NCBI GenBank assembly: GCA_946408345.1
Contig: CAMJRR010000003.1
Coordinates: 114,219-178,218 of the forward strand
Source: an uncultured Bacteroidales bacterium
GTDB lineage: Bacteria; Bacteroidota; Bacteroidia; Bacteroidales; F082
Length of the DNA: 64,000 bases
Direction of reading: 5' to 3'
In this document: positions 1 through 64,000 of the stretch, one piece after another
How the letters are laid out: each line of letters opens with the position of its first letter
Numbering within the stretch: position 1 is the stretch's first letter
Made by a program: the position numbers and the translations under genes
The notes under the pieces: generated by a model
Database searches by the model: none
Seen by the model: the letters and a program-made list of their open reading frames with translations, nothing else
Told to the model about the DNA's origin: nothing

Positions 1-1017
1 TTCACGCTTCGATTTCTTGTCCTTTTTGCTCAGTTTCGGATTATCCTTCTGGCCTTTCTTACCGCCTTGATCAGCAGGTTTCTGACCCTTGCCTTGTTTA
101 TTGCCTTCTTGTTTCTTTCCGCCAGCGTTCACATTTGGACCTGTCGGGTTCTCTGACGAACCTTCAGGTTTGCCACCCATGATGCGTTTGCGTTTCTTCT
201 TCTTTGACTCACCAGGCTTGCCGCCTTTCTTCTCCACAGGCAATTCCAAAGTGCCCAAAACGGTGGGGCCCGTTAACTTGGGAGCTTCCAATTTGATTAC
301 CCTCGGCTCGATAGGCTTTTCCTCTTTAGCATGGGCAGCCTTGACAGGCTCTTCCTTCTTTTTCTCCACAGGTTTTTGCTGTTGTTGAGGCTTTTCCTGC
401 TTCTTTTCCTGAGGCTGGGCAGGCTGTTTTTCAGGTTTTTTCTCAGGTTTCTTTTCCTGTTTCTTTTCCTGACGAGGTTTAGGCTCAAGGTCTATTTTTC
501 CGAGAATATTCAGCGAAATGCCTGAAGTGCTTTCTTCTTTCTTTTCCGGCTCCACCTTTTTAGGCTCTTCCTTTTCTGGTTCCTTCTCCTCAGGTTCCTT
601 CTTTTCTGGCTCTACCTCTTGTTTCGGTGTTTCTTCCTTCACCTCTACCTGTTCCTGTTCTTCATCTACAGGTTTGGCCGTCTTCTTCGTCGGCGATGAT
701 ATCGTGGTCGTGCGGATGATCACCTCTTCATGGTCTTCCTCATCGACGGGTTTTTGCGATTGCAATGCCGAATCAACGGAAACACTACCACCCTTGTAAG
801 AGAGGTTACCCAATTTCATAGCCTCGTTCTTCACTTCCTTCTCGCCCTGATATTCCTTCACGAGCAGCGCATACATGTCTGACGTGAGCTTCGTGTTGGG
901 AGAGGGATCCACTTGAAATCCCTTTTTAGCAAGGAATTCCACAATGGTGTCCTTTCCCACATTGAATTCTTTTGCCGCTTTCGACAATCGAATTGAAAAA
1001 TTAGTTTCTTCGGACAT
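1..1017 (-). CDS. infB: Translation initiation factor IF-2, N-terminal part (partial)
   Basis: The reverse strand is open from an ATG at 1017 to the window edge (339 codons), so the gene continues outside the window; the ORF track missed it because it has no stop here. The protein starts MSEETNFSIRLSKAAKEF, an IF2_N helix-turn-helix-like domain (about residues 6-50). A long Lys/Glu/Pro/Gln-rich linker follows, typical of Bacteroidota IF-2, ending in a lysine-rich stretch before the G domain, which is not in the window. IF-2 is the GTPase that brings initiator tRNA to the ribosome. It lies 43 bp downstream of nusA in the conserved rimP-nusA-infB order, which supports the call. The catalytic domains cannot be inspected. 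Confidence 0.93.
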   Translation of the reverse strand, partial: MSEETNFSIRLSKAAKEFNVGKDTIVEFLAKKGFQVDPSPNTKLTSDMYALLVKEYQGEKEVKNEAMKLGNLSYKGGSVSVDSALQSQKPVDEEDHEEVIIRTTTISSPTKKTAKPVDEEQEQVEVKEETPKQEVEPEKKEPEEKEPEKEEPKKVEPEKKEESTSGISLNILGKIDLEPKPRQEKKQEKKPEKKPEKQPAQPQEKKQEKPQQQQKPVEKKKEEPVKAAHAKEEKPIEPRVIKLEAPKLTGPTVLGTLELPVEKKGGKPGESKKKKRKRIMGGKPEGSSENPTGPNVNAGGKKQEGNKQGKGQKPADQGGKKGQKDNPKLSKKDKKSKRE

Positions 1018-1060
1018 AGTTTCTTCTCTTTGTTTCTCGTTTATTATTATTGCCTTGGCA

Positions 1061-2320
1061 TCATTCGGCATCTTGTTCAAACTCGGCCCTCAGGATGCGG
1101 AACACATCCTTGACGGTCTCAATTTCAAGGTCGGCACGGTTGGCCACCTCTTCAGGAGTGTACGACAACACAGCCTTAGCCGTATCGCAACCCATCCGGA
1201 TGAGCGAGTCAATGACCCACTGATCGATTTCGTCGGAGAACTCTTGCAGGTCGACGTCCTCTTCAGCGTTGTCGGCCTCACTGTTACGGTAAACGTCAAT
1301 TTCATAGCCTGTCAGCTTACCGGCAAGTTTGATGTTGTAGCCACCTTTACCGATGGCGAGGCTGATTTGGTCGTTCTCCATATACACATTGGCCATCGTG
1401 TTGTCGCTGCTCAATACGATGTTCGTAATCTTAGCCGGGCTAAGGGCGCGGGTGATGAGCAGAATGGGGTTGGTAGTCCAAGGAATGACGTCGATGTTCT
1501 CGTTGCGCAATTCGCGGACGATGCCGTGGATACGCGTTCCTTTCATACCTACGCAAGCACCGACAGGGTCGATACGATCGTCGTAAGACTCAACAGCAAT
1601 CTTGGCACGCTGGCCAGGTTCGCGGACAATCTTCTTAATAGTGATGAGGCCATCGTAAATCTCAGGCACCTCAGCTTCAAGCAAACGCTGCAAGAAGATT
1701 TCAGAAGTACGCGACAAGGTGACCACTGGCGAACCATTAACGCTCTCCACACTCTTCACAATGGCACGGATGGTGTCACCTTTACTATATTTATCAGCAG
1801 GAATCTGTTCCGCCTTGGGCAGAATCAATTCGATATTCTCATCATCAATGACCACGATTTCGCGTTTCCACACATGAGCCACCTCTGCAGTGATAATCTC
1901 ACCGACTTTCTCCTTGTACTTCTGAAAGATGTTTTCCTTCTCGTACTCAGAAACTTTGGTCTGGAGGTTCTGGCGCAGTGCAAGGATGTCGCGGCGACCG
2001 AAGCTCTCGATGCGTAGCTCCTCATTCACTTCCTCACCCACCTCGAAGTCGGGCTCAATCTTGATGGCATCCGACAATTTAATCTCACGTAGCGGGTCGG
2101 TCAATTCATCATCTTCAACCACAGTGCGGTTGTGGTAGATTTCGAAGTCACCCTTGTCGACATTCACGATGATGTCGATGAAGTCGGTGGTGTCGCAATC
2201 GAACTTCTTGTTCAGCATGCCACGGAACACATCCTCGATGATGCGCATCATGGCTTCGCGGTCGATGTTCTTGAATTCCTTGAATTCCGAGAAAGTTTCT
2301 ACTAATTTGTAGTTGTCCAT
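1061..2320 (-). CDS. nusA: Transcription termination/antitermination factor NusA
   Basis: A 419-residue protein with the NusA architecture: N-terminal RNA-polymerase-binding domain (1-125), S1 domain (about 135-200), and two KH RNA-binding domains with GxxG-type loops (GMKG near 258, GKGG near 324). A short helical tail at 375-419 resembles a single helix-hairpin repeat. NusA binds RNA polymerase and nascent RNA and modulates pausing, termination and antitermination. It sits between rimP and infB as in most bacteria. The ATG at 2320 is preceded on the coding strand by an AT-rich leader containing two 15-bp repeats. The 357-aa plus-strand ORF over this gene is an antisense shadow. Confidence 0.97.
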   Translation of the reverse strand: MDNYKLVETFSEFKEFKNIDREAMMRIIEDVFRGMLNKKFDCDTTDFIDIIVNVDKGDFEIYHNRTVVEDDELTDPLREIKLSDAIKIEPDFEVGEEVNEELRIESFGRRDILALRQNLQTKVSEYEKENIFQKYKEKVGEIITAEVAHVWKREIVVIDDENIELILPKAEQIPADKYSKGDTIRAIVKSVESVNGSPVVTLSRTSEIFLQRLLEAEVPEIYDGLITIKKIVREPGQRAKIAVESYDDRIDPVGACVGMKGTRIHGIVRELRNENIDVIPWTTNPILLITRALSPAKITNIVLSSDNTMANVYMENDQISLAIGKGGYNIKLAGKLTGYEIDVYRNSEADNAEEDVDLQEFSDEIDQWVIDSLIRMGCDTAKAVLSYTPEEVANRADLEIETVKDVFRILRAEFEQDAE

Positions 2321-2341
2321 TTTTATATTGTTGATTTAAAT

Positions 2342-2371
2342 ATTCAAAGATTTAAAATTCAAAGATTTAAA
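2342..2371. repeat. Two tandem 15-bp AT-rich repeats upstream of nusA
   Basis: ATTCAAAGATTTAAA occurs twice in perfect tandem (2342-2356, 2357-2371), overlapping the rimP stop codon and lying just upstream of nusA. A third perfect copy is upstream of rimP at 2828. Read on the gene strand the unit contains CTTTGA, similar to a TTTG-type -7 box. Confidence 0.85.
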
Positions 2372-2822
2372 AGATTATTGCGGGTTTGACTTCCACTTTA
2401 TTGCGTTCAAAGAACAGGTTGACAGGGTCTTCAATAGGTTTTTTCTTTGAGGCTTTCTTGGGTGCGGGGGCAAATTCCACTTTCTCAGCATCGAAGCTCA
2501 CCAGTTTGCCTTGCATCTTGCCCGTCTCTTTCGTCTTCACTTCCACATCTTTGCCCACATATTTCTGCAACTGACGGTCCAGCTTCAAAGCACCCGAGAG
2601 ACCCCACGAGAACACGCTCAGCTCATAGTCTTCTACATCACGGTCAAGTTTCTCATTGATGTAACGGCTCAATTCGGCGCAATGGTCGATGTTGACCGCC
2701 GTGTCGGAGTCCACATAGACCTCGATCACGTTGTTGGGCTTCACCTTCACTTCCACGAGGAAGCGGTCGGTGTTTGCGAGGGATTCTTCGCAGAGGGTTG
2801 CTACTTGTTCTTTGTTAATCAT
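2367..2822 (-). CDS. rimP: Ribosome maturation factor RimP
   Basis: A 151-residue protein with the RimP (DUF150) fold: an N-terminal alpha/beta domain (about 1-75, ending in a segment like SVFSWGLSGALK) and a C-terminal SH3-like domain (about 80-150). It assists 30S subunit maturation. Family proteins usually carry a GxxxPL motif where this one has GLSGALK, a common Bacteroidota variant. It is first of the rimP-nusA-infB cluster; the start at 2822 is the only reasonable ATG. A perfect AT-rich repeat unit lies directly upstream. Confidence 0.95.
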   Translation of the reverse strand: MINKEQVATLCEESLANTDRFLVEVKVKPNNVIEVYVDSDTAVNIDHCAELSRYINEKLDRDVEDYELSVFSWGLSGALKLDRQLQKYVGKDVEVKTKETGKMQGKLVSFDAEKVEFAPAPKKASKKKPIEDPVNLFFERNKVEVKPAIIF

Positions 2823-2827
2823 TTAAA

Positions 2828-2857
2828 ATTCAAAGATTTAAAATTCAAAATTTAAGA
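2828..2857. repeat. AT-rich repeat upstream of rimP
   Basis: One perfect ATTCAAAGATTTAAA unit (2828-2842) followed by a degenerate second unit, immediately upstream of the rimP start. It is the same unit as the tandem pair upstream of nusA. Confidence 0.8.
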
Positions 2858-2871
2858 TTCTAACTTCAAAT

Positions 2872-2902
2872 AAAAAAACCTGTTACTCAAAGTAGCAGGT
2901 CT
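2872..2902 (-). terminator. Rho-independent terminator after tRNA-Gln
   Basis: On the minus strand ACCTGCTACTTTGAGTAACAGGT folds into a hairpin followed directly by seven T residues. It lies between the tRNA and rimP, so the tRNA is probably a separate transcript and rimP needs its own promoter or readthrough. Confidence 0.8.
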
Positions 2903-2918
2903 TTTCTTCCACCTTAAG

Positions 2919-2989
2919 TTGTCGAGCAAGGATTCGAACCTTGACAGGCAGAACCAAAATCTGCAGTGCTGCCATTACACCACTCGACA
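2919..2989 (-). tRNA. tRNA-Gln (anticodon TTG)
   Basis: The minus strand gives a cloverleaf: acceptor stem TGTCGAG/CTCGACA (7 bp), D arm, anticodon stem GCAGA/TCTGC with loop TTTTGGT (anticodon TTG, reads CAA), and a T arm with GGTTCGAATCC. The discriminator base is A and no CCA is encoded. It is a single-copy gene here, followed by its own terminator and preceded by a -7-type promoter box. Confidence 0.96.
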
Positions 2990-3011
2990 TCATTCGTTCC
3001 CGAATGCGGCT

Positions 3012-3020
3012 GCAAAAGTA
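3012..3020 (-). promoter_or_regulatory. -7 promoter box of tRNA-Gln
   Basis: TACTTTTGC on the minus strand, 23 nt before the tRNA 5' end, matches the Bacteroidota -7 element TA-N2-TTTG. A small palindrome, CATTCG/CGAATG (2991-3006), lies between box and tRNA. The remainder of 2823-3206 holds the terminator, tRNA and promoters and no further gene. Confidence 0.6.
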
Positions 3021-3158
3021 CAACTAATTTCGTTACGCGCAAGCGTTTTTTTCATTTTTTTCGAAAAAAAGCAAATAATAATCATTTCATTTCATCGTTT
3101 ATAAGATTAAAACGCTGTATAAATGTAAGAAAACAGCCTAACATATTCCAAAAAACCC

Positions 3159-3167
3159 TATTTTTGC
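3159..3167 (+). promoter_or_regulatory. -7 promoter box of the CsgG-like operon
   Basis: TATTTTTGC, 40 bp before the start of the CsgG-like gene. The same nonamer precedes several other plus-strand genes in the window. Confidence 0.6.
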
Positions 3168-3206
3168 AAGCTATATTCGATTGAATTATCAATTACAAAC
3201 AATAAA

Positions 3207-4085
3207 ATGAAGAACGTCAGACTGATTCTTGCTGTTTTGCTCGTTGCAGCATTCAGCACCGTTTCATTTGCCCAAGAAGGCAAAACTTTGAAACGCAAAG
3301 TGGCCATCGGCCGATTCACCAATGAGACCCAATATGGGAAAGGCATTTTCTACGACCGCGAGAATGATCCCATGCGCAAGCAAGCCATGGACATTCTTTC
3401 GTCGAAACTTGCAGCCAGCGAAAAGTTCATCCTGTTGGAACGTGACGACCTTGATGTCATCGTCAAGGAAGCCGGAAGCGAAATGCAGAAGATTGGTGCC
3501 GACTATATCATTCTTGGCTCCATCACACAATTTGGTCGCAAGACGGAAGGCGACGAAGGCATCTTCAGCAGTACCAAGACGCAAACTGTTGAGGCTACCG
3601 TGAACGTGCGCCTCGTCGATGTGGCATCAGGCCTCATCATTTATTCCGATGAAGCAAAAGGCCAAGCCGAAACCTCTTCGAAAACCACTTTGGGCATTGG
3701 CGGCACAGCCGGATTCGATGCCACGCTGAGCGACAAAGCCATCTCGGCTGCACTCACCCAACTTGTCGAGAACATCATCAACAAATGTATGGACAAGCCT
3801 TGGAGAGGCTATATCTTAACCGTTGAGGATGGTGAATATGTCATTTCGGGCGGTGTCACACAAGGCATCACTCCTGGCACCACGTTTGGCTTATATAAAA
3901 AAGGTAAGATGGTCAACAACCCGCAAACGGGCGCCAACGTTGAGCTTCCTGGCAAGAGATTGGGCCAAGTCACTGTGACTGCCAACTTCGGCGATACCCC
4001 AGAAACGGAAATCTCCTTCGCCACCTACGAAGGCGAAGCCATCGATACCGACCATCTTGAACTTTATTATTTAATGGAGAAATAA
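3207..4085 (+). CDS. CsgG/HfaB-family secretion-associated protein
   Basis: A 292-residue exported protein: signal peptide ending in TVSFAQ (about 1-22), then a CsgG-type domain with an ARF-like opening (KVAIGRFTNET), LERDDLDVIV, GADYIILGSITQFG, and a short-chain NVRLVDVASGLIIYSDEAKG segment. Family members form or regulate an outer-membrane secretion channel (CsgG in curli export). Unlike E. coli CsgG there is no lipobox cysteine after the signal peptide, and the C-terminal ~90 residues form an extra beta-rich domain. It is first of a four-gene set with a small lipoprotein, DUF4810 and DUF799. That neighbour set is known in proteobacteria (Neisseria GNA1162 locus), so the role is probably envelope assembly rather than curli, since no curlin genes are near. 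Confidence 0.8.
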   Translation: MKNVRLILAVLLVAAFSTVSFAQEGKTLKRKVAIGRFTNETQYGKGIFYDRENDPMRKQAMDILSSKLAASEKFILLERDDLDVIVKEAGSEMQKIGADYIILGSITQFGRKTEGDEGIFSSTKTQTVEATVNVRLVDVASGLIIYSDEAKGQAETSSKTTLGIGGTAGFDATLSDKAISAALTQLVENIINKCMDKPWRGYILTVEDGEYVISGGVTQGITPGTTFGLYKKGKMVNNPQTGANVELPGKRLGQVTVTANFGDTPETEISFATYEGEAIDTDHLELYYLMEK

Positions 4086-4088
4086 ACT

Positions 4089-4436
4089 ATGAAAAAGATA
4101 ATCATCGCAACCTTATGCCTTTTCGTGGCTACCCTGTTCAATTCATGTGGTGTGGGCAACTATACCGTAACCTCAGGCGTTGAAGATAAAGCTTCGGTGT
4201 GCTTCTCAGCCTCAAGTGCCTATGATATCAACGTCACCATCGACGACCAACATTATACCACAACCACTGTCAAAGATATCGCCCACAAAACCCGCCGTAA
4301 CATCAAGGAAACGGCCAAAAGTGCCATTCAGACCACTCCTGGCAGACACAAAGTTGAAGTGAAACGCAACGGTCAAACCATCTATTCCAAGGAAGTGATG
4401 CTCTCTACGGGCGACACCAAAATCATCGAGTTATGA
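4089..4436 (+). CDS. Small lipoprotein of the CsgG/DUF4810/DUF799 operon
   Basis: A 115-residue predicted lipoprotein: signal peptide and lipobox LFNSC (Cys about residue 20). The mature part is beta-rich and carries VEVKRNGQTIYSKEVMLSTGDTK at its end, a pattern resembling PEGA-type domains, though I would not assign it firmly. It starts 3 bp after the CsgG-like gene and overlaps the next gene by 4 bp (ATGA), so all are translationally coupled. This protein is not part of the proteobacterial three-gene set I know, so it may be a Bacteroidota-specific fourth component. Confidence 0.75.
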   Translation: MKKIIIATLCLFVATLFNSCGVGNYTVTSGVEDKASVCFSASSAYDINVTIDDQHYTTTTVKDIAHKTRRNIKETAKSAIQTTPGRHKVEVKRNGQTIYSKEVMLSTGDTKIIEL

Positions 4437-4888
4437 AGAAATTGCTTATTCTCATAGGCATGACCTTGGCTCTTAGTTCGTGCATCGAAACCAAGCCGAT
4501 GCTATACAACTGGGGGTACAAAAACAGTTCAAAAAACGCCTCGGAATACGAAACACTGCTTTACGACAACTACCATTCACAAACTCCGGAGAGCGTTTGC
4601 GCCCTTTTGTGCCAATACGAGTACATGGTCACCCATCCCGGAGGCCAACGAGGCGTGATTCCTCCTGGCATCTGCGCCGAATATGGCTACCTTCTCCTCA
4701 GTTCAGGCACTGCCGAGACCTTCCTCAACCACGCCACAAAAAAGCAAAAAGAGACATTCGGCACTATGAGCGACTACGGCACATCATTCAGGGAGAAAGG
4801 AATCGAAATGCTGCAAAAGGAGATGGAGCTGTACCCCGAATCTTCTATTTTCATCCAACCTTTAGTCAAAAAATTCAGCCAACAATAG
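4433..4888 (+). CDS. DUF4810 domain lipoprotein
   Basis: A 151-residue lipoprotein with lipobox ALSSC (Cys at about 17) followed by the DUF4810 hallmark YNWGYKNSS-type segment (about residues 25-35). A helical body follows, with a conserved-looking PPGICAEYGYLLLSSG stretch. Function is unknown; members travel with CsgG-like and DUF799 lipoproteins. It overlaps the upstream gene by 4 bp and is 2 bp from the next start, so it is clearly operonic. Confidence 0.8.
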   Translation: MKKLLILIGMTLALSSCIETKPMLYNWGYKNSSKNASEYETLLYDNYHSQTPESVCALLCQYEYMVTHPGGQRGVIPPGICAEYGYLLLSSGTAETFLNHATKKQKETFGTMSDYGTSFREKGIEMLQKEMELYPESSIFIQPLVKKFSQQ

Positions 4889-4890
4889 CC

Positions 4891-5574
4891 ATGAAAAAGT
4901 TCCATTTCATCCTCATCGCATTTTGCGCGCTGCTGTTTGCATCGTGCGAGACATTGAACCATACACGCGGCGAGTTGTATCCCAAAATGTACGATGAAAA
5001 ACCCGTGACTTTGTTGGTCATGCCCCCTATCAATAACTCTAATAACGTAGAAGCCAAGGACTTGCTTTACACTTCCATCAGCCAGCCATTGGCTGAAGCA
5101 GGTTACTACGTCATCTCGCCCCACTTGGCCATGGAAATCTTCAAGGCGGAAAGTGCCTACGATGCAGAGAACTTCATTGAAGGAAACGTGGGCATGTTCG
5201 GCAAGGTGTTTGGTGCCGATGCCGTCATCTTCTCTGTGATTGACGAATGGAAGAAGAAAGGCTTCGGTATTGAGACCAAGATTACCTACATCGTGAAGTC
5301 GACGCGCACGAACGAAGTGCTGTTTGACCGCACCTGTGACCTTTACCTTGACCTGAGCGACAACAATTACTATGGTGGCGGCTTGGTAGGCTCGTTGGCC
5401 AACCTTGCCGTGTCGGCCATCAACACTGCCTTGACCGACCATATCGTGGCGGCTCGCAATTGCAACCAGTACATTTTCGCGGACATACCACAAGGCAAAT
5501 ACAGAGCCGAACACATGCAAGACCAAGAAACTCCTGCTCGCGACAAAAACATTTCGGCTACCGTTAAGAAATAA
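4891..5574 (+). CDS. DUF799 (GNA1162-like) lipoprotein
   Basis: A 227-residue lipoprotein starting MKKFHFILIAFC with lipobox LFASC (Cys about 19). The body has the DUF799 pattern: VTLLVMPPINNSNNVEAKD near the N terminus, then PLAEAGYYVISPHL and FGADAVIFSVIDEW. The ORF track begins this frame at 4480, but that extension overlaps the DUF4810 gene in another frame; the ATG at 4891, 2 bp after the DUF4810 stop, is preferred. Meningococcal GNA1162 is a surface lipoprotein of this family; its role is unresolved. Conserved linkage to a CsgG-like protein suggests an outer-membrane complex. Confidence 0.82.
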   Translation: MKKFHFILIAFCALLFASCETLNHTRGELYPKMYDEKPVTLLVMPPINNSNNVEAKDLLYTSISQPLAEAGYYVISPHLAMEIFKAESAYDAENFIEGNVGMFGKVFGADAVIFSVIDEWKKKGFGIETKITYIVKSTRTNEVLFDRTCDLYLDLSDNNYYGGGLVGSLANLAVSAINTALTDHIVAARNCNQYIFADIPQGKYRAEHMQDQETPARDKNISATVKK

Positions 5575-5619
5575 AGGTTCGCACCTATCAAAGAATCAAC
5601 AAGTAATACAAATATCATT

Positions 5620-8600
5620 ATGACTTTCAAAAGGTTAAACAACATTACAGGATGGCTGGCAGGCTTGATTGCCACCATCGTGTATTTCCTCACGCTGGAA
5701 CCTACTGTAAGCTGGTGGGACTGCGGCGAGTACATTTCAACGGCTTACAAACTTCAAGTGGGTCACCCGCCTGGGGCACCGTTGTTCCAGATGATTGGGC
5801 GCTTCTTCTCTCTCTTTGCGGGTGGCGATGTCACCAAGGTGGCCATGATGGTCAACGTAATGTCGGCCATTTGTAGCGGTCTCACTATCGTATTCCTGTT
5901 CTGGACCATCACCATGATGGTGCAAAAGGTTTGGATGAAAGAAGGCGAAGACGCACCTTGGATTAATAAAATAGGTGTGCTGCTGGCTGGATTTGTCGGC
6001 GCAGTGGCTTACACCTTCACCGAGTCATTTTGGTTCAACGCCGTGGAGGGCGAGGTCTATGCCATGTCTTCACTTTTCACAGCCATTACCTTCTGGGCTA
6101 TCTTGAAATGGGAACAAGTGGCCGATGACCCCAAAAGCACACGTTGGATCATCTTCATCGCCTTCCTCATTGGCCTTTCCATCGGTGTACACTTGCTTAA
6201 CTTGCTGTGTATCCCCGCCTTCGTGTATGTAGTTTACTTCAAGAAATGGAAAAAGACCTCGTTCTGGGGCTTTGTGCTGGCGGGTGTTGTCTCCGTGGCT
6301 TTGTTGTGGTTCCTCAACATGTTCCTCGTGCCTCAAGTCATCAACATGGCGGGCAAGATGGAGTTGTTCTTTGTGAACTCGCTTGGCGCACCTTTTAACC
6401 TCGGCTCCATTGTCTATTTCGCCATCATCATCGGCCTCATCGTCTGGGGATTGTGGTACACGGGCAAGAAAGGAAAGGTGATTTGGAACACCGCCATCCT
6501 CTCCTTTATGTTCATCCTCATCGGCTATTCGTCGTTCTTCATGCTGATTATCCGTGCCAATACCAACACGCCCATCAACGAGAACGAGCCCAAGGATGCC
6601 CTTTCGATGCTGGCATACATCAATCGCGATCAATATGGCAGTTGGCCTTTGCTCTATGGGCCTTATTACAATGCCCCCGCTGTTGATTTGAAAGACGGCA
6701 AGCCTGTGTATGTCAAAGACAAAGAAGCAGGTCGCTACGTTATCACCGACGACAACAAACGTAGCGTTCCCGTATATCCCGACGAAATGAAGACCCTCTT
6801 CCCGCGCATGTGGAGCACGCAAAGAGGCTCACACTCAGAGATATACGAAAGCTATCGCAAGAATGAAAACGGTGTGGTCACAGGCACGCCCGTGCGCGTC
6901 AGGAACTACCGTGGAGAATCAGTCATGGTCAACAAACCCACTTTTGGACAAAACCTGAAATTCTTCATCAACTACCAATGCAATTGGATGTATTGGCGCT
7001 ACTTCATGTGGAACTTTGTGGGTCGTCAGAACGACATTGAGAGCCAAGGCGAACTCAGCCACGGCAACTGGCTCAGCGGCATCAGCTTCATCGACAACGC
7101 CCGACTCGGCGACCAGGACAACATCCCTGCCTGCATGCAAAACCCAGGACGCACTACCTATTATTTCCTGCCTCTCATCCTTGGTCTCATCGGCTTGTTT
7201 TGGCTACTTAAGAACGACCTGAAGCAGAGCTGGATCATCTTCCTGCTCTTCTTCCTGACAGGTTTGGCCATCATCATCTATCTGAACCAAACGCCGCAGC
7301 AGCCCCGTGAGCGCGACTACAGTTATGCAGGCTCATTCTATGCTTTCGCCATCTGGATCGGTTTTGGTGTTATCGCCATCATCGACTGGATCGGCAAACT
7401 GACCAAGAAGAGCAGCATGGTTACCACCGTAGCCGTCGGATTGGCCTGCTTCCTTGCTGTGCCTTGTGTTTTGGCCTCCAATGGTTGGGAAGAGCACAAC
7501 CGTTCGGGCAAGACCTCGGCCCGCGACTGGGCACGAAACTATCTTGCCCAATTGCCTCCTAACTCGGTTATTTTCACCAGAGGTGACAACGACACCTTCC
7601 CCTTGTGGTACGTGCAAGAGGTGGAAGGCTTCCGCACCGACGTGCGCGTGTGCAACTACATGCTTTCGAGCGGCTATTGGTATGTTCACCAAATGGGGCG
7701 CAAAGTGTATGAATCAGAGAAACTTCCGCTCACATTGACCCAGAAAGAATACAACAACGGCATCAACGAATCGATACCTGTCGAAGAGGAAGATTACTTC
7801 CAGGGCAAACAGGTGGAGCTGAAGCAGGTCATCGACTTCATCCACAACCCCAAGGCGGTGAAGCGTTACGTGGGCGGCACCTACAATTATATCCCCTGCC
7901 GCAATGTGAAGCTTACTGTCGACAAAGAGGCCTGCATACGTAATGGCATTGTTCCAGAAAGCATGAAAGACCAAATCGTTGATGAAATCACGTGGGAAAT
8001 CAAGGACAACTGGTTATACAAGAACTCCATCATGCTCTTGGACTTCTTCGCCACCAACAACTGGGAGCGTCCGGTGTATTTCACCTCGTTCAGCGACATG
8101 TCGAAAGTGCTGGGCATCGACAAGTACCTCCACATGGAAGGCTTGGCATACAGATTCATCCCTGTTGAGGCCGAAGATTACATCAAGGCCTATCGTGGCG
8201 GCGTGTATCGTGACGGCAGCTATGACCTCTTGGTCACCAAAGCAGACCAAGGCATCACCAATTGGGGTAGCCTGAATCAAGATGGTGTGGTGCCCGACCG
8301 CGAGAGCGTGCGCAACATGAGCTATGCCCAGTTGGCTTATTCGCGTTTGGCGCAGGCCCTGATCAACCACGACCAATTCGACTCTGCTGTCATCGTGATG
8401 GACAAATATCAGGAGTTCTTCCCCAACGAGAAATTCCCTGCCGAAATCCACACGTATCAGTTCCCGGAGATGTACTACATCTGTGGCGCCACCGACAAAG
8501 GCGATACCTACATGACCAACCTGGTGAACAACTATTGTGACAAGATAAGGTACTATGGCAACATGAAGCCCAAGTTCAGGAAATATTATGAAGAAGATAT

Positions 8601-8724
8601 CGACGAAGGCATGAGCCTGCTGAAGCACTTCGGCGACGTGGCCAAGAAATACGACCGCACCGAACTATCGCAGCTGGTTTCCGACCAAATGACGCAGTTC
8701 CTTTCCTTGTATTACACAGAATAA
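5620..8724 (+). CDS. DUF2723 membrane protein, TMEM260-like GT-C glycosyltransferase (GT117)
   Basis: A 1034-residue protein with about a dozen hydrophobic segments in residues 10-340 and 510-640, then a soluble C-terminal half. The N terminus has the family signature WWDCGEYIS (32-40) followed by GHPPGAPLF (48-56); the acidic D/E pair in the first loop is where GT-C enzymes carry catalytic acids. DUF2723 is related to eukaryotic TMEM260, a protein O-mannosyltransferase, so a lipid-sugar-dependent protein glycosyltransferase is likely. The bacterial substrate is not known. It follows the DUF799 gene by 45 bp and may share its transcript. A strong hairpin follows the stop. Confidence 0.85.
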   Translation: MTFKRLNNITGWLAGLIATIVYFLTLEPTVSWWDCGEYISTAYKLQVGHPPGAPLFQMIGRFFSLFAGGDVTKVAMMVNVMSAICSGLTIVFLFWTITMMVQKVWMKEGEDAPWINKIGVLLAGFVGAVAYTFTESFWFNAVEGEVYAMSSLFTAITFWAILKWEQVADDPKSTRWIIFIAFLIGLSIGVHLLNLLCIPAFVYVVYFKKWKKTSFWGFVLAGVVSVALLWFLNMFLVPQVINMAGKMELFFVNSLGAPFNLGSIVYFAIIIGLIVWGLWYTGKKGKVIWNTAILSFMFILIGYSSFFMLIIRANTNTPINENEPKDALSMLAYINRDQYGSWPLLYGPYYNAPAVDLKDGKPVYVKDKEAGRYVITDDNKRSVPVYPDEMKTLFPRMWSTQRGSHSEIYESYRKNENGVVTGTPVRVRNYRGESVMVNKPTFGQNLKFFINYQCNWMYWRYFMWNFVGRQNDIESQGELSHGNWLSGISFIDNARLGDQDNIPACMQNPGRTTYYFLPLILGLIGLFWLLKNDLKQSWIIFLLFFLTGLAIIIYLNQTPQQPRERDYSYAGSFYAFAIWIGFGVIAIIDWIGKLTKKSSMVTTVAVGLACFLAVPCVLASNGWEEHNRSGKTSARDWARNYLAQLPPNSVIFTRGDNDTFPLWYVQEVEGFRTDVRVCNYMLSSGYWYVHQMGRKVYESEKLPLTLTQKEYNNGINESIPVEEEDYFQGKQVELKQVIDFIHNPKAVKRYVGGTYNYIPCRNVKLTVDKEACIRNGIVPESMKDQIVDEITWEIKDNWLYKNSIMLLDFFATNNWERPVYFTSFSDMSKVLGIDKYLHMEGLAYRFIPVEAEDYIKAYRGGVYRDGSYDLLVTKADQGITNWGSLNQDGVVPDRESVRNMSYAQLAYSRLAQALINHDQFDSAVIVMDKYQEFFPNEKFPAEIHTYQFPEMYYICGATDKGDTYMTNLVNNYCDKIRYYGNMKPKFRKYYEEDIDEGMSLLKHFGDVAKKYDRTELSQLVSDQMTQFLSLYYTE

Positions 8725-8745
8725 GGTTCTGACAAGGCCATAAAC

Positions 8746-8790
8746 AAAGCCAGCGTTCGAGGTGTTCTGACGCTGGCTTTAGTTTTAGAT
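8746..8790 (+). terminator. Terminator after the DUF2723 gene
   Basis: AAAGCCAGCGT and its complement ACGCTGGCTTT form an 11-bp stem with a 14-nt loop, followed by AGTTTTAG. The short T tract makes it moderate; the hairpin could also act on the opposite strand. Confidence 0.65.
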
Positions 8791-8803
8791 GGTTTCCTCA
8801 TTG

Positions 8804-9050
8804 TTATGCCTCAATGGGGATTAAAGTGCAGTTGAAATGTGCATCGTAGTCAAGAAGAATCTTCATGGCATTGTTCGGTGCTATCGTGACGCTGTCCAGT
8901 TTCATGGTGTAAACATTCTCGTGGCGGTTCAGTTTTTCCACCATTTGAATAGTTTCCTCCAACGACTTCTGGGCTTGGGGTTCTTTCTTGAAATGTTGTG
9001 CCGAGGCCGACATGATGCAGCACATCAGGGTTGCGAAAACAATAACTTTC
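8804..9050 (-). pseudogene. Truncated remnant of a YD-like repeat secreted protein
   Basis: The minus-strand frame reads LMCCIMSASAQ (signal peptide) then ETIQMVEKLNRHENVYTMKLDSVT and ILLDYDAHFNCT, closely matching the N termini of the intact paralogues at 12700 and 15086. It stops after about 73 residues, before any YD-like repeat. The natural start codon is lost: the ATG at about 9050 (MRKLLFSQP) is out of frame with the signal peptide, so an indel has separated start from frame. An internal ATG at 9025 gives the 73-aa ORF of the track, without a full signal peptide. Best read as a decayed gene. Confidence 0.7.
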
Positions 9051-9084
9051 TCATGATTATCATGTATTTATGGATTGACGATTA

Positions 9085-9300
9085 TCAATTAGATTTCCCA
9101 AAAGGGAATCTATAGGCATATTGCAAGAAAACGCCAAGCTTCAGGCAGTTTTTGACAAATGGATGAGAACCAGTCGCGCCGTCACTAAATTCAATCCTTT
9201 CGTCTTTAAGGTTGACAAGCGTCCACCAATGCCGAAGTCGGAATGGCCGATGGAATAGCTGAGAATATGTTGTAAGTAAAATCCTTCCACTGAATAAAGG
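9085..9300 (-). pseudogene. Frameshifted 3' remnant of an outer-membrane beta-barrel gene
   Basis: Minus-strand translation gives GFYLQHILSYSIGHSDFGIGG, then after one frame change IEFSDGATGSHPFVKN and LGVFLQYAYRFPFG followed by TGA at 9085. Alternating hydrophobic/aromatic residues and the aromatic-rich end look like the last strands of a barrel protein. There is no start codon and a frameshift is needed near 9190. No intact paralogue in this window matches clearly, so the parent family is uncertain. Confidence 0.4.
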
Positions 9301-9314
9301 ATACTCAAACAGTC

Positions 9315-10103
9315 TTATTCTACAATAAACTTGTTGCTCACTCCATTGTATTCATAAACATAGATGCCAGGTGCATAGGTGCTCACATTGAGATGGATCC
9401 TATCGGCATCGGGCGAAAGCATCTTGGTGTCCACCAATCGGCCTTGTGAGTCGTAAACATGCATCTCGGTGGCTTTCCCATTCACAGTGTAAGGCAGTGC
9501 AATCATAAACTTGGCAGGGTTCGGATACGGATTTTGTTGGGTGATGACCATCTCTTCTGCCGAAAGATTGCCTTGGGTGGCATATATCTCAAGGTTGTAG
9601 TTTTCGCTGTAATCAACCAGATCGAATCTTAATTCATTGCCTACCCTATAAATTCCATTCAGCAAATATCCATTTTCACAAAACAGGATTTCACCCTCTT
9701 CGTTTATGAAAACCGTTGTTGCAGTACCGCCGCCGTACATTGACCTGACACAAAGGCCAATCTCAATCTTATCGTCAGTGTTAAACAAATGTTTTCCTGC
9801 GATAACCACATTGAAACCCGTAAAACTGGTAATCCATTCTCCATTCAAGGTGAAGGGAATCTCTTTCGTTAATTCAAAACTCGCATCATATACTGAAAAT
9901 CCCCTTAGGGCACCAGTATCATCATATTCGCCGAGAACATACGACACCTCGGGCAAGACCTCACAGACATATTCGCGAATCGATTGTTGGAAAACAGGCT
10001 GAATGTCTGATCCATGGTTGGTGAAAGAATGCAACAAAGTGGCTTGGGAGAAGGAAGTCAGGGTTGCAAATACGATAACTAAGGTCAAAATCATTTTTTT
10101 CAT
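9315..10103 (-). CDS. Secreted protein with T9SS type A sorting domain
   Basis: A 262-residue protein. The signal peptide MKKMILTLVIVFATLTSFSQ defines the start at 10103; the ORF track adds nine upstream residues. The middle part (20-190) is beta-rich with no family I recognise. The last ~75 residues (NPYPNPAKFMI, VYDSQGRLV, YAPGIYVYEY, KFIVE) form a type IX secretion C-terminal sorting domain, so the protein is expected to cross the outer membrane by T9SS and be surface-attached or released. It heads the 3' end of a run of secreted-protein genes on this strand. Confidence 0.8.
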   Translation of the reverse strand: MKKMILTLVIVFATLTSFSQATLLHSFTNHGSDIQPVFQQSIREYVCEVLPEVSYVLGEYDDTGALRGFSVYDASFELTKEIPFTLNGEWITSFTGFNVVIAGKHLFNTDDKIEIGLCVRSMYGGGTATTVFINEEGEILFCENGYLLNGIYRVGNELRFDLVDYSENYNLEIYATQGNLSAEEMVITQQNPYPNPAKFMIALPYTVNGKATEMHVYDSQGRLVDTKMLSPDADRIHLNVSTYAPGIYVYEYNGVSNKFIVE

Positions 10104-10194
10104 TTTGTCGGATTGCCGGTTATATCCCATCGGCCCATCGGTTTTATTTATACTAAATTTGCTTGTCTACTTAGATTCAATATTACTCAATTAC

Positions 10195-10830
10195 TCACGG
10201 CATCCTATATAAACTCACCTTATTATCCAAGGTGCATTGTATCAACCCGAATTGTTTGGCATAATAGATCTCCGTCGGGAAATTCATGGTTCGCGGATAG
10301 GCAATGTCAATGAGTTTGAGGTGCATCACGCCTTCATAGTTCTTTCCGCTCACCCCGAAGGAATCAAGGTATTCCACTGTGTATTCCATCCCTCCATTGT
10401 AATCCGTCTCGTAGCATTTGTCGGGATAAAACTGGTTGCCGTCGATGCGCATGGCATAAATGGCTTCGTTGAAATACATCCTGAACTCGTCGGTGCCTTC
10501 GTGCTCGTCGTCATTTTTGTAGGCAGAGAGGGCGGTCGAAACCCGTATCGATCCGTAGGTGTTCGACCCGCTTTGGTCAATGTGCTCATGCACACCTTTG
10601 TCCGTTGGGATAATGAAAAGAATGGCAGCCCCTGTTTCCGTAGAATAGGAACTGGCGGCATCAAACCTGAACGATTGCATGATGCCATTGTCGTCCATCA
10701 TCGTGAAATGGAGGTTCGTAGTGTCGGCGAACCAGTCACGATTGGCATCGTTCACTTGATAGAATTTCGTCTTCACGCAAGAGGCCATCACCAAAGCCAA
10801 TGCACACACGATTATGATTCTATTCTTCAT
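10195..10830 (-). CDS. Lipoprotein of unknown function
   Basis: A 211-residue predicted lipoprotein; the start at 10830 (MKNRIIIVCALALVMASC) gives a lipobox with Cys at 18, whereas the ORF track extends upstream through the neighbouring gene. No domain is recognised. Its C-terminal pattern (EIYYAKQFGLIQCTLDN) resembles the end of the next upstream lipoprotein (ETYYYNYEKGLLGVIMSN), suggesting the two are diverged tandem paralogues. The start overlaps the upstream gene by 11 bp. Confidence 0.7.
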   Translation of the reverse strand: MKNRIIIVCALALVMASCVKTKFYQVNDANRDWFADTTNLHFTMMDDNGIMQSFRFDAASSYSTETGAAILFIIPTDKGVHEHIDQSGSNTYGSIRVSTALSAYKNDDEHEGTDEFRMYFNEAIYAMRIDGNQFYPDKCYETDYNGGMEYTVEYLDSFGVSGKNYEGVMHLKLIDIAYPRTMNFPTEIYYAKQFGLIQCTLDNKVSLYRMP

Positions 10831-11485
10831 AGTACCAGTATTTTTCACCGTTCGACATGATGACTCCCAACAGGCCCTTCTCGTAGTTGTAGTAATACGT
10901 TTCAGCATAGATAGAGCCTTCCTCTACGTTGTTATAATAACACTCTTCTGCCTTCAGCTTGAATACATCATGGTAGTATTGGCCATTGATTTCCAAAGAA
11001 TCGACCACATTGTAGTTGGAATGGTCCTCACCGATGAAAGGAAACCTTGCGGCACCCACGGCATAAAGGTTAGCTTGTCTTTCTGATTCCCACCCTTCTT
11101 CTTCAAACATCATGTATAAATTCGAGAAATTGATTTCCACCTCGAAAAGAGGATAATTCGGTGTGCATTTCGTGATGTCCACCTCATAATCATAATAAAA
11201 GTTCGGGGCGGGCTTGTATTTTTCAAGATAGATGTAGTTGTCACCAGACTCTTTCTGGCGGTGGCGCGACACGGAGAAGTCGATAATCACGCGGTCGCTC
11301 TCGTGCTGCAAGCGGAACATGTCGCCGTTTTGGTAAGGCACAGTGGCTAAATAACGTTCTGGGATTTTCCCAAAATCCTTATAGATGGGTTCTTTGTGTC
11401 GAGGACAAGCTGTAAGCAACACCATCATGGCTCCTAAAACAATAGGAAGCAATACAATTCTGAAAACTTTATTCGTTTTATTCAT
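10820..11485 (-). CDS. Lipoprotein of unknown function, paralogue of the downstream gene
   Basis: A 221-residue lipoprotein with a longer n-region and lipobox MVLLTAC (Cys about 27). The mature part is rich in Tyr and acidic residues; no known domain is recognised. It shares a C-terminal pattern (YYNYEKGLLGVIMSNGEKYW) with its downstream neighbour and overlaps it by 11 bp, so the pair is probably co-expressed. Location would be the inner leaflet of the outer membrane or the surface. Confidence 0.7.
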   Translation of the reverse strand: MNKTNKVFRIVLLPIVLGAMMVLLTACPRHKEPIYKDFGKIPERYLATVPYQNGDMFRLQHESDRVIIDFSVSRHRQKESGDNYIYLEKYKPAPNFYYDYEVDITKCTPNYPLFEVEINFSNLYMMFEEEGWESERQANLYAVGAARFPFIGEDHSNYNVVDSLEINGQYYHDVFKLKAEECYYNNVEEGSIYAETYYYNYEKGLLGVIMSNGEKYWYYEE

Positions 11486-11563
11486 GGGTTGTGTTTTTGA
11501 ATTACAGCCGCAAAAAGGGCCAAATTTTTCTTATATGTTTGGTTTAGTTTTATCTTTGTCACA

Positions 11564-12694
11564 TTAGTAAATCAATCCCGAACCGCCCACTGAAATCATG
11601 TGGATGGCAGAGATGCCACCGCCAAAATTCGACAAACCGCAATGGTATTTTATTCCGATAGATCCCCCTTCGAAAGCACCATGCGTCTTGATACTTAACA
11701 ACAAACCTGCACGTGCAGTTTGATAAAATTTCTCCAACTCATCTATCTCATCATACGACAATTGCTTGTCGCTATAAGTCTCCCAACATCCACCGACACC
11801 CAACACAGGCGAAACGCTCAACCTTTTGCCCGAAAACACGGGATAAGAGGCATCCAAATAGAAATTAAACAGTGTATTGTGACGACCAGCTTCATAAACT
11901 CCTGTTGAATATGGTTTGTCCACCTTAGTTTTGCTCAGCACAATGTCGTAACCCAATTCCAACAATAGCTTTTTGTAAGCCAAGGCAAAGCTTAGTCCAA
12001 AACCAACGATGGGTGTCATGGTCTCGCTCAGCTTGCCCGTTACATAGCCACCACACAAGTCCAAGCCCATACCCCAGCCCCAATTATCTTTGTTGGCCCT
12101 GATTGCGTGTGTTGATATCACATGATGGACAAACCACATGTAGTCGCTGTTGGGATAGTTTTCCAAGAATTTTTCGGATTTATTGTCCAACTCATTTTGG
12201 TTTTTATAGGAAAACGGTGTCACAAGCCAATCCAAGAAGAGTGTCAAGAAAGCCTTGTCCTCGGCTGAAGCATCCGCTTCCTCAACATTGAATCGGAGCA
12301 GATGCTCATCCTCCACGCTACGCCGATAGAGCTGTGTTCTTAGTTCGTCGTTTGCTGGCATTATTTTGGCGTTCAAATTCGCATCAAAAGTGGAGTCTAT
12401 CTGCCGCATATAGACCGTTAAAGCATCAAATTCGCGTGTCCACATCAGGATTTGGCACAATTCCATCGGAGTAAGTGCGAAATAATGCTCATCCTCCAAA
12501 CCCAAAAGATAGTCTTTGACTTCCGTCACTTTTTCATAATCTCGGTCCAGAAGCTTCTCTAACAGGAAAGCTCGTCCTTTTTCAATCTTTGTGCCCTTCG
12601 ACTGAAGGATTTCTTCCTCGATCTGTGCATAGCAGCCAATGGGAACGGCAAACAAAACTGCCAATGCCATTGCAAATAATAACGTCTTTTTCAT
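11564..12694 (-). CDS. Predicted outer-membrane protein with helical N-terminal domain
   Basis: A 376-residue protein: signal peptide MKKTLLFAMALAVLFAVPIGCYAQ, a charged helical domain (25-200), then a beta-rich region from about 205 (GWGMGLDLCGGYVTGKL, GFGLSFALAYKKLLLELGYDI, LSVSPVLGVGG) with barrel-like alternation to the C terminus. I do not recognise the family. The first 13 residues are identical to those of the unrelated lipoprotein at 14185 and the DNA there is nearly identical, which points to exchange of 5' ends. Confidence 0.65.
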   Translation of the reverse strand: MKKTLLFAMALAVLFAVPIGCYAQIEEEILQSKGTKIEKGRAFLLEKLLDRDYEKVTEVKDYLLGLEDEHYFALTPMELCQILMWTREFDALTVYMRQIDSTFDANLNAKIMPANDELRTQLYRRSVEDEHLLRFNVEEADASAEDKAFLTLFLDWLVTPFSYKNQNELDNKSEKFLENYPNSDYMWFVHHVISTHAIRANKDNWGWGMGLDLCGGYVTGKLSETMTPIVGFGLSFALAYKKLLLELGYDIVLSKTKVDKPYSTGVYEAGRHNTLFNFYLDASYPVFSGKRLSVSPVLGVGGCWETYSDKQLSYDEIDELEKFYQTARAGLLLSIKTHGAFEGGSIGIKYHCGLSNFGGGISAIHMISVGGSGLIY

Positions 12695-12699
12695 GGTTT

Positions 12700-14058
12700 T
12701 TATCTATTAACGACAATTTTCTGCGTGGAATTGCCCACCGTGACAAAATACATCCCCTCAGCCAATCCCGACACATCAATCTGCTGGGTTTCACCCATAA
12801 TTTGCCCCTGTAGCAACACCTGTCCCATCAGATTGCTGATACGATACGTCTGTCCCTGTAGAGACGCAATGCTCTGCGTCTCCAATACCAACACCCCATC
12901 CGTCGGGTTAGGATACATCCCCATCACACCCGCCGTCGGCTCGTCTATCCCGTCAGTCGATGAGTAATGGAAATCAAAATAGTAATAGTCGCCATCGTCA
13001 TCCATGATGAGCTGTTCCACCTTGTTACGAAGCGGGACTTCCCAGTCTAACAATTCCCAAAACAATGGAAGGCCTGAGATGTATTCGATTTCGGGCGTTC
13101 CGTAGGCGATATGATAGACTTCTTCCAATTCCCATGCTTCATCATAAGGATAATAGAAGTATTCATAATAGTCGGTGCAATTGTTGTCGTCATCATACAA
13201 ATACTCGAACTTGTCGCGATAAGTCCAGTCCTGTGCGCCTGGCTGATGATAATATGAGATTTCGGTAAGAAGATTCCCCGATGCATCATGGTCATAACTA
13301 TGTTTGTACTGCTCATACCATTCTTCCCCGTTCCATCCGTATTCAATCTCTTCATAACACTGCTGGGATTCATAATGGTAAACGGTTTTGCTTATCGTAT
13401 ACCAGTATCCCGTCCAGTAGCTATCAATTTCCTCGGTGCAAAGGCCTTCTTCGTAGTGGTATTCGGTTCTGCCATCGCCTACCCATTCCCCACTCTCATT
13501 GGGAATGTAGGTGGTCGTCACTTGAAGAAGCCCGTCCTCATAATCCCAGGTTTGCTTGTTCGTTTCCACCCAATTTCCACCCTCCATCCAGTATCTCATG
13601 GAAAGGACAACATGCTTGTCTTCATCGTATGACAGGACGATTTTCTCGTACATTTGCCATGTTTCATTGAAAAAGGAGTAATAGATTTCCTCCACAAGGT
13701 TTTGCGCATTGTAGTAATAATCTTCTTTATCCCCGGCGTCGTAGTCAATTATGGAGGTCAGACGGTCTTGCTCATCGTAGACGTACTCGTAGGCAAACTC
13801 CATTTCCCACTCGTCATCAAGATAATAAATGGCAAACCAAGTACAATTGGAATGCGTGTCGTAATCGAGAATGACTTTCATGTATTCGCTCGTGACGCTG
13901 TCCAATTCAGTAGTGTACACATTCTCGCGGCTGTTCATTTTCTCCACCAGCCGCAAGCTCTCTTCCCAAGACCTCGGTTTGGATTCTTTCCTGATAGGTT
14001 GTGCCGAAGCCGAAATAAGGCAGCACATCAAGGCTGCAATTAAAATGGTGTTTTTCAT
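12700..14058 (-). CDS. YD-like repeat secreted protein with T9SS sorting domain
   Basis: A 452-residue protein starting at 14058 (MKNTILIAALMCCLISASAQ); the track extends 22 residues too far. After a conserved N-terminal block (SLRLVEKMNSRENVYTTELD) the body consists of about eight imperfect 30-45-residue units of the form Y-x-YD-x-x-x-x-L-x-x-x-x-YY-x-x-x-W, similar to YD/RHS repeats and rich in Tyr and Trp. The final 75 residues (GMYPNPTDGVLVL, GLAEGMYFVTV, QKIVVNR) are a type IX sorting domain. It is a paralogue of the gene at 15086 and of the remnant at 8804. A surface role such as adhesion is an inference. Confidence 0.8.
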   Translation of the reverse strand: MKNTILIAALMCCLISASAQPIRKESKPRSWEESLRLVEKMNSRENVYTTELDSVTSEYMKVILDYDTHSNCTWFAIYYLDDEWEMEFAYEYVYDEQDRLTSIIDYDAGDKEDYYYNAQNLVEEIYYSFFNETWQMYEKIVLSYDEDKHVVLSMRYWMEGGNWVETNKQTWDYEDGLLQVTTTYIPNESGEWVGDGRTEYHYEEGLCTEEIDSYWTGYWYTISKTVYHYESQQCYEEIEYGWNGEEWYEQYKHSYDHDASGNLLTEISYYHQPGAQDWTYRDKFEYLYDDDNNCTDYYEYFYYPYDEAWELEEVYHIAYGTPEIEYISGLPLFWELLDWEVPLRNKVEQLIMDDDGDYYYFDFHYSSTDGIDEPTAGVMGMYPNPTDGVLVLETQSIASLQGQTYRISNLMGQVLLQGQIMGETQQIDVSGLAEGMYFVTVGNSTQKIVVNR

Positions 14059-14084
14059 CGTATCAAAGATTTGAAATTCTTGCT

Positions 14085-14093
14085 GCAAAAGTA
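14085..14093 (-). promoter_or_regulatory. -7 promoter box of the YD-like repeat gene
   Basis: TACTTTTGC on the minus strand, 27 bp from the start codon. The following AATTTCAAATCTTTGATA is shared with the leader of the paralogue at 15086, whose box is the variant TACTTCTGC (16509-16517). Confidence 0.55.
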
Positions 14094-14184
14094 TAGCAAA
14101 AAAACGCTGTTTTTCCGATGCCAAAGCCCATTACAAACTTTTCCAAAACTTCATTGTTGATTATCAGTCACTTGAACTTCTTGA

Positions 14185-15027
14185 TTACAACATTTTTCCT
14201 CTTGCGTCCATACACTCCGTCTGTATGGCCGTCTCCAACGGCCTTGCAATCAGATCGCCGTTGACATTATACTCGATGATAATTTTTATCCAACCAAGGC
14301 GTGCCGTACTTTCTTCAATATACTTGAAGCCGATATAGGCTGCCTCGCCAATCGGAAGATTATAGCATTCTACCGAGGCAAGAACTTCTGATACATACAC
14401 GGTGGCTTCCGTCACTTCAGGGTTGAGAAGATACGGGAATTCCCTATTAGATTCGTATAAAACAAAATAAGGATAAGGACTTGACATAAAGGAATCATCC
14501 GAATTTAGCATGTCATCTTTCTCATGTTGAACAAGAACATCCAAATTGTAGGATTCTTGGAGCGGGTCAGATTCAAGCAGTTTGTTGCATGTCAGTCTGT
14601 AATCAAGATAAATCAAGGGAATGCTGTCGGTGGGATAAATGGTTGAGTCGACATGATAGTAAACTTCGTTCAAGACGGTTTGCGAATGAAATTTCAAGTT
14701 GCTGGAACTGTGCAGCGAAATGTTATACATATACCTTGGATGATTGAGGTCTTCGCTGTTGGGGTCAACGGACACTTCCGATACTATTGAAAAATCATTG
14801 GTTCCATCCCCATTCACGTCAAATTCCTTTGAGTAGTATGACATATCACTATTTAGTTCAAAGTACTCCCACTCAATGTTGTCGTAGATCACGACATCCA
14901 TGCCTTCATAATCACCGAAGGTGATTTGGTTAGTGGTAGGCTCTTCCCCTGGTTTCGGGTCTTTCCCGCACGACGGCATAATGCAAACCACCGCCAGTGC
15001 CATTGCGAATAATAACGTCTTTTTCAT
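14185..15027 (-). CDS. Lipoprotein with calcium-binding-like motif
   Basis: A 280-residue lipoprotein: MKKTLLFAMALAVVCIMPSC, lipobox Cys at 20, followed by a Pro/Glu/Thr linker. At about residues 70-80 DVNGDGTNDF matches the acidic calcium loop seen in dockerin, FG-GAP and EF-hand-like repeats. The rest is beta-rich and not recognised. The signal peptide is nearly identical in DNA and protein to that of the gene at 11564 although the mature proteins are unrelated. It lies between the two YD-like repeat paralogues. Confidence 0.65.
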   Translation of the reverse strand: MKKTLLFAMALAVVCIMPSCGKDPKPGEEPTTNQITFGDYEGMDVVIYDNIEWEYFELNSDMSYYSKEFDVNGDGTNDFSIVSEVSVDPNSEDLNHPRYMYNISLHSSSNLKFHSQTVLNEVYYHVDSTIYPTDSIPLIYLDYRLTCNKLLESDPLQESYNLDVLVQHEKDDMLNSDDSFMSSPYPYFVLYESNREFPYLLNPEVTEATVYVSEVLASVECYNLPIGEAAYIGFKYIEESTARLGWIKIIIEYNVNGDLIARPLETAIQTECMDARGKML

Positions 15028-15085
15028 TGCTGTTGTTATTATTGGTTCTCTTTTTTCTTTTGTCGTTTCGTGTCACCGGAAATCT

Positions 15086-16480
15086 CTATTTCTTCACCGC
15101 CACCCGCGCCACATAATTTTTCCCATCCGCATCAGTAATCCTCACCAAATACACCCCTTCCACCAATCCACTCACATCAATCTCATTACTGTCTCTCACC
15201 GTCTTCACCAGCTGCCCAAGCGCATTGTAAACTCGCATTTCAGCAAATTCAGAACCTTCGATGTAAACCATTTCCGTGGCAGGATTGGGCCAAACGGCAA
15301 GATGGCTTTCGGTTGGTTCATCCAAACTGTTGTATTCGGAGTAATGGAAATCCATCAAATCAATCTCTATCCCCTCTTCCAACAATTTGAGTTTCAGTAG
15401 TTTGTTGTATACTGGAATATCCAAGCCCATCCTATTGAGAATTGGACCACCTATCTCCATTGTATTCCAAAACCTATTGAGACCTGCTATTTGGTCAATG
15501 CCTACAGATGGGTCGTAAGTCATTTCGTAGCCATCTTCCAATTGCCAATCTCCAGAAAAGTTGTCATATACATTGTAAGCCGTGCAGTTATAGTTGTCGT
15601 CGTATAAAAACTCGGTCTTTAAGTCGTAATAATACACTTGCGAGCCGATGTATTGGTCAAAACCAATCATGGAAAGAAGATGGCCTGCGGTATCATATTC
15701 AAACACGTATCTGCCATCGCCACTCCATTCATCATTGCTTGTGCGGTTATAATAAGCCATTTCAATGCACGAGCCTTGCTCGTTGTACGCATACTCAGTC
15801 TTGTAAACAAGATACCATTCACCTTCCCAAATGCTTGAAATCACCTGTGCACAAAGCCCTTGGGCATTGTAGTAGTAATCGGTCATGTAATGGGGCTGCC
15901 AATGGTTTTCAACGAAGTCATAATACACCTCGTTTTGGAGCAGGCCGTTTTCGTATTCGTAGACCCTTTTGGCCGATTCAATCCATCCGTCAAAATAGTT
16001 GTATCCAATATACAAAGTAAGGTTTCCGGCTTCGTCATACTCGTTGGTATGTTTTGTGTTCAGCTCCCATGTGTTTCCCGACAGGTAAGTGGAGATTGCT
16101 TCCACTATCAGGCTTTGTTCGTTGTAGGTGTATTCCGTCTTGTTGGTCTGTATACCGTCATAGTGCGTCACCGAAGTCAAGCGGTTTTGCTCGTCGTAGG
16201 TGTTTTCGAAGGATTGTTCGAGATACCATGAAGTGTTAGTCGGGTAATAACGCATTTCCTTGGTGCAGTTGAGACGGCTGTCGTATTCATATAGGAAACG
16301 AGCCTCATTCCCAGTGACGCTGTCCAATTTCAGGGTGAAATTGTTCTCATGACAGTTCAGCCGTTCCACATGCTGGATTTTGGCTTTCATAGACTTCAAA
16401 GTCTCCGGCTTTTGGGTTTGTTGTGCTGAGACTGACACGATGCAGCACATCAAAGCTACAATTAAAAGACTGTTTTTCAT
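15086..16480 (-). CDS. YD-like repeat secreted protein with T9SS sorting domain
   Basis: A 464-residue protein with signal peptide MKNSLLIVALMCCIVSVSAQ, the conserved block HVERLNCHENNFTLKLDSVTG, about eight to nine YD-like units (for example FENTYDEQNRLTSVTHYD and HTNEYDEAGNLTLYIGY), and a type IX sorting domain at the end (VWPNPATEMVYIEG, GLVEGVYLVRI, VARVAVKK). The units are more regular than in the paralogue at 12700. Export through T9SS to the surface is expected. Function is unknown; the repeat type suggests a binding scaffold. Confidence 0.82.
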   Translation of the reverse strand: MKNSLLIVALMCCIVSVSAQQTQKPETLKSMKAKIQHVERLNCHENNFTLKLDSVTGNEARFLYEYDSRLNCTKEMRYYPTNTSWYLEQSFENTYDEQNRLTSVTHYDGIQTNKTEYTYNEQSLIVEAISTYLSGNTWELNTKHTNEYDEAGNLTLYIGYNYFDGWIESAKRVYEYENGLLQNEVYYDFVENHWQPHYMTDYYYNAQGLCAQVISSIWEGEWYLVYKTEYAYNEQGSCIEMAYYNRTSNDEWSGDGRYVFEYDTAGHLLSMIGFDQYIGSQVYYYDLKTEFLYDDNYNCTAYNVYDNFSGDWQLEDGYEMTYDPSVGIDQIAGLNRFWNTMEIGGPILNRMGLDIPVYNKLLKLKLLEEGIEIDLMDFHYSEYNSLDEPTESHLAVWPNPATEMVYIEGSEFAEMRVYNALGQLVKTVRDSNEIDVSGLVEGVYLVRITDADGKNYVARVAVKK

Positions 16481-16550
16481 TGTATCAAAGATTTGAAATT
16501 CATATTTTGCAGAAGTAAAGCAATAAATTGCTGTTTTTTCAATGGGTTGT

Positions 16551-17000
16551 TTAAATCGGGAAATATATACCGATGCTGTAAAGCAACATCACAGGGACAT
16601 TCTTATTCGCCTCAGGGATATTAGGTCCTTCACCCACTTTAGCTCCGAGACCTATTTGGAATTGAAATACTTTTGGCGCCCTGAAGGTGTAGACAGGGCC
16701 AAGTAACGCTTGAGTGTAGGTGTTACCTATGCCTTGGTGCCAATATAACAGCGAAATCATGGAACTGTTGATGAAAGGCTTGAAGTGATAATTGATGCCT
16801 GCACCAAAACTTCTGAATCCAATTCCAGCCTGGGCACTGAAATGATTGCCAAACATGAACTCGAAGTCGGCCCCGACGATGCCGCCACCTCCTTGAAGAA
16901 CGCCCGCCGAGATAGACATTTTCTTTTCACTGGGAACACGTTGCGCCATCAATTGAACTGAAAACATGGCAACCAAAACGATTAAAACAAGTTTTTTCAT
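16551..17000 (-). CDS. Small outer-membrane beta-barrel protein
   Basis: A 149-residue protein; MKKLVLIVLVAMFSVQLMAQ is a clear signal peptide and sets the start at 17000. The ORF track adds 55 residues from a leader that looks like structured RNA rather than coding sequence. The mature part shows barrel-like alternation (SISAGVLQGGGGIVGADFEFMFG, FSAQAGIGFRSFGAGINYHF, LYSIGIYFPI) and would form about eight strands. The family is not recognised. Its long leader (about 280 nt from the predicted promoter) contains the rod-like hairpin described separately. Confidence 0.7.
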   Translation of the reverse strand: MKKLVLIVLVAMFSVQLMAQRVPSEKKMSISAGVLQGGGGIVGADFEFMFGNHFSAQAGIGFRSFGAGINYHFKPFINSSMISLLYWHQGIGNTYTQALLGPVYTFRAPKVFQFQIGLGAKVGEGPNIPEANKNVPVMLLYSIGIYFPI

Positions 17001-17128
17001 AGGGATAAGTTTTTTTATGGTTAATACTTGATTTGATAATGTCTGCTCATGGTTTGATACGTTTTGGGCCTTTTCTCCGTCCACAAGCAATAAAGAAAGG
17101 CGTTTGCCATTCGTTTGATTGCTTATTA

Positions 17129-17241
17129 TCTTGGAGGCTCTGGTAAACCTTGACACTATAAGCACGAATTAGTTCACGCCCTAAAACGCGAACTTTCCGC
17201 TTGCTTATTCTCGTGTCGAAAATTTACCAGATTTCCCAAGA
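17129..17241 (-). ncRNA. Candidate structured RNA or leader (rod-like hairpin)
   Basis: On the minus strand these 113 nt fold into a nested rod: TCTTGG/CCAAGA (6 bp), a 4x4 internal loop, TCTGGTAAA/TTTACCAGA (9 bp, perfect), GACAC/GTGTC (5 bp), ATAAGC/GCTTAT (6 bp) and GTTCGCG/CGTGAAC (7 bp with one G-U) closed by an 8-nt loop. A second hairpin, AAGCAAT/ATTGCTT enclosing GGC/GCC, follows at about 17084-17125. A -7 box lies about 45 nt upstream and an outer-membrane protein gene 129 nt downstream. It could be a cis-acting leader, a 6S-like RNA with internal bulges, or a palindromic mobile remnant. 17001-17347 holds nothing else I can see. Confidence 0.45.
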
Positions 17242-17284
17242 GAGAACAAGAGCGTAAAGCCCTTCATTATGTCTTTATTTGTCT

Positions 17285-17293
17285 GCAAAAGTA
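17285..17293 (-). promoter_or_regulatory. -7 promoter box ahead of the structured leader
   Basis: TACTTTTGC on the minus strand with a TTG at 17310-17312 about 17 bp upstream, the right distance for a -33 element. Transcription would start near 17278, giving a leader of roughly 280 nt before the barrel gene at 17000. Confidence 0.55.
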
Positions 17294-17347
17294 ATACTTT
17301 TCCATTTTACAACGGTTAAATTCAATAAAAAATCACTTTTTGCCATC

Positions 17348-18079
17348 CTAATATCCTACAATTCTATCGGCGAACTGACTCCATCCCCAAGCGGACTTGT
17401 AGGCTTCCACGCTGGCTTGTGGAACCTTGATTTCCTGAAGACGAGACAGAAGATAATCCGATTCCACCAGCGCAAACGACGGAGGTGTAACAGCTCGACA
17501 AGTCATGGAAGTCAACGAAGCACAGTCTTCAAAAGCATGTACCTCTATCCACTTGATGGAAGCAGGCAAATCAACCGAAGTCAGGTTGCCACATCCATGA
17601 AATGCATCATATTCAATCTCTTCAAGCGATTCTGAAAGGGTGACGCTACTCAATTCCGTACAACCAAAGAAAGCGTAATTGCCAATTTTGGTGACCGTAT
17701 TGGGCAACACTATGGATGTCAGCTTATTACATCCCCAAAAAGCATCGCTCTTGATTCCTACTACCGAATAAGTCTGGCCAAGATGCGTGAACTCGGCAGG
17801 AATGACTTCCTTCCCATAATACTGCCTGTTGACCAGCTCGGGATTGAAATCCGTCGCTCTGGTGACGACGGCAGTGTTGGGCGAAACGAGGATGAAATAC
17901 ATCTTTTTCAAGTCGTTTCGATAACTGGCCTCAACTATTACTTGACCATCGCGGACCACTTCTTGTGTGGAAATGGTTTTCAGCGGGTCGTTTTCATCCT
18001 TTTGGCAAGCGGTCATGGCTAAGCCCAAAACAAGGACCAGCAAGCCTTTCCATAAATTCTTTGTATTCATCGATTTCAT
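17348..18079 (-). CDS. BspA-type leucine-rich repeat lipoprotein
   Basis: A 243-residue lipoprotein; lipobox LAMTAC. After an N-terminal block (ISTQEVVRDGQVIVEASY, KMYFILVSP) come about four LRR_5 (BspA/TpLRR) units of the form AFxGCxxLTSxxLPxSVxxIGxxAF, at about residues 105-200. A C-terminal cap follows (CRAVTPPSF, IKVPQASVEAYKSAWGWSQFADRI) with the motif usual at the end of such proteins. These proteins are usually surface or periplasmic binding proteins. It is a tandem paralogue of the gene at 18097, 17 bp apart. The start could be MKSM at 18079 or M at 18070. Confidence 0.85.
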   Translation of the reverse strand: MKSMNTKNLWKGLLVLVLGLAMTACQKDENDPLKTISTQEVVRDGQVIVEASYRNDLKKMYFILVSPNTAVVTRATDFNPELVNRQYYGKEVIPAEFTHLGQTYSVVGIKSDAFWGCNKLTSIVLPNTVTKIGNYAFFGCTELSSVTLSESLEEIEYDAFHGCGNLTSVDLPASIKWIEVHAFEDCASLTSMTCRAVTPPSFALVESDYLLSRLQEIKVPQASVEAYKSAWGWSQFADRIVGY

Positions 18080-18096
18080 TTTTTTAGTCCATAGAA

Positions 18097-19044
18097 TTAC
18101 ATTCCAACAATGATGTCCTTATACAATCGCCAGAAATAGCTCTCCTTGTATAGGTCGACACTTTGTGCCGGAACAAGGATACGCTCGATGGCGTTGCTCA
18201 GCATGAAATAGTCTTCATAATGCTGGCCATTGGGGTCTTTCTCAGGAGGGGTTGTTGGTCGGCATATTAAGGTGGTCAACGACGAACAATCATCCAAAGG
18301 ATTCACGCCCAGATAGTTCACCGATGCAGGAATCTCAAAACTGGTGAGCCCCGAGTCATAGAATGCGTCATCACAAATAGTGGTGACATGATCGTGCAAA
18401 GTGACGGATGTCAAAGAAAAACACATGGAGAACATGCCACAGGGAATCTTCTCCATCGACTCAGGAATCTCAACGCTGGTCAGGCACGTAGAAGAAAAGA
18501 CGCTATTTCCGAAACCGTTCACGGAACTGGGAATCACCACAGAAGTCAAGCCTGAACCAGCGAAAGCGGCATCACCAATGTATTTCACCGAATTGGGAAT
18601 GTCAATCGAGGTCAGATGAACACACTCACTGAAAGCCCAGTTTCGTATGGTGTCAATACTGTTGGGCATCTCGACTGAGGACACCAGACTGACAAGTTCA
18701 TGATTCTGGACAGAGGCTTTAAATGCGCCTTCGCCAATACAAGTCACCTTATAGGTCTTGCCGTTATGGACAAAACGGTCTGGGATGACGATGTCGCCGC
18801 GATAGATCCAAGGCGATTGCTCCTCTTGAACGGTATAAAACCTGTTATAACTGACCACCTCAGCAGTGGTATCAGAGAGAAGATGAAAATACATTTTGGT
18901 GTTGTCGGAATAGCTTACCTCAACCGTAGTGCCGAAATAGTTTTCAACCTCATCGGTGGAGACAATCCCCAGGATATCTGCATCGGACTTTCGGCATCCT
19001 GCAATGAGGATTGCTGTAATGAGGATTAGAAATGTCTTTTTCAT
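18097..19044 (-). CDS. BspA-type leucine-rich repeat lipoprotein
   Basis: A 315-residue lipoprotein (MKKTFLILITAILIAGC, Cys at 17). It shares its N-terminal block with the downstream paralogue (IVSTDEV, VEVSYSDNTKMYFHLLS) and has about six LRR_5 units at 95-265, e.g. SIDIPNSVKYIGDAAFAGSGLTS. The C-terminal cap is CRPTTPPEK and ILVPAQSVDLYKES. The two LRR genes form a short operon from the box at 19069. The ligand is unknown. Confidence 0.87.
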   Translation of the reverse strand: MKKTFLILITAILIAGCRKSDADILGIVSTDEVENYFGTTVEVSYSDNTKMYFHLLSDTTAEVVSYNRFYTVQEEQSPWIYRGDIVIPDRFVHNGKTYKVTCIGEGAFKASVQNHELVSLVSSVEMPNSIDTIRNWAFSECVHLTSIDIPNSVKYIGDAAFAGSGLTSVVIPSSVNGFGNSVFSSTCLTSVEIPESMEKIPCGMFSMCFSLTSVTLHDHVTTICDDAFYDSGLTSFEIPASVNYLGVNPLDDCSSLTTLICRPTTPPEKDPNGQHYEDYFMLSNAIERILVPAQSVDLYKESYFWRLYKDIIVGM

Positions 19045-19068
19045 ATCTGTTTAGATTAAAAACTTCCA

Positions 19069-19076
19069 CAAAGGTA
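19069..19076 (-). promoter_or_regulatory. -7 promoter box of the LRR lipoprotein pair
   Basis: TACCTTTG on the minus strand, 25 bp upstream of the start at 19044, matches TA-N2-TTTG. Confidence 0.5.
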
Positions 19077-19118
19077 AGCATTAAAAATGCTTGTCAAGGG
19101 GGTATTGAGGGGCTGCAA

Positions 19119-19205
19119 GATTTTGTCCCTATGATTTTTTCAACTCATCATTGATTTTCAATAAATTGACCAAAAACAGTGTCCGATTTTGTCCCTATGA
19201 TTTTT
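19119..19205. repeat. 21-bp direct repeat pair, 66 bp apart
   Basis: GATTTTGTCCCTATGATTTTT occurs perfectly at 19119-19139 and 19185-19205 between the LRR operon promoter and the lgt terminator. The 45 bp between copies show no other feature. There are only two copies, so this is not a CRISPR. Confidence 0.9.
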
Positions 19206-19215
19206 GCAATAAACG

Positions 19216-19256
19216 ACAAAAAAAATAAGGCCAACCACTTTCGCAGCTGGCCTTTT
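19216..19256 (-). terminator. Rho-independent terminator of lgt
   Basis: On the minus strand AAGGCCAGCTGCG...GTGGTTGGCCTT forms a GC-rich hairpin followed by ATTTTTTTTG, right after the lgt stop. Confidence 0.8.
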
Positions 19257-19258
19257 CT

Positions 19259-20167
19259 TCATTTTTCCTCAACTTTCTTTCGATGCACAAAGCTCCAAAC
19301 AATCACCCCTATGCCGATGAGCACAAAGGGAACACTAAGCCACTGACCCATGTCGAAGGTCATGTTACGCTCGAAATCGACTTGGACGTTTTTCAGGAAC
19401 TCAATAAGGATGCGCGAGCCGAAGATGATGACGAGGAAAGTGCCGAACATCAGGCCGGGCTGCTTGTGGCCGAGGTCGCGCTTGTAGTACATCCACAGGA
19501 GAATGCCCATCGCCACAAGGCAGAAGAAAGCCTCGTAAAGACCCGTCGGGTGGCAGGGCAGCCACTCGCTTGGCGGACATGGCGCATCCCAAGCATTACA
19601 AGCCGTGTAGTTGTCGACCGTGCCACAGAACTGCTCCGCACCGCGCATGAAGACAAAGCCCCAAGGCAGTGAAGTCGGCGTGCCATAAATCTCGTGGTTC
19701 ATCACATTGCCCACGCGAATCAGTGCCCCGACGAGGCACACGGCAACAACGATGCGGTCGAGGATCCAGATATAATTGATTTTCTGAAGATTCTCCTTCT
19801 CCTTTTTCGACTTGTTATAATTGCGCACATAAAACCACAATCCAATCAAGATGCCGATGGCGCCGCCATGGCTGGCCAAACCGCCTTCCCACACCGCCAG
19901 CATCTTCAAGGGATGCGAGAGGTAATAATCCGGCTCATAGAACAGACAATGACCGAGACGAGCTCCCACAACAGTGAAAAGCAACATGTAAATCAGCAAC
20001 TTATCTAACGATTCGTCTGTCATTTTCTCCCTGCGATAGATACGACGCATGATGAAATAGCCGATGAAAAAGCCCAAAGCCCACAGCAAGCCGTACCAGC
20101 GAATCTGCAATGACCCCAAATGAATCAGGACAGGGTCGACGTTCCAAGTGATGTAGTTTAACAGCAT
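19259..20167 (-). CDS. lgt: Prolipoprotein diacylglyceryl transferase
   Basis: A 302-residue inner-membrane protein with about seven transmembrane segments and the Lgt hallmarks: GGLASHGGAIG (about 93-103), RVGNVMNHEIYG containing the conserved Arg/Asn/Glu, HPTGLYEA with the catalytic-region His-Pro, and GQWLSVPFVL near the end. It transfers diacylglyceryl from phosphatidylglycerol to the lipobox cysteine of preprolipoproteins, the first lipidation step used by the many lipoproteins in this window. An insertion around 180-200 (CNAWDAPCPPSEW) has two Cys residues and is longer than in E. coli. It is monocistronic with its own box and terminator. Confidence 0.96.
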   Translation of the reverse strand: MLLNYITWNVDPVLIHLGSLQIRWYGLLWALGFFIGYFIMRRIYRREKMTDESLDKLLIYMLLFTVVGARLGHCLFYEPDYYLSHPLKMLAVWEGGLASHGGAIGILIGLWFYVRNYNKSKKEKENLQKINYIWILDRIVVAVCLVGALIRVGNVMNHEIYGTPTSLPWGFVFMRGAEQFCGTVDNYTACNAWDAPCPPSEWLPCHPTGLYEAFFCLVAMGILLWMYYKRDLGHKQPGLMFGTFLVIIFGSRILIEFLKNVQVDFERNMTFDMGQWLSVPFVLIGIGVIVWSFVHRKKVEEK

Positions 20168-20183
20168 GATTTTGAAATTTTCG

Positions 20184-20192
20184 GCAAAAGTA
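20184..20192 (-). promoter_or_regulatory. -7 promoter box of lgt
   Basis: TACTTTTGC on the minus strand, 17 bp upstream of the lgt start. The CAACAAT-type repeat at 20201-20236 covers the -33 region. Confidence 0.55.
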
Positions 20193-20200
20193 GGAATATT

Positions 20201-20236
20201 TGTTGATTGTTGATTGTTTAATTGTTTAATTGTTGG
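20201..20236. repeat. GTTGATTGTTTAATTG-type short tandem repeat
   Basis: Imperfect tandem units (TTGATTG, TTTAATTG) upstream of lgt. Read toward the gene it is CAACAATTAAACAATTAAACAATCAACAATCAACA, the same family as 27191-27232 and 46222-46260. Confidence 0.8.
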
Positions 20237-20255
20237 CTACTGGCTATTGGTCTCT

Positions 20256-20315
20256 GGCTACTGGCAGCTTCAACGAAAAGAAAAACCTTACTTTTTCATT
20301 ATGCTGCCAGAAGCC
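20256..20315. repeat. Interrupted inverted repeat (GGCTACTGGCAGC family)
   Basis: GGCTACTGGCAGC (20256-20268) and GCTGCCAGAAGCC (20303-20315) are near-perfect inverted copies around an AT-rich 34-bp centre. Extra GGCTA-TTGG and AGAAGCCAGCAGC words flank both arms. It lies between divergently transcribed lgt and the sigma gene. Confidence 0.75.
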
Positions 20316-20354
20316 AAAAGTCAGAAGCCAGCAGCAAAAATAATTTCATCAAAA

Positions 20355-20385
20355 TGTAACTTTTTCGCCAAATCTCCGTATTACT
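20355..20385 (+). promoter_or_regulatory. ECF-type promoter of the sigma factor gene
   Basis: TGTAACTTTT (from 20355) and CTCCGTATTACT (20374-20385) resemble -35 (TGTAAC) and -10 (CCGTATTA) elements of ECF sigma promoters. The same two words with identical spacing (19 bp from start to start) lie upstream of the GIN-domain gene. The -10 word ends 10 bp from the ATG, so the leader is very short. This predicts autoregulation. Confidence 0.65.
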
Positions 20386-20395
20386 TTCGTAAAAG

Positions 20396-20896
20396 ATGGA
20401 CAGAAGTCAGTACAACCAGTGCGTGGAGCAATATGCCGACCGGCTTTTCCGCTTCGCGTTCTCGAGCCTCCGCAACCGCGAGCAGGCCGAGGACGTGGTG
20501 CAGGAGAGCTTTGCCCGCGTTTGGGAGAAAGTCAAGACGATAGATTTTGCGAAGGCGAAATCCTACCTCTTCACCACCGCCCACCATGCCATGATTGATG
20601 AAGTCCGTCAGCGACAACACTTTGTGAGCACCGAAGACTACGCGCCCACCGAAGAGAAAGCCAATGGAATCCCCTACCCTGACGTCAACGATATCCTGCA
20701 CAAGGCCTTAACCGACCTTCCCGAGGCACAACGCAACGCCTTGCTGCTGCGCGACTATGAGGGATACAGCTACCAGGAAATAGGCGACATCACGGGGATG
20801 AGTGAGTCACAAGTGAAGGTGAACATCTTCCGCGCCCGCACTGCATTGAAAAACAAACTGAAAAGCATCGACAACCTAATTGACATAGCGCCATGA
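20396..20896 (+). CDS. ECF-family RNA polymerase sigma factor
   Basis: A 166-residue sigma-70 family protein with only regions 2 and 4: region 2 at about 8-75 (YADRLFRFAFSSLRN, EDVVQESFARVWEK, AKSYLFTTAHHAMID) and region 4 at about 105-160 (LTDLPEAQRNALLLRDYEGYSYQEIGDITGMS). Between them is a short acidic linker. It directs RNA polymerase to a small envelope-related regulon. The stop overlaps the start of the downstream anti-sigma candidate by 4 bp (ATGA). Its promoter matches that of the facing GIN-barrel gene, so the latter is the likely target. Confidence 0.93.
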   Translation: MDRSQYNQCVEQYADRLFRFAFSSLRNREQAEDVVQESFARVWEKVKTIDFAKAKSYLFTTAHHAMIDEVRQRQHFVSTEDYAPTEEKANGIPYPDVNDILHKALTDLPEAQRNALLLRDYEGYSYQEIGDITGMSESQVKVNIFRARTALKNKLKSIDNLIDIAP

Positions 20897-21777
20897 GTAC
20901 GAACATCACTACCGACAACTACGAGGCCTACCTCCTTGACTACATGGAAGGTAACCTCAGCCCCGACGAGGCAGAGCAGCTGAAAGCCTTCGTCGCGGCA
21001 CAAGGCTTGGATTGGAACGAGCTCACCGAGGAACTTCCACATCTGGAGGCACCTCAAATCGAGTTTGAGAACAAAGAGCGCTTAATGCAAAGGTCCCTGA
21101 GCTCGTCGAAGGGCCGCTCTAATGATAGCAAGCGCGTCGTGCCGCTCTATGTCAAGATTGCCTCGGTTGCCGCTGCCGCCGGACTGCTGCTCACCGTCTC
21201 GTTGTGGCCTGAAAAGTCGATGCCGAAAGTGGAGCCCATTGCCAGCCTCAAGCCCATTGAGGTTAGCAGCATCAGCACCAATGAGCCCTTTGTCTTGTTG
21301 CCTAGGCGGGCTACAGAAAGCATAGATCCCTTGCCACGCACAGGCATACGTGGGGATGACATGCTTTCTGAAGGACACCTAACTACAGGAAGGAAGCCGA
21401 CACCTTTGTTGGCCGAATTACCGACCAAAGCAGCCACTGCTTTACAAACCGAGCAGCCTTGGACCGACTTTAACGAGCCCGACTTCGACTTGTTGGCCTA
21501 TCGCATGGACAAAGAACTGGCAATGATGTCATTAGATGGAAACGTCTTTTACGATGATGCAAAGGACGAACGCGACCTCTCGCTCATCGGCAAAGGCATC
21601 TACCTCTTGACCGACGGTCGCTACGACAGTTTTGAAGACCTCATCTTTTCCGGTTTAACCACAGCAAAGAAAGAACTGAGCTTAGCCGCCACCGACATGG
21701 CTTTGGCCGCTTACAACAACGTCAGCGAACAATATGAGGAAGCCAAGGAACGGTGGGAGGAGAAACACGGGGAGTGA
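20893..21777 (+). CDS. Putative membrane-bound anti-sigma factor
   Basis: A 294-residue protein: a cytoplasmic segment (1-85) beginning with the DYMEGNLSPDEAEQLKAFV motif typical of anti-sigma N termini in Bacteroidota, one transmembrane helix (about 88-105), and a periplasmic region of about 190 residues ending in a helical, charged tail. It is coupled to the sigma gene by an ATGA overlap. A 24-bp REP-like element (21092-21115) encodes residues 67-74 in frame, in the linker before the membrane helix. No zinc-binding HxxxCxxC motif is present, so the anti-sigma assignment rests on position and topology. Confidence 0.75.
   Translation: MSTNITTDNYEAYLLDYMEGNLSPDEAEQLKAFVAAQGLDWNELTEELPHLEAPQIEFENKERLMQRSLSSSKGRSNDSKRVVPLYVKIASVAAAAGLLLTVSLWPEKSMPKVEPIASLKPIEVSSISTNEPFVLLPRRATESIDPLPRTGIRGDDMLSEGHLTTGRKPTPLLAELPTKAATALQTEQPWTDFNEPDFDLLAYRMDKELAMMSLDGNVFYDDAKDERDLSLIGKGIYLLTDGRYDSFEDLIFSGLTTAKKELSLAATDMALAAYNNVSEQYEEAKERWEEKHGE
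21092..21115. repeat. 24-bp REP-like element inserted in frame (copy 1)
   Basis: GGTCCCTGAGCTCGTCGAAG continues as GGCC. It matches the element at 33472-33495 at 21 of 24 positions and lies inside a linker of the anti-sigma gene. Confidence 0.8.
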
Positions 21778-21810
21778 CCTTACCTCACATTCTTTCTCGT
21801 GCAGAATACA

Positions 21811-21858
21811 CAGAAATCGCAGAACTATGAGAATATTCCCATGATTCTGCGATTTCTG
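21811..21858. repeat. Perfect 14-bp inverted repeat between convergent genes
   Basis: CAGAAATCGCAGAA (21811-21824) and TTCTGCGATTTCTG (21845-21858) are perfect inverted copies around a 20-bp centre that itself has partial symmetry. It lies between the ends of the anti-sigma and GIN genes. There is no T tract, so it is not a canonical terminator, though it may insulate the two transcripts. Confidence 0.85.
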
Positions 21859-21883
21859 CGTGCAATAATATCAGCGTGCAAAA

Positions 21884-23851
21884 TCAGAAATTGATGCTGA
21901 ACCCGAAGTTCGCCGTATGGCAGGTCGGCGCATGAGCCTCATCGAAAGTGGGCAGCAGGTTGTATTGGGCAAAGAAGCCTAGGTTATTGCCTCCAATACG
22001 CAATGTGGCATCCAGCTTGAATGGATTCACATAATAGTCGCTATGCACCTTGTTCACGTCTCCGCTTCGGAACACGATTTTGGTCCAAGTGTCGACACGC
22101 AAGCCACCTGTGACGCCAGCGGCAATATAGAATCGGCGGGTAGGACGCACTTCTATCATCAAAGGAGCCTGGACATACAACACACCGAGTTTACTTCTCT
22201 TCACGACAGACACTGCAGGGTCAATACACTCAACTTCAAGATGATTCTCACCCTTGGTCAGACGTACCGGGTTGTTGAAACTATAGTTGTTCCATCCCAA
22301 ACCAATACCCGTATAAAGACCAGCCGTATGACGACGGTCGAAAGCAATGCCCACATCGGCAATATTGAAATTGAACACCCAACTTCTCATGGGACGCAAC
22401 TCCAAATCATTATTACCCGTTGAGTTAGAGCCCATCAACATATTCAAGCCTGCTTCAAAGCCGTTCCAGTTGGCATCGTAAAGGAGGTTCTTTTTTACGG
22501 GACGCTTGTCTTTAGGTTTGTCTACCTTTGACGATGATGTTTCCCCGAAATTCGATTCAGCGACATTCAAACCATCGACTCTCAAGTCACCACTTCCCAG
22601 CACTGTGGCTTGCAACACGTTGCATCTGCCCTGAAGGATGATGTCACCCGAACCATTCAAGACAACATGGACGGTATCGTAATCCAACTTCATAACCATA
22701 TCACCAGAGCCACTATTATAAATATTGAGGTAGTCACCTTTTATAGTACCCTTACTGACGACATCAGCCGACGAAAGCAATTGGATATTCTCGAGTTGGG
22801 AGACTTCAACTTCATAGTCGTCCGAGCTCGAAAGGAGAAGCAGTTCCGACTCCAGTCGATAGTCGGAGACCTCCTTACCCTCTTTCTTCAACGAAAAATG
22901 GCCTGGGGTCTGGCTGATAACGACATCGCCCGAACCCGTTACCCGAATAATGCGAACTGGGGAATCATCTTTTTTCGCAGGACGAGAGTTATTCGGCATA
23001 TCATATTTTTTTTCAAACTCTGCGCCCCACTGTTCCATCTTTCGGCCCCATTCTTCCATATCGGCACCCCATTGTTCCATGTCTTGCTCAAACTTTTCCC
23101 AGTCTACCGAATCGGAAAGTTGTTGGAGGTTTACCCCAAGTTCGCGCATCAGTTCTTTAAATTGAAGCGTATCAAGAGGCTCATAACCTGCTTTGACGTT
23201 GAAAGAAGAGTCCCAAGAACGGTTCGACTCGGCCTCGAAGAAAGGAGCGGCGTTATTAACCAACCCATTCAGGAAATTCCGTTTAGAATCGGTAAGTTCA
23301 TCATCGATATTAATAGCCATGTTCCACTTATCGCCACTTTTCTCGACCAACACCATATAATTCAGGTTACTTGCATTCACTTTACCCAAACTCTTCACCT
23401 CGCTGCAAAAGACGTTACAGTCGCCGAGAAGAATCACATCGCCAGTCCCGCATGACCGGACATAGATGTTGTTATAGCCGACCTCAAGGCTTAATACGCC
23501 AGTACCCGTTTTGTTGATGGAAAGATTCTCACCTTTCAACTGACCCTTTGATCTGACTCCCGCCGTACCCAAAACCTTCAAATAAGCCAGATTTTGAAGA
23601 GTTAACTCACGAGCCCCCGTACCTTCAAGATACAAAACGCTATCTTCAACACGACACTTGGGATAGTGATGCCCATAATCATTAATCGTCAGTTTGTCAC
23701 CTTGTTTAAGCCACACACTGCCAGTGCCACTTACCACCAAAGTGTTGATTTTACTACCATCCCCATTGGGTGTAGGGATTGGTTTGTCTTGCGCCTTCAC
23801 GCTTCCGAAGGCCAGCAGCAGCATCGCTGCAAAAATCAATCGTTTTTTCAT
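21884..23851 (-). CDS. GIN-domain (DUF2807) protein fused to an outer-membrane beta-barrel
   Basis: A 655-residue exported protein (signal peptide MKKRLIFAAMLLLAFGSVKAQ). Residues 30-190 and 295-440 are two DUF2807/GIN right-handed beta-helix-like domains (VVSGTGSVWLKQGDKL, IRVTGSGDVVISQTPG, NGSGDIILQG). Between them (about 245-280) is a helical segment with three heptads MEQWGAD-MEEWGRK-MEQWGAE. The last ~200 residues are barrel-like (AGLYTGIGLGWNNY, YIAAGVTGGLRV, NFGFSINF). An ECF-type promoter identical in layout to that of the sigma gene lies 126 bp upstream, so it is probably the target of that sigma factor. Function is unknown; DUF2807 is described as a putative autotransporter-adhesin head. 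Confidence 0.8.
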   Translation of the reverse strand: MKKRLIFAAMLLLAFGSVKAQDKPIPTPNGDGSKINTLVVSGTGSVWLKQGDKLTINDYGHHYPKCRVEDSVLYLEGTGARELTLQNLAYLKVLGTAGVRSKGQLKGENLSINKTGTGVLSLEVGYNNIYVRSCGTGDVILLGDCNVFCSEVKSLGKVNASNLNYMVLVEKSGDKWNMAINIDDELTDSKRNFLNGLVNNAAPFFEAESNRSWDSSFNVKAGYEPLDTLQFKELMRELGVNLQQLSDSVDWEKFEQDMEQWGADMEEWGRKMEQWGAEFEKKYDMPNNSRPAKKDDSPVRIIRVTGSGDVVISQTPGHFSLKKEGKEVSDYRLESELLLLSSSDDYEVEVSQLENIQLLSSADVVSKGTIKGDYLNIYNSGSGDMVMKLDYDTVHVVLNGSGDIILQGRCNVLQATVLGSGDLRVDGLNVAESNFGETSSSKVDKPKDKRPVKKNLLYDANWNGFEAGLNMLMGSNSTGNNDLELRPMRSWVFNFNIADVGIAFDRRHTAGLYTGIGLGWNNYSFNNPVRLTKGENHLEVECIDPAVSVVKRSKLGVLYVQAPLMIEVRPTRRFYIAAGVTGGLRVDTWTKIVFRSGDVNKVHSDYYVNPFKLDATLRIGGNNLGFFAQYNLLPTFDEAHAPTCHTANFGFSINF

Positions 23852-23884
23852 TTTGTTGAAGTTTAAGTTGTTGTTCGTATTACA

Positions 23885-23970
23885 AATTATTGACTCAAGA
23901 CTGGGGACTTGGGACTTAAGACTTGATACTTTGTCCTCTGTCCGTTGTCCTTTGTCTTCTTTCCTCTGTC
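23885..23970. repeat. Low-complexity word repeats in the leader of the GIN gene
   Basis: GACTCAAGACT, GGGGACTTGGGACTTAAGACTT and then TGTCCTCTGTCCGTTGTCCTTTGTCTTC are runs of imperfect short repeats between the ECF-type promoter and the GIN start. They would form part of its leader. Confidence 0.6.
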
Positions 23971-23976
23971 AACATC

Positions 23977-24007
23977 AGTAATACGGAGAAAGGGGGGAAA
24001 AGTTACA
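23977..24007 (-). promoter_or_regulatory. ECF-type promoter of the GIN-barrel gene
   Basis: On the minus strand TGTAACTTTT (from 24007) and CTCCGTATTACT (23988-23977), with exactly the spacing seen upstream of the sigma gene at 20355. The intervening nine bases differ (CCCCCCTTT versus TCGCCAAAT), which argues for selection on the two boxes. Confidence 0.65.
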
Positions 24008-24011
24008 ACCC

Positions 24012-26288
24012 TCACTCAAAAAAAGCAAAAAAATAGCATTTGCGCTCGGCGGTGAGGGTGTCGCCTTCGGCCAGTTCCAACTTCACATACACCTTCTTCA
24101 AGTCGGCCTTGCGCAAACATTCACTTAAACCTTCCACGACGAATTTACGATTCTCGTTGGCCTCCAACCGCACCTTCATTTTTTGCTCAAACAGCGGGCT
24201 GTCTTCAAGGTCGCACACCGCGACGGACAGCGTGCCATCAATGTTGCGAAGTAGGTCGGAAGTGACAAAAACTCCATAGTCTTTCTTGTCGAGACTTAAA
24301 AGCACCGGGGCATAGAGGGTCTTCAGTCTTTCGTGGAACACTTTGGGGTTGCCGTAATAGTCGATGGACGACCAGGAAGTCACGGGCCAAGCGTCGTTGA
24401 GCTGCCAATAGAGCGTGCCCATGTTGTAGGGCTTCGCCGTGCGGTGCGCCTCAGTCGCGACTTCCATACCGTAGGCTTGCGAAAGTTGGCTTAAATGCAC
24501 GTATTCTTCAAAGTCTTTCGGCTGAATGTTAGGGTAATAACGTTGGATGAAATCGTCGATTTGTCGGGTGCCACGGGCGTGTTTTTGGTGTGCTGCAATC
24601 ACCTCGGCATCCTTGCTCAACGCCTCGCCTTCTGCTATCTTCAGCAAAGTCGAATAATCGGGATAGCTTTGGTAGCCGTACTCGCTGTTGAAACGGCCCA
24701 CCTTCTCGCGGTACATCTCATAAGGCTGCTCGCCCCACCAAACGCCCCAATAATGAACATCGCCTTCGGTCAGACTCTCGGGGCGGCCCCAGCCTTTCGA
24801 GGGCGAGCTGGGCCAATAAGGTCGCGTGCCGTCAAATTTCGCAACAGCTTGAGGCAGAATATTTTCAAACAATCGGTCATAGCCGGCTTTGATGGCTTTG
24901 TCGTCTTCTTCGCTCCAACCCAATGACTGCTGCCAGCCCCAGTTGTAGTAGCCCTCCGAAATCTCGTTGCCGCCACACCACAAGGCCAACGACGGATGCG
25001 AAGCCAAACGTTTCACCTGCTCCTCCGCCTCGATTCGGGCGTTTTCGAGGAAAGCCTCGTCGTAGGGATACATCGTTCCTGCATACATGAAGTCCTCCCA
25101 AACCAAGATGCCATATTTGTCGCAAAGCGTGAAAAAGTCGTCAGAGGGATAAATGCCGCCGCCCCACACTCGCAACATATTGAAATGAGCGTCTTTGGCT
25201 TGCTCCAAGAGTTGAATCGTATGATCAACATCATTCCAGGTCTCAATCATCTCCTCCGGAATGTAGTTCGCGCCTTTGGCATAGAATGGCACACCGTTCA
25301 CCTTAAAATAGAACGCCCGCCCGATGCTGTCGGGTTCATCCACCATCTCGAAGGTTTTAATACCAGACCTTATTTTCTTGAAATCCAAAACCTTATCCCC
25401 GTCTTTTAGAAGAACATCAAAGACATAAAGCGGTTGTTCGCCCATCTCGTTGGGCCACCACAATTCTGGATTTAAGATTTCAAATTTAAAGATTTCAGAT
25501 TGGAAGCCCCTATCCAAATGAACATTTTTCTCACTGCTTCTCTCACCATTGACATAGATTTCCGCCACGTAATTTCCTTCAGCCTTGCTTTCCACATCAA
25601 GGCATAAACGCATCGTAGCCTTCTCGCTATCAAGGTTTTCTGTGACAATATATGCATTTTGCAATTTCGCATCCGACCAACCGATCAATTCCACCCGTTT
25701 CCAAATGCCCACATTCTTGTACTTCGGTGCCCAGTCCCAGCCATGCTGGTAAGGTGCTTTGCGCGAAACGGCATATTTCTCGGGCAATCGAGGCTGATGT
25801 TGCTCATACAAAGCCAGTTGTGTGCTGTCATAACGAAGGAAATGCACTTCCAAAAGGTTGTCTTTCTTTTTCAGCAAGTCTTTCACATCGTGTTTCCAAA
25901 CGCGGAATTGGTTGTCAGCAAAGAAGAGTTTTTCGCCGTTCAATTTCACTTCGGCGTATGTATCGATGCCATCAAATTCCAATTCAACCACTTGTTTTTC
26001 AAGCAAATCCTTGCTCGCATCGAAATGCAAGGTGTAATTCCAAGGATGGTCTGAAATCCAGAGCAATTGGTTTTCCACCGTGCCGAGATAAGGATGGAGA
26101 ATCAGGCCGTTGTCATAAAGGCTCTGCTGCACCACAGAGGGCACATCGATCTGCATATTAATATCTAAGGTGTCGCCCGTGAGCGTCCAGCCTTGGTTGA
26201 GGAGTTGCACAACGACGTTTTGCTTTTCAACTTGTTGACACGCTGTAAAAGCGATTATCAGGAGAATTAAAGGAAGTAGTTTTTTCAT
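24012..26288 (-). CDS. Beta-mannosidase, GH2, lipoprotein
   Basis: A 758-residue GH2 enzyme; MKKLLPLILLIIAFTAC gives a lipobox and sets the start at 26288 (the track adds six residues). Domain order: sugar-binding jelly-roll (about 30-205, with QHGWDWAPKYKNVGIW), immunoglobulin-like domain (205-310), TIM barrel (310-620) and a short C-terminal beta domain. The acid/base Glu is in WCGGNEISEG (about 442) and the nucleophile Glu in FNSEYGYQSYP (about 536). It removes terminal beta-mannose from mannans or N-glycan cores, on the cell surface or in the periplasm. The protein is shorter than typical 850-residue members because the C-terminal domain is reduced. Confidence 0.93.
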   Translation of the reverse strand: MKKLLPLILLIIAFTACQQVEKQNVVVQLLNQGWTLTGDTLDINMQIDVPSVVQQSLYDNGLILHPYLGTVENQLLWISDHPWNYTLHFDASKDLLEKQVVELEFDGIDTYAEVKLNGEKLFFADNQFRVWKHDVKDLLKKKDNLLEVHFLRYDSTQLALYEQHQPRLPEKYAVSRKAPYQHGWDWAPKYKNVGIWKRVELIGWSDAKLQNAYIVTENLDSEKATMRLCLDVESKAEGNYVAEIYVNGERSSEKNVHLDRGFQSEIFKFEILNPELWWPNEMGEQPLYVFDVLLKDGDKVLDFKKIRSGIKTFEMVDEPDSIGRAFYFKVNGVPFYAKGANYIPEEMIETWNDVDHTIQLLEQAKDAHFNMLRVWGGGIYPSDDFFTLCDKYGILVWEDFMYAGTMYPYDEAFLENARIEAEEQVKRLASHPSLALWCGGNEISEGYYNWGWQQSLGWSEEDDKAIKAGYDRLFENILPQAVAKFDGTRPYWPSSPSKGWGRPESLTEGDVHYWGVWWGEQPYEMYREKVGRFNSEYGYQSYPDYSTLLKIAEGEALSKDAEVIAAHQKHARGTRQIDDFIQRYYPNIQPKDFEEYVHLSQLSQAYGMEVATEAHRTAKPYNMGTLYWQLNDAWPVTSWSSIDYYGNPKVFHERLKTLYAPVLLSLDKKDYGVFVTSDLLRNIDGTLSVAVCDLEDSPLFEQKMKVRLEANENRKFVVEGLSECLRKADLKKVYVKLELAEGDTLTAERKCYFFAFFE
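25471..25499. repeat. AT-rich repeat-like stretch inside the beta-mannosidase gene
   Basis: TTTAAGATTTCAAATTTAAAGATTTC within the coding sequence resembles the intergenic ATTCAAAGATTTAAA units near rimP and nusA and is far more AT-rich than the surrounding gene. It encodes EIFKFEILN, which still fits the family, so insertion versus chance is open. Confidence 0.4.
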
Positions 26289-26299
26289 TTTGAGTTTTT

Positions 26300-26412
26300 T
26301 TGGCACGCAGAAATCGCTGAATTTTATGAACCTACCGGACGCCTATTATTGGTCGCTTCGCGCTTCTGCGTATTCTGCGTATTCTGCGTATTCTGCGTGA
26401 GATAAATATTCC
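26300..26412. repeat. TATTCTGCG tandem repeats upstream of the beta-mannosidase gene
   Basis: Three perfect TATTCTGCG units (about 26370-26397) and further CTGCGTGAG words. GCACGCAGAAATCGC at the left edge is a 15-bp inverted match to sequence in the 21811-21858 repeat. The region lies between GH2 and cutC. Confidence 0.75.
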
Positions 26413-26424
26413 TGCGTGAGACAA

Positions 26425-27159
26425 TCAAAACGGATTCAATATCTTTTCCATCTCGTAAATCAAGTCCTTGTTCGACTCGGTCCAAACCATAGTGGCACCC
26501 GTGTTGTCCTTCTGGTTCGGATAGAGTTTCTCATTAAAGCGCGGCACCCAATGCGCCAGCGAGGCGTGGCAATGCACCGCGCCCGTCATGTCAAGAATCT
26601 CCTTCACGTTGCCGAGGTTAATGCCGCCACCTGGCATGATGCCGATTTTGTCGCCATAGCGCAACTGCATCTCTGCAATCATCGGAACACCTTCAAGGGC
26701 CGTAGGCTTGCCACCCGAGGTCAGGAGTTTATCGAAGCCGAGTTCAATCAATTGTTCAACCGCCTCGAATGGCTTCACGCAGGCATCGATGGCGCGATGG
26801 AAGGTGAACTTCAGTCCCTCGCCTGCCCCCATCAAGGCCTTAATGGTCTCCACATCGAGTTCACCCTTGTCGTTCAAGGCACCGATGACCACGCCCTCGA
26901 AACCGAGTTTCTTGCAGAGCATGATGTCTGTCTTCATCATCTCGACTTCTTCCTCATCGTAGATGTAGTTGCCAGGTCGCGGACGGATGAGTACCCGCAT
27001 CGGGATAAACGAAATATCGATGGCCTTGGCCAAGGTGCCGAAAGAGGGCGTCACGCCACCCACTTCGAGGCATTCGCACAACTCCACGCACTGGGCGCAG
27101 CCGTCCATCGCGTTCTGCAACGACTTGATGCCGTTGGCACAGATTTCTAATCGTATCAT
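26425..27159 (-). CDS. cutC: CutC family protein
   Basis: A 244-residue TIM-barrel protein starting MIRLEICANGIKS at 27159; the track's extra 34 residues run through a promoter and repeat and are unlikely. Family motifs: CVELCECLEVGGVTPS, PMRVLIRPRPGNYIYDEEE, KFTFHRAID and IMPGGGINLGN. CutC was named for copper homeostasis in E. coli, but the enzymatic role is still unclear. It stands alone, divergent from the toxin-like pair. Confidence 0.92.
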   Translation of the reverse strand: MIRLEICANGIKSLQNAMDGCAQCVELCECLEVGGVTPSFGTLAKAIDISFIPMRVLIRPRPGNYIYDEEEVEMMKTDIMLCKKLGFEGVVIGALNDKGELDVETIKALMGAGEGLKFTFHRAIDACVKPFEAVEQLIELGFDKLLTSGGKPTALEGVPMIAEMQLRYGDKIGIMPGGGINLGNVKEILDMTGAVHCHASLAHWVPRFNEKLYPNQKDNTGATMVWTESNKDLIYEMEKILNPF

Positions 27160-27177
27160 AGTTTTAGAATTTTGGGG

Positions 27178-27186
27178 GCAAAGATA
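27178..27186 (-). promoter_or_regulatory. -7 promoter box of cutC
   Basis: TATCTTTGC on the minus strand, 19 bp from the cutC start. The adjacent repeat at 27191-27232 covers the -33 region. Confidence 0.5.
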
Positions 27187-27190
27187 TTGA

Positions 27191-27232
27191 AATTGTTGAA
27201 GTGTTGATTGTTGAATTGTTGAATTGTTGGTG
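27191..27232. repeat. GTTGATTGTTGAATTGTTG-type tandem repeat
   Basis: Imperfect tandem TTGAATTGTTGAATTG units directly upstream of the cutC promoter box. Same family and same orientation relative to the gene as 20201-20236. Confidence 0.85.
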
Positions 27233-27261
27233 GAAAAGGACGCAAATTGTGAAAAAAACAC

Positions 27262-27270
27262 TATTTTTGC
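27262..27270 (+). promoter_or_regulatory. -7 promoter box of the zeta-toxin-like pair
   Basis: TATTTTTGC, 22 bp upstream of the small antitoxin-candidate start. Confidence 0.55.
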
Positions 27271-27291
27271 GCAACATAAAGACAGAAAACC

Positions 27292-27474
27292 ATGTCAGAG
27301 AAAGAAATCAATGCCTACCGCTTGACTTCGTTGGAGGAACCGACGGACGAGATGTTGGCGTATATCATGCGGGAAGTGGCGGAGGAAGCCAATCAAAAAT
27401 ATGACGAGGCACTTGAACGCTATTTCAACGAAATCAAGGAGTTGTATCAAAAACAGTACGGCAATAGAGCATGA
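27292..27474 (+). CDS. Small protein, antitoxin candidate for the zeta-like kinase
   Basis: A 60-residue, acidic, helical protein (MSEKEINAYRLTSLEEPTDE). It overlaps the start of the zeta-like gene by 4 bp (ATGA), the arrangement of many type II toxin-antitoxin pairs. It has no similarity that I recognise to the classical epsilon antitoxin and no DNA-binding domain. The antitoxin role is an inference from position and size only. Confidence 0.6.
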   Translation: MSEKEINAYRLTSLEEPTDEMLAYIMREVAEEANQKYDEALERYFNEIKELYQKQYGNRA

Positions 27475-28070
27475 CCTTGCACGAAAGAAAACCGGTTCTG
27501 ATAGTTATTGCTGGTCCTAACGGCAGCGGAAAGACCTCAATTACTGGGAAAATCCTTCATCACGAATGGATGGAAGACTCGGTTTATATCAATCCTGACA
27601 TTGTGGCTCAAGAGCGGTTTGGAGATTGGAACTCAAAGGAAGCCATTATGCAAGCCGTAAAGTATTGCGAAGATTGGCGAGAACAATGCCTGAAAGAAAA
27701 GCAGAGTTTGATTTTTGAAACCGTTCTTTCTGCGACAGACAAAGTGGATTACATTATAAGAGCCAAAGAAGCGGGGTTCTTTGTCAGATTGTTTTTCGTT
27801 TGCACCAACTCTCCTATTATTAATGCATCTCGAATTGCAAAGCGAGTGATGGAGGGCGGCCATGATGTTCCTATCACAAAGGTTATTTCGCGTTACCAGA
27901 AGTCAATCGCGAATTGCAAGTTCCTTTCCGATAAGACCGACCGCACCTATCTATATGACAACTCCATTGACCGCGCCGATGCTTCGTTGCTTCTGCGCCT
28001 CTCTGACGGCATCATTGCGAAAAGATATGTAAAAGAACTGCCTGAATGGGCTAGACAGATTATCGAATAA
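27471..28070 (+). CDS. Zeta-toxin-family P-loop kinase
   Basis: A 199-residue P-loop protein: Walker A GPNGSGKTS (about 15-23), the zeta-like NPDIVAQERFGDWNS segment (about 43-57), FETVLSATDKVDYI, and a C-terminal RYQKSIANCK region with a conserved Arg. Zeta toxins phosphorylate UDP-N-acetylglucosamine and poison wall synthesis. Short stand-alone members like this are common in Bacteroidota and their substrate is untested. The start overlaps the upstream 60-residue ORF. Confidence 0.82.
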   Translation: MTLHERKPVLIVIAGPNGSGKTSITGKILHHEWMEDSVYINPDIVAQERFGDWNSKEAIMQAVKYCEDWREQCLKEKQSLIFETVLSATDKVDYIIRAKEAGFFVRLFFVCTNSPIINASRIAKRVMEGGHDVPITKVISRYQKSIANCKFLSDKTDRTYLYDNSIDRADASLLLRLSDGIIAKRYVKELPEWARQIIE

Positions 28071-28100
28071 ATGGCGCAAACTTAGAATTGTCGTATAACC

Positions 28101-30719
28101 ATGAAAGCCAAACTCCTTATCTCATTTCTTCTCAGCTTTTTCACGCTAAGCGCTTTTGCGCAAAACACCCATATCCTCCCTACCCCTCAGCAAGTCGAAA
28201 CCACCGAGGGGCAGTTTATTTGGGATGAAAGTGTCGTGCTGACATACGATGCCTCCGATGCCGAAATCAACCAAATCATTTTGCTCTTCCGCAACGACTT
28301 GGACCGCATCAGCGGCAAGCAAGTGCAGTTTTCGCGCGGCGTCATCAAAGGCAAGAACTTTATTGAGCTGATAAAAACCGACCATTTAGGCGTGAGCGAA
28401 AACGAGGACCAAGCCTATCGCTTGACCGTCAACAACAATTTCATTCGACTTGAAGCTACTACCAACACGGGGCTTTTCTACGCTGTCCAAAGCCTGAAAC
28501 AGCTCTACCGTTACTCCTTCCTGAAAAACAAAGGCGAGATCAATATCCCTTGCATGACTATTACTGACTGGCCCAACTTCAAGATTCGCGCCTGGCAGGA
28601 CGACATCAGCCGTGGTCCCATCGTCAGCATAGACTACCTGAAACGCCTCATCCCGCAGATGGCGGAATGCAAGCTTAACGCATTCTCGCTCTACACCGAA
28701 CACACTTTCAAGACCAAATGCCACCCCGACATTGCCCCCATCGATGCCTTCACTGCCGAGGAAATCAAGGAATTGGAGGATTTTTGCAAGCCATATCATA
28801 TCCAAATCATTGGCAACCAGCAATGTTTCGGACATTTCGAGGAGATTTTGTGCAATCCCTTCTACAGCCATTTGGCCGACACGAAATGGAACCTCAACCC
28901 CGCCAAGGAGGAAACCTACCAATTCCTTGAAGACCATCTCCGCGAAGTGGCAAGAGCCTATAAATCACCCTATTTCAATATCAACTGCGACGAGACCGAA
29001 AGCCTCGGCCAAGGCTATGCCAAGGCCTATGTCGATTCCATTGGAGAGGAAACTGTGTATTACCAACATATCAACCGCGTCAATCGGATGCTACGCCCCT
29101 ATCGCAAGCGCGTGATGATGTGGGGCGACATTGCTGACCAACACCCAGAAATCCTTGATAACTTGGACAAAGACATCTTCCTCATCGCTTGGAGCTATGT
29201 GGGTATCGACAGCTTCGACAACTTCCTGCAACCCTATGTCAAATCGGGACGCAACTACTTTGTAGCACCTGGCGTAAGCCTCTCCGAAAGGGTTTGGCCC
29301 AAGCATTATGAATTCAAGGCTAACATCACCAACCTGTGCCGCGATGGTTACAAAAACGGTGCATTGGGTGTCATCAACACCTGTTGGGACGACTTCGGTG
29401 AGTCGCTGATCAACTGCGCGTTATATGGTTTGGCCTTGGGCGCAGAAACAAGTTGGAACCCCGCCACGAAACAAGAACGCAACACCGAAGCCAACTTCAC
29501 AGCGCATTTCTTAGGAAGCCTTTCCGATGAAATCTGCCAACATTTGGATGAAATCTCCGAATGGTCGAAAATCGACGGCATCGGCAAATTCAGCACCATG
29601 ACCGAACCCATGGTACCCTTCTACCCTGCCCTTGTCAACGACTCCATCAAGGCATTGAACCAAAGGGCATCTGTGGCATTGTCCGTTTTAGAGAAGGCTT
29701 TGATCAACGACAAAAAACAGGTCAAGAAAAACGCCGACCTTTTCGATAACGCCCTTTATGCCGTGCATCGCATGCTGTGGTGTGCCAATCGCAACCTCAC
29801 CCGTTGCCAACTCTATCGCACTTTCAACGAACCCAGCAAGGCCAACATCACCGAAAGCCAACAGATGGTTCAAGAGCTGATTTCCTCGCTGCATGAGTTG
29901 AAAAAAGAGTATGTCATGGTATGGAACATCGAGAGTCGCCCCTATTGGCTTGATGTCAACATGAAGAAATATGATGACATTGCTATTGAGTTGCAACAAC
30001 TTGAATATGTCCCGTTTATTGAGCCAGCAACAAATGATGAAGGCAATGCCACTATGGCTTTGAAGACCGTTTTCGGTGACAAGGAAATCCACTATACCGT
30101 TGATGGAAAAGAAGTGAAGCGAAACGATTCCATTTATCACAATCCTATCGTCTTGGAGCGTCCATGCCTTTTGAAAGCGGCTTGTTTCGATGTCCTGGGC
30201 AAAGCCGTTTGCTCTGAGCGGTATTTCTGCTATCACAAGGGCATGGGGCGGCTGAAACAGCTCAACAGTCCAGCAGGCAACTACCGCCCCGAGTATTCGG
30301 GTGGTGGTGACAATGCCCTCGTTGACGGCAGCCTCGGCAGCGATGACTACACTGACGGACATTGGCAAGGTTTCTATGGTATCGACGCCGACCTCGAACT
30401 GGACTTCGGCAAATATCAAAAAGTCGATGCACTAAATATAGGTTTCCTGGTGAATGCCCACGATTGGATTTTGAGTCCCAACGAGATTGAAGTCTACACC
30501 TCAAATGATGGCAAGAACTACAAGCCTTACAAATCCTTCACCCTCACGACAGAAACACCATTGACAGGCAACCATACTTTCCGTGAGCGTTTCGAATTGC
30601 CTAATCTTCCGACGCGTTACCTGCGCATTGTGGTGAAAAACCCAGGAAAATTGCCCGAGGGCCTGCCTGGCAGCGGCTACGATTCTTGGATTTTTATGGA
30701 TGAGGTGATGGTGGAATGA
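28101..30719 (+). CDS. Beta-N-acetylhexosaminidase, GH20, with C-terminal discoidin-like domain
   Basis: An 872-residue secreted enzyme (signal peptide to about FALSAFAQ). Domains: GH20b (about 25-155, ILPTPQQVETTEGQF), GH20 TIM barrel (about 160-500) with the catalytic Asp-Glu pair in NINCDETESLG (about 296-298), a helical region (500-630), a chitobiase-like beta domain (630-720) and an F5/8 type C carbohydrate-binding domain (about 730-872). It would remove terminal beta-GlcNAc or GalNAc from glycans. The stop abuts the stop of the convergent transglutaminase-like gene. With the nearby GH2 it suggests glycoprotein glycan use. Confidence 0.92.
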   Translation: MKAKLLISFLLSFFTLSAFAQNTHILPTPQQVETTEGQFIWDESVVLTYDASDAEINQIILLFRNDLDRISGKQVQFSRGVIKGKNFIELIKTDHLGVSENEDQAYRLTVNNNFIRLEATTNTGLFYAVQSLKQLYRYSFLKNKGEINIPCMTITDWPNFKIRAWQDDISRGPIVSIDYLKRLIPQMAECKLNAFSLYTEHTFKTKCHPDIAPIDAFTAEEIKELEDFCKPYHIQIIGNQQCFGHFEEILCNPFYSHLADTKWNLNPAKEETYQFLEDHLREVARAYKSPYFNINCDETESLGQGYAKAYVDSIGEETVYYQHINRVNRMLRPYRKRVMMWGDIADQHPEILDNLDKDIFLIAWSYVGIDSFDNFLQPYVKSGRNYFVAPGVSLSERVWPKHYEFKANITNLCRDGYKNGALGVINTCWDDFGESLINCALYGLALGAETSWNPATKQERNTEANFTAHFLGSLSDEICQHLDEISEWSKIDGIGKFSTMTEPMVPFYPALVNDSIKALNQRASVALSVLEKALINDKKQVKKNADLFDNALYAVHRMLWCANRNLTRCQLYRTFNEPSKANITESQQMVQELISSLHELKKEYVMVWNIESRPYWLDVNMKKYDDIAIELQQLEYVPFIEPATNDEGNATMALKTVFGDKEIHYTVDGKEVKRNDSIYHNPIVLERPCLLKAACFDVLGKAVCSERYFCYHKGMGRLKQLNSPAGNYRPEYSGGGDNALVDGSLGSDDYTDGHWQGFYGIDADLELDFGKYQKVDALNIGFLVNAHDWILSPNEIEVYTSNDGKNYKPYKSFTLTTETPLTGNHTFRERFELPNLPTRYLRIVVKNPGKLPEGLPGSGYDSWIFMDEVMVE

Positions 30720-31754
30720 TTATTTGATCCTCGTGCGACTATAACTCAATTCCACCTCATAGGATTGGGGCAGGACCTCGTCGCCCGTCACTTCTACCTG
30801 CATAATACAATTTTCCTTAATCAAACTCTTAAGCAAAAATGTTTCAGTGCGTTGTTGGCCTTCCTGCAGGTCATTGAGCCAATAGGATTCTTCGGCCAGC
30901 AAGCGGTTTCGTCTCCCTTTTTCTACAATCCACACATGCACCCGAAGTCCAGTCACTTTGCCTGGACCCAGATTGTGCAGGTCGAGTTCTAATGTGCAGT
31001 TGGCTTTCTCAAATACGAAGGTCGGCTGCGACTCAAAACGCACTCCTTGAATGAGTAGGCTCGGTGTGTCGTCGACAGGAACGGCCTCCATTTCAACATT
31101 ATAATAACCCTCTGGGATCTGTCCAATCCGCCAGCCTTCCATGGTGGTTTCCATATAATAATACCTCTTGTCTCGAAACGAAAGATAGCGGCTGGCTTCA
31201 ATCCCATCACAATGTACCCCGATGGCCATGTGCTCAGGTAGCACCAATAGGATGAAATCCACCTCCATTTCATAGAGCAAGGCTGTCAATAAAGCCACCT
31301 TGTCCTCGCAATCGCCGCAACCGTCCACCAAGGTCTCAATGGGGTAACGCAAGTATTCATCTGTACCTTTTGTGGTGGAATCGTATGCGTAAGGCAAAGA
31401 TTGCACAAACGTCAACGCCAATTCAACTTCTTCCTTCTCTGTAGTGCTGTTAGTGCTAAATTCATCAGCCAAAGCCCCTAACACAGAGCGGTCATGTTCG
31501 GAGAGCATGAAACCATAGTAATTCGGCGGTATCTCGCCACCATTGAACTGGTATCGATAAGCCAAATGTTCACGCTCGTTTTGGTAATAATCGTATAGAT
31601 TTGTGCTGATATTCAGTGTAATGGAACATTGTTTACCGTTGCACGTCCATGAATGCTCCACCTCATAAAAGCCGTCCTGCTCCACCACAGAATGGGCAAA
31701 GGCTGTGAGGCTGAAGAATGCAAAGACAATTATTAGATGCAAACGGAAACACAT
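30720..31754 (-). CDS. Transglutaminase-like cysteine peptidase-fold protein
   Basis: A 344-residue exported protein; the signal peptide MCFRLHLIIVFAFFSLTAFA sets the start at 31754. The ORF track extends 33 residues into a palindromic repeat. A transglutaminase-like core has LVDGCGDCEDKVALLTALL with the nucleophile Cys, and LLVLPEHMAIGVHCDG with the His. The C-terminal ~120 residues are beta-rich, like a CARDB or Ig-like domain. Such proteins may be peptidases or crosslinking enzymes of the envelope. Substrate unknown. Confidence 0.8.
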   Translation of the reverse strand: MCFRLHLIIVFAFFSLTAFAHSVVEQDGFYEVEHSWTCNGKQCSITLNISTNLYDYYQNEREHLAYRYQFNGGEIPPNYYGFMLSEHDRSVLGALADEFSTNSTTEKEEVELALTFVQSLPYAYDSTTKGTDEYLRYPIETLVDGCGDCEDKVALLTALLYEMEVDFILLVLPEHMAIGVHCDGIEASRYLSFRDKRYYYMETTMEGWRIGQIPEGYYNVEMEAVPVDDTPSLLIQGVRFESQPTFVFEKANCTLELDLHNLGPGKVTGLRVHVWIVEKGRRNRLLAEESYWLNDLQEGQQRTETFLLKSLIKENCIMQVEVTGDEVLPQSYEVELSYSRTRIK

Positions 31755-31811
31755 GGGAGAGTTGTTTTCCCATGCTAACGCAAGAATCGTGCTAAAATTG
31801 TAATAGAGCCA

Positions 31812-31870
31812 GCCTTCTATGTCATTCCGCGGGCTAAGTTTGTGGGCAGACAAAGGAATCTATAGAAGGC
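31812..31870. repeat. Palindromic repeat element (copy 1)
   Basis: GCCTTCTATGTCATTCCG... and GGAATCTATAGAAGGC form a long imperfect hairpin. The words GTCATTCC and GGAATCTATAGAAGG resemble palindromic intergenic repeats common in Bacteroidota. It overlaps the over-extended ORF start of the transglutaminase-like gene. Confidence 0.8.
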
Positions 31871-31897
31871 ATTTCAAGAGGTAAAAACCTAATTTAC

Positions 31898-31967
31898 GGC
31901 CTCATCAGGTATAGATCCCATGCCTTCGCACACGTGTCTGCGTTGGGATGACATACCTGTTGAGGCC
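31898..31967. repeat. Palindromic repeat element (copy 2)
   Basis: GGCCTCATCAGGTATAGATCCCA and TGGGATGACATACCTGTTGAGG pair as a 70-bp imperfect hairpin. Its inner words (TATAGATCCC, GGGATGACATA) match the inner words of copy 1. It lies just past the stop of the tricorn-type gene and could also terminate it. Confidence 0.85.
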
Positions 31968-31980
31968 TTCAACACATTCT

Positions 31981-34900
31981 TTATTTTCCCCAATAATGGA
32001 AATCCTTTACCTCTTTCAGCAGTTCCTTAACGGCGGCCTCCAGCTGTTCGTCAACACCTTCAGCCATCTTCTCGGGCGTATTGCGCACCTTGATATCAGG
32101 TTCCAACTGTGTGTTTTCCAACCAGTTGCCTTGTTCGGTGCGGTAGCCGATGACGGGTAAGCCAAAATACAAGGAAGGATCTTGCAAGGTTTCCCATGTC
32201 ACGCTCGACATGGTGCCAGGCACAGGCATACCGACGAGGCTGCCCATCTTCTTGTACTTGTAGACCCAAGGCGTGCCATGCGCATTGCTGTAGTTAGCCT
32301 CGCCGATGAGCATAATCGAAGGCTTGTTGTAGCGTCGCGAAGGCATCACACAGGCCACGCTGTCGTTGATGACCTGTTCAAGATATTTCTCACCACTGAA
32401 GAGGATTTCGATGTCTTCATGCAGACGCCCACCGCCGTTGAAGCGTGTGTCGATGACAATACCATCACAGAGGTTGTACTTGCCAAGAATTTGTGAATAT
32501 ACATCGCGATAACTGGCGTCGCCCATGCTCTTGATGTGGACATAGCCCAAGCGACCGTTGGATAGCTTCTTCACCGTTTCCTCGTTATGCTTCACCCAAC
32601 GGTTGTAGAGCAAATCATTCATTGCGCCATGGCTGATGGGCTTCACGGTCTCATCCCAGGTCTTGCCGCCATCGGATAGAGTCACCAGGACAGTTTTGCC
32701 ACGCTTGTTGTTGAGGAGCGGATAGTAGTCCATGCCTTTCTTGATCTCCACGCCATCAATCTTTTTAATCACGGTTCCCGCTTTCACCTTTGAACTTTTC
32801 TTATCGAAAGGACCGCCTTCCACTACCTCAGCGATCTTCAGGCCGTCACCGTTGTAGTCGAGGTCGAGCAGCACGCCAAACTCAGCTGTGGCATCGCCTT
32901 TGTTCCCAGGCCGGTAACCCGAACCCGTGTGGGACACATTCAGCTCGCCGAGGATCTCACTCAGCATCTCGGAGAAGTCGTAGTTGTTGTTGATATGTGG
33001 CAGGAAAGGCTGGTAGGCCTCTTTCATCAGTGCCAAATCCACGCCGTGATGGTCCTTCATAAAGAAACGATTCTCTATTTGCAAAAACACATGGTTGAAC
33101 ATGTATTCGCGCTCTTCGGCAAGATTGAGTTCCATGGTAGCGTCGTATTTTATCGAAGAGGATTTGCCGCTCTTGTCGAATTTCTGCAAGTTGTTGCCTG
33201 AGAGCACAAAGAGGTTATCACCCTGCATCCTCAGCTGCGCACCACCCTGCCCCAGCTTTTTCGTAATCTTCATCGACTTTTCGCGCACATCCATTTCCCA
33301 CAGGTCATAACCCTTCTCGAAAGAAGTCATGAAATAGAACTTTTCTCCGTCATTAGTGAGTGCCATACCGCTTAAGTTCGATGACATCGGGGTCAGACGG
33401 ATAACTCGGTCTTGCAAATGCTCCAAGTCCACCTCAATCTTCTTGGTTTCCTTGGGCTTTTCATCTTTTGAGGTCCCTGAGCCTGTCGAAGGGTCATCTT
33501 TTTTATCGTCTTTCTTACCTTTTTTCTTGTCACTCTTCTCCTCTTTCTTCGCCTCGTCTTTCTTTTCATCCTTCTTGCCTTTTTCCGTCTCTTTCAGCAG
33601 GGCATATTCCTCTTTGCTGAGGCGGAATTTGTCGTAGGCATCCTGATTCAAGAAAGCGATGAAAGCGTCGTTTTGACTGCCCCACGAAGCATGGGAGCGC
33701 ATTCCATAACGATTTGAGCGATAAATGATGGCATTACCTTCCATAGCCCAATGAGGACTACCATCGATGTAGGCACTTTCGGTGATGTTGTAGATAGTCT
33801 TCGAGCCGTCAGCTTTCACGATGCCTATATCAGAATAAGGGTCGCGCATATGGGAAATCAAAGTCAGGGCAAACCATTGTCCGTCAGGCGACCACTCGTA
33901 GGAGAAGCCGTAGTCGTCGGTTTCGTAGTGCTGGCGTCCATCTGTGATTTGGCGCACCTGTTTTGAAGCCAAATTATAAACTTTCAAGACACTGCGATTC
34001 TCGATGAAGGCAATCTCCTTGCCATCAGGAGAATAGCAAGGGGCTATGCGCTCTATTCCATCGTTGTCGAACAGCGGCTTTTCTTCAATCAAGGTAGCGT
34101 AGGCGAAGTTATAGTCTTCTTTACGTTCGATTGTGGCTTGATAGAGGTTCCAGTAGCCATCACGCTCAGAAGCATAGACGATGGAACGACCGTCTTTCGA
34201 AAACGATGGGTTACGCTCAGCTTGAGCAGTGTGCGTGATTTGCTTGGTGGTGGCATATTCGTCGACACCTGTCACGAAGAGTTCTCCACGCGAGATAAAG
34301 GCAATCAACTTTCCATCCTGACTCAGATCAAAGTCGCCGATGCCTTTGAAATCCTGCTTGACCAACTGCTCCAACGCCTGGTCGTTCACAATTTCGATAT
34401 TCACCTTTTGTGGCTCACTACCAATGCGCTGGGTATAAATCTCACCCATGTAGCCGTAGCACAACAGACCATCGTTGGCCACACTCAAAAAACGCACCGG
34501 ATGGGTCTTGAAGTGGGTCACGGCCTCCACCTGTTCGAGATTGTTGGCAGGTGCCTTATAGACATTGAAGCTTCCATTGTTGCGTTCACTTAGGAACACG
34601 ACATCCTTATAGCCAGGCAAATAGCACGGGTCGCGGTCTTCACCGACATTGGTGGTGAGAATCGTATGAGTCTTTTTCTTTGCATTATAGTACACCACAT
34701 CGCGAGCCACGGAAGAGACATGATGCTTGCGCCACACATTTTCGCTGCCTTTGCGGTCGTAGTAAAGGAACGACTTGCCGTCCTTGTCGAACGACATGCT
34801 GCTCACGGGCACAGCCACCACCTGCTCGGGACGACCGCCTTCAGTGCTCACCTTATATAATTCAGTAATCCAGCCTGAGGCAAATTGCACATTCTCAGCC

Positions 34901-35283
34901 GATTTCTGAATCTGAGCTGAGAAATAGATTTCCTTGCCATCGGGTGAAAATGCCAAAGGAATTTCGGTGACTGAGTTAGTTGTAACGCGCTGGGCCACAC
35001 CACCTTCAGCAGGAACCAAATAAACATCAAAATTACCATTGCGGTCGGTGGCAAAGGCAATCTGTTTGCCATCGGGCGACCAAATCGGGTCGCCATCGTA
35101 TGCAGCGTTTGTTGTAATTTGCAGTGCTTTACCGCCATTGGTGTTCACTACATACACATCGCCTTTATAGCAAAAGGCAATCTTGTCGCCCTGAGGCGAA
35201 ATCACATTGTGGCGGAGCCACAGCGGTTGGGCAGAGAGGCTCAAACCTACCGCCATTAGAATGATTAGGAATAGTTTTTTCAT
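31981..35283 (-). CDS. Tricorn-type S41 protease with PD40 propeller
   Basis: A 1100-residue exported protein (signal peptide to LSLSAQ). The N-terminal half holds PD40/WD40-like propeller blades (WSPDGKQIAFATDRNG, FSPDGKEIYFSA, WSPDGQWFAL). A Lys/Asp/Glu-rich linker follows at about 565-620, then a second beta-propeller, a PDZ domain (about 815-880, VVEGGPFDKKS) and the C-terminal S41 peptidase (about 900-1085: GIVIDTRFNGGG, LIGEANYSNAHG, VPGTMSS). The Ser of YSNAHG is the likely nucleophile. Tricorn-type proteases cleave peptides in large assemblies; Bacteroidota members carry signal peptides and probably act in the periplasm. A REP-like element encodes DPSTGSGT within the linker, in frame. 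Confidence 0.9.
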   Translation of the reverse strand: MKKLFLIILMAVGLSLSAQPLWLRHNVISPQGDKIAFCYKGDVYVVNTNGGKALQITTNAAYDGDPIWSPDGKQIAFATDRNGNFDVYLVPAEGGVAQRVTTNSVTEIPLAFSPDGKEIYFSAQIQKSAENVQFASGWITELYKVSTEGGRPEQVVAVPVSSMSFDKDGKSFLYYDRKGSENVWRKHHVSSVARDVVYYNAKKKTHTILTTNVGEDRDPCYLPGYKDVVFLSERNNGSFNVYKAPANNLEQVEAVTHFKTHPVRFLSVANDGLLCYGYMGEIYTQRIGSEPQKVNIEIVNDQALEQLVKQDFKGIGDFDLSQDGKLIAFISRGELFVTGVDEYATTKQITHTAQAERNPSFSKDGRSIVYASERDGYWNLYQATIERKEDYNFAYATLIEEKPLFDNDGIERIAPCYSPDGKEIAFIENRSVLKVYNLASKQVRQITDGRQHYETDDYGFSYEWSPDGQWFALTLISHMRDPYSDIGIVKADGSKTIYNITESAYIDGSPHWAMEGNAIIYRSNRYGMRSHASWGSQNDAFIAFLNQDAYDKFRLSKEEYALLKETEKGKKDEKKDEAKKEEKSDKKKGKKDDKKDDPSTGSGTSKDEKPKETKKIEVDLEHLQDRVIRLTPMSSNLSGMALTNDGEKFYFMTSFEKGYDLWEMDVREKSMKITKKLGQGGAQLRMQGDNLFVLSGNNLQKFDKSGKSSSIKYDATMELNLAEEREYMFNHVFLQIENRFFMKDHHGVDLALMKEAYQPFLPHINNNYDFSEMLSEILGELNVSHTGSGYRPGNKGDATAEFGVLLDLDYNGDGLKIAEVVEGGPFDKKSSKVKAGTVIKKIDGVEIKKGMDYYPLLNNKRGKTVLVTLSDGGKTWDETVKPISHGAMNDLLYNRWVKHNEETVKKLSNGRLGYVHIKSMGDASYRDVYSQILGKYNLCDGIVIDTRFNGGGRLHEDIEILFSGEKYLEQVINDSVACVMPSRRYNKPSIMLIGEANYSNAHGTPWVYKYKKMGSLVGMPVPGTMSSVTWETLQDPSLYFGLPVIGYRTEQGNWLENTQLEPDIKVRNTPEKMAEGVDEQLEAAVKELLKEVKDFHYWGK
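33472..33495. repeat. 24-bp REP-like element inserted in frame (copy 2)
   Basis: GGTCCCTGAGCCTGTCGAAG continues as GGTC, 21 of 24 identical to the copy at 21092. Here it is read on the minus strand in the low-complexity linker of the tricorn-type gene. Confidence 0.85.
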
Positions 35284-35304
35284 AAAGATTTTGAAACAAT
35301 TATT

Positions 35305-35373
35305 TTACAGCTCGTTAATTTCTTTCTCAGTAAGGCCCGTAATCTCCATACCTGCCCTTATCTCTGCTATGCT
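35305..35373 (-). pseudogene. Short C-terminal remnant resembling an Rpn/PD-(D/E)XK nuclease tail
   Basis: On the minus strand a frame reads ESIAEIRAGMEITGLTEKEI and ends in TAA at 35305. The pattern resembles the SIEEIAEITGLSEEEI tail of Rpn-type nucleases that are frequent in Bacteroidota. It overlaps the end of the MNT gene and has no start. Only about 23 residues remain, so the assignment is tentative. Confidence 0.3.
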
Positions 35374-35669
35374 CTCTCATATATCAGTTGTTTATCATTG
35401 TTGACACTTTCAACAGCCCAAGGACGAAGGGTACCTTCTTCGACAAGATCAACTTCCAAACCTAGTAAATCTTCAAGGTCAAGTTGCATCCCTGCTATTT
35501 TCAGGAGCCCTATAGGTTGTGTACGATCATATTGCACAAGAATATCCATATCACTCCATGGTTTCTCCTCTCCTCTGGCAAATGAACCAAAAAGCCATGC
35601 CTTCAACACCGGTTGGGTCTTGAAATAATCAGCAATAATCTGAATCATCGACAAAGTGTGCGTACTCAT
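35367..35669 (-). CDS. MNT-type minimal nucleotidyltransferase
   Basis: A 100-residue protein of the Pol-beta minimal nucleotidyltransferase type: GSFARGE (28-34), then SDMDILVQYD with the two catalytic Asp residues (about 39-42), and a third acidic position in LEVDLVEE. Such proteins usually pair with a HEPN toxin (MntA/HepT); MntA antitoxins AMPylate HepT. No HEPN gene is adjacent here, so this one is solitary or has lost its partner. The start may be 35669 or the internal Met at 35648. Confidence 0.82.
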   Translation of the reverse strand: MSTHTLSMIQIIADYFKTQPVLKAWLFGSFARGEEKPWSDMDILVQYDRTQPIGLLKIAGMQLDLEDLLGLEVDLVEEGTLRPWAVESVNNDKQLIYERA

Positions 35670-35703
35670 TTCATTTAATTTTATGCCGCAAATATACTCA
35701 TTT

Positions 35704-36315
35704 TCAGTTTACTTGAAACATAAACATAGAATTCCCTTCCAAAAAAAGCTCCAGCCTATCCCCGACATGCACTTCACCTACACCTTGTGGTGTACCCGTG
35801 AAAATAATATCGCCTTCTTTCAGTGTTACGAAGCGCGAAACATGGGCAATGATTTTGTCAAAGCTGAAAATCATGTCCCGGCTATGGCCTTGCTGTACAC
35901 ATTCACCATTGAGTTTCATGCCGAAGGAAATATCGTCCGCATTTTTCAATTCGCTGATTTTCTTAAACTTTCCTATCGGAGCAGAATAATCGAAAGCTTT
36001 AGCGATTTCCCAAGGATGACCTTTGGCCTTACATTGGCTTTGCAAGTCCCGGGCGGTAAAATCAATGCCCACGGTGATGGCATCGTAGTATTCAGAAGCC
36101 AACTTCTCGTCAATCGCCTTGCCCGTCTTGCAGATGCGTAGCACAAGTTCCGTCTCATAATGGACTTTCTTACTGAAATCAGGATACGAGAAAGGCTCAC
36201 CAATAGGCAATAGTGCCGTCTCAGGCTTCATGAAAAACATGGGTTCAGTCGGTAAGTCGTTGTCTAGTTCTTTGACATGCGCCAGATAGTTACGGCCTAT
36301 ACAGATGATTTTCAT
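35704..36315 (-). CDS. Fumarylacetoacetate hydrolase family protein
   Basis: A 203-residue FAH-fold enzyme: GRNYLAHVKEL near the N terminus, MFFMKPETAL, HYETELVLRI with metal-binding Glu residues (about 52-56), GIDFTARDLQ, and FTGTPQGVGEV near the end. Small single-domain members act as acylpyruvases or oxaloacetate decarboxylases (FAHD1/YcgM type). It lies 4 bp downstream of the exonuclease gene, so the two are co-transcribed, but they share no obvious pathway. Confidence 0.88.
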   Translation of the reverse strand: MKIICIGRNYLAHVKELDNDLPTEPMFFMKPETALLPIGEPFSYPDFSKKVHYETELVLRICKTGKAIDEKLASEYYDAITVGIDFTARDLQSQCKAKGHPWEIAKAFDYSAPIGKFKKISELKNADDISFGMKLNGECVQQGHSRDMIFSFDKIIAHVSRFVTLKEGDIIFTGTPQGVGEVHVGDRLELFLEGNSMFMFQVN

Positions 36316-36319
36316 GGTT

Positions 36320-37138
36320 TTATCGTTTTACATTCTTTCCGCCCATACGCAACTTGATGGCGGTCACCACCTTCTTCGTATAGCGCGGGAAATCGTTTTT
36401 CATAATCCAATCATAATAAGGCGGCTCTATGCGGAAGACATCTTCTACCCGCTTGCCTTTGTGCTTGCCAAACATGAAGACCTCCTTGCCCTCCTCATCG
36501 AAGATGATTTGTCCCGAAAGGTCAGCATTCTTATGATGCGCCGAAAACTCAGAAAGCTGCTTCATATCATTGACAGGGCCTTGCGACTTGTTTCCTTTAC
36601 CATCCTCGTATTCAACGCCTTGATATTTATCAAGCATCGCACGAAGCACGTCATAAGTGGCTTTGGTGTCGGCCATGGCTCCATGCGCGCCCTCCAATTC
36701 CGCATGACAGAAATATCGGTAAGCGCTTTTCAAGTTGCGTGGTTCCATCTTCATATAAATGTTCATCACATCGATGAAGTCGCGACTCTTGAGATCGAAG
36801 TCGTAGTCTACACGAAGGAATTCCTCCATCAGCATTGGGAGGTCGAACTTCAAGATATTATAACCCGCCAAGTCGGCATTACCGATAAACAAAGCGATTT
36901 CCTTAGCCTTATCGCGAAAGGTAGGTTTGTCAGCCACCATCTCGTCGGTGTAACCATGCACCGAGGTGGACTCCTCAGAAATGGGCATTTCGGGATTAAG
37001 CAGCCATACACGCTGCTCTTCTTCACCGTTTACATTGATTTTCAGCACACTCATCTCAACGATGCGATCATGCGAGGGATTAAGGCCTGTTGTTTCTAAG
37101 TCAAAAAAGGCGATAGGACGTTTCAGATTCAGTTCCAT
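36320..37138 (-). CDS. DEDDh 3'-5' exonuclease (DnaQ-like) with DUF3820-like tail
   Basis: A 272-residue protein. Exonuclease domain at 8-175: FFDLETTGLN (Exo I, D14/E16), GYNILKFDLPML (Exo II), HGAMADTKATYDVL (Exo III with His and Asp). The C-terminal 60 residues (FGKHKGKRVEDVFRIEPPYYDWIMKND) form a DUF3820-type module that often follows such nucleases. It resembles the DNA polymerase III epsilon/RNase T family; a proofreading or repair role is likely. A -7 box lies 20 bp upstream and is divergent from the PUR gene. Confidence 0.9.
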   Translation of the reverse strand: MELNLKRPIAFFDLETTGLNPSHDRIVEMSVLKINVNGEEEQRVWLLNPEMPISEESTSVHGYTDEMVADKPTFRDKAKEIALFIGNADLAGYNILKFDLPMLMEEFLRVDYDFDLKSRDFIDVMNIYMKMEPRNLKSAYRYFCHAELEGAHGAMADTKATYDVLRAMLDKYQGVEYEDGKGNKSQGPVNDMKQLSEFSAHHKNADLSGQIIFDEEGKEVFMFGKHKGKRVEDVFRIEPPYYDWIMKNDFPRYTKKVVTAIKLRMGGKNVKR

Positions 37139-37157
37139 AAAGATAGTAAATTTGAGT

Positions 37158-37166
37158 GCAAAAATA
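37158..37166 (-). promoter_or_regulatory. -7 promoter box of the exonuclease gene
   Basis: TATTTTTGC on the minus strand, 20 bp upstream of the start at 37138. Confidence 0.6.
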
Positions 37167-37199
37167 ATACATAAAAGGCAGCAATATCCAATTTTTTCC

Positions 37200-37208
37200 T
37201 ATTTTTGC
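37200..37208 (+). promoter_or_regulatory. -7 promoter box of the PUR-like gene
   Basis: TATTTTTGC on the plus strand, 54 bp before the ATG at 37262; 34 bp from the divergent minus-strand box. Its position argues that the ORF-track start at 37205 is not used. Confidence 0.6.
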
Positions 37209-37261
37209 CCCACTTTTCAAACATAAAAGAACTATTAGAAAGTATCAAATTATTGAAAGAC

Positions 37262-37639
37262 ATGATGGAAGAAAATGAAATGAAAGGAAAAGAGGAGTTG
37301 TTCTCCAAGGCAGTGAAAGCAGGTAAGAGAACTTACTTTTTTGATGTCAAATCCACGAAGAACGACGAGAAGTACATCACCATAACCGAAAGCAAGCGCC
37401 GTTTTGACGAAGGTCTGAACCGTTTCTTTTACGAGAAACACAAGATTTTCCTCTACAAGGAAGACTTCGAGAAGGTTTCGAAAGGCTTGAGTGATGCCAT
37501 CAAATACATTGAAACAGGCGAATACCCTGCCGACTATTACGACCAGCCGGAGCCGCGTCGCTACGACCGTGAGAATGGCGAACAACACACCGAGATTGAC
37601 AACGCCATCGACAAATGGTTTGACGAATTGGAAAAATAA
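37262..37639 (+). CDS. PUR-family DNA/RNA-binding protein (DUF3276)
   Basis: A 125-residue protein: ELFSKAVKAGKRTYFFDVKSTKNDEKYITITESKR is the core of the bacterial PUR-alpha fold (about 10-45), followed by FLYKEDFEKVSKGL and an acidic tail. PUR proteins bind single-stranded nucleic acid; the Bacteroidota and spirochaete members bind RNA or DNA with unclear roles. The ORF track begins at 37205, inside the promoter box; the start at 37262 (MMEENEMKGK) fits better, although 37277 is also possible. A strong terminator follows. Confidence 0.85.
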   Translation: MMEENEMKGKEELFSKAVKAGKRTYFFDVKSTKNDEKYITITESKRRFDEGLNRFFYEKHKIFLYKEDFEKVSKGLSDAIKYIETGEYPADYYDQPEPRRYDRENGEQHTEIDNAIDKWFDELEK

Positions 37640-37659
37640 ACTTACATCAATCAAAAACA

Positions 37660-37690
37660 AAGGCCGCGGTCACAAGCTGCGGCCTTTTTT
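37660..37690 (+). terminator. Rho-independent terminator after the PUR-like gene
   Basis: AAGGCCGC and GCGGCCTT arms with TTTTTT directly after; a GC-rich stem with a short loop. Confidence 0.88.
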
Positions 37691-37785
37691 GTTGAAATTT
37701 ACTTTGTCCATCTAAACTTTTCAACATTTTCATCCATTGTTGATAACTTTCCGTTTTGGGCGGCAATAAATCCCTTCAAAACTCG

Positions 37786-37793
37786 TAATTTTG
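37786..37793 (+). promoter_or_regulatory. -7 promoter box of the parA operon
   Basis: TAATTTTG, 22 bp before the ATG at 37815, with TTTTGG (37754-37759) about 27 bp upstream as a possible -33 element. Confidence 0.55.
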
Positions 37794-37814
37794 TAGCGTA
37801 AATTTTTGACTGAA

Positions 37815-38594
37815 ATGTGTAAGACCATAGCGATTGCAAATCAGAAAGGTGGCGTGGGCAAAACCACTTCCGCCATTAACCTAGCGGCCAGTTTGGCTGT
37901 TCTTGAATACAAGACTCTTCTCATCGATGCCGACCCTCAAGCCAACGCTACATCAGGCGTAGGCATCGACCCGAGAACCGTGGAGACTAGCATTTACGAG
38001 TGCATCATCGACCAGGTGGATCCAAAGACGGTCATCACAGAGACCGAGACACCCCATCTTTTCCTCTTGCCCGCCCATATCGACCTCGTTGGTGCCGAAA
38101 TTGAGATGATCAATCTGCCCGAGCGCGAGCTGATGATGAAGAAGTTGCTGGCCCCCATCAAAAAAGATTATGATTTCATCATCATCGATTGTTCTCCCTC
38201 CTTAGGTCTTGTCACTGTCAATTCGCTCACTGCTTCCGATTCAGTCATTATTCCTGTGCAATGCGAATACTTTGCCCTTGAAGGTCTTGGCAAACTGCTC
38301 AACACCATCAAGATTGTGCAAACCCGCTTGAACCCCAACCTTGAAATCGAAGGCATCCTGCTCACCATGTTCGATACGCGCCTGCGCCTGTCGAAACAAG
38401 TGGTGGAAGAAGTCAAGATGCACTTCCAAGACATGGTGTTCAACACCATCATCAACCGCAACACCCGCTTGAGCGAAGCGCCCAGCTTCGGCAAGACCAT
38501 CGTCATGTACGATGCCAACAGCACAGGAGCCATCAATTATCTCAACCTTGCTCGCGAAATCCTCGAAAAGAACAACTTAGCCACAACAGAATAA
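37815..38594 (+). CDS. parA: Chromosome-partitioning ATPase ParA/Soj
   Basis: A 259-residue deviant-Walker ATPase. The start is the ATG at 37815 (MCKTIAIANQKGGVGKTT); the track uses a TTG three codons upstream. Walker A KGGVGKTT is at 11-18, LLIDADPQANAT (about 38-49) is the switch, and DFIIIDCSPSLGLV (about 118-131) is Walker B. It cooperates with ParB to segregate origins. It is followed after 4 bp by parB, forming the head of a parA-parB-DUF5683-dapB-lepB operon seen across Bacteroidota. No parS palindrome was found in the window. Confidence 0.96.
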   Translation: MCKTIAIANQKGGVGKTTSAINLAASLAVLEYKTLLIDADPQANATSGVGIDPRTVETSIYECIIDQVDPKTVITETETPHLFLLPAHIDLVGAEIEMINLPERELMMKKLLAPIKKDYDFIIIDCSPSLGLVTVNSLTASDSVIIPVQCEYFALEGLGKLLNTIKIVQTRLNPNLEIEGILLTMFDTRLRLSKQVVEEVKMHFQDMVFNTIINRNTRLSEAPSFGKTIVMYDANSTGAINYLNLAREILEKNNLATTE

Positions 38595-38598
38595 CACC

Positions 38599-39489
38599 AT
38601 GCCTGACAAAAACAGAAGAGCCTTAGGGCGCGGCCTTGACGCCATCATGCAAAGCCCCGAAACCGACATCACCAGCAGAGACATCAGCGGCGATTTCGTG
38701 GCTGGTGCCATCGCCGAAATCGATATCAACCTCATTGAAACCAATCCTTTCCAACCCCGCACCGAATTTGACGAGACCGCTTTGCGTGAATTGGCACAAT
38801 CCATCAAAGAGCAAGGTGTGATTCAACCTGTTACCGTCAGGAAACTGGGCTACAACAAATACCAACTCATCTCCGGTGAACGCCGTTTGAGAGCCTCCAA
38901 GATGGCTGGCCTAGCCAAGATTCCCGCCTTCATTCGCGTTGCCAACGATGAGCAGATGCTCGAACTCGCCTTGATTGAAAACATTCACCGCGAGAACCTT
39001 AACGCCATCGAAGTGGCCATCTCCTACCAACGCCTCATCGATGAGTGCAACCTCACTCAAGAGGAAGTGAGCGAGAAGGTGGGCAAGAGCCGTAGCGCCG
39101 TAGCCAACTTCTTGAGATTGCTGAAGCTGCCACCAGAAATCCAGCTTGCCATCCGGGATGGACACATCACCATGGGACATGCCCGAGCACTCATCAACAT
39201 CAACGACAAGGAAGAGCAATTGAAACTTCTCCAACAAATCATCATGGAGGAGATGAATGTGCGCCAAACCGAGGAATTGGCCGAGAAAGCCAAGAACCCA
39301 GAGGCTAAGGAAAGAAAGCAGACCAACTTCATCCCCGAGCATTTCAAGAGCAAAATCAAGAAGCTCTCGCAAACGCTCAACACCAAGGTGAAGGTGAAGC
39401 GCAACATCAGTGGTCAAGGCAGCGTAGTCATCGACTTCAAGGACGAGGCCGAGTTTGACCGCATCATGGAACTGTTCAACAACAAATAA
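38599..39489 (+). CDS. parB: Chromosome-partitioning protein ParB
   Basis: A 296-residue ParB/Spo0J protein: RALGRGLDAIMQ at the N terminus, CTP-binding ParB domain with NPFQPRTEFDE and LISGERRLRASKMAG (about 45-105), ENIHRENLNAIE box, helix-turn-helix around LTQEEVSEKVGKSRSAVANFLRLL (about 150-180), and a C-terminal dimerisation region. It binds parS and loads SMC. Spacing to parA is 4 bp. Confidence 0.96.
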   Translation: MPDKNRRALGRGLDAIMQSPETDITSRDISGDFVAGAIAEIDINLIETNPFQPRTEFDETALRELAQSIKEQGVIQPVTVRKLGYNKYQLISGERRLRASKMAGLAKIPAFIRVANDEQMLELALIENIHRENLNAIEVAISYQRLIDECNLTQEEVSEKVGKSRSAVANFLRLLKLPPEIQLAIRDGHITMGHARALININDKEEQLKLLQQIIMEEMNVRQTEELAEKAKNPEAKERKQTNFIPEHFKSKIKKLSQTLNTKVKVKRNISGQGSVVIDFKDEAEFDRIMELFNNK

Positions 39490-39494
39490 CTACT

Positions 39495-40142
39495 ATGCCG
39501 CGCCGCTTCCTGTTTCTTTTGGGCATCCTTATGTTTGTCGCCTTTCAGCAAACGGAAGCGCAAAACGTGGTGTTTGACACCGTTGGCAACGCCATCATCA
39601 CTGCAGATACCGTAATCAAGCAACAAAAGCCTGCCAAGTCCGCCAAAGCGAAAAAGCCACACAGCCCGACCAAAGCCACTATTATGTCGGCCTGTCTGCC
39701 TGGGTTAGGACAAATTTACAATGGTAAATGGTGGAAAGTGCCTATCGTGTATGCTGGTTTGGGCGGATTGGGCTATTTGGTTTACAGCAACTATTCTGAA
39801 TACAGCTCATATCTCCATGCCTACGAATTCAAAACCGGCGACCTACCCGAAGGCGTGACCCTCAATGAACATGAGACCGAGTTGGCCGGCAAATACTCTG
39901 ATAGTCAGTTGCAAACCTACAAGGAATCGTATCGCCGCGACTTTGAGTTTTATACCATTCTGACCGTCGCTTGGTATGGATTGAATATTCTTGACGCTTG
40001 TGTCGACGGGCATTTATATAGCTACGACATCAGTGATGACCTCAGCCTCAGCGTCGATCCGTATATACGGCAACAAATGGAATCACCAATAAAGATACCG
40101 CAATATGCCCAAGTCGGGCTGTCGTTTCAATTGAATTTTTAG
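39495..40142 (+). CDS. DUF5683 membrane-associated protein
   Basis: A 215-residue protein with signal peptide (to TEAQ), a short charged linker, and the DUF5683 core ATIMSACLPGLGQIYNGKWWKVPIVYAGLGGLGYLVY (about 55-95), a hydrophobic hairpin, then a region ending in a beta-like segment VGLSFQLNF that may be an outer-membrane strand. Function is unknown, but it is always near parAB-dapB-lepB in Bacteroidota. Five bp separate it from parB. Confidence 0.83.
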   Translation: MPRRFLFLLGILMFVAFQQTEAQNVVFDTVGNAIITADTVIKQQKPAKSAKAKKPHSPTKATIMSACLPGLGQIYNGKWWKVPIVYAGLGGLGYLVYSNYSEYSSYLHAYEFKTGDLPEGVTLNEHETELAGKYSDSQLQTYKESYRRDFEFYTILTVAWYGLNILDACVDGHLYSYDISDDLSLSVDPYIRQQMESPIKIPQYAQVGLSFQLNF

Positions 40143-40146
40143 TTTT

Positions 40147-40857
40147 ATGAAAATCGCTATAATCGGATATGGAAAGATGGGGCACGAGGTGGAAAAAGCC
40201 GCCCTCTCCCGTCAGCATGAAATAGTGGTCACTATTGACAACCCAAAAGAATGGGAAGAGCGCCATGACCAACTGAAACAAGCCGATGTCGCCATCGACT
40301 TCAGCCAGCCCGACCAAGTGGTGGGCAATATTCATCACTGTTTCGATTTGCACATCCCTGTTGTTGTTGGAACTACAGCATGGCAAAATCAATTTGAGGA
40401 AATCAAGGCGAGATGCTTGGCCGAAAAGCAGAGCTTATTCACCGCCCCCAACTTCAGCATCGGCATGAACATCATGTTTGTGCTCAACAAACAGTTGGCG
40501 AAATTTGCTGAGAAATACGGCTACCAACTCTCTATGGCCGAAACCCATCACATCCATAAATTGGACAAACCCAGCGGCACAGCTGTGAAACTGGCCAACG
40601 ACATCATTACTGTCAACCATGACTACAATAATTGGAGCATCGATGAGCCCGCCGACCACACATTATATATTAAGGTAACGCGCGAAGGCGAGGTGAACGG
40701 CATCCACAGCGTAATGGCAGAGTCGCCTGCCGACAAAATCACCCTCACCCATGAGGCATTTAACAGGCAAGGTTTTGCCATGGGCGCCCTTGCTGCCGCT
40801 GAGTTCCTCATTGGCAAAGTTGGGGTGTTTGGGATGGAGGATTTGTTCCAAGAATAA
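40147..40857 (+). CDS. dapB: 4-hydroxy-tetrahydrodipicolinate reductase
   Basis: A 236-residue NAD(P)H-dependent enzyme: Rossmann start IAIIGYGKMGHEV (2-14), VVVGTTAWQ (about 75-83), FTAPNFSIGMNIMF (about 98-111), the active-site AETHHIHKLDKPSGTA with catalytic His and Lys (about 132-147), and QGFAMGALAAAEFL near the C terminus. It reduces the product of DapA in lysine and diaminopimelate synthesis, so it feeds peptidoglycan. The length is close to Bacteroidota DapB and shorter than the 273-residue E. coli enzyme. Confidence 0.95.
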   Translation: MKIAIIGYGKMGHEVEKAALSRQHEIVVTIDNPKEWEERHDQLKQADVAIDFSQPDQVVGNIHHCFDLHIPVVVGTTAWQNQFEEIKARCLAEKQSLFTAPNFSIGMNIMFVLNKQLAKFAEKYGYQLSMAETHHIHKLDKPSGTAVKLANDIITVNHDYNNWSIDEPADHTLYIKVTREGEVNGIHSVMAESPADKITLTHEAFNRQGFAMGALAAAEFLIGKVGVFGMEDLFQE

Positions 40858-40915
40858 TCCAAGCATCCAAATAATAATACACAATTAACATCGTTAAATT
40901 AGAAATTTACATAAA

Positions 40916-42430
40916 ATGTCACTATTACTTTTCATTTTAATCGTTCCGGCACTATTTACTATCCCGATTGCGTTCTGCTGGAAACAATTTGAGAAAGCTG
41001 GACAAAAGGGCTATTACAGCCTCATCCCCTATTACAACATCTATATCATGCTGAAAATCATCGGCAAACAGAAGAAATTTTGGTGGTGGTTCTTCATCAT
41101 CTTCCCCTACATCAACGTCTTCATGCTGCTACTCATGCTCGTCGAGTTAGGGAAGTGCTTCGGAAGGTTCAAGATTTGGGAGGAAGGCATGGCCGCCATT
41201 TTGCCTTTCATTTTCTTCCCCATCATCGCCAAAGACGACAAATACCAAGACCCTACCACAGCTACGAGACCCAAAAAATCTACGGCACGCGAATGGTTCG
41301 ATGCCATTATCTTTGCCGTGGTCGCTGCTTTAATCATCAGAACCTATGTCTTCGAGGCCTTCACCATCCCCACTTCGAGTATGGAAAAATCACTTTGCGT
41401 TGGCGATTATTTGATTGTCAGCAAGATACATTATGGCCCCAAACGCCCCAACACTCCGCTTTCATTCCCATTTGTACACAACACCTTGCCGGGCAGCAAG
41501 ACCGCGAAGTCGTATGTGGAATGGATTAAATTGCCCTATCACCGTTATCCTGGCGTGTCAACGATGAAGCGCTACGACCCCATCGTGTTCAACTACCCTG
41601 CTGGCGACACGGTCTGCGACATTTTCCAAAGCAGTATCAACTATTACGATCTTGTTAGAGAATACGGTCGACAAAGGGTATGGAACGACCATCAAAACTT
41701 CGGCAAGGTGATCTCTCATCCTGTCGACAAACGTGAGAACTATGTCAAGCGTCTCATTGGCATGCCTGGCGATAGTTTGAAAATCGTTGATGGCGTGGTG
41801 TTTATCAATGGCGAGAAGGCTTTTGAGCCCGAGAATATGCAACACAATTACACCGTGGTAACCACCAGTGGTGGCATCAATAAACAGACCTTGGACAAAT
41901 ACAGCATCACCGAAGGCTACCGTACCGCCGACCCCAACACTTTCATCCTTAACATCAGCGCGAAGGTGGCAGACGAGTTGATCAAGCTGCCTTACATCAC
42001 CTCAGTAATGCGCAACATACAAGCTCCTGGCGAAGGTACCAATACGAGCATCTTCCCCAACCGTCCCGACCTTTATCCTTGGAACGTCGACAACTTCGGA
42101 CCGCTCTACATCCCGAAGAAAGGCGTGACAGTGAAACTCAACCTCAACACCTTGCCGCTCTACGAGCGCATCATCCATGCTTATGAACTCCACGACTTGA
42201 AAGTGCAAGGCAACCAAATCCTCATTGACGGAAAACCTGCCGACAGCTACACCTTCGAGATGGACTACTATTGGATGATGGGCGACAACCGCCACAACTC
42301 CGCCGACTCACGCTATTGGGGATTTGTTCCTGAAAACCATATCGTTGGTAAACCCGTGCTCGTCTGGCTCTCTTTGGACAAGGAGAACGGCGGCATTCGC
42401 TGGAAGCGGATGTTCAGGATTCCTAAATGA
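40916..42430 (+). CDS. lepB: Signal peptidase I with N-terminal DUF5684-like membrane domain
   Basis: A 504-residue membrane protease. The first ~110 residues contain three hydrophobic segments and the AGQKGYYSLIPYYNIYIMLKI motif of DUF5684. The S26 peptidase part follows a membrane helix (about 130-145): catalytic Ser in PTSSMEKSL (about 155), catalytic Lys in NYVKRLIGMPGD (about 278), and the GDNRHNSADSRYWG box (about 460-473). A large insertion of about 150 residues lies between the Lys box and GDNR box, usual in Bacteroidota. It cleaves signal peptides of exported proteins in the inner membrane. An AT-rich leader of 58 bp separates it from dapB. Confidence 0.94.
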   Translation: MSLLLFILIVPALFTIPIAFCWKQFEKAGQKGYYSLIPYYNIYIMLKIIGKQKKFWWWFFIIFPYINVFMLLLMLVELGKCFGRFKIWEEGMAAILPFIFFPIIAKDDKYQDPTTATRPKKSTAREWFDAIIFAVVAALIIRTYVFEAFTIPTSSMEKSLCVGDYLIVSKIHYGPKRPNTPLSFPFVHNTLPGSKTAKSYVEWIKLPYHRYPGVSTMKRYDPIVFNYPAGDTVCDIFQSSINYYDLVREYGRQRVWNDHQNFGKVISHPVDKRENYVKRLIGMPGDSLKIVDGVVFINGEKAFEPENMQHNYTVVTTSGGINKQTLDKYSITEGYRTADPNTFILNISAKVADELIKLPYITSVMRNIQAPGEGTNTSIFPNRPDLYPWNVDNFGPLYIPKKGVTVKLNLNTLPLYERIIHAYELHDLKVQGNQILIDGKPADSYTFEMDYYWMMGDNRHNSADSRYWGFVPENHIVGKPVLVWLSLDKENGGIRWKRMFRIPK

Positions 42431-42436
42431 TAAACT

Positions 42437-42688
42437 ATGAATTTACTTGATTCAAATATTGCCGCTAACGAAACAATTCAAACAACATTAGGAATAATAG
42501 TTTTAATTGGGTTACTTATTTTATTATATTTTTACATTCCAATAAAAATGGCTCATAATCGAGGACGAAGCGGTTTTTGGTGGGTAGTCATTGCATTTGT
42601 GACAAGCCCAATTCTTGCTTACATATTTCTTGCAATCGCAGGTAATTCAGAAGAGAAAATTCGCGAGGAGTATAAACATAGGTATTAA
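42437..42688 (+). CDS. Small AT-rich membrane protein of unknown function
   Basis: An 83-residue protein with two predicted transmembrane helices (about 17-37 and 48-66) separated by AHNRGRSGFWW, and a charged C-terminal tail. Composition is much more AT-rich than lepB just upstream. A WbqC-family gene is often found after lepB in relatives; here this ORF follows lepB by 6 bp. The product has no recognised family; a fitting analogy is small DUF805- or PLDc_N-like two-helix proteins, without firm support. Confidence 0.55.
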   Translation: MNLLDSNIAANETIQTTLGIIVLIGLLILLYFYIPIKMAHNRGRSGFWWVVIAFVTSPILAYIFLAIAGNSEEKIREEYKHRY

Positions 42689-42753
42689 AACACCATCGCC
42701 AAAAGCTCGCTCGTGATTTGAAATTCGCTTGAACAAAAGACAAAAAACGACCA

Positions 42754-42787
42754 GACAGGCTACCATTTCAGGTGGCCTGTTTTTTTG
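42754..42787 (+). terminator. Rho-independent terminator of the parAB-lepB operon
   Basis: ACAGGCTACC and GGTGGCCTGT arms around ATTTCA, followed by seven T residues. Confidence 0.85.
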
Positions 42788-42821
42788 CTCATAAAAGCCT
42801 CCATTAACCAACTATTTTGCG

Positions 42822-42830
42822 TATTTTTGC
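42822..42830 (+). promoter_or_regulatory. -7 promoter box of ftsK
   Basis: TATTTTTGC, 23 bp before the ATG at 42853. Confidence 0.6.
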
Positions 42831-42852
42831 ACTCCAATAATGAAGATTGAAA

Positions 42853-45540
42853 ATGGCAGAGAAAAACAACCGTAGAGAGAACACCTTTAAGACAAAAGGG
42901 ACTACCGATATTGAGCCTTTTGAGCCGCAATTAATTGATACAGAGGAGAATAAAAAAGAAGAAAAACCTAAAAAAAAGAGCGATAAATCACCTAAAAACA
43001 AGGAATCCAAGCCACAGAAAAACAAAGTGAAGCAAGAGTCAGATGGCCGACTCAGCAAAATCATCGGCATTTTGTTTCTATGCTTAGCAGTGTTCTTGGG
43101 CATTGCCCTAATTTCATACCTGGTAAGTTTCTTTAGCGGTCATCATCAAGAGTATGGATACCAAATCTTCAGCCAAAAGGTCAACATAGAAAACCGAACC
43201 GGTCGTGCTGGTGTATTCTTGGCTCAGACACTTATTAAAGAGTCTTTTGGTATTGGCGCATTCTTCTTTGTTTACCTACTGACCCTTATTGGATTACGAC
43301 TGAACGACTCGGCCAAAATAAAAATGTGGAGCCTTTGGAAATGGGCGCTCCTTTGTTTGGTATGGTTGCCATTATTCTTCGCATTCATCGCTACAGCTGC
43401 ACCCAAATGTGCCATTTTTGGAGGTGCAGTTGGTCAATGGCTCAACACTTTACTTACCCAATACGTCGGTAAAACAGGTGTCATCATCATCCTTGCTTTC
43501 TTGTTCTTGGTTTTCGCCGTATATCAGTTTAATCTTACGCTCAACTATTTCAAGCAATTGCGAGAGAAACGCGAGGATGAGCGTCGACACAAGGCCGCCC
43601 TCCTTGCCGAACAACGTATCCAGGAAGAGTTGGAAAGAGAGAGAAGCCACATGACCGACGATGGTGAAGACATCGACCCTGATTCCATTGATGATGAAGA
43701 GGAAGACCATATGCCTCCAGTCACTTCGTTCACTAAAGATCCTTCGTTTGAGATTGTCACTTCAGAGAACAACCCCGAAAAACAGTCACAAAAAGAAAAT
43801 GTTTTCATTCAGAACAATGATGACAAGCCAAAAGAAGCCCAAGACTCGGAAATAACATTGAACCCTGTTTCGACAACTACCAACGAGATCAAGACTCAAG
43901 ATGCAGTACCTCAAAAATCTGACACGGAATCCGAAAAAGTGGAGCTAGTTATCGAGGACACTCCTGCTGAAGAGACCGTCGACAAAGGCCAAGACCGTGT
44001 CCATCACACCATTGACACTCCTTTTGACCCGCGTTACGAATTGCGCGACTATAAGTTCCCCACCTTAGACATGCTCAACGACTACGGCGGCAAGAAGTCG
44101 GAAATTGATGAAGAGGAGCTCAATGCCAATAAGAACAAGATTGTGGAGACTTTGGGCAACTACGGCATCGCCATCGACAAAATCAAGGCTACCATTGGCC
44201 CCACGGTCACGCTGTATGAAATCGTCCCCGCAGCCGGTATTCGCATCTCGAAAATCAAGAACTTGGAAGACGACATTGCCTTGAGCTTGGCTGCTTTGGG
44301 CATCCGTATCATCGCGCCTATCCCAGGTAAGGGCACCATCGGTATCGAGGTTCCGAACAGCAAGCCTGAGACGGTTTCCATGCGTAGTGTTTTGAGCTCT
44401 GAAAAATTCCAAAACTCGAAATATGCCTTGCCTTGCGCTATCGGTAAGACCATTTCCAACGAGACCTACGTCTTCGACCTTGCCAAAATGCCGCACATTC
44501 TGATGGCCGGTGCTACAGGTCAAGGTAAATCGGTGGGACTGAACGCCATCATCGCTTCCTTGCTTTACAGCAAGCATCCTTCCGAGCTAAAGTTTGTCAT
44601 GGTCGACCCGAAGAAGGTGGAGCTGACGTTATATAACCGAATTGAGCGCCATTATTTGGCCAAGCTTCCAGACTCAGAAGATGCCATTATCACCGACGTG
44701 AAGAAAGTGGTACGCACGCTCAACTCCTTGTGCATCGAGATGGACCAACGCTACGACCTACTCAAAGCTGCTGAATGCCGCAACATCATCGAATACAACG
44801 AGAAGTTCAAATCACGCAGACTGCTGCCCACAGAGGGGCACCGTTTCCTTCCTTACATCGTGCTTGTCGTCGACGAGTTCGCCGACCTCATCATGACCGC
44901 CGGTCGCGAGGTGGAAGCACCTATTGCACGTATCGCTCAACTGGCCCGTGCCGTCGGCATCCACTTGATTATCGCAACACAACGTCCTTCCGTCAACATC
45001 ATCACGGGTTCCATCAAGGCCAACTTCCCCGCCCGTATCGCTTTCCGCGTCATCTCGCAAGTCGACTCCAAGACCATCCTCGACCAAAGCGGCGCCAACC
45101 AACTCATTGGTCGCGGCGACATGTTGCTCTCCACGGGCAACGACCTTGTGCGTCTGCAATGCGCTTTCATCGACACACCCGAAGTGGAAACCGTCACCGA
45201 GTTCATTGGAGCACAAAGAGGCTATGCTGAACCATTCCTGCTACCAGAAGTTCCTGATGAAGAAGGTGAAGGCATCGACATAGAAGAAGACGGTGAGCGC
45301 GACAGTCTCTTTGAAGAAGCAGCTCGTATCGTGGTACAGACCCAACAAGGCTCCACCTCGATGATTCAACGCAAACTGAAACTCGGCTACAACCGTGCGG
45401 GCCGCATCATCGACCAATTGGAAGCTGCCGGCATCGTCGGACCGTTCTCTGGTAGTAAATCGCGTGAAGTGAAAGTAGGCACGGAAGCTGCTTTGGAACA
45501 GATTTTGCAGGATCTTTACAACAAAGATAACGGAATTTGA
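42853..45540 (+). CDS. ftsK: DNA translocase FtsK
   Basis: An 895-residue protein; the ATG at 42853 (MAEKNNRREN) is preferred to the TTG used by the track. N-terminal membrane domain with four helices at about 75-230, a Glu/Asp-rich linker to about 400, then the alpha and motor domains: DMLNDYGG, Walker A GATGQGKSVGLN (about 552-563), Walker B IVLVVDEFADL, IIATQRPSVNIITG, and QVDSKTILDQSGA. The C-terminal winged-helix gamma domain (about 820-890) contains GSTSMIQRKLKLGYNRAGRI. It pumps DNA at the septum for dimer resolution. LolA-like gene follows by 2 bp. Confidence 0.96.
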   Translation: MAEKNNRRENTFKTKGTTDIEPFEPQLIDTEENKKEEKPKKKSDKSPKNKESKPQKNKVKQESDGRLSKIIGILFLCLAVFLGIALISYLVSFFSGHHQEYGYQIFSQKVNIENRTGRAGVFLAQTLIKESFGIGAFFFVYLLTLIGLRLNDSAKIKMWSLWKWALLCLVWLPLFFAFIATAAPKCAIFGGAVGQWLNTLLTQYVGKTGVIIILAFLFLVFAVYQFNLTLNYFKQLREKREDERRHKAALLAEQRIQEELERERSHMTDDGEDIDPDSIDDEEEDHMPPVTSFTKDPSFEIVTSENNPEKQSQKENVFIQNNDDKPKEAQDSEITLNPVSTTTNEIKTQDAVPQKSDTESEKVELVIEDTPAEETVDKGQDRVHHTIDTPFDPRYELRDYKFPTLDMLNDYGGKKSEIDEEELNANKNKIVETLGNYGIAIDKIKATIGPTVTLYEIVPAAGIRISKIKNLEDDIALSLAALGIRIIAPIPGKGTIGIEVPNSKPETVSMRSVLSSEKFQNSKYALPCAIGKTISNETYVFDLAKMPHILMAGATGQGKSVGLNAIIASLLYSKHPSELKFVMVDPKKVELTLYNRIERHYLAKLPDSEDAIITDVKKVVRTLNSLCIEMDQRYDLLKAAECRNIIEYNEKFKSRRLLPTEGHRFLPYIVLVVDEFADLIMTAGREVEAPIARIAQLARAVGIHLIIATQRPSVNIITGSIKANFPARIAFRVISQVDSKTILDQSGANQLIGRGDMLLSTGNDLVRLQCAFIDTPEVETVTEFIGAQRGYAEPFLLPEVPDEEGEGIDIEEDGERDSLFEEAARIVVQTQQGSTSMIQRKLKLGYNRAGRIIDQLEAAGIVGPFSGSKSREVKVGTEAALEQILQDLYNKDNGI

Positions 45541-45542
45541 AA

Positions 45543-46166
45543 ATGAAAACGAAAAACACCATCATTTGCCTGCTTTTTTTATTTGTAACACAGGTAATTA
45601 ACGCGCAAAACAATGCAGATGCGCTCATTAGTGGTTTGGTCGACCAAATCAAGAGTCACAAAAACGTGGAGATGACTTTCAACTATCAAATCAGCTCCCA
45701 AGGAGAAAAAGTGGGCAACAGTGAAAAAGGTCACGCATGGCTTCAAGGCGAAGCTTACAAAACAGAAATGACTGATCAACAGACCATTTCCGATGGCAAG
45801 ACCATTTGGACCTACTTCATTGACGCTGAGGAGGTCATGGTCAGCAATGCCAGCGAAGGCACCGATAACACGCCTTTGAAAATCCTCACCTCTTTGGATG
45901 AAAACTATGTGGCCACCCTTACCGGCATCAATGCGCAAGGCATAGCCACTGTTGAATTAGCCAATCCCGCGGGACAATACAAACGAGTAACCCTGAAAAT
46001 CAACACAAAAAAAGCTGAGCTTAAGAGTGCCGACATCTATTTCGAAGATGGCAACAAGTTTGTCATTGATGTGGAGGAAATGAAATTCGACCAGGAACTA
46101 GGCGACAAATTCTTCACCTTTGACACGAAAAAGCACCCTAATGTAGATGTGATTGACATGCGTTAG
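45543..46166 (+). CDS. LolA-like outer-membrane lipoprotein carrier
   Basis: A 207-residue periplasmic protein (signal peptide to VINAQ). The body fits the LolA/LolB half-barrel: NVEMTFNYQISSQGEKVGNSEKG, AWLQGEAYKTEM, DGKTIWTYFIDAEEVMVS, and a C-terminal KSADIYFEDGNKFVI. LolA ferries lipoproteins from the inner to the outer membrane. It overlaps no gene but is 2 bp from ftsK, the usual ftsK-lolA order. The start is the ATG at 45543. Confidence 0.87.
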   Translation: MKTKNTIICLLFLFVTQVINAQNNADALISGLVDQIKSHKNVEMTFNYQISSQGEKVGNSEKGHAWLQGEAYKTEMTDQQTISDGKTIWTYFIDAEEVMVSNASEGTDNTPLKILTSLDENYVATLTGINAQGIATVELANPAGQYKRVTLKINTKKAELKSADIYFEDGNKFVIDVEEMKFDQELGDKFFTFDTKKHPNVDVIDMR

Positions 46167-46221
46167 CGCAATAAAAAACGATTGTTTACGTATTAAAAAA
46201 CGGCTGCCGCAGTGTGACAGG

Positions 46222-46260
46222 CCAACAATCAACAATTCAACAGATCAACAATTCAACAAA
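46222..46260. repeat. CAACAATTCAACA-type tandem repeat upstream of exbB
   Basis: CCAACAATCAACAATTCAAC and AGATCAACAATTCAACAAAA run directly into the exbB start region. Same family and gene-relative orientation as the copies ahead of lgt and cutC. Confidence 0.85.
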
Positions 46261-46262
46261 AT

Positions 46263-46961
46263 ATGAATCTTCTTCAAATCCAACAAGCTGCCAATGATTT
46301 AGGTGCAGCCGCAACAGAAACCGTTGCCCAACCTACAGAAGTCAAACTTTCCCTCCTTGACCTTGCCTCCAAAGGCGGATGGATTATGATATTACTAGCC
46401 GTTTTATCCATCATTGCGGTTTATATTTTCATCGAACGCTACATCGCCGTTTCACGCGCCACGAAATACGACAACGGTTTCATGGAACGCATCCGCGAAT
46501 ACATGAAAGACGGCAAGTTGGATTCGGCAAAGGCTTTGTGCCGCGGCAACTCCACCCCTATCTCACGCATGATCGAAAAAGGTATCTCCCGCATCGGACG
46601 GCCTTTGGGCGACATCAACTCGGCCATTGAAAACGTGGGTAACCTTGAAGTGGCGCAACTGGAACGCGGTGTCAACATCCTTGCCATGATTGCCAGTGCC
46701 GCCCCGATGATTGGTTTCTTAGGTACTGTGATTGGCATGATTCGTGCTTTCTACGACATGTCGATGGCTGGAAACAACATCGATATCGAATTGCTTTCAT
46801 CGGGCATCTACGAAGCTATGGTAACCACCGTTGGTGGTTTGATTGTAGGCATCATCGCTTATTTCTTCCATGCTATCTTATCGACAAAAATCCAGAAAGT
46901 CGTCAACCTGCTCGAAGGCAAGGCTACCGAATTCATGGACGTTTTGAACGAACCTGCCTAG
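46263..46961 (+). CDS. exbB: ExbB/TolQ/MotA-type proton channel
   Basis: A 232-residue inner-membrane protein with three helices (about 38-60, 140-165, 185-210). Family motifs: FIERYIAVSRA, MLAMIASAAPMIGFLGTVIGMI (residues about 137-158), and ISRAPFG-like YEAMVTTVGGLIVGI. It forms the proton channel that energises TonB with ExbD. ExbD follows 12 bp later, then TonB. The ATG sits 2 bp after an AACAA repeat tract. Confidence 0.92.
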   Translation: MNLLQIQQAANDLGAAATETVAQPTEVKLSLLDLASKGGWIMILLAVLSIIAVYIFIERYIAVSRATKYDNGFMERIREYMKDGKLDSAKALCRGNSTPISRMIEKGISRIGRPLGDINSAIENVGNLEVAQLERGVNILAMIASAAPMIGFLGTVIGMIRAFYDMSMAGNNIDIELLSSGIYEAMVTTVGGLIVGIIAYFFHAILSTKIQKVVNLLEGKATEFMDVLNEPA

Positions 46962-46973
46962 AATTAGTGCATT

Positions 46974-47387
46974 ATGGCTATCAGATCAAGAAATAAGGTC
47001 GAACCTACATTTAACTCCTCGTCCATGTCGGACTTGGTGTTTCTGCTGCTGATTTTCTTCATGCTGACTTCGACCTTGGTCGCGCCCAATGCCATCAAGC
47101 TCATGCTGCCTTCAAGCAACAGCAAGACCATGGCCAAGCAGACCGTCACGGTTTACATCAACGACCAATACCAATATTTCGTTGACGACAATCCCGCCGA
47201 TGAAACCCAACTCACCGACCTTATCAACAGCAAGATCGGCAACGACAGTCAAGCCACAGTGGTGCTCCGTTCCGACAAGACTGTACCCGTGCAATATGTT
47301 GTGAATGTGATTGATGCCGTCAACGAAATCAACAACGCCACTGGCAACAACCACAAAGTCATTCTCGCCACATCGCCAAAGAAATAG
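46974..47387 (+). CDS. exbD: ExbD/TolR-type biopolymer transport protein
   Basis: A 137-residue protein: short cytoplasmic N terminus, one helix (SDLVFLLLIFFMLTSTLV, about 19-36) with the proton-relay Asp in SMSDLV, and a periplasmic domain with VYINDQYQYFVDD. It completes the ExbB-ExbD complex. Its stop codon is part of the strong Shine-Dalgarno for tonB. Confidence 0.92.
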   Translation: MAIRSRNKVEPTFNSSSMSDLVFLLLIFFMLTSTLVAPNAIKLMLPSSNSKTMAKQTVTVYINDQYQYFVDDNPADETQLTDLINSKIGNDSQATVVLRSDKTVPVQYVVNVIDAVNEINNATGNNHKVILATSPKK

Positions 47388-47395
47388 GAGGTGAT
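47386..47395 (+). promoter_or_regulatory. Unusually strong Shine-Dalgarno ahead of tonB
   Basis: AGGAGGTGAT is a full complement to the 16S 3' end, overlapping the exbD stop and immediately adjacent to the tonB ATG. Most genes in this window show no such site, as is usual for Bacteroidota. Confidence 0.75.
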
Positions 47396-48154
47396 ATGAA
47401 CAATAACGAAAAGAAAGACAAGAGCGTAGCTATAGCAGGGACGATCGTCGTCCATGCTTTGATTGTGCTCGTCTTGTTCTTGATGGCATTCAGGACACCT
47501 TTGCCACTTCCAGGAGAAGAAGGTGTTGAGGTCGACTTGGGCATGATGGATCAAGGCATGGGCAATATCCAACCCGAGAAGCCTGCCATTCCCATGGCTG
47601 CTCAACCTCAGCAACAACAAAACAAGAGCAAGGAAGATATCGTCACCCAAAATGACGATGAGGCACCTGCCATCGAAAAGCCCAAAAACACCAAGCCAAA
47701 GCAGGAAAAACCTACCGAAGAACCTAAACCTACCGTCAACCAAAGGGCTTTGTTCAAAGGCAACAACAATCCCCAAGCAGGCGGTTCGGAAGGCGTCACT
47801 GGGCAACCTGGCGACCAAGGTAATCCAAATGGACTAGCTGGCATCAAGAAATATGATGGAAATGGTGGCAAAGGCAACGGAACCGGTTACGACCTTGGAG
47901 GCCGTGGTGCCAAATCGTTGCACCGCCCCAATGATGACTTCAGTGAGGAAGGCATCGTGGTAGTAGATATCTGGGTGGATCGTCATGGCAAAGTGACGCG
48001 AGCTGAAGTCGCCACCAAAGGCACAACCGTAATCAACAGCGACATGCGTCAAAAGGCCAAACAGGCTGCTTTGCGCTCGTCTTTTGCTTCCGACCCCAAT
48101 GCTCCCGAAGAGCAACACGGCACCATCACTTATACTTTTGTCATCAATCAATAA
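47396..48154 (+). CDS. tonB: TonB-family energy transducer
   Basis: A 252-residue protein: one N-terminal helix (about 11-30), a Pro/Gln/Lys-rich periplasmic spacer (about 55-115) with EPKP motifs, a Gly/Asn-rich stretch (about 125-170) and a C-terminal TonB domain (about 180-250, EEGIVVVDIWVDRHGKVTRAEV, AALRSSF). It relays the ExbBD proton force to TonB-dependent receptors. Closing of the spacer with a glycine-rich segment is a Bacteroidota variant. Confidence 0.9.
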   Translation: MNNNEKKDKSVAIAGTIVVHALIVLVLFLMAFRTPLPLPGEEGVEVDLGMMDQGMGNIQPEKPAIPMAAQPQQQQNKSKEDIVTQNDDEAPAIEKPKNTKPKQEKPTEEPKPTVNQRALFKGNNNPQAGGSEGVTGQPGDQGNPNGLAGIKKYDGNGGKGNGTGYDLGGRGAKSLHRPNDDFSEEGIVVVDIWVDRHGKVTRAEVATKGTTVINSDMRQKAKQAALRSSFASDPNAPEEQHGTITYTFVINQ

Positions 48155-48166
48155 GAGAAATATGGA

Positions 48167-48258
48167 ATTATGAATGTGAAATGCTGAATGACGCGAAGCG
48201 ACGCTAGTCTTAGCCTCATTCAGCATTCATCATTCAGCATTCATCATTCAGCATTCAT
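48167..48258. repeat. 14-bp tandem repeats with an inverted copy upstream of folC
   Basis: CATTCAGCATTCAT occurs three times in perfect tandem (48217-48230, 48231-48244, 48245-48258) plus a partial copy. ATGAATGTGAAATGCTGAATG (48170-48190) is an inverted, expanded copy, separated by a 26-bp centre ACGCGAAGCGACGC... A hairpin can form between the arms. Confidence 0.9.
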
Positions 48259-48277
48259 CATTATTAAATAATCGCCT

Positions 48278-49564
48278 ATGAATTACTCCGAGACTCTCGA
48301 CTGGATGTTCAACAAGCTCCCGATGTACCAACGCATCGGAGCCGCCGCCTACAAAGCGGACTTAAATAACACCATACAACTCCTCAATCTATTAGACAAC
48401 CCACAAAACAACTTCAAGTCGGTGCATGTGGCTGGCACCAACGGCAAGGGCTCCACTTCCCACATGTTGGCTTCTGTGTTTCAAGAAGCAGGTTATAAGA
48501 CAGGGCTTTACACCTCGCCTCACCTCCGTGACTTTCGCGAACGCATCCGCATCAACGGGGAGATGATCCCTGAAGAGAATGTGGTGCAGTTCATCGACAA
48601 CTACAAGGAAAAGTTTGAAGCCATGGAGCTCTCCTTCTTCGAGATGACCGTAAGCATGGCATTCGATTATTTCTCAAAAGAAAAAATTGACATTGCTATC
48701 GTCGAGGTGGGCATGGGTGGCAGATTAGACTCTACCAATCTCATCACGCCTGAACTAAGCATCATCACCAACATCGATTTCGACCACATGAAGTTTTTGG
48801 GTGACACAAGAGCCAAAATCGCCTACGAAAAGGCGGGCATCATCAAGCCCAACATTCCTGTTGTCATAGGAGAGACGCATCCCGAAACCCAGCAGGTTTT
48901 CATCGACAAGGCCAAAGAATGCAATAGTCCTATCTTCTTCGCCGATCAAATCTTTGATTGCGACAAAATCCATATCGAGTCGGACACCGAACAACAATAC
49001 GATGTTTGGAAAAACAGCGAGCTTTACATGGAAGCTCTTGAGATTCCGCTGATGGGTAACTACCAACAAAAAAACCTGACCACGGTGATGTGTGCCCTCG
49101 ATCTGCTGCGTGATAAGTTCAATCTCACCGAAGACAACATCCGCGACGGCATCGCCAAGGTTATTCGCAACACCCATCTGATGGGTCGCTGGCAAATCTT
49201 ATGCAAAGATCCACTCACCATCGCCGATACGGGACACAACGTGGCAGGTATCACCGAAGTCGTACGTCAATTGGCTGAAATGAGCTACGGAAAACTGCAT
49301 TTTGTCCTTGGCATGGTCAACGACAAAGACATCGAAAGTGTATTGCAATTGCTTCCTCGCGGAGCCGAATACTATTTCTGCAAGGCTGATATTCCCAGAG
49401 GATTGGATGCCAATGTCTTAGCACAGAAAGCCTTTGACATGGGCTTGCGTGGACAAGTGTTTGAGTCCGTCAACCATGCCTATCGTTCTGCTGTCAACAA
49501 CGCCCATTTCGGTGATGTGGTCTTCATCGGCGGCAGCAATTTCACCGTTGCCGAGGTGGTGTAA
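48278..49564 (+). CDS. folC: Folylpolyglutamate synthase/dihydrofolate synthase
   Basis: A 428-residue Mur-ligase-fold enzyme: P-loop VAGTNGKGSTSHML (about 50-63), YTSPHLRDFRERI (about 77-90), MGGRLDSTN (about 147-155), NIDFDHMKFLG, and IADTGHNVAG (about 310-319). It adds glutamates to folate and may also make dihydrofolate. Transcribed alone after a repeat region; convergent with mazG 15 bp away. Confidence 0.94.
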   Translation: MNYSETLDWMFNKLPMYQRIGAAAYKADLNNTIQLLNLLDNPQNNFKSVHVAGTNGKGSTSHMLASVFQEAGYKTGLYTSPHLRDFRERIRINGEMIPEENVVQFIDNYKEKFEAMELSFFEMTVSMAFDYFSKEKIDIAIVEVGMGGRLDSTNLITPELSIITNIDFDHMKFLGDTRAKIAYEKAGIIKPNIPVVIGETHPETQQVFIDKAKECNSPIFFADQIFDCDKIHIESDTEQQYDVWKNSELYMEALEIPLMGNYQQKNLTTVMCALDLLRDKFNLTEDNIRDGIAKVIRNTHLMGRWQILCKDPLTIADTGHNVAGITEVVRQLAEMSYGKLHFVLGMVNDKDIESVLQLLPRGAEYYFCKADIPRGLDANVLAQKAFDMGLRGQVFESVNHAYRSAVNNAHFGDVVFIGGSNFTVAEVV

Positions 49565-49579
49565 GCTTGTTTCTACTAT

Positions 49580-50356
49580 TTACGGGCAAAGATTCTTAGC
49601 ATCTTTCCAATATGAAATCATCTCTTCTAGGTTGAGGTGTTGTACACCTTTGCCTTGTTCGCGTGCGCGCTGCTCGACATGACCAAAGCGTTCACGGAAT
49701 TTCTTATTGGTTTTCTCCAAAGCATCGTCGGGGTTCACACCGATATAGTTGCCATAGGCAGCCAAAGCAAACAGCAAGTCGCCATATTCCGACTCAATCT
49801 TGGCCGTATTGTCTGGTTTTTGCAATTCTTCAAAGAGCTCGTCTTTCTCCTCTTCCACCTTTTGCCAAGCCTGACTTGTCTCGGGCCAACGAAATCCCAC
49901 GCCAGCGGTTTTCTGAGCCATACGGTAGGCTTTCAATAGTGAGGGCAAGCCGTCGGGGACTCCACCCAACACACTACGATTGTGTTCCCGTTCCAACTTG
50001 ATTTTCTCCCAATTCTGCTCCACCTGTTCTGCATTTTCAACTTTCTCGTTACCAAAGATATGCGGATGACGCACAATCATCTTCTCACAAATTCCATTGA
50101 GCACATCGGCAATGTCGAAGGCACCCTGTTCCTGCCCTATCTTAGCATAGAAGACAAGGTGCAACATGAGGTCACCGAGTTCCTTCTTTACCTCATTGAG
50201 GTCATCGTTAAGGATGGCTTGACTAAGTTCATAGGTTTCCTCGATGGTAAGATGGCGCAAGCTGTGGATCGTCTGGGTACTATCCCACGGGCAACCCGCA
50301 CGCACTGCGTCCATAATATCCAGCAAACGCTTGAATGCAACTAATCTTTCGTCCAT
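49580..50356 (-). CDS. mazG: Nucleoside triphosphate pyrophosphohydrolase MazG
   Basis: A 258-residue all-alpha protein with two MazG domains. The start at 50356 (MDERLVAFKRLLDIMDAVR) follows a -7 box; the track adds eight residues. Domain 1: GCPWDSTQTIHSLRHLTIEETYELSQAI with the metal-binding EExYE box (about 40-45); domain 2: KVEEEKDELFEELQ and ESEYGDLLFAL (about 175-205). It hydrolyses NTPs and aberrant nucleotides to NMPs and PPi. Confidence 0.93.
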   Translation of the reverse strand: MDERLVAFKRLLDIMDAVRAGCPWDSTQTIHSLRHLTIEETYELSQAILNDDLNEVKKELGDLMLHLVFYAKIGQEQGAFDIADVLNGICEKMIVRHPHIFGNEKVENAEQVEQNWEKIKLEREHNRSVLGGVPDGLPSLLKAYRMAQKTAGVGFRWPETSQAWQKVEEEKDELFEELQKPDNTAKIESEYGDLLFALAAYGNYIGVNPDDALEKTNKKFRERFGHVEQRAREQGKGVQHLNLEEMISYWKDAKNLCP

Positions 50357-50376
50357 GACTACACTTGATTTTGAGC

Positions 50377-50385
50377 GCAAAAGTA
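50377..50385 (-). promoter_or_regulatory. -7 promoter box of mazG
   Basis: TACTTTTGC on the minus strand, 21 bp from the mazG start. Confidence 0.55.
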
Positions 50386-50395
50386 AGGAATTTTG

Positions 50396-50404
50396 TATTT
50401 TTGC
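50396..50404 (+). promoter_or_regulatory. -7 promoter box of the PagL-like operon
   Basis: TATTTTTGC ends only 7 bp before the ATG at 50412, so the transcript would be nearly leaderless if this box is used. Confidence 0.5.
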
Positions 50405-50411
50405 AGACTCA

Positions 50412-51608
50412 ATGGAAAAACAAAAGTTCCATATCTTATTCTTCCTCCTGTCCTTATTGGCATTTGTAAAGACAGCAGAAGCACAACTGAGTCACCGCAA
50501 CTATGAAATCGAGGCTCGGGTACACTATGGCTACATGTATTTCCAAAACGATGAATACCACTCTGCCTTAGGACGTTATAGCCGCCACACACCAAGTTAC
50601 GAATTCTCGCTGCACCGCAACACTTACGGGCAGCACCGCTGGGAAGTGTTGCACAACTACCCTTCCATCGGACTTACCTTCTACTATTCAGGCTTCGGCA
50701 ACGACAGCATCTCTGCCGAGCTGGGAAAAGTGTTTGCCCTTTATCCCTTCATCAATTTTCCCATCACTCCTGGCGAATCGAGTAGGTTGACCTTTAAATT
50801 GGGCGTGGGCGTGTCCTATCTCACCAACAAATTTGACCCCAAGGAGAATTACCACAACTATGCCATAGGCTCGCATGTGAACGCAGCCATTAACCTGTCG
50901 TTTGAGTACCGTCAGCGTATCGTTGACCGCTTGCATTGGGTAACCTCAGCTGGCTTGACCCACTTTTCCAACGGGGCCACACGCTCCCCAAACATGGGCA
51001 TCAACATCCTCAGTGCAGCCACAGGCCTATCGTGGTATCTGGCATCGCCCAAAAAGCACATCGACAAGAAATTGCGCCCTAAAAACTACCTCTTTGAATT
51101 TGACGGCAAGCGGCATTTCGTCACAGATTATCAATATACAATGGGCATCAAAGACATGAGCCAGCAATATGGCACACACGAGTATTTCCTTGTCCATGAT
51201 TTGGCCGCCAACTTTATGTTCCAAATCACTGAACGCGACCGATTGGGACTTGGAATCGAATTGGTTTACGACAACTCTGACAAAATCACCAAGCCCGATT
51301 GGGATATCTACCTGAAACCAGGCTTCCTGTTAGCTTACGAAATGATGCTCGACCGCGTCAGCTTCATGTTCAATCTTGGCATTCGCAACAACGTTCCCTT
51401 AAACTCACCGACATACGGGTTGCTGTTCTATCAAAAAGTCGCTGCCCGATACTATTTCAACGAGAACCTGTTTGCCACGCTTGCCTTTACCACCTATGAC
51501 ATCAAGGCCGACTTCATTAGCTTCGGCATTGGCTACCATATCCAACACAAGTACTATTTACCTCGCTATGAAAAGAAACGCCATCGTAGCCCTGTTTTTC
51601 CTCGTTAG
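50412..51608 (+). CDS. Acyloxyacyl hydrolase, PagL-like outer-membrane lipid A deacylase
   Basis: A 398-residue outer-membrane protein starting MEKQKFHILFFLLSLL at 50412; the track's 56-residue extension overlaps mazG. Signal peptide to AEAQ. The barrel contains the PagL-type active site LTHFSNGATRSPNMGIN with the His-Ser pair at about 184 and 186. The protein is larger than Pseudomonas PagL (about 170 residues): residues 220-398 add further barrel strands (GIELVYDNSDK, ISFGIGYHI). It would remove an acyl chain from lipid A at the surface. The next gene starts within its last 41 bp. Confidence 0.82.
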   Translation: MEKQKFHILFFLLSLLAFVKTAEAQLSHRNYEIEARVHYGYMYFQNDEYHSALGRYSRHTPSYEFSLHRNTYGQHRWEVLHNYPSIGLTFYYSGFGNDSISAELGKVFALYPFINFPITPGESSRLTFKLGVGVSYLTNKFDPKENYHNYAIGSHVNAAINLSFEYRQRIVDRLHWVTSAGLTHFSNGATRSPNMGINILSAATGLSWYLASPKKHIDKKLRPKNYLFEFDGKRHFVTDYQYTMGIKDMSQQYGTHEYFLVHDLAANFMFQITERDRLGLGIELVYDNSDKITKPDWDIYLKPGFLLAYEMMLDRVSFMFNLGIRNNVPLNSPTYGLLFYQKVAARYYFNENLFATLAFTTYDIKADFISFGIGYHIQHKYYLPRYEKKRHRSPVFPR

Positions 51609-52356
51609 CCTGATAGTTGCGTCATGCAGTAAGGTGGAGACATTGTTCACCAATGGCGAACCCGTTACCGAGCAGCGCAGTCTTGGCCAACGTTTTAATG
51701 TCATCAAAATGTACAACAACGTGAATGTCAAGTTGGTGCACGATGATCATCCGCGTTTGGAACTGACTTGTCCCGAAAACCTCATCGATAAAGTAACAAC
51801 CGAAATCGATGACGATACCTTGGTCATCAAAAACGAGAATGACTACAACTGGCTTAGAAGTTTCGACTACAGCATCGACCTGACCGTGTATTACGATAGT
51901 CTGCGCCAAATCGACTTCGCCTCAGTCGGAAACCTCATTTGCACCGACTCTATCAGAGGCATCAGAGAGTCTACTATTGACACCATCGAGGCTATCATTG
52001 ATACCGTTTGGACGCAAGCTTTCAATCTCAACATTAAAGAAGGTTGTGGCGACATTGATTTGACTTTCAGCTGCGACGTGATAAAATGCGACTTCAGCAA
52101 TGGCACATCTTTGGTAACTCTGAGAGGCATTGCCCAATATACAGAAATCATGATGAGGAGTTATGGTGCAGTACATGCCGAAAACCTCAATTCCAACTTC
52201 GTCAGAATGCAATCGCATTCCACCAACGATGCCTACGTTTGGGCAAGATCCAAGCTTACCGTATGGCTCCATAGTATTGGAAACGTGTATTATAAAGGGA
52301 ACCCATGGGTCATACAAGAATGCACCAACGACGGTCGAGTTTATAAATTAGAATAA
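51568..52356 (+). CDS. DUF2807 (GIN) domain lipoprotein
   Basis: A 262-residue lipoprotein; start at 51568 (MKRNAIVALFFLVSLIVASC), lipobox Cys at 20, instead of the track's upstream start. The body is a DUF2807 beta-helix-like domain (FNVIKMYNNVNVKLVHDD, IDFASVGNLICTD, GCGDIDLTFSCDVIKCD). It overlaps the PagL-like gene by 41 bp, so translation is coupled. Function unknown. Confidence 0.82.
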   Translation: MKRNAIVALFFLVSLIVASCSKVETLFTNGEPVTEQRSLGQRFNVIKMYNNVNVKLVHDDHPRLELTCPENLIDKVTTEIDDDTLVIKNENDYNWLRSFDYSIDLTVYYDSLRQIDFASVGNLICTDSIRGIRESTIDTIEAIIDTVWTQAFNLNIKEGCGDIDLTFSCDVIKCDFSNGTSLVTLRGIAQYTEIMMRSYGAVHAENLNSNFVRMQSHSTNDAYVWARSKLTVWLHSIGNVYYKGNPWVIQECTNDGRVYKLE

Positions 52357-52456
52357 TTTTGTGAATCCGCATTTGAATATCAGATTTTGGTATGAAATTT
52401 GCATGTTTTAAACGAAAGATTTAACTATTTTCACGAACAAATAAATACTCAATAAA

Positions 52457-53857
52457 ATGAAAGCGTTAAGACTTATCCCTATCATTGCCTTGATGGTTTT
52501 CGCCAGCTGCTCAGCAAACCGTCAGATGGCTCAAGACGATGTCTACTATTCGCCTTATGGCAATACGGGCAATCGAATGGCTTCAGGTAACGGATCTTAT
52601 GTGAGTCCAAGCATCAGCAGCAACTCGGAATACGATTATCAAGCCTACTATTCCGACAGCAAGAATTACGTCAATAATGCCGAACCTGTTTATCAAACCA
52701 CGGAAACAGTGACCGACACCAACGGCGTAGTTTACACTACCACTGAGACTTATTATGATGCCGACTTTGCCACGCGCATCAAGCGTTTTGGCACGCAAGC
52801 ATCCTCTTCCTTAGACTATTATGACGATTATTATACTGGTGGCAGTGGCAACACCTACATCTATGTGGACAGCTACGATCCTTTCTATTGGGATTATTAT
52901 CCTAGCGTTTACGTCGGCTGGGGCTATCGTCCTTACTGGAGAACCTATTGGGGCTGGGATCCATATTGGAGCTACTCTTGGTATCCTTACTCCTACTGGG
53001 GTTATTCTTGGTATCCCTATTCCTACTATTGGAGCAATCCTTATTGGGCCTATGATTGGGGTTATCACGACCACTATTGGCATCACCCGCACCACCACTG
53101 GGATGGTCATGGTGGAAACCATGGCGGACACGGCGGAAGCGGTTTAAGCAACTATGTGGCTAGTGTACGTCACGGCAACAGCACGGCAGGCTCTATGAGT
53201 CACAGTGTGCAAAATGATCCCAGGACAATAAATGGTGGTAGCATGTCGGGCAGTGCCAGCAGTGCCAATGCAAGAGTAGGTAGCGGCGTATCTATGAGCC
53301 GTCCTACAGCCAACAGTAACACAACAGGACGTGTCGGTGCCAGTGCTTCAAGCCGGACTAATACAAGCAGACCCACGGTGAGCAGCCGTCCCGCTAGCAG
53401 TAACAGACCTACTGCAGGCACCAGCGGTCGCACGGGCAATGCATCGGCCAGCCGTCCTTCTGGCTCAAGCAGCGCCCGCACAGGCAGCCAAAGCAGCGAA
53501 CGTCAGAGCTACACCTCGCCCAGCAGTAGCCGTCCCTCACGCTCAAGCTCTGAATATGTGCGCCCGCAAAACTCATCCTCTTCACATTCCTCTTCAACGA
53601 GCATCAACAGAGGTAGCAGAAGCAACAGCTCAAGCGGTTCCTACAACAGAAGCAACTCATCAAGCAGCAGCTATAACAGAAGCAGTTCGCCTTCGAGAAG
53701 TTCCTCTTCAAGTTCGGGACGTAGTTCAAGCAGCAGCTACAGTGGCGGAAGCCGCAGCTCAAGCTCAAGCTCAGGTGTCAGCCGCGGCAGCTCAGGAGGC
53801 GGTGGCAGTCACAGTTCCTCTGGCGGTGGCCGTAGCTCAGGTGGTGGAAGAAGATAA
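52457..53857 (+). CDS. Surface lipoprotein with Tyr/Trp/His-rich and Ser-rich low-complexity regions
   Basis: A 466-residue lipoprotein (MKALRLIPIIALMVFASC, Cys at 18). Residues 40-125 are polar with NTYIYVDSYD near the end; 125-215 are extremely rich in Tyr, Trp, Pro and Gly, with repeated SYSWYPYSY units and a His-rich segment HDHYWHHPHHHWDGHGG that could bind metal; 250-466 are Ser/Arg/Gly-rich repeats. No known domain. It is the third gene of an apparent PagL-GIN operon, 100 bp on, with a possible -7 box TAATTTTG at 52354. Strong terminator after it. Confidence 0.75.
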   Translation: MKALRLIPIIALMVFASCSANRQMAQDDVYYSPYGNTGNRMASGNGSYVSPSISSNSEYDYQAYYSDSKNYVNNAEPVYQTTETVTDTNGVVYTTTETYYDADFATRIKRFGTQASSSLDYYDDYYTGGSGNTYIYVDSYDPFYWDYYPSVYVGWGYRPYWRTYWGWDPYWSYSWYPYSYWGYSWYPYSYYWSNPYWAYDWGYHDHYWHHPHHHWDGHGGNHGGHGGSGLSNYVASVRHGNSTAGSMSHSVQNDPRTINGGSMSGSASSANARVGSGVSMSRPTANSNTTGRVGASASSRTNTSRPTVSSRPASSNRPTAGTSGRTGNASASRPSGSSSARTGSQSSERQSYTSPSSSRPSRSSSEYVRPQNSSSSHSSSTSINRGSRSNSSSGSYNRSNSSSSSYNRSSSPSRSSSSSSGRSSSSSYSGGSRSSSSSSGVSRGSSGGGGSHSSSGGGRSSGGGRR

Positions 53858-53886
53858 TTTGAGAGCCACATCAATTGATTGAGAAT

Positions 53887-53932
53887 AAAAGACTACCTTT
53901 GCGGTTTAAATTGCAAGGTAGTCTTTTTTTAT
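53887..53932 (+). terminator. Rho-independent terminator of the WYH-rich lipoprotein
   Basis: AAAGACTACCTTGC and GCAAGGTAGTCTTT, 14-bp arms around GGTTTAAATT, followed by TTTT. The A tract on the other side makes it bidirectional. Confidence 0.88.
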
Positions 53933-53942
53933 TCTGTCGACC

Positions 53943-55409
53943 ATGAAGAGAATTTTTACGACCGTCATTACTCTCCTTTGTTTTCTGTCAGCCTTTGCCC
54001 AAGGTGCAGATGACGCTTGCCTGTTTTCGCAAACTTATTATCAAGGCACGGCCAAGGCTTTGGGCATGGGCAATGCCATGGGCGCTGTAGGAGGCGACAT
54101 GACCGCCATCAACATCAACCCCGCTGGAATGGGCATTTATCGCAGCAACGAATTCACCACTTCACTCAACCTGCTCGATAATTACCATTCATCACACTAT
54201 TATGGGACCCAAACAAGTGGGAACAAGACTCGCCTCTCGATTCCTAACATCGGATGGATCAGCACAAAACAAAGGAGCAACTACCGCCCTCTCCGTTCCA
54301 CCCAATTCGGCATAGGACTAACCCGTATCAACGACTACAACATCCGCACCTACGCCCAAGGGCTAAACCCTACCAGCTCGAGAACGAACAACCCCACTTT
54401 TCTATCGCAAATAGAAGGCATCCATTATGAGGACTTGCCGTCCGACATCTGGCCTTATTGGAACACATATCTCATCGACCATCAGTATAGCGACCACTGG
54501 TATTACACCAGCAACGTCCCAGAAAACAATGTTTGGCAATCGCTTGAGTGCGACTTCAAAGGCCGTTCCGAGGAATGGAGCTTTTCGGGAAGCGCCAATT
54601 TTTCCGAAAAGTTGTTTGTCGGCATCAGCCTCAATCTGACCCACATCAAACGGACAGGCAACATGGTTACAGGGGAAAACAAGAAACAAGGTGACAACGT
54701 CGACTTCGAGTCATGGAGTTTCTCAGAAGAACTCTGCAGCAACGCTATGGGTTGCAATGCAAAAATTGGAGTTATTTATCACCTTAACAGACTTATCCGA
54801 CTAGGTTGTGCTTTCCATACCCCTTCACTCTACTCTTTCGACGAATCGAGGCAAACCATGACGAAATCCCAATTTGAAACCTCAGGGCTGCACACTTATA
54901 CCAGCCAAGAATACAACTACGAATACACCTTCATCAAACCGCTGAAATGGGTGGGTAGCATGGCTTTCGTTATCGGACAGCAAGGTATTATCAGCCTCGA
55001 TGCGGAATACACCAATTTCGGTGCTGCGTATTTCAAAGACACAAAAGATGAAAACGATCCTGACTATTATGATTACACGCCAAAAAATGATAAAATAAGG
55101 GAAACCTACGGAAAGACATTCAATTTCCGTTTGGGCACTGAATGGTCGTTGGGTACTTCCTATCTAAGAGCAGGAGCTGCCTACTACGGCAGTCCCTTCG
55201 GCTTGGGTGAATCAGGCGGTAGCGTCAAAAAAGCTTCATGTGGCATTAGCGTTCCCGTTTCAGAAAGCACCACCTTTGATTTTGCATACGAGTTCAGCCA
55301 TGGAAAGACCTATACTTTCCTATATGATGCCGGTGACCTTGGTATTGAACCCATCACTCAAACGCAATTCAAGCATATTCTGACCACAACCCTCAAAGTG
55401 AGGTTTTAA
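53943..55409 (+). CDS. OmpP1/FadL-family outer-membrane transporter
   Basis: A 488-residue barrel protein; signal peptide to LSAFAQ. The N-terminal GTAKALGMGNAMGAVGGDMTAININPAGMG (about 37-66) is the FadL/TodX hallmark with the hatch segment; the rest alternates strands to a terminal aromatic-rich TTLKVRF. Family members import long-chain fatty acids and other hydrophobic molecules. It has its own terminator-like hairpin downstream. Confidence 0.88.
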   Translation: MKRIFTTVITLLCFLSAFAQGADDACLFSQTYYQGTAKALGMGNAMGAVGGDMTAININPAGMGIYRSNEFTTSLNLLDNYHSSHYYGTQTSGNKTRLSIPNIGWISTKQRSNYRPLRSTQFGIGLTRINDYNIRTYAQGLNPTSSRTNNPTFLSQIEGIHYEDLPSDIWPYWNTYLIDHQYSDHWYYTSNVPENNVWQSLECDFKGRSEEWSFSGSANFSEKLFVGISLNLTHIKRTGNMVTGENKKQGDNVDFESWSFSEELCSNAMGCNAKIGVIYHLNRLIRLGCAFHTPSLYSFDESRQTMTKSQFETSGLHTYTSQEYNYEYTFIKPLKWVGSMAFVIGQQGIISLDAEYTNFGAAYFKDTKDENDPDYYDYTPKNDKIRETYGKTFNFRLGTEWSLGTSYLRAGAAYYGSPFGLGESGGSVKKASCGISVPVSESTTFDFAYEFSHGKTYTFLYDAGDLGIEPITQTQFKHILTTTLKVRF

Positions 55410-55410
55410 A

Positions 55411-55442
55411 CAGGAAAGGCTGCCCGAAGACAGCCTTTCCTG
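55411..55442. terminator. Perfect 12-bp hairpin between convergent genes
   Basis: CAGGAAAGGCTG and CAGCCTTTCCTG flank an 8-nt loop between the FadL-like and zinc-ribbon genes. The T tract is weak (CCACTTTTG), but the symmetry suggests bidirectional termination. Confidence 0.7.
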
Positions 55443-55459
55443 ATCCACTTTTGTCACAA

Positions 55460-56395
55460 TCAATCTTTGTATTGCGCAATAATGCCTTTGTCGACAAGAA
55501 TTCGACCGCAATATTCGCAAACGATAATCTTCTTATGCGTACAGATGTCCAACTGATGTTGAGGGGGAATGCGATTGAAGCAACCTCCACAAGCCTCATC
55601 AAAGATGCCAACCACGGCGAGACCATTGCGGGCGTTCTTGCGGATGCGCTTGTAGGCCACCAAAAGACGATCCTCAACCAGCTTTTCGCACTCGGCTGAA
55701 CGTTGCAGCAACAGTTCTTCTTCTTTTTCAGTGCCTTCCACCAACGAATGCAGCTCGTCTTTCTTCTCTTTCAACGTGGCATTCAGCTCGGTAAGACGCA
55801 TTTGGGCATCTGCCACCTTAGCAGCCACCTCATTGTCCTTAGCCGTAATTTCTTTGATGCGCTTTTCTGAAAGTTGAATATCAAGGGTCTGATATTCGAT
55901 TTCCTTCGTCAAAGAATCGTATTCACGGTTGTTGCGGACGTTGTTCTGCTGTTCCTCGTATTTCTTGATGAGGGCTTCTGTTTCCTTAATCTTGATTTTA
56001 TAATCTGAGATGTCCTTTTGATGTTTCTTGCTCTCTTCCTTGAAGTTGGCGATACGGGTCTCCAAACCAGCAATTTCGTCCTCCATATCTTGGATTTCCA
56101 AAGGCAGATTGCCACGATAGGCTCTGATTTCGTCAATCTTAGAATCGACTTTCTGCAAAGTATAAAGGGCTACCAGTTTCCGCTCAACACTCACTTCTAT
56201 AGAATCTTCCGCCGGCTTGGGTTCTTCCTCTTTTACAGGTTGTACCTCTTCTTGAGGAGCAGCAGGAACTTCTTCTTCATCGGATTGTGCTTTAGCTTTA
56301 GTGGTTTTCTTTACCGTCTTCTTTGCTTCCTTAACCTCTTCTACTTCAGCAACTTCAGTTACCTCAGCAACTTCTTTATTTTCTTTCTTAGCCAT
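55460..56395 (-). CDS. C4-type zinc-ribbon coiled-coil protein (HP0958/CdsZ-like)
   Basis: A 311-residue protein: an acidic/lysine-rich, disordered N terminus (1-65), a long antiparallel coiled coil (about 70-245) with heptads, and a C-terminal zf-RING_7 zinc ribbon, CGGCFNRIPPQ...CEYCGRILV with two CxxC pairs (about 272-300). Family members include H. pylori HP0958 (FlgZ) and chlamydial CdsZ/CT398. It lies 11 bp after nif3, a common pairing. Role unclear; no flagellar genes are near. Confidence 0.87.
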   Translation of the reverse strand: MAKKENKEVAEVTEVAEVEEVKEAKKTVKKTTKAKAQSDEEEVPAAPQEEVQPVKEEEPKPAEDSIEVSVERKLVALYTLQKVDSKIDEIRAYRGNLPLEIQDMEDEIAGLETRIANFKEESKKHQKDISDYKIKIKETEALIKKYEEQQNNVRNNREYDSLTKEIEYQTLDIQLSEKRIKEITAKDNEVAAKVADAQMRLTELNATLKEKKDELHSLVEGTEKEEELLLQRSAECEKLVEDRLLVAYKRIRKNARNGLAVVGIFDEACGGCFNRIPPQHQLDICTHKKIIVCEYCGRILVDKGIIAQYKD

Positions 56396-56406
56396 ATTGT
56401 GATTAC

Positions 56407-57201
56407 TTATTTTTTTACAAAATAATGGACCGAATTTGTCTGCGTTTCGGCAATTTCGGCTGCAAAGGTAGGAAATTTTTTCCGAATCAACTCACATATT
56501 AATTCTTTCGTGAATTGCTCGGTCTCAAAATGACCGCCGTCAACCAGCAAAATATGTCCTTCCGGGACAAAAAAATCATGGTATTTGATGTCGGCGGTGA
56601 GATAGGCATCTGCTTTTTGATGTAAAGCATCCTGCATAAACGGAACTCCTGAGCCACCACAAAGTGCCACTTTTTGGATTTTACGGCTAGTCAAGGCGGA
56701 ATGACGCAGGCAAGGTGAGCCTATGGTTTTGGCAACGAGTTCAAGAAAATCGGCCTCTTCCATGGGATTTTCAAATTCACCAATCATTCCTGCACCACAT
56801 TGCTCAGGATCAGCAGCTGATGGTTGAAGAAGATGCAGATTTTTCAAGCCAAGCCGTTCCGCCAAAACACGACTCACGCCCAAATAGCTGTTGTCCAAAT
56901 TTGTATGCATCGAAATCATAGCGATGTCATGCTTGATGGCCTTCACCACGGCGCGCTCGATATAGGTTTCGGGCGTCAGATGCTTCAATCCACGAAAAAT
57001 CAAAGGATGGTGGCTGATGATAAAGTCACAGTTTTTGGCCACAGCCTCATCAACAATTTCTTCGGTAATGTCCAAGCAAATCAAGGCCTTACGGGCATCG
57101 GCATTGAGATCACCGACTTGTAGGCCAGCATTGTCGTAACTCTCCTGCCATTGCAACGGTGCGACCTCTGTAATACAATTCAAAATGTCTTTTACGGTCA
57201 T
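56407..57201 (-). CDS. Nif3-like dinuclear metal centre protein
   Basis: A 264-residue protein starting MTVKDILNCI at 57201; the track adds ten residues across the promoter. Motifs: ESYDNAGLQVGD (about 20-31), FIISHHPLIFRG with metal-binding His (about 61-72), MHTNLDN with His/Asp, and LLVDGGHFETEQF near the end. It lacks the inserted PII-like middle domain of longer members. It is YqfO/Nif3 type; its true substrate is not known, despite the label GTP cyclohydrolase I type 2. Confidence 0.9.
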   Translation of the reverse strand: MTVKDILNCITEVAPLQWQESYDNAGLQVGDLNADARKALICLDITEEIVDEAVAKNCDFIISHHPLIFRGLKHLTPETYIERAVVKAIKHDIAMISMHTNLDNSYLGVSRVLAERLGLKNLHLLQPSAADPEQCGAGMIGEFENPMEEADFLELVAKTIGSPCLRHSALTSRKIQKVALCGGSGVPFMQDALHQKADAYLTADIKYHDFFVPEGHILLVDGGHFETEQFTKELICELIRKKFPTFAAEIAETQTNSVHYFVKK

Positions 57202-57219
57202 ATTTTCAAAATTGAGGCT

Positions 57220-57227
57220 CAAAATTA
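57220..57227 (-). promoter_or_regulatory. -7 promoter box of nif3
   Basis: TAATTTTG on the minus strand, 19 bp from the start at 57201. Its plus-strand counterpart is at 57240. Confidence 0.5.
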
Positions 57228-57239
57228 GCAAATTTTGCC

Positions 57240-57248
57240 TAATTTTGA
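57240..57248 (+). promoter_or_regulatory. -7 promoter box of lpxK
   Basis: TAATTTTGA, 7 bp before the ATG at 57256, with TTTTG at 57233 adjacent. The divergent nif3 box starts 13 bp away. Confidence 0.45.
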
Positions 57249-57255
57249 CCCCATA

Positions 57256-58326
57256 ATGAGAATTTTACTTTTGCCCATAGCACTAATTTATCATATTGTT
57301 CTGACTATCAGACACAAACTATACGATTGGCACATCTTGAAATCCACACGGTTCGAGAAGCCTGTAATTTGCGTGGGCAACCTCAACCTTGGCGGGACAG
57401 GCAAAACACCACATACGGAATACCTTATTGAATTATTGAAAAATGACTATCATTTGGCCACCCTCAGCAGTGGCTATGGACGACGGTCAAAAGGTTTCAG
57501 ATTGGCCGATGCGTCATGCACCTATGAGGATTTGGGCGACGAACCGCTTCAATATTTCACGAAATACCCTGATATTCAAGTTGTCGTTGACAAGAATCGT
57601 GCAGAAGGTATAGTGCACCTGCTTTGGGAGCAGGGGGTCGAAATCGTTCTTTTGGACGACGCCTTCCAACATCGCAGAATAGATGCAGGCTTAAACATCT
57701 TATTGACAGATTACCAACATCTTTACTGCGATGACTTTCTCTTCCCTGCCGGCAATTTGCGCGATGTGAAGTCTGCTGCCAAACGAGCCGACATCATTGT
57801 TGTCAGCAAGGCACCCAAATCCATGAATGAAGAAGAAAAACAGCAGGTTGCCAATAAGTTGAAGCCTACAGAGAAACAAAAGGTTTTCTTTTCCTATTTG
57901 GAATACAACCAACTGAAACCTTTGACTGCCAGCGCAAGACAATTTGATGCCGATTCCGCAGCATCTGTCCTTCTATTCTGTGGCATCGCAAACCCCAACC
58001 CGTTGATTGACAGTCTAAATAAACAATACAAGCATCTTGAGGTAATGACTTTTGCAGACCATCATCCCTATTCGGAAAACGATGTAAATGCTATCCTCAA
58101 GCTCTTTGAAAACATGAGCAGAGAAAAGAAAATCATCGTCACCACCGAAAAAGATGCCGCGCGATTGACAAATTCTCCCTATCTTTGTCAGTTTAAAACC
58201 ACACCGTTGTACGCATTGCCTGTCAGTGTGCGTTTCCATGAAGAAGAAAAGTTTAACAAAGAAATATTGAATTATGTACGAAAGAATTCTCACGACTGTT
58301 GGTTATATCAAACTAAAAACCAATGA
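57256..58326 (+). CDS. lpxK: Tetraacyldisaccharide 4'-kinase
   Basis: A 356-residue inner-membrane-associated kinase starting MRILLLPIALIYHIV (membrane anchor, 1-20). P-loop GNLNLGGTGKTPHT (about 42-55), GYGRRSKGF (about 75-83), DDAFQHRRI (about 140-148) and FADHHPYSENDV. It phosphorylates the disaccharide lipid A precursor at the 4' position. The PNP gene begins 53 bp before its stop. Confidence 0.95.
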   Translation: MRILLLPIALIYHIVLTIRHKLYDWHILKSTRFEKPVICVGNLNLGGTGKTPHTEYLIELLKNDYHLATLSSGYGRRSKGFRLADASCTYEDLGDEPLQYFTKYPDIQVVVDKNRAEGIVHLLWEQGVEIVLLDDAFQHRRIDAGLNILLTDYQHLYCDDFLFPAGNLRDVKSAAKRADIIVVSKAPKSMNEEEKQQVANKLKPTEKQKVFFSYLEYNQLKPLTASARQFDADSAASVLLFCGIANPNPLIDSLNKQYKHLEVMTFADHHPYSENDVNAILKLFENMSREKKIIVTTEKDAARLTNSPYLCQFKTTPLYALPVSVRFHEEEKFNKEILNYVRKNSHDCWLYQTKNQ

Positions 58327-59110
58327 TTTTCAGCCTGAAGTCGGGGTGGTGTTGGGCTCTGGCTTAGGTGGCTTGGCCAGCGGCATCGACGTCGAATATG
58401 CCATTCCCTATTCGGACATTCCGAACTTCCCCGTTTCCACGGTGAAAGGACACCAGGGACAGTTGCTTTTTGGCACCATCGCAGGTCGAAAAGTCATCGC
58501 CATGCAAGGCCGTTTCCACTATTACGAGGGCTATCCGATGAGCGAAGTCGCCTTCCCCATCCGCATGATGATGCAACTGGGCATCCAGTTCCTCATCCTC
58601 AGCAACGCCGCTGGTGGACTCAACCCGACCTTCCACGTGGGTGATATCATGATCATCAACGACCATATCCATGCCATGCCCAATCCCTTGATTGGTCCGC
58701 ACGACGAGCGTTTTGGCGAGCGCTTCCCCGACATGAGTGAGCCTTACGACAAACGCCTCATCAAGTTGGCCGACGAGATTGCTTTGGAAAAAGGCATTTG
58801 GGTGCAGCACGGCGTATATTGTTCCACTTCGGGCCCGACCTACGAGACGCCTGCCGAATGCCGTTACTTCCGTATCATCGGTGCCGACACCATCGGCATG
58901 TCGACGACGCCTGAGGTCATCGTGGCAAGACAAGGCAAGTTGCCCGTCTTCGGTTTGTCCATCGTTTCCGACATGGCCAATATCTATGGTTTGGACCATC
59001 CTATCACCATTACGCATGAGGAAGTCATCAAGGCCGTAAACGCTGTCGAGCCCAAACTCATCACCCTCATCACGGAACTCATCCGCCGCTCGAAAGAAAT
59101 CCAGTTCTGA
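58274..59110 (+). CDS. punA: Purine nucleoside phosphorylase (trimeric, type I)
   Basis: A 278-residue enzyme: GVVLGSGLGGLASGI (about 25-39), QGRFHYYEGY (about 78-87), LSNAAGGLNP (about 115-124), STSGPTYETPAECRYFR (about 195-212) with the substrate Glu, and GMSTTPEVIVARQ with the specificity region. It cleaves inosine and guanosine to ribose-1-phosphate. The start at 58274 lies inside lpxK (53-bp overlap), but the N terminus MYERILTTVGYIKLKT matches family starts. It ends 1 bp into the lpxH start. Confidence 0.93.
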   Translation: MYERILTTVGYIKLKTNDFQPEVGVVLGSGLGGLASGIDVEYAIPYSDIPNFPVSTVKGHQGQLLFGTIAGRKVIAMQGRFHYYEGYPMSEVAFPIRMMMQLGIQFLILSNAAGGLNPTFHVGDIMIINDHIHAMPNPLIGPHDERFGERFPDMSEPYDKRLIKLADEIALEKGIWVQHGVYCSTSGPTYETPAECRYFRIIGADTIGMSTTPEVIVARQGKLPVFGLSIVSDMANIYGLDHPITITHEEVIKAVNAVEPKLITLITELIRRSKEIQF

Positions 59111-59886
59111 TGGCCGTTTATTTCGTCACCGACTTCCATTTAGGCATCCCCTCGCTTGAGGACAGCCAAATGCGCGAGCGCAAGTTACTGCGCTTCCTTG
59201 ATGGCATTCGTCCAAATTGTGAAGAACTTTACCTAATGGGTGACTTGTTTGACTTTTGGTTCGAATACAAGACGGTGATTCCCAAGGGCTTTGTAAGGCT
59301 CCAAGGTAAATTGGCTGAGTTCACTGACGCAGGCATCCCGGTGCATATGTTCATCGGCAACCATGACCTTTGGAGTTTTGGCTATTTGCATGATGAACTA
59401 GGACTTGAGATGCATCGCGAGCCGGTCGTCAAGAACATCAAGGGCAAGAAGTTCTTTTTGGTTCATGGTGACGGCAGAGGTCCTGGCGATAAGGGCTATA
59501 AGTTCCTGAAGAAAGTGTTCGAATGCAAGTTCAACCAATGGCTGTTCCGCTGGTTGCATCCTGATTTGGGCATCGGTTTGGCTTTGAAATGGTCGCATAA
59601 TCATCGCTTGAAAAAGCTTAAGAACGAAGTGGAGCGTGGCTATTACAACGACATCCCAAAAACGCGCCTATATCAGTACGCCCAAGAACAAGCAAAGCTC
59701 GACCCAACGATTGATTTCTTCGTCTTCGGCCACCAACACAAGCCCATGCAGTATAAAACTGGCAACCATGCCTTGACGACCGTCGTAGGAAATTGGATTT
59801 ATGATTTCACATACGCGGTTTTTGATGGAGAGTCAGTGGAGTTGAGGCGATTTGGAGAAGAAAAGCTTTCAGAATCAAAACTTTGA
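59110..59886 (+). CDS. lpxH: UDP-2,3-diacylglucosamine diphosphatase (LpxH-like)
   Basis: A 258-residue metallophosphoesterase: TDFHLG (7-12), LMGDLFDFWFEY (about 41-52), FIGNHDLWSFG (about 78-88), VHGDG (about 115-119), FGHQHKP (about 208-214). This is the LpxH set of five metal-binding boxes; it removes UMP from UDP-diacylglucosamine to form lipid X. With lpxK it makes a lipid A unit, interrupted by a purine salvage gene. LpxG/LpxI are not seen. Confidence 0.88.
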   Translation: MAVYFVTDFHLGIPSLEDSQMRERKLLRFLDGIRPNCEELYLMGDLFDFWFEYKTVIPKGFVRLQGKLAEFTDAGIPVHMFIGNHDLWSFGYLHDELGLEMHREPVVKNIKGKKFFLVHGDGRGPGDKGYKFLKKVFECKFNQWLFRWLHPDLGIGLALKWSHNHRLKKLKNEVERGYYNDIPKTRLYQYAQEQAKLDPTIDFFVFGHQHKPMQYKTGNHALTTVVGNWIYDFTYAVFDGESVELRRFGEEKLSESKL

Positions 59887-59941
59887 AACGAATTCATTGC
59901 AAAAAACACTCATTCACCTATTACCGCTCATTCAAAAACGT

Positions 59942-59950
59942 TATTTTTGC
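59942..59950 (+). promoter_or_regulatory. -7 promoter box of tamL
   Basis: TATTTTTGC, 17 bp before the ATG at 59967; it lies inside the ORF-track extension of tamL, which supports the later start. Confidence 0.55.
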
Positions 59951-59966
59951 AAAAAATCTACGCGGC

Positions 59967-62279
59967 ATGTCAGTCAAACGGCTCCATATCATTCTTCTAT
60001 TGTTCGTGGCTGTCGCCATGTCTTCGTGCAATATCAACCGTTTTGTCCCTGAGGGGAAATATTTGGTGAAGAAAAACAGCATCGCCATCGAGGGAAAAAA
60101 GACCAAAATCAGCAAGTCGGGGCTGTCGTCCTATATCACCCTCAAACCCTATAAAGATGCATTCCAAACCAATTTTCCCACATGGATTTACTACAAGGCG
60201 GAACAAAGACCTAAGAGCAAGATGTGGGCTTGGATGAATGAAACTTTCGGTAAGGCACCCGTATATTACGATGTGAAAGAAGCCAACAATTCGTCCACCC
60301 AAATGATGCGTTATCTCGACAACGTAGGTTACTTCCATTCCAAAGTGAACCACACGGTGAAAACGAGTCGAAAAAAAGCTACTGTCACCTATCATGTCTA
60401 CCCCGCCAAGCCTTATCATATCAAACAGTTCGACTATGTCATCAATGACACACTCATAGAGAGATACATCATGCGTGACAGCACCAAATTTGAGCCCAAA
60501 AAAGGCGACATCTACAACGCCTATTCCCTTGACGACCAGCGCGAAATCATCACTGAAAGAATGAAAAACTCGGGGTACTTCTTCTTCAATCGGGACGACA
60601 TCTTTTTTGAAGTGGACAGCAACTTCATGAACCATAGCATGGACATCACCATGCGATTGAAAGACAACAAATTGTCATATAAGAAGTACTATATTCGCAA
60701 TATCAGTGTTTATCCTAACTTCAGTGTCTTAAGAATGGGTGAAAAACCTACCGATTCTATCAAGCTTGATGTAGAAGTGGGCCCAAGAAAACGAAAAAAC
60801 ACTTGGGATTTCTACTACTTTGGCAAACCCGATGTGGACCCTCAAACCTTCAAACAATCCATCCATATCATAGAAGGATTTCCCTATAACCTAAGGAGCA
60901 TCACCAGCACCTATCAATCTTTGGGCAATTTCAGATTGTTTCGAAATATCAACATTGAGTTTGATACCGTTTCGGGGCCAAAAGACACTCTCAATCTGCT
61001 TGACTGTCGCATCACCATGCAGCAAAATGATCGGCATTCGTTTACTGTGCAAGCTGAAGGCACCAATTCGGAAGGTGATTTGGGCATCAAAGGTAGCCTT
61101 TCCTATTCCAACAAAAACATTTTCCACGGGGCTGAGACTTTTCAACTCAGCCTAAAAGGCGGGCTGGAAGTCCAGAAACTGGCAGGTGGCGAAAACCCTG
61201 AATCTGGCAATAGTGTTTTCAACACATGGGAATTTGGACTGACAGCTAGTGTGCTCTTCCCAAGGTTTTTAGGTCCCTTCTCCTCGCTCACCTTCGCAAG
61301 AGACTATCAGCCCACCACCACGGTTTCATTGGGTTTCAACTCGCAGACCAGATTCTATTATTCCCGATATGTTACCACCGCTTCCTACAGCTATGACTGG
61401 AAAAAGAACTATCGGTTAGGGCAAACGCTCACTCCCTTTTATCTCAACAGCGTGAAAATCGACAACATTAATCCAATTTTCCAAGAATACCTTGATGCTG
61501 AGACCAGTCAAAGGAAGAAAGCCCAATACACGAGTCATTTGCTGTTTGGCACACGCTATTCGCTGACTTACAACACGCAAAGAATCAACAAAACTGGCAG
61601 CTTCTTTTACGTTAGAGCCGATTTTGAGACGAGTGGAAACCTGCTTTCCTTGTTCAACAAGACCAAACTCATTACTGAGAATGAAGATGGTTCCCACGAA
61701 ATCTTCGGCATTCGTTATGCCCAATACGTCAGAAGCAGTTTCGACTTTAGGCAGCACCTCGACCTTGGCAAAGACAACTGGTTTGTGTTTCGACAATTCG
61801 TGGGTATTGGCTTGCCCTATGGTAATTCACAAGACATGCCTTTCGAACGCAGTTTCTACGGTGGTGGTGCCAATGGCCTGCGTGGTTGGCTATATCGTAC
61901 GGTGGGACCAGGTGGTTATATTCCCGTTTCCGACGATATCGAAAAGACTGGTGACTTGCAGCTGGAGTTCAATGCCGAATATCGTTTTCCATTATACAAC
62001 ATCGTCAACGGTGCTATCTTTGTTGATGCCGGTAATGTTTGGACCTATCATCCCAACGAATCCATGCCCAACAGCGAGTTTAGATTCGATACCTTCTACA
62101 AACAATTCGCAGTTGACGCGGGCATCGGTTTCAGACTGGATGTTTCTTTCCTCATACTCCGCTTCGACATCGCTTACGCCATGCGCAATCCCTACATGAA
62201 CAATGAGACAGGTAGCCATTGGCGTTTCGGCCAAGGCAACAACTTCAGATTGCAAGCCGGAATTGGCTATCCTTTTTAA
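59967..62279 (+). CDS. tamL: TamL-like outer-membrane BamA/TamA-family lipoprotein
   Basis: A 770-residue protein; MSVKRLHIILLLFVAVAMSSC provides a lipobox (Cys about 21), the feature that separates Bacteroidota TamL from TamA. Residues 30-390 contain POTRA-like units (YYDVKEANNSSTQMMRYLDNVGYFHSKV; IHIIEGFPYNLRSI), and 400-770 form the 16-strand BamA-type barrel with the signature FYGGGANGLRGW (about 630-641). In Bacteroidota TamL works with TamB in outer-membrane homeostasis. The track starts 28 residues early. The helicase gene follows by 3 bp. Confidence 0.9.
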   Translation: MSVKRLHIILLLFVAVAMSSCNINRFVPEGKYLVKKNSIAIEGKKTKISKSGLSSYITLKPYKDAFQTNFPTWIYYKAEQRPKSKMWAWMNETFGKAPVYYDVKEANNSSTQMMRYLDNVGYFHSKVNHTVKTSRKKATVTYHVYPAKPYHIKQFDYVINDTLIERYIMRDSTKFEPKKGDIYNAYSLDDQREIITERMKNSGYFFFNRDDIFFEVDSNFMNHSMDITMRLKDNKLSYKKYYIRNISVYPNFSVLRMGEKPTDSIKLDVEVGPRKRKNTWDFYYFGKPDVDPQTFKQSIHIIEGFPYNLRSITSTYQSLGNFRLFRNINIEFDTVSGPKDTLNLLDCRITMQQNDRHSFTVQAEGTNSEGDLGIKGSLSYSNKNIFHGAETFQLSLKGGLEVQKLAGGENPESGNSVFNTWEFGLTASVLFPRFLGPFSSLTFARDYQPTTTVSLGFNSQTRFYYSRYVTTASYSYDWKKNYRLGQTLTPFYLNSVKIDNINPIFQEYLDAETSQRKKAQYTSHLLFGTRYSLTYNTQRINKTGSFFYVRADFETSGNLLSLFNKTKLITENEDGSHEIFGIRYAQYVRSSFDFRQHLDLGKDNWFVFRQFVGIGLPYGNSQDMPFERSFYGGGANGLRGWLYRTVGPGGYIPVSDDIEKTGDLQLEFNAEYRFPLYNIVNGAIFVDAGNVWTYHPNESMPNSEFRFDTFYKQFAVDAGIGFRLDVSFLILRFDIAYAMRNPYMNNETGSHWRFGQGNNFRLQAGIGYPF

Positions 62280-62282
62280 TCC

Positions 62283-63704
62283 ATGTTAAGCCGCAGCGAG
62301 CTATATGGAAAACTGGTGCAATCCTTCGGTTTCGAGCCCACCGACGGACAGGCTATCGTAATGTATCATTTGTCCGCCTTCCTACTTTCACAAAAAGAAA
62401 ACCCGACCTATATCTTAAGAGGCTACGCAGGAACTGGCAAGACCACATTGGTCAAAACTTTGGTGAGGACTTTGCCTTCACTCGGAATGAAGTACGTATT
62501 GATGGCACCTACTGGAAGAGCGGCCAAGGTACTCAGCATCTATACGGGAAAAGATGCGTCCACCATCCATCGCAGAATCTATCAGGCCAAGACCTTCCCG
62601 GATGGGAGCATTCATATTACGCGAGCCGAAAACAAATACAAAAATGCGCTTTTCATCGTAGATGAGGCTTCCATGATTGGAGAAATGAAAGACTTTGGCG
62701 AATCAAGTCTGCTTGACGACCTCTTAGGCTATGTCTTCAGCGGCGAAAATTGTAGACTGCTGCTCATTGGCGACACGGCACAACTGCCACCCGTTGGAAG
62801 CGTAAAGAGTCCCGCCTTGGACTGCGAATACTTGAAATCCGAGTTTCCGATTACAGCAGCTACCTTTGAGTTGACTGAAGTCAAGCGTCAAGCCTTGGAA
62901 TCGGGCATCTTGTACAATGCGACAGATATTCGTCAATTGCTCGGTCAAAATCTCTACGAATACGAGTTGCCACTTTTTCATCTGCAAGGTTTCAATGACA
63001 TCCAAAAGATTGAGCCAGAGACCTTTGAAGAGATACTACACAATGTATTCTCCAACACTTCAGACAATGAAGCCGTTATCATCTGCAAATCGAATAAACG
63101 CGCCAACATGTTCAATCAAGCCATTCGCGGCCGCATTCTCAATATCGAAGGAGAAATAGCCACGGGGGACAAGCTGATGGTGGTAAAAAACAATTATTAT
63201 TGGACAGAAGGCAATGACACGATGAGTTTCATCGCCAATGGCGACATGGCTGAGATTAGAAAAATCAAGCATTTCGATGAAATGTATGGATTCAGTTTTG
63301 CCGATGTGGAACTCAGCTTCACCGACTATCCCGGCGCTCCGAATGTAGAAGCCAAAATCCTACTTGACACCTTGAATAGCAATAGTCCTTCGCTGACGGA
63401 AGAGGAAAACAAAAAAATGTATTCAGCCATTGAAGAAGACTATATGGACATACCGAACCGAAGGGAACGTTACAAGGAGATGAAGAAGAATCCTTGGTTC
63501 AACGCCTTGCAGGTGAAGTTTGCCTACGCCCTCACTTGTCACAAGACCCAAGGCGGGCAATGGGCAAGCATATTCATTGATTCTTCGTTGAACCAGAAGG
63601 AAACGCTTGAGGTGGAAGACCTTCGTTGGCTTTACACCGCATTAACGCGTGCACAGGAACGGGTATATTTCGTGAATTTCAAGGAGGAGTTCTTCGAGGA
63701 GTAA
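62283..63704 (+). CDS. RecD/Dda-like SF1B DNA helicase
   Basis: A 473-residue helicase: Walker A GYAGTGKTTLVKTL (about 48-61), MAPTGRAAKVL (motif Ia), Walker B LFIVDEASMIG (about 120-130), IGDTAQLPPVGS (motif III), and the C-terminal UvrD_C_2 box YALTCHKTQGGQW with WLYTALTRAQERVYFV (about 425-460). No RecB/RecC partners are nearby. It is the short RecD2-like class that lacks the N-terminal extension. Confidence 0.9.
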   Translation: MLSRSELYGKLVQSFGFEPTDGQAIVMYHLSAFLLSQKENPTYILRGYAGTGKTTLVKTLVRTLPSLGMKYVLMAPTGRAAKVLSIYTGKDASTIHRRIYQAKTFPDGSIHITRAENKYKNALFIVDEASMIGEMKDFGESSLLDDLLGYVFSGENCRLLLIGDTAQLPPVGSVKSPALDCEYLKSEFPITAATFELTEVKRQALESGILYNATDIRQLLGQNLYEYELPLFHLQGFNDIQKIEPETFEEILHNVFSNTSDNEAVIICKSNKRANMFNQAIRGRILNIEGEIATGDKLMVVKNNYYWTEGNDTMSFIANGDMAEIRKIKHFDEMYGFSFADVELSFTDYPGAPNVEAKILLDTLNSNSPSLTEEENKKMYSAIEEDYMDIPNRRERYKEMKKNPWFNALQVKFAYALTCHKTQGGQWASIFIDSSLNQKETLEVEDLRWLYTALTRAQERVYFVNFKEEFFEE

Positions 63705-63714
63705 CCATATCATC

Positions 63715-63752
63715 TAAAAACAGAAAGCCCCGGCAGCTTGCTGCTGTCGGGG
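63715..63752 (-). terminator. Terminator of the rRNA operon
   Basis: On the minus strand CCCCGACAGCAGCAAGCTGCCGGGG forms a strong hairpin, then CTTTCTGTTTTT. It lies just past the 5S gene and also borders the convergent helicase gene. Confidence 0.85.
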
Positions 63753-63764
63753 TCTCCGTTTAGG

Positions 63765-63875
<111 letters not shown>

Positions 63876-63950
63876 TGTCTCTCTCGGTCCGGCCTCCCGG
63901 CCTTCCCGGATGGGGTGAAACCGGACACAAGGGCAACCGCACACCCGGGC
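63876..63950 (-). other. 23S-5S intergenic spacer
   Basis: Spacer with CTTGT...GGTCCGG and CCGGACACAAG arms forming a processing-type hairpin around GGCCTCCCGGCC. No tRNA gene in it. Confidence 0.7.
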
Positions 63951-64000
63951 GGAAGCGCTCGGGCCATTAGTGCCGCTCGGCTCAACGTGTCGCCACGCTC
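63951..64000 (-). rRNA. rrl: 23S ribosomal RNA, 3' end (partial)
   Basis: The minus strand reads GTGGCGACACGTTGAGCCGA then GCGGCACTAATGGCCCGAGC, matching the conserved 23S 3' end (ACGTGTTGAGCTGA..GGTACTAATAGCCCGAGCG). The gene runs past the window edge. Confidence 0.88.

Follow-up and report, generated by a model that had tools for sequence, protein, structure and literature searches.

Two genes that face each other in the window (the whole 64,000-nt stretch of an uncultured Bacteroidales genome analysed here) carry the same ECF-type promoter box. One opens an operon for an ECF sigma factor and a predicted anti-sigma factor; the other encodes an outer-membrane barrel protein. The boxes, their association with these genes and their co-inheritance with the sigma factor are strongly supported by comparative sequence evidence. 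It is highly probable, in our view, that the sigma factor encoded at 20396 reads the boxes as its promoters and acts within the envelope-stress model set out below.

Table 1. Features of the sigma/barrel locus and box sites found across the genome.
Feature	Position	Strand	Basis or remark
ECF-type promoter box, sigma operon	20355..20385	+	exact match; TGTAAC (-35) 20355-20360, 16 nt, CGT (-10 core) 20377-20379
ECF sigma factor, 166 aa	20396..20896	+	Sigma70_r2, Sigma70_r4_2; NF058625
Predicted anti-sigma factor, 294 aa	20893..21777	+	position, conservation, AlphaFold2 model
Outer-membrane protein, 655 aa	21884..23851	-	DUF2807, model, Foldseek; signal peptide, GIN/DUF2807 37-182, helices 188-283, second GIN 301-437, 8-strand barrel 464-655
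Long 5' leader of barrel gene, palindromic GGAC/GTCC repeat hairpin	23852..23976	-	fold and shuffles
Promoter box, barrel gene	23977..24007	-	exact match; 35/35 assessable convergent loci
Genome site, sigma operon			0 mismatches
Genome site, 655-aa DUF2807/barrel gene			0 mismatches
Genome site, lipocalin	C8:61678		0 mismatches
Genome site, small DUF2807 lipoprotein	C1:118397		2 mismatches
Genome site, class-C-type serine hydrolase lipoprotein	C10:68793		3 mismatches

The first-pass annotation had pointed to a pair of identical sequence words with identical spacing. Pattern matching in the window bore this out: TGTAACTTTT-N9-CTCCGTATTACT occurred exactly at both positions, with 19 bp from the start of one word to the start of the next (a 9-bp gap), so that the two 31-bp boxes agreed in all 22 specified bases. 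This is far beyond chance, as the pattern did not occur in 100 dinucleotide shuffles, and the window held no third site with up to three mismatches. The N9 between the words differed between the boxes (TCGCCAAAT and CCCCCCTTT). ECF promoters typically consist of two short blocks, a -35 element with AAC and a -10 element with CGT, held a fixed 16-17 nt apart. Both boxes have this structure. Between box and ATG there are 10 bp at the sigma gene (ATG at 20396) and 125 bp at the barrel gene (ATG at 23851). Between lgt and the sigma promoter (20180-20340) the window also contains imperfect inverted repeats of the type CTGGCTACTGGC / GCCAGAAGCCAG.

Comparison with relatives showed that the boxes are inherited with their genes. 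TGTAAC-N16-CGT preceded the sigma gene in all 38 genus loci, with a spacing of exactly 16 nt (16-17 nt outside the genus), and across 35 distinct sequences every base of the ten-base word TGTAACTTTT was invariant, as was the T.CGTA.TA core, while the flanks were not. The barrel-gene box was present in 35/35 assessable convergent loci, a tally that leaves out L045 and L057 (cut or broken) and counts L075 through the box pair of G019; L063 is the unlinked case G083. In seven loci all three genes lay on the same strand in the order barrel, sigma, anti-sigma, and barrel and sigma were separated by 6-24 bp; these operons had a box before the barrel (7/7) and none before sigma (0/7). Distant Bacteroidota, whose sigma factors are 49-54% identical, have the order sigma, anti-sigma, barrel on one strand. 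There the barrel had its own box of the form GTAAC-N14..18-CGT in 15/15 loci (the first base being T in eleven), and the sigma box was present in nearly all. Outside the convergent group (42 loci), 49 of 52 strict TGTAAC boxes lay at sigma or barrel genes. In five genomes the barrel gene was on a different contig from sigma and was still boxed; contig positions exclude close linkage in G083, G449 and G452, and do not fully do so in G014 and G060. Loss of the boxes from relatives that keep the genes, which the first-pass annotation had named as evidence against its proposal, was not what these loci showed.

Presence and absence of the components agreed with this picture. The sigma factor was found in 57 of 99 congeneric genomes, and the barrel domain occurred in exactly those 57 and was absent from the other 42. 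Among genomes at least 90% complete, the box was present in 22/22 with sigma and in 2/22 without it (Fisher p=2.6e-10, a value that ignores relatedness and is inflated by it; the rearranged and unlinked cases are independent of relatedness). The boxes in the two sigma-less genomes were weak single matches. Co-inherited with sigma as promoter elements, the boxes make both autoregulation and control of the barrel gene very likely. The first-pass annotation had proposed both, and comparative data strongly support both, through the invariance and fixed spacing of the boxes, the co-occurrence and the persistence of boxes where the genes have been rearranged.

A genome-wide search, which the first-pass annotation had suggested, found the box to be rare, and not frequent at unrelated positions, the other outcome that the annotation had named as counter-evidence. 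The 3.07-Mb genome contained five sites with up to three mismatches (three exact, one with two and one with three), compared with none for a reversed-pattern control, and each of the five preceded either the sigma operon or an envelope gene. With a looser pattern built for this genome the four best sites were unchanged, all at 0 mismatches, and 2-mismatch matches were at control level. On sequence alone the serine-hydrolase site was at chance level, but three other genomes carry a box at this gene. No box preceded nine other sigma-70-family genes of the genome. Three other DUF2807 genes also lacked one, and we therefore rejected a general link between DUF2807 and the box.

The regulon was first described as compact and encoded in 4 kb. 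That description proved too narrow, since there are three further sites in this genome and about ten target families in the genus. Of 145 genus sites listed, 68 formed 34 convergent sigma/barrel pairs, 2.5-3.6 kb apart; among the remaining 77, 63 had an ORF start within 40 nt, and nearly all of these encode exported proteins. The commonest target was the small DUF2807 lipoprotein; the other families were an M13 peptidase, a 426-aa lipoprotein without known family, lipocalin, an S41-type peptidase, a CarboxypepD_reg protein, a serine hydrolase, a PspC/LiaF-TM protein (boxed in G020 and G008) and a small outer-membrane protein. This target set has the profile of envelope maintenance, and an envelope-stress response is the likely function of the regulon. 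Lipocalin was rejected as a core member because it was boxed in seven genomes only and is common in genomes without sigma. Upstream of the orthologue of the 426-aa lipoprotein in this genome (L226, G000:C11) we observed a decayed box, AGTAATATTTTCGCCCTTTCTTCGTATTGCT, that is exact or near-exact in relatives, which is likely a recent loss from the regulon.

The sigma factor itself is a short protein with sigma-70 regions 2 and 4 (Pfam r2 at residues 10-74, r4_2 at 100-151) and without region 3, as expected of an ECF sigma factor. Its best named family was NF058625 (sigma_PG0214 / GFO_1088), to which the match was marginal (132 bits against a cut-off of 130). In a quick tree it fell in a clade apart from the NF058625 core, together with the barrel-linked L217 and L218 (support 95-98, long branches), and the notion that it is a plain GFO_1088/PG0214 equivalent was dropped on this basis. 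TGTAAC-CGTC boxes precede the genes of other members of that family as well.

The adjoining gene overlaps the sigma gene by 4 bp, and its product had no Pfam or NCBIfam match. Class I anti-sigma factors are encoded together with their sigma factor and have a TM helix after a cytoplasmic domain that binds sigma. In the AlphaFold2 model an N-terminal helical bundle, predicted with confidence, is followed by a single TM helix (about residues 86-103) and a C-terminal helix; because gene position and architecture fit the class I type, we infer an anti-sigma role. The N-terminal domain, presumed to bind sigma, was missing in five of six aligned barrel-first species, a point against the model proposed below. 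At the barrel-first loci L079, L082, L083, L084, L085 and L086 the protein lacked the N-terminal NYEAYLLDY..EGNL domain that is present in all other relatives, and despite this loss the barrel-first proteins keep a K..LKK motif and the TM helix. Anti-sigma factors of the dual-membrane-spanning Reo/Dma type combine a sigma-binding domain, an inner-membrane helix and an outer-membrane barrel in one polypeptide. The 294-aa protein is not of this type, as it has no barrel, and the barrel is encoded by a separate gene with a signal peptide.

Two other ECF loci of the genome were observed in this connection. On C16 (L242; 1930-4454, plus strand) a second ECF sigma gene is accompanied by a 235-aa anti-sigma candidate and a separate, unfused 436-aa barrel protein, which is detectably related to the window barrel (hhalign E 6.5e-7). 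On C7 (L243; 4548-6831, minus strand) an ECF sigma gene adjoins a gene whose 595-aa product has barrel-like repeats and, close to its N-terminus, a single TM helix; this protein is a candidate fused anti-sigma of the Reo/Dma type. Homology between the window barrel and this candidate was tested and none was found; nor was the candidate detectably homologous to the window anti-sigma.

The facing protein matched the DUF2807 profile with 90 bits (Pfam cut-off 24.2). A sequence search against solved structures returned nothing, and Foldseek matched its model to GIN structures and to barrels of the OmpA/OmpX/Ail/NspA type; the DUF2807 assignment is borne out by a GIN (Toastrack) beta-helix fold (4ygu, TM-score 0.74 by target length). 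The modelled barrel is an 8-strand OmpA/OmpX-type barrel and not an autotransporter translocator barrel, so the protein does not qualify as an autotransporter adhesin. Among 43 homologues, all invariant columns other than M1 sit in the barrel, and the GIN domains vary or are missing; in distant homologues, L099 and L104 among them, the only Pfam match is to the barrel family. The constant partner of sigma is therefore the 8-strand outer-membrane barrel, and the DUF2807/GIN domains are optional. An adhesin role, as in the earlier label adhesin-head-like, is unsupported. The window protein, with 655 aa and two GIN domains, is longer than most genus relatives, which have 400-530 aa and a variable N-terminus.

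The leader between promoter and barrel gene folded more stably than shuffled sequences (z=-2.4 in the window, down to -9.7 in relatives), and its repeat word occurs nowhere else in the genome. Hairpins directly after the promoter were also seen at L044, L046, L066, L071, L078, L090 and other loci. The form differs between species, from a compact stem of 8 bp to long palindromic arrays of the GGAC/GTCC type (z down to -9.7) or longer inserted palindromes; distant relatives have no leader hairpins. The hairpins may reflect regulation at the RNA level or a site prone to repeat growth.

We propose the following model. In resting cells the inner-membrane anti-sigma, co-translated with sigma, would hold it until an envelope signal arrives, as in established ECF biology. 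Envelope stress would release sigma, which would then amplify its own operon, switch on the facing barrel gene and activate a small envelope set, here lipocalin, the small DUF2807 lipoprotein and probably the serine hydrolase. Direct contact between sigma and the boxes, the nature of the stress signal and the role of the barrel are parts of this model that we infer.

Other readings of the boxes can be weighed against these data. That the match arose by chance or through a recent local duplication is scarcely credible: it is favoured by the closeness of the two boxes and nothing more. The shuffles contained no match, spacers and flanks differ, and the pair of boxes is also found in Bacteroidota whose sigma is about 50% identical; the first-pass annotation was thus right that this is not a simple duplication. 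Another regulator, or a paralogous ECF sigma, might act on the boxes, leaving the link to the window sigma indirect. TGTAAC/CGTC-type boxes do precede other NF058625-like sigma genes in the phylum, so that related sigma factors may have the same specificity. We nevertheless regard such a reader as quite improbable, because two short blocks at this fixed distance are typical of an ECF promoter, the boxes vanish in genomes without the window sigma, and other sigma genes of the genome are unboxed.

The role of the barrel protein is likewise open to more than one reading. DUF2807 carries an adhesin name in Pfam, and a DUF2807 protein of P. gingivalis, PGN_1547, has been reported as an adhesin (PMC10949514), so the barrel protein could mainly be an adhesin and the regulon could serve attachment. 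This appears unlikely given the constant barrel and the optional GIN domains, the peptidases, lipocalin, serine hydrolase and PspC-type proteins among the co-targets, and the grouping of DUF2807 as Toastrack with envelope-stress partners (PMC11237479); PGN_1547, compared by description, has DUF2807 in common with the window protein, and it is the barrel and the sigma control that are conserved here. More tentatively, and on balance doubtfully, the GIN-barrel may be an outer-membrane sensor signalling through the separate anti-sigma. On this reading sigma, anti-sigma and barrel would make up a stress system of three parts that spans the envelope and is widespread in Bacteroidota, and Reo/Dma would be its fused counterpart. 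Pointing in this direction are the strictness with which sigma and barrel are inherited together (57/57 and 42/42, stricter than for lipocalin), the related barrel of the C16 trio and the description of Reo as an anti-sigma with a C-terminal outer-membrane barrel (PMC9308784). The missing homology to the large barrel-like candidate on C7 argues against it, and a dedicated effector explains the co-inheritance equally well.

The proposed envelope-stress circuit resembles known systems. EcfO-Reo of Bacteroides/Phocaeicola and Das/Dma of B. thetaiotaomicron share with it an ECF sigma with an adjacent anti-sigma, an outer-membrane barrel, surface lipoproteins as outputs and an envelope-stress role (PMC9308784, PMC13114119, PMC13088901); the Phocaeicola Reo is described as reaching across both membranes, with an operon that antibacterial toxins induce (PMC9308784, PMC13114119). 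In contrast, the barrel here stands alone as a protein with a signal peptide and GIN domains, under a promoter of its own, and the anti-sigma is short. Reo/Dma and the window system were set side by side by description, and sequence comparison covered the C7 fused-type candidate. Psp/Lia systems (PMC11237479) link Toastrack domains (DUF2807/DUF4097/DUF2154) and PspC to stress, as does the genus regulon, though here control is by an ECF sigma box and an outer-membrane barrel is attached to one of the Toastrack proteins.

In Bacteroidota, few sequences recognised by ECF sigma factors are known. A 2020 paper (PMC7366714) cites a single one, that of EcfO in B. fragilis, and for B. thetaiotaomicron none; no relevant paper came up when the literature was searched for TGTAAC together with sigma factors and Bacteroid*. 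Relative to the literature examined, the main EcfO, Dma and ECF-classification papers aside, the ECF sigma/anti-sigma envelope response is known, and the defined promoter and the unusually strict outer-membrane partner are new. The data provide a sharp promoter signature that reaches deep into the phylum and is tied to one sigma clade, together with a predicted regulon. They also provide a trio of sigma, anti-sigma and outer-membrane barrel that stays co-inherited where its genes have been separated. Outer-membrane stress sensing in Bacteroidota would thereby become directly testable in a cultivated relative. A gut bacterium appears to place a sigma factor and its facing outer-membrane gene under one signal, which offers a testable model of the response to envelope damage.
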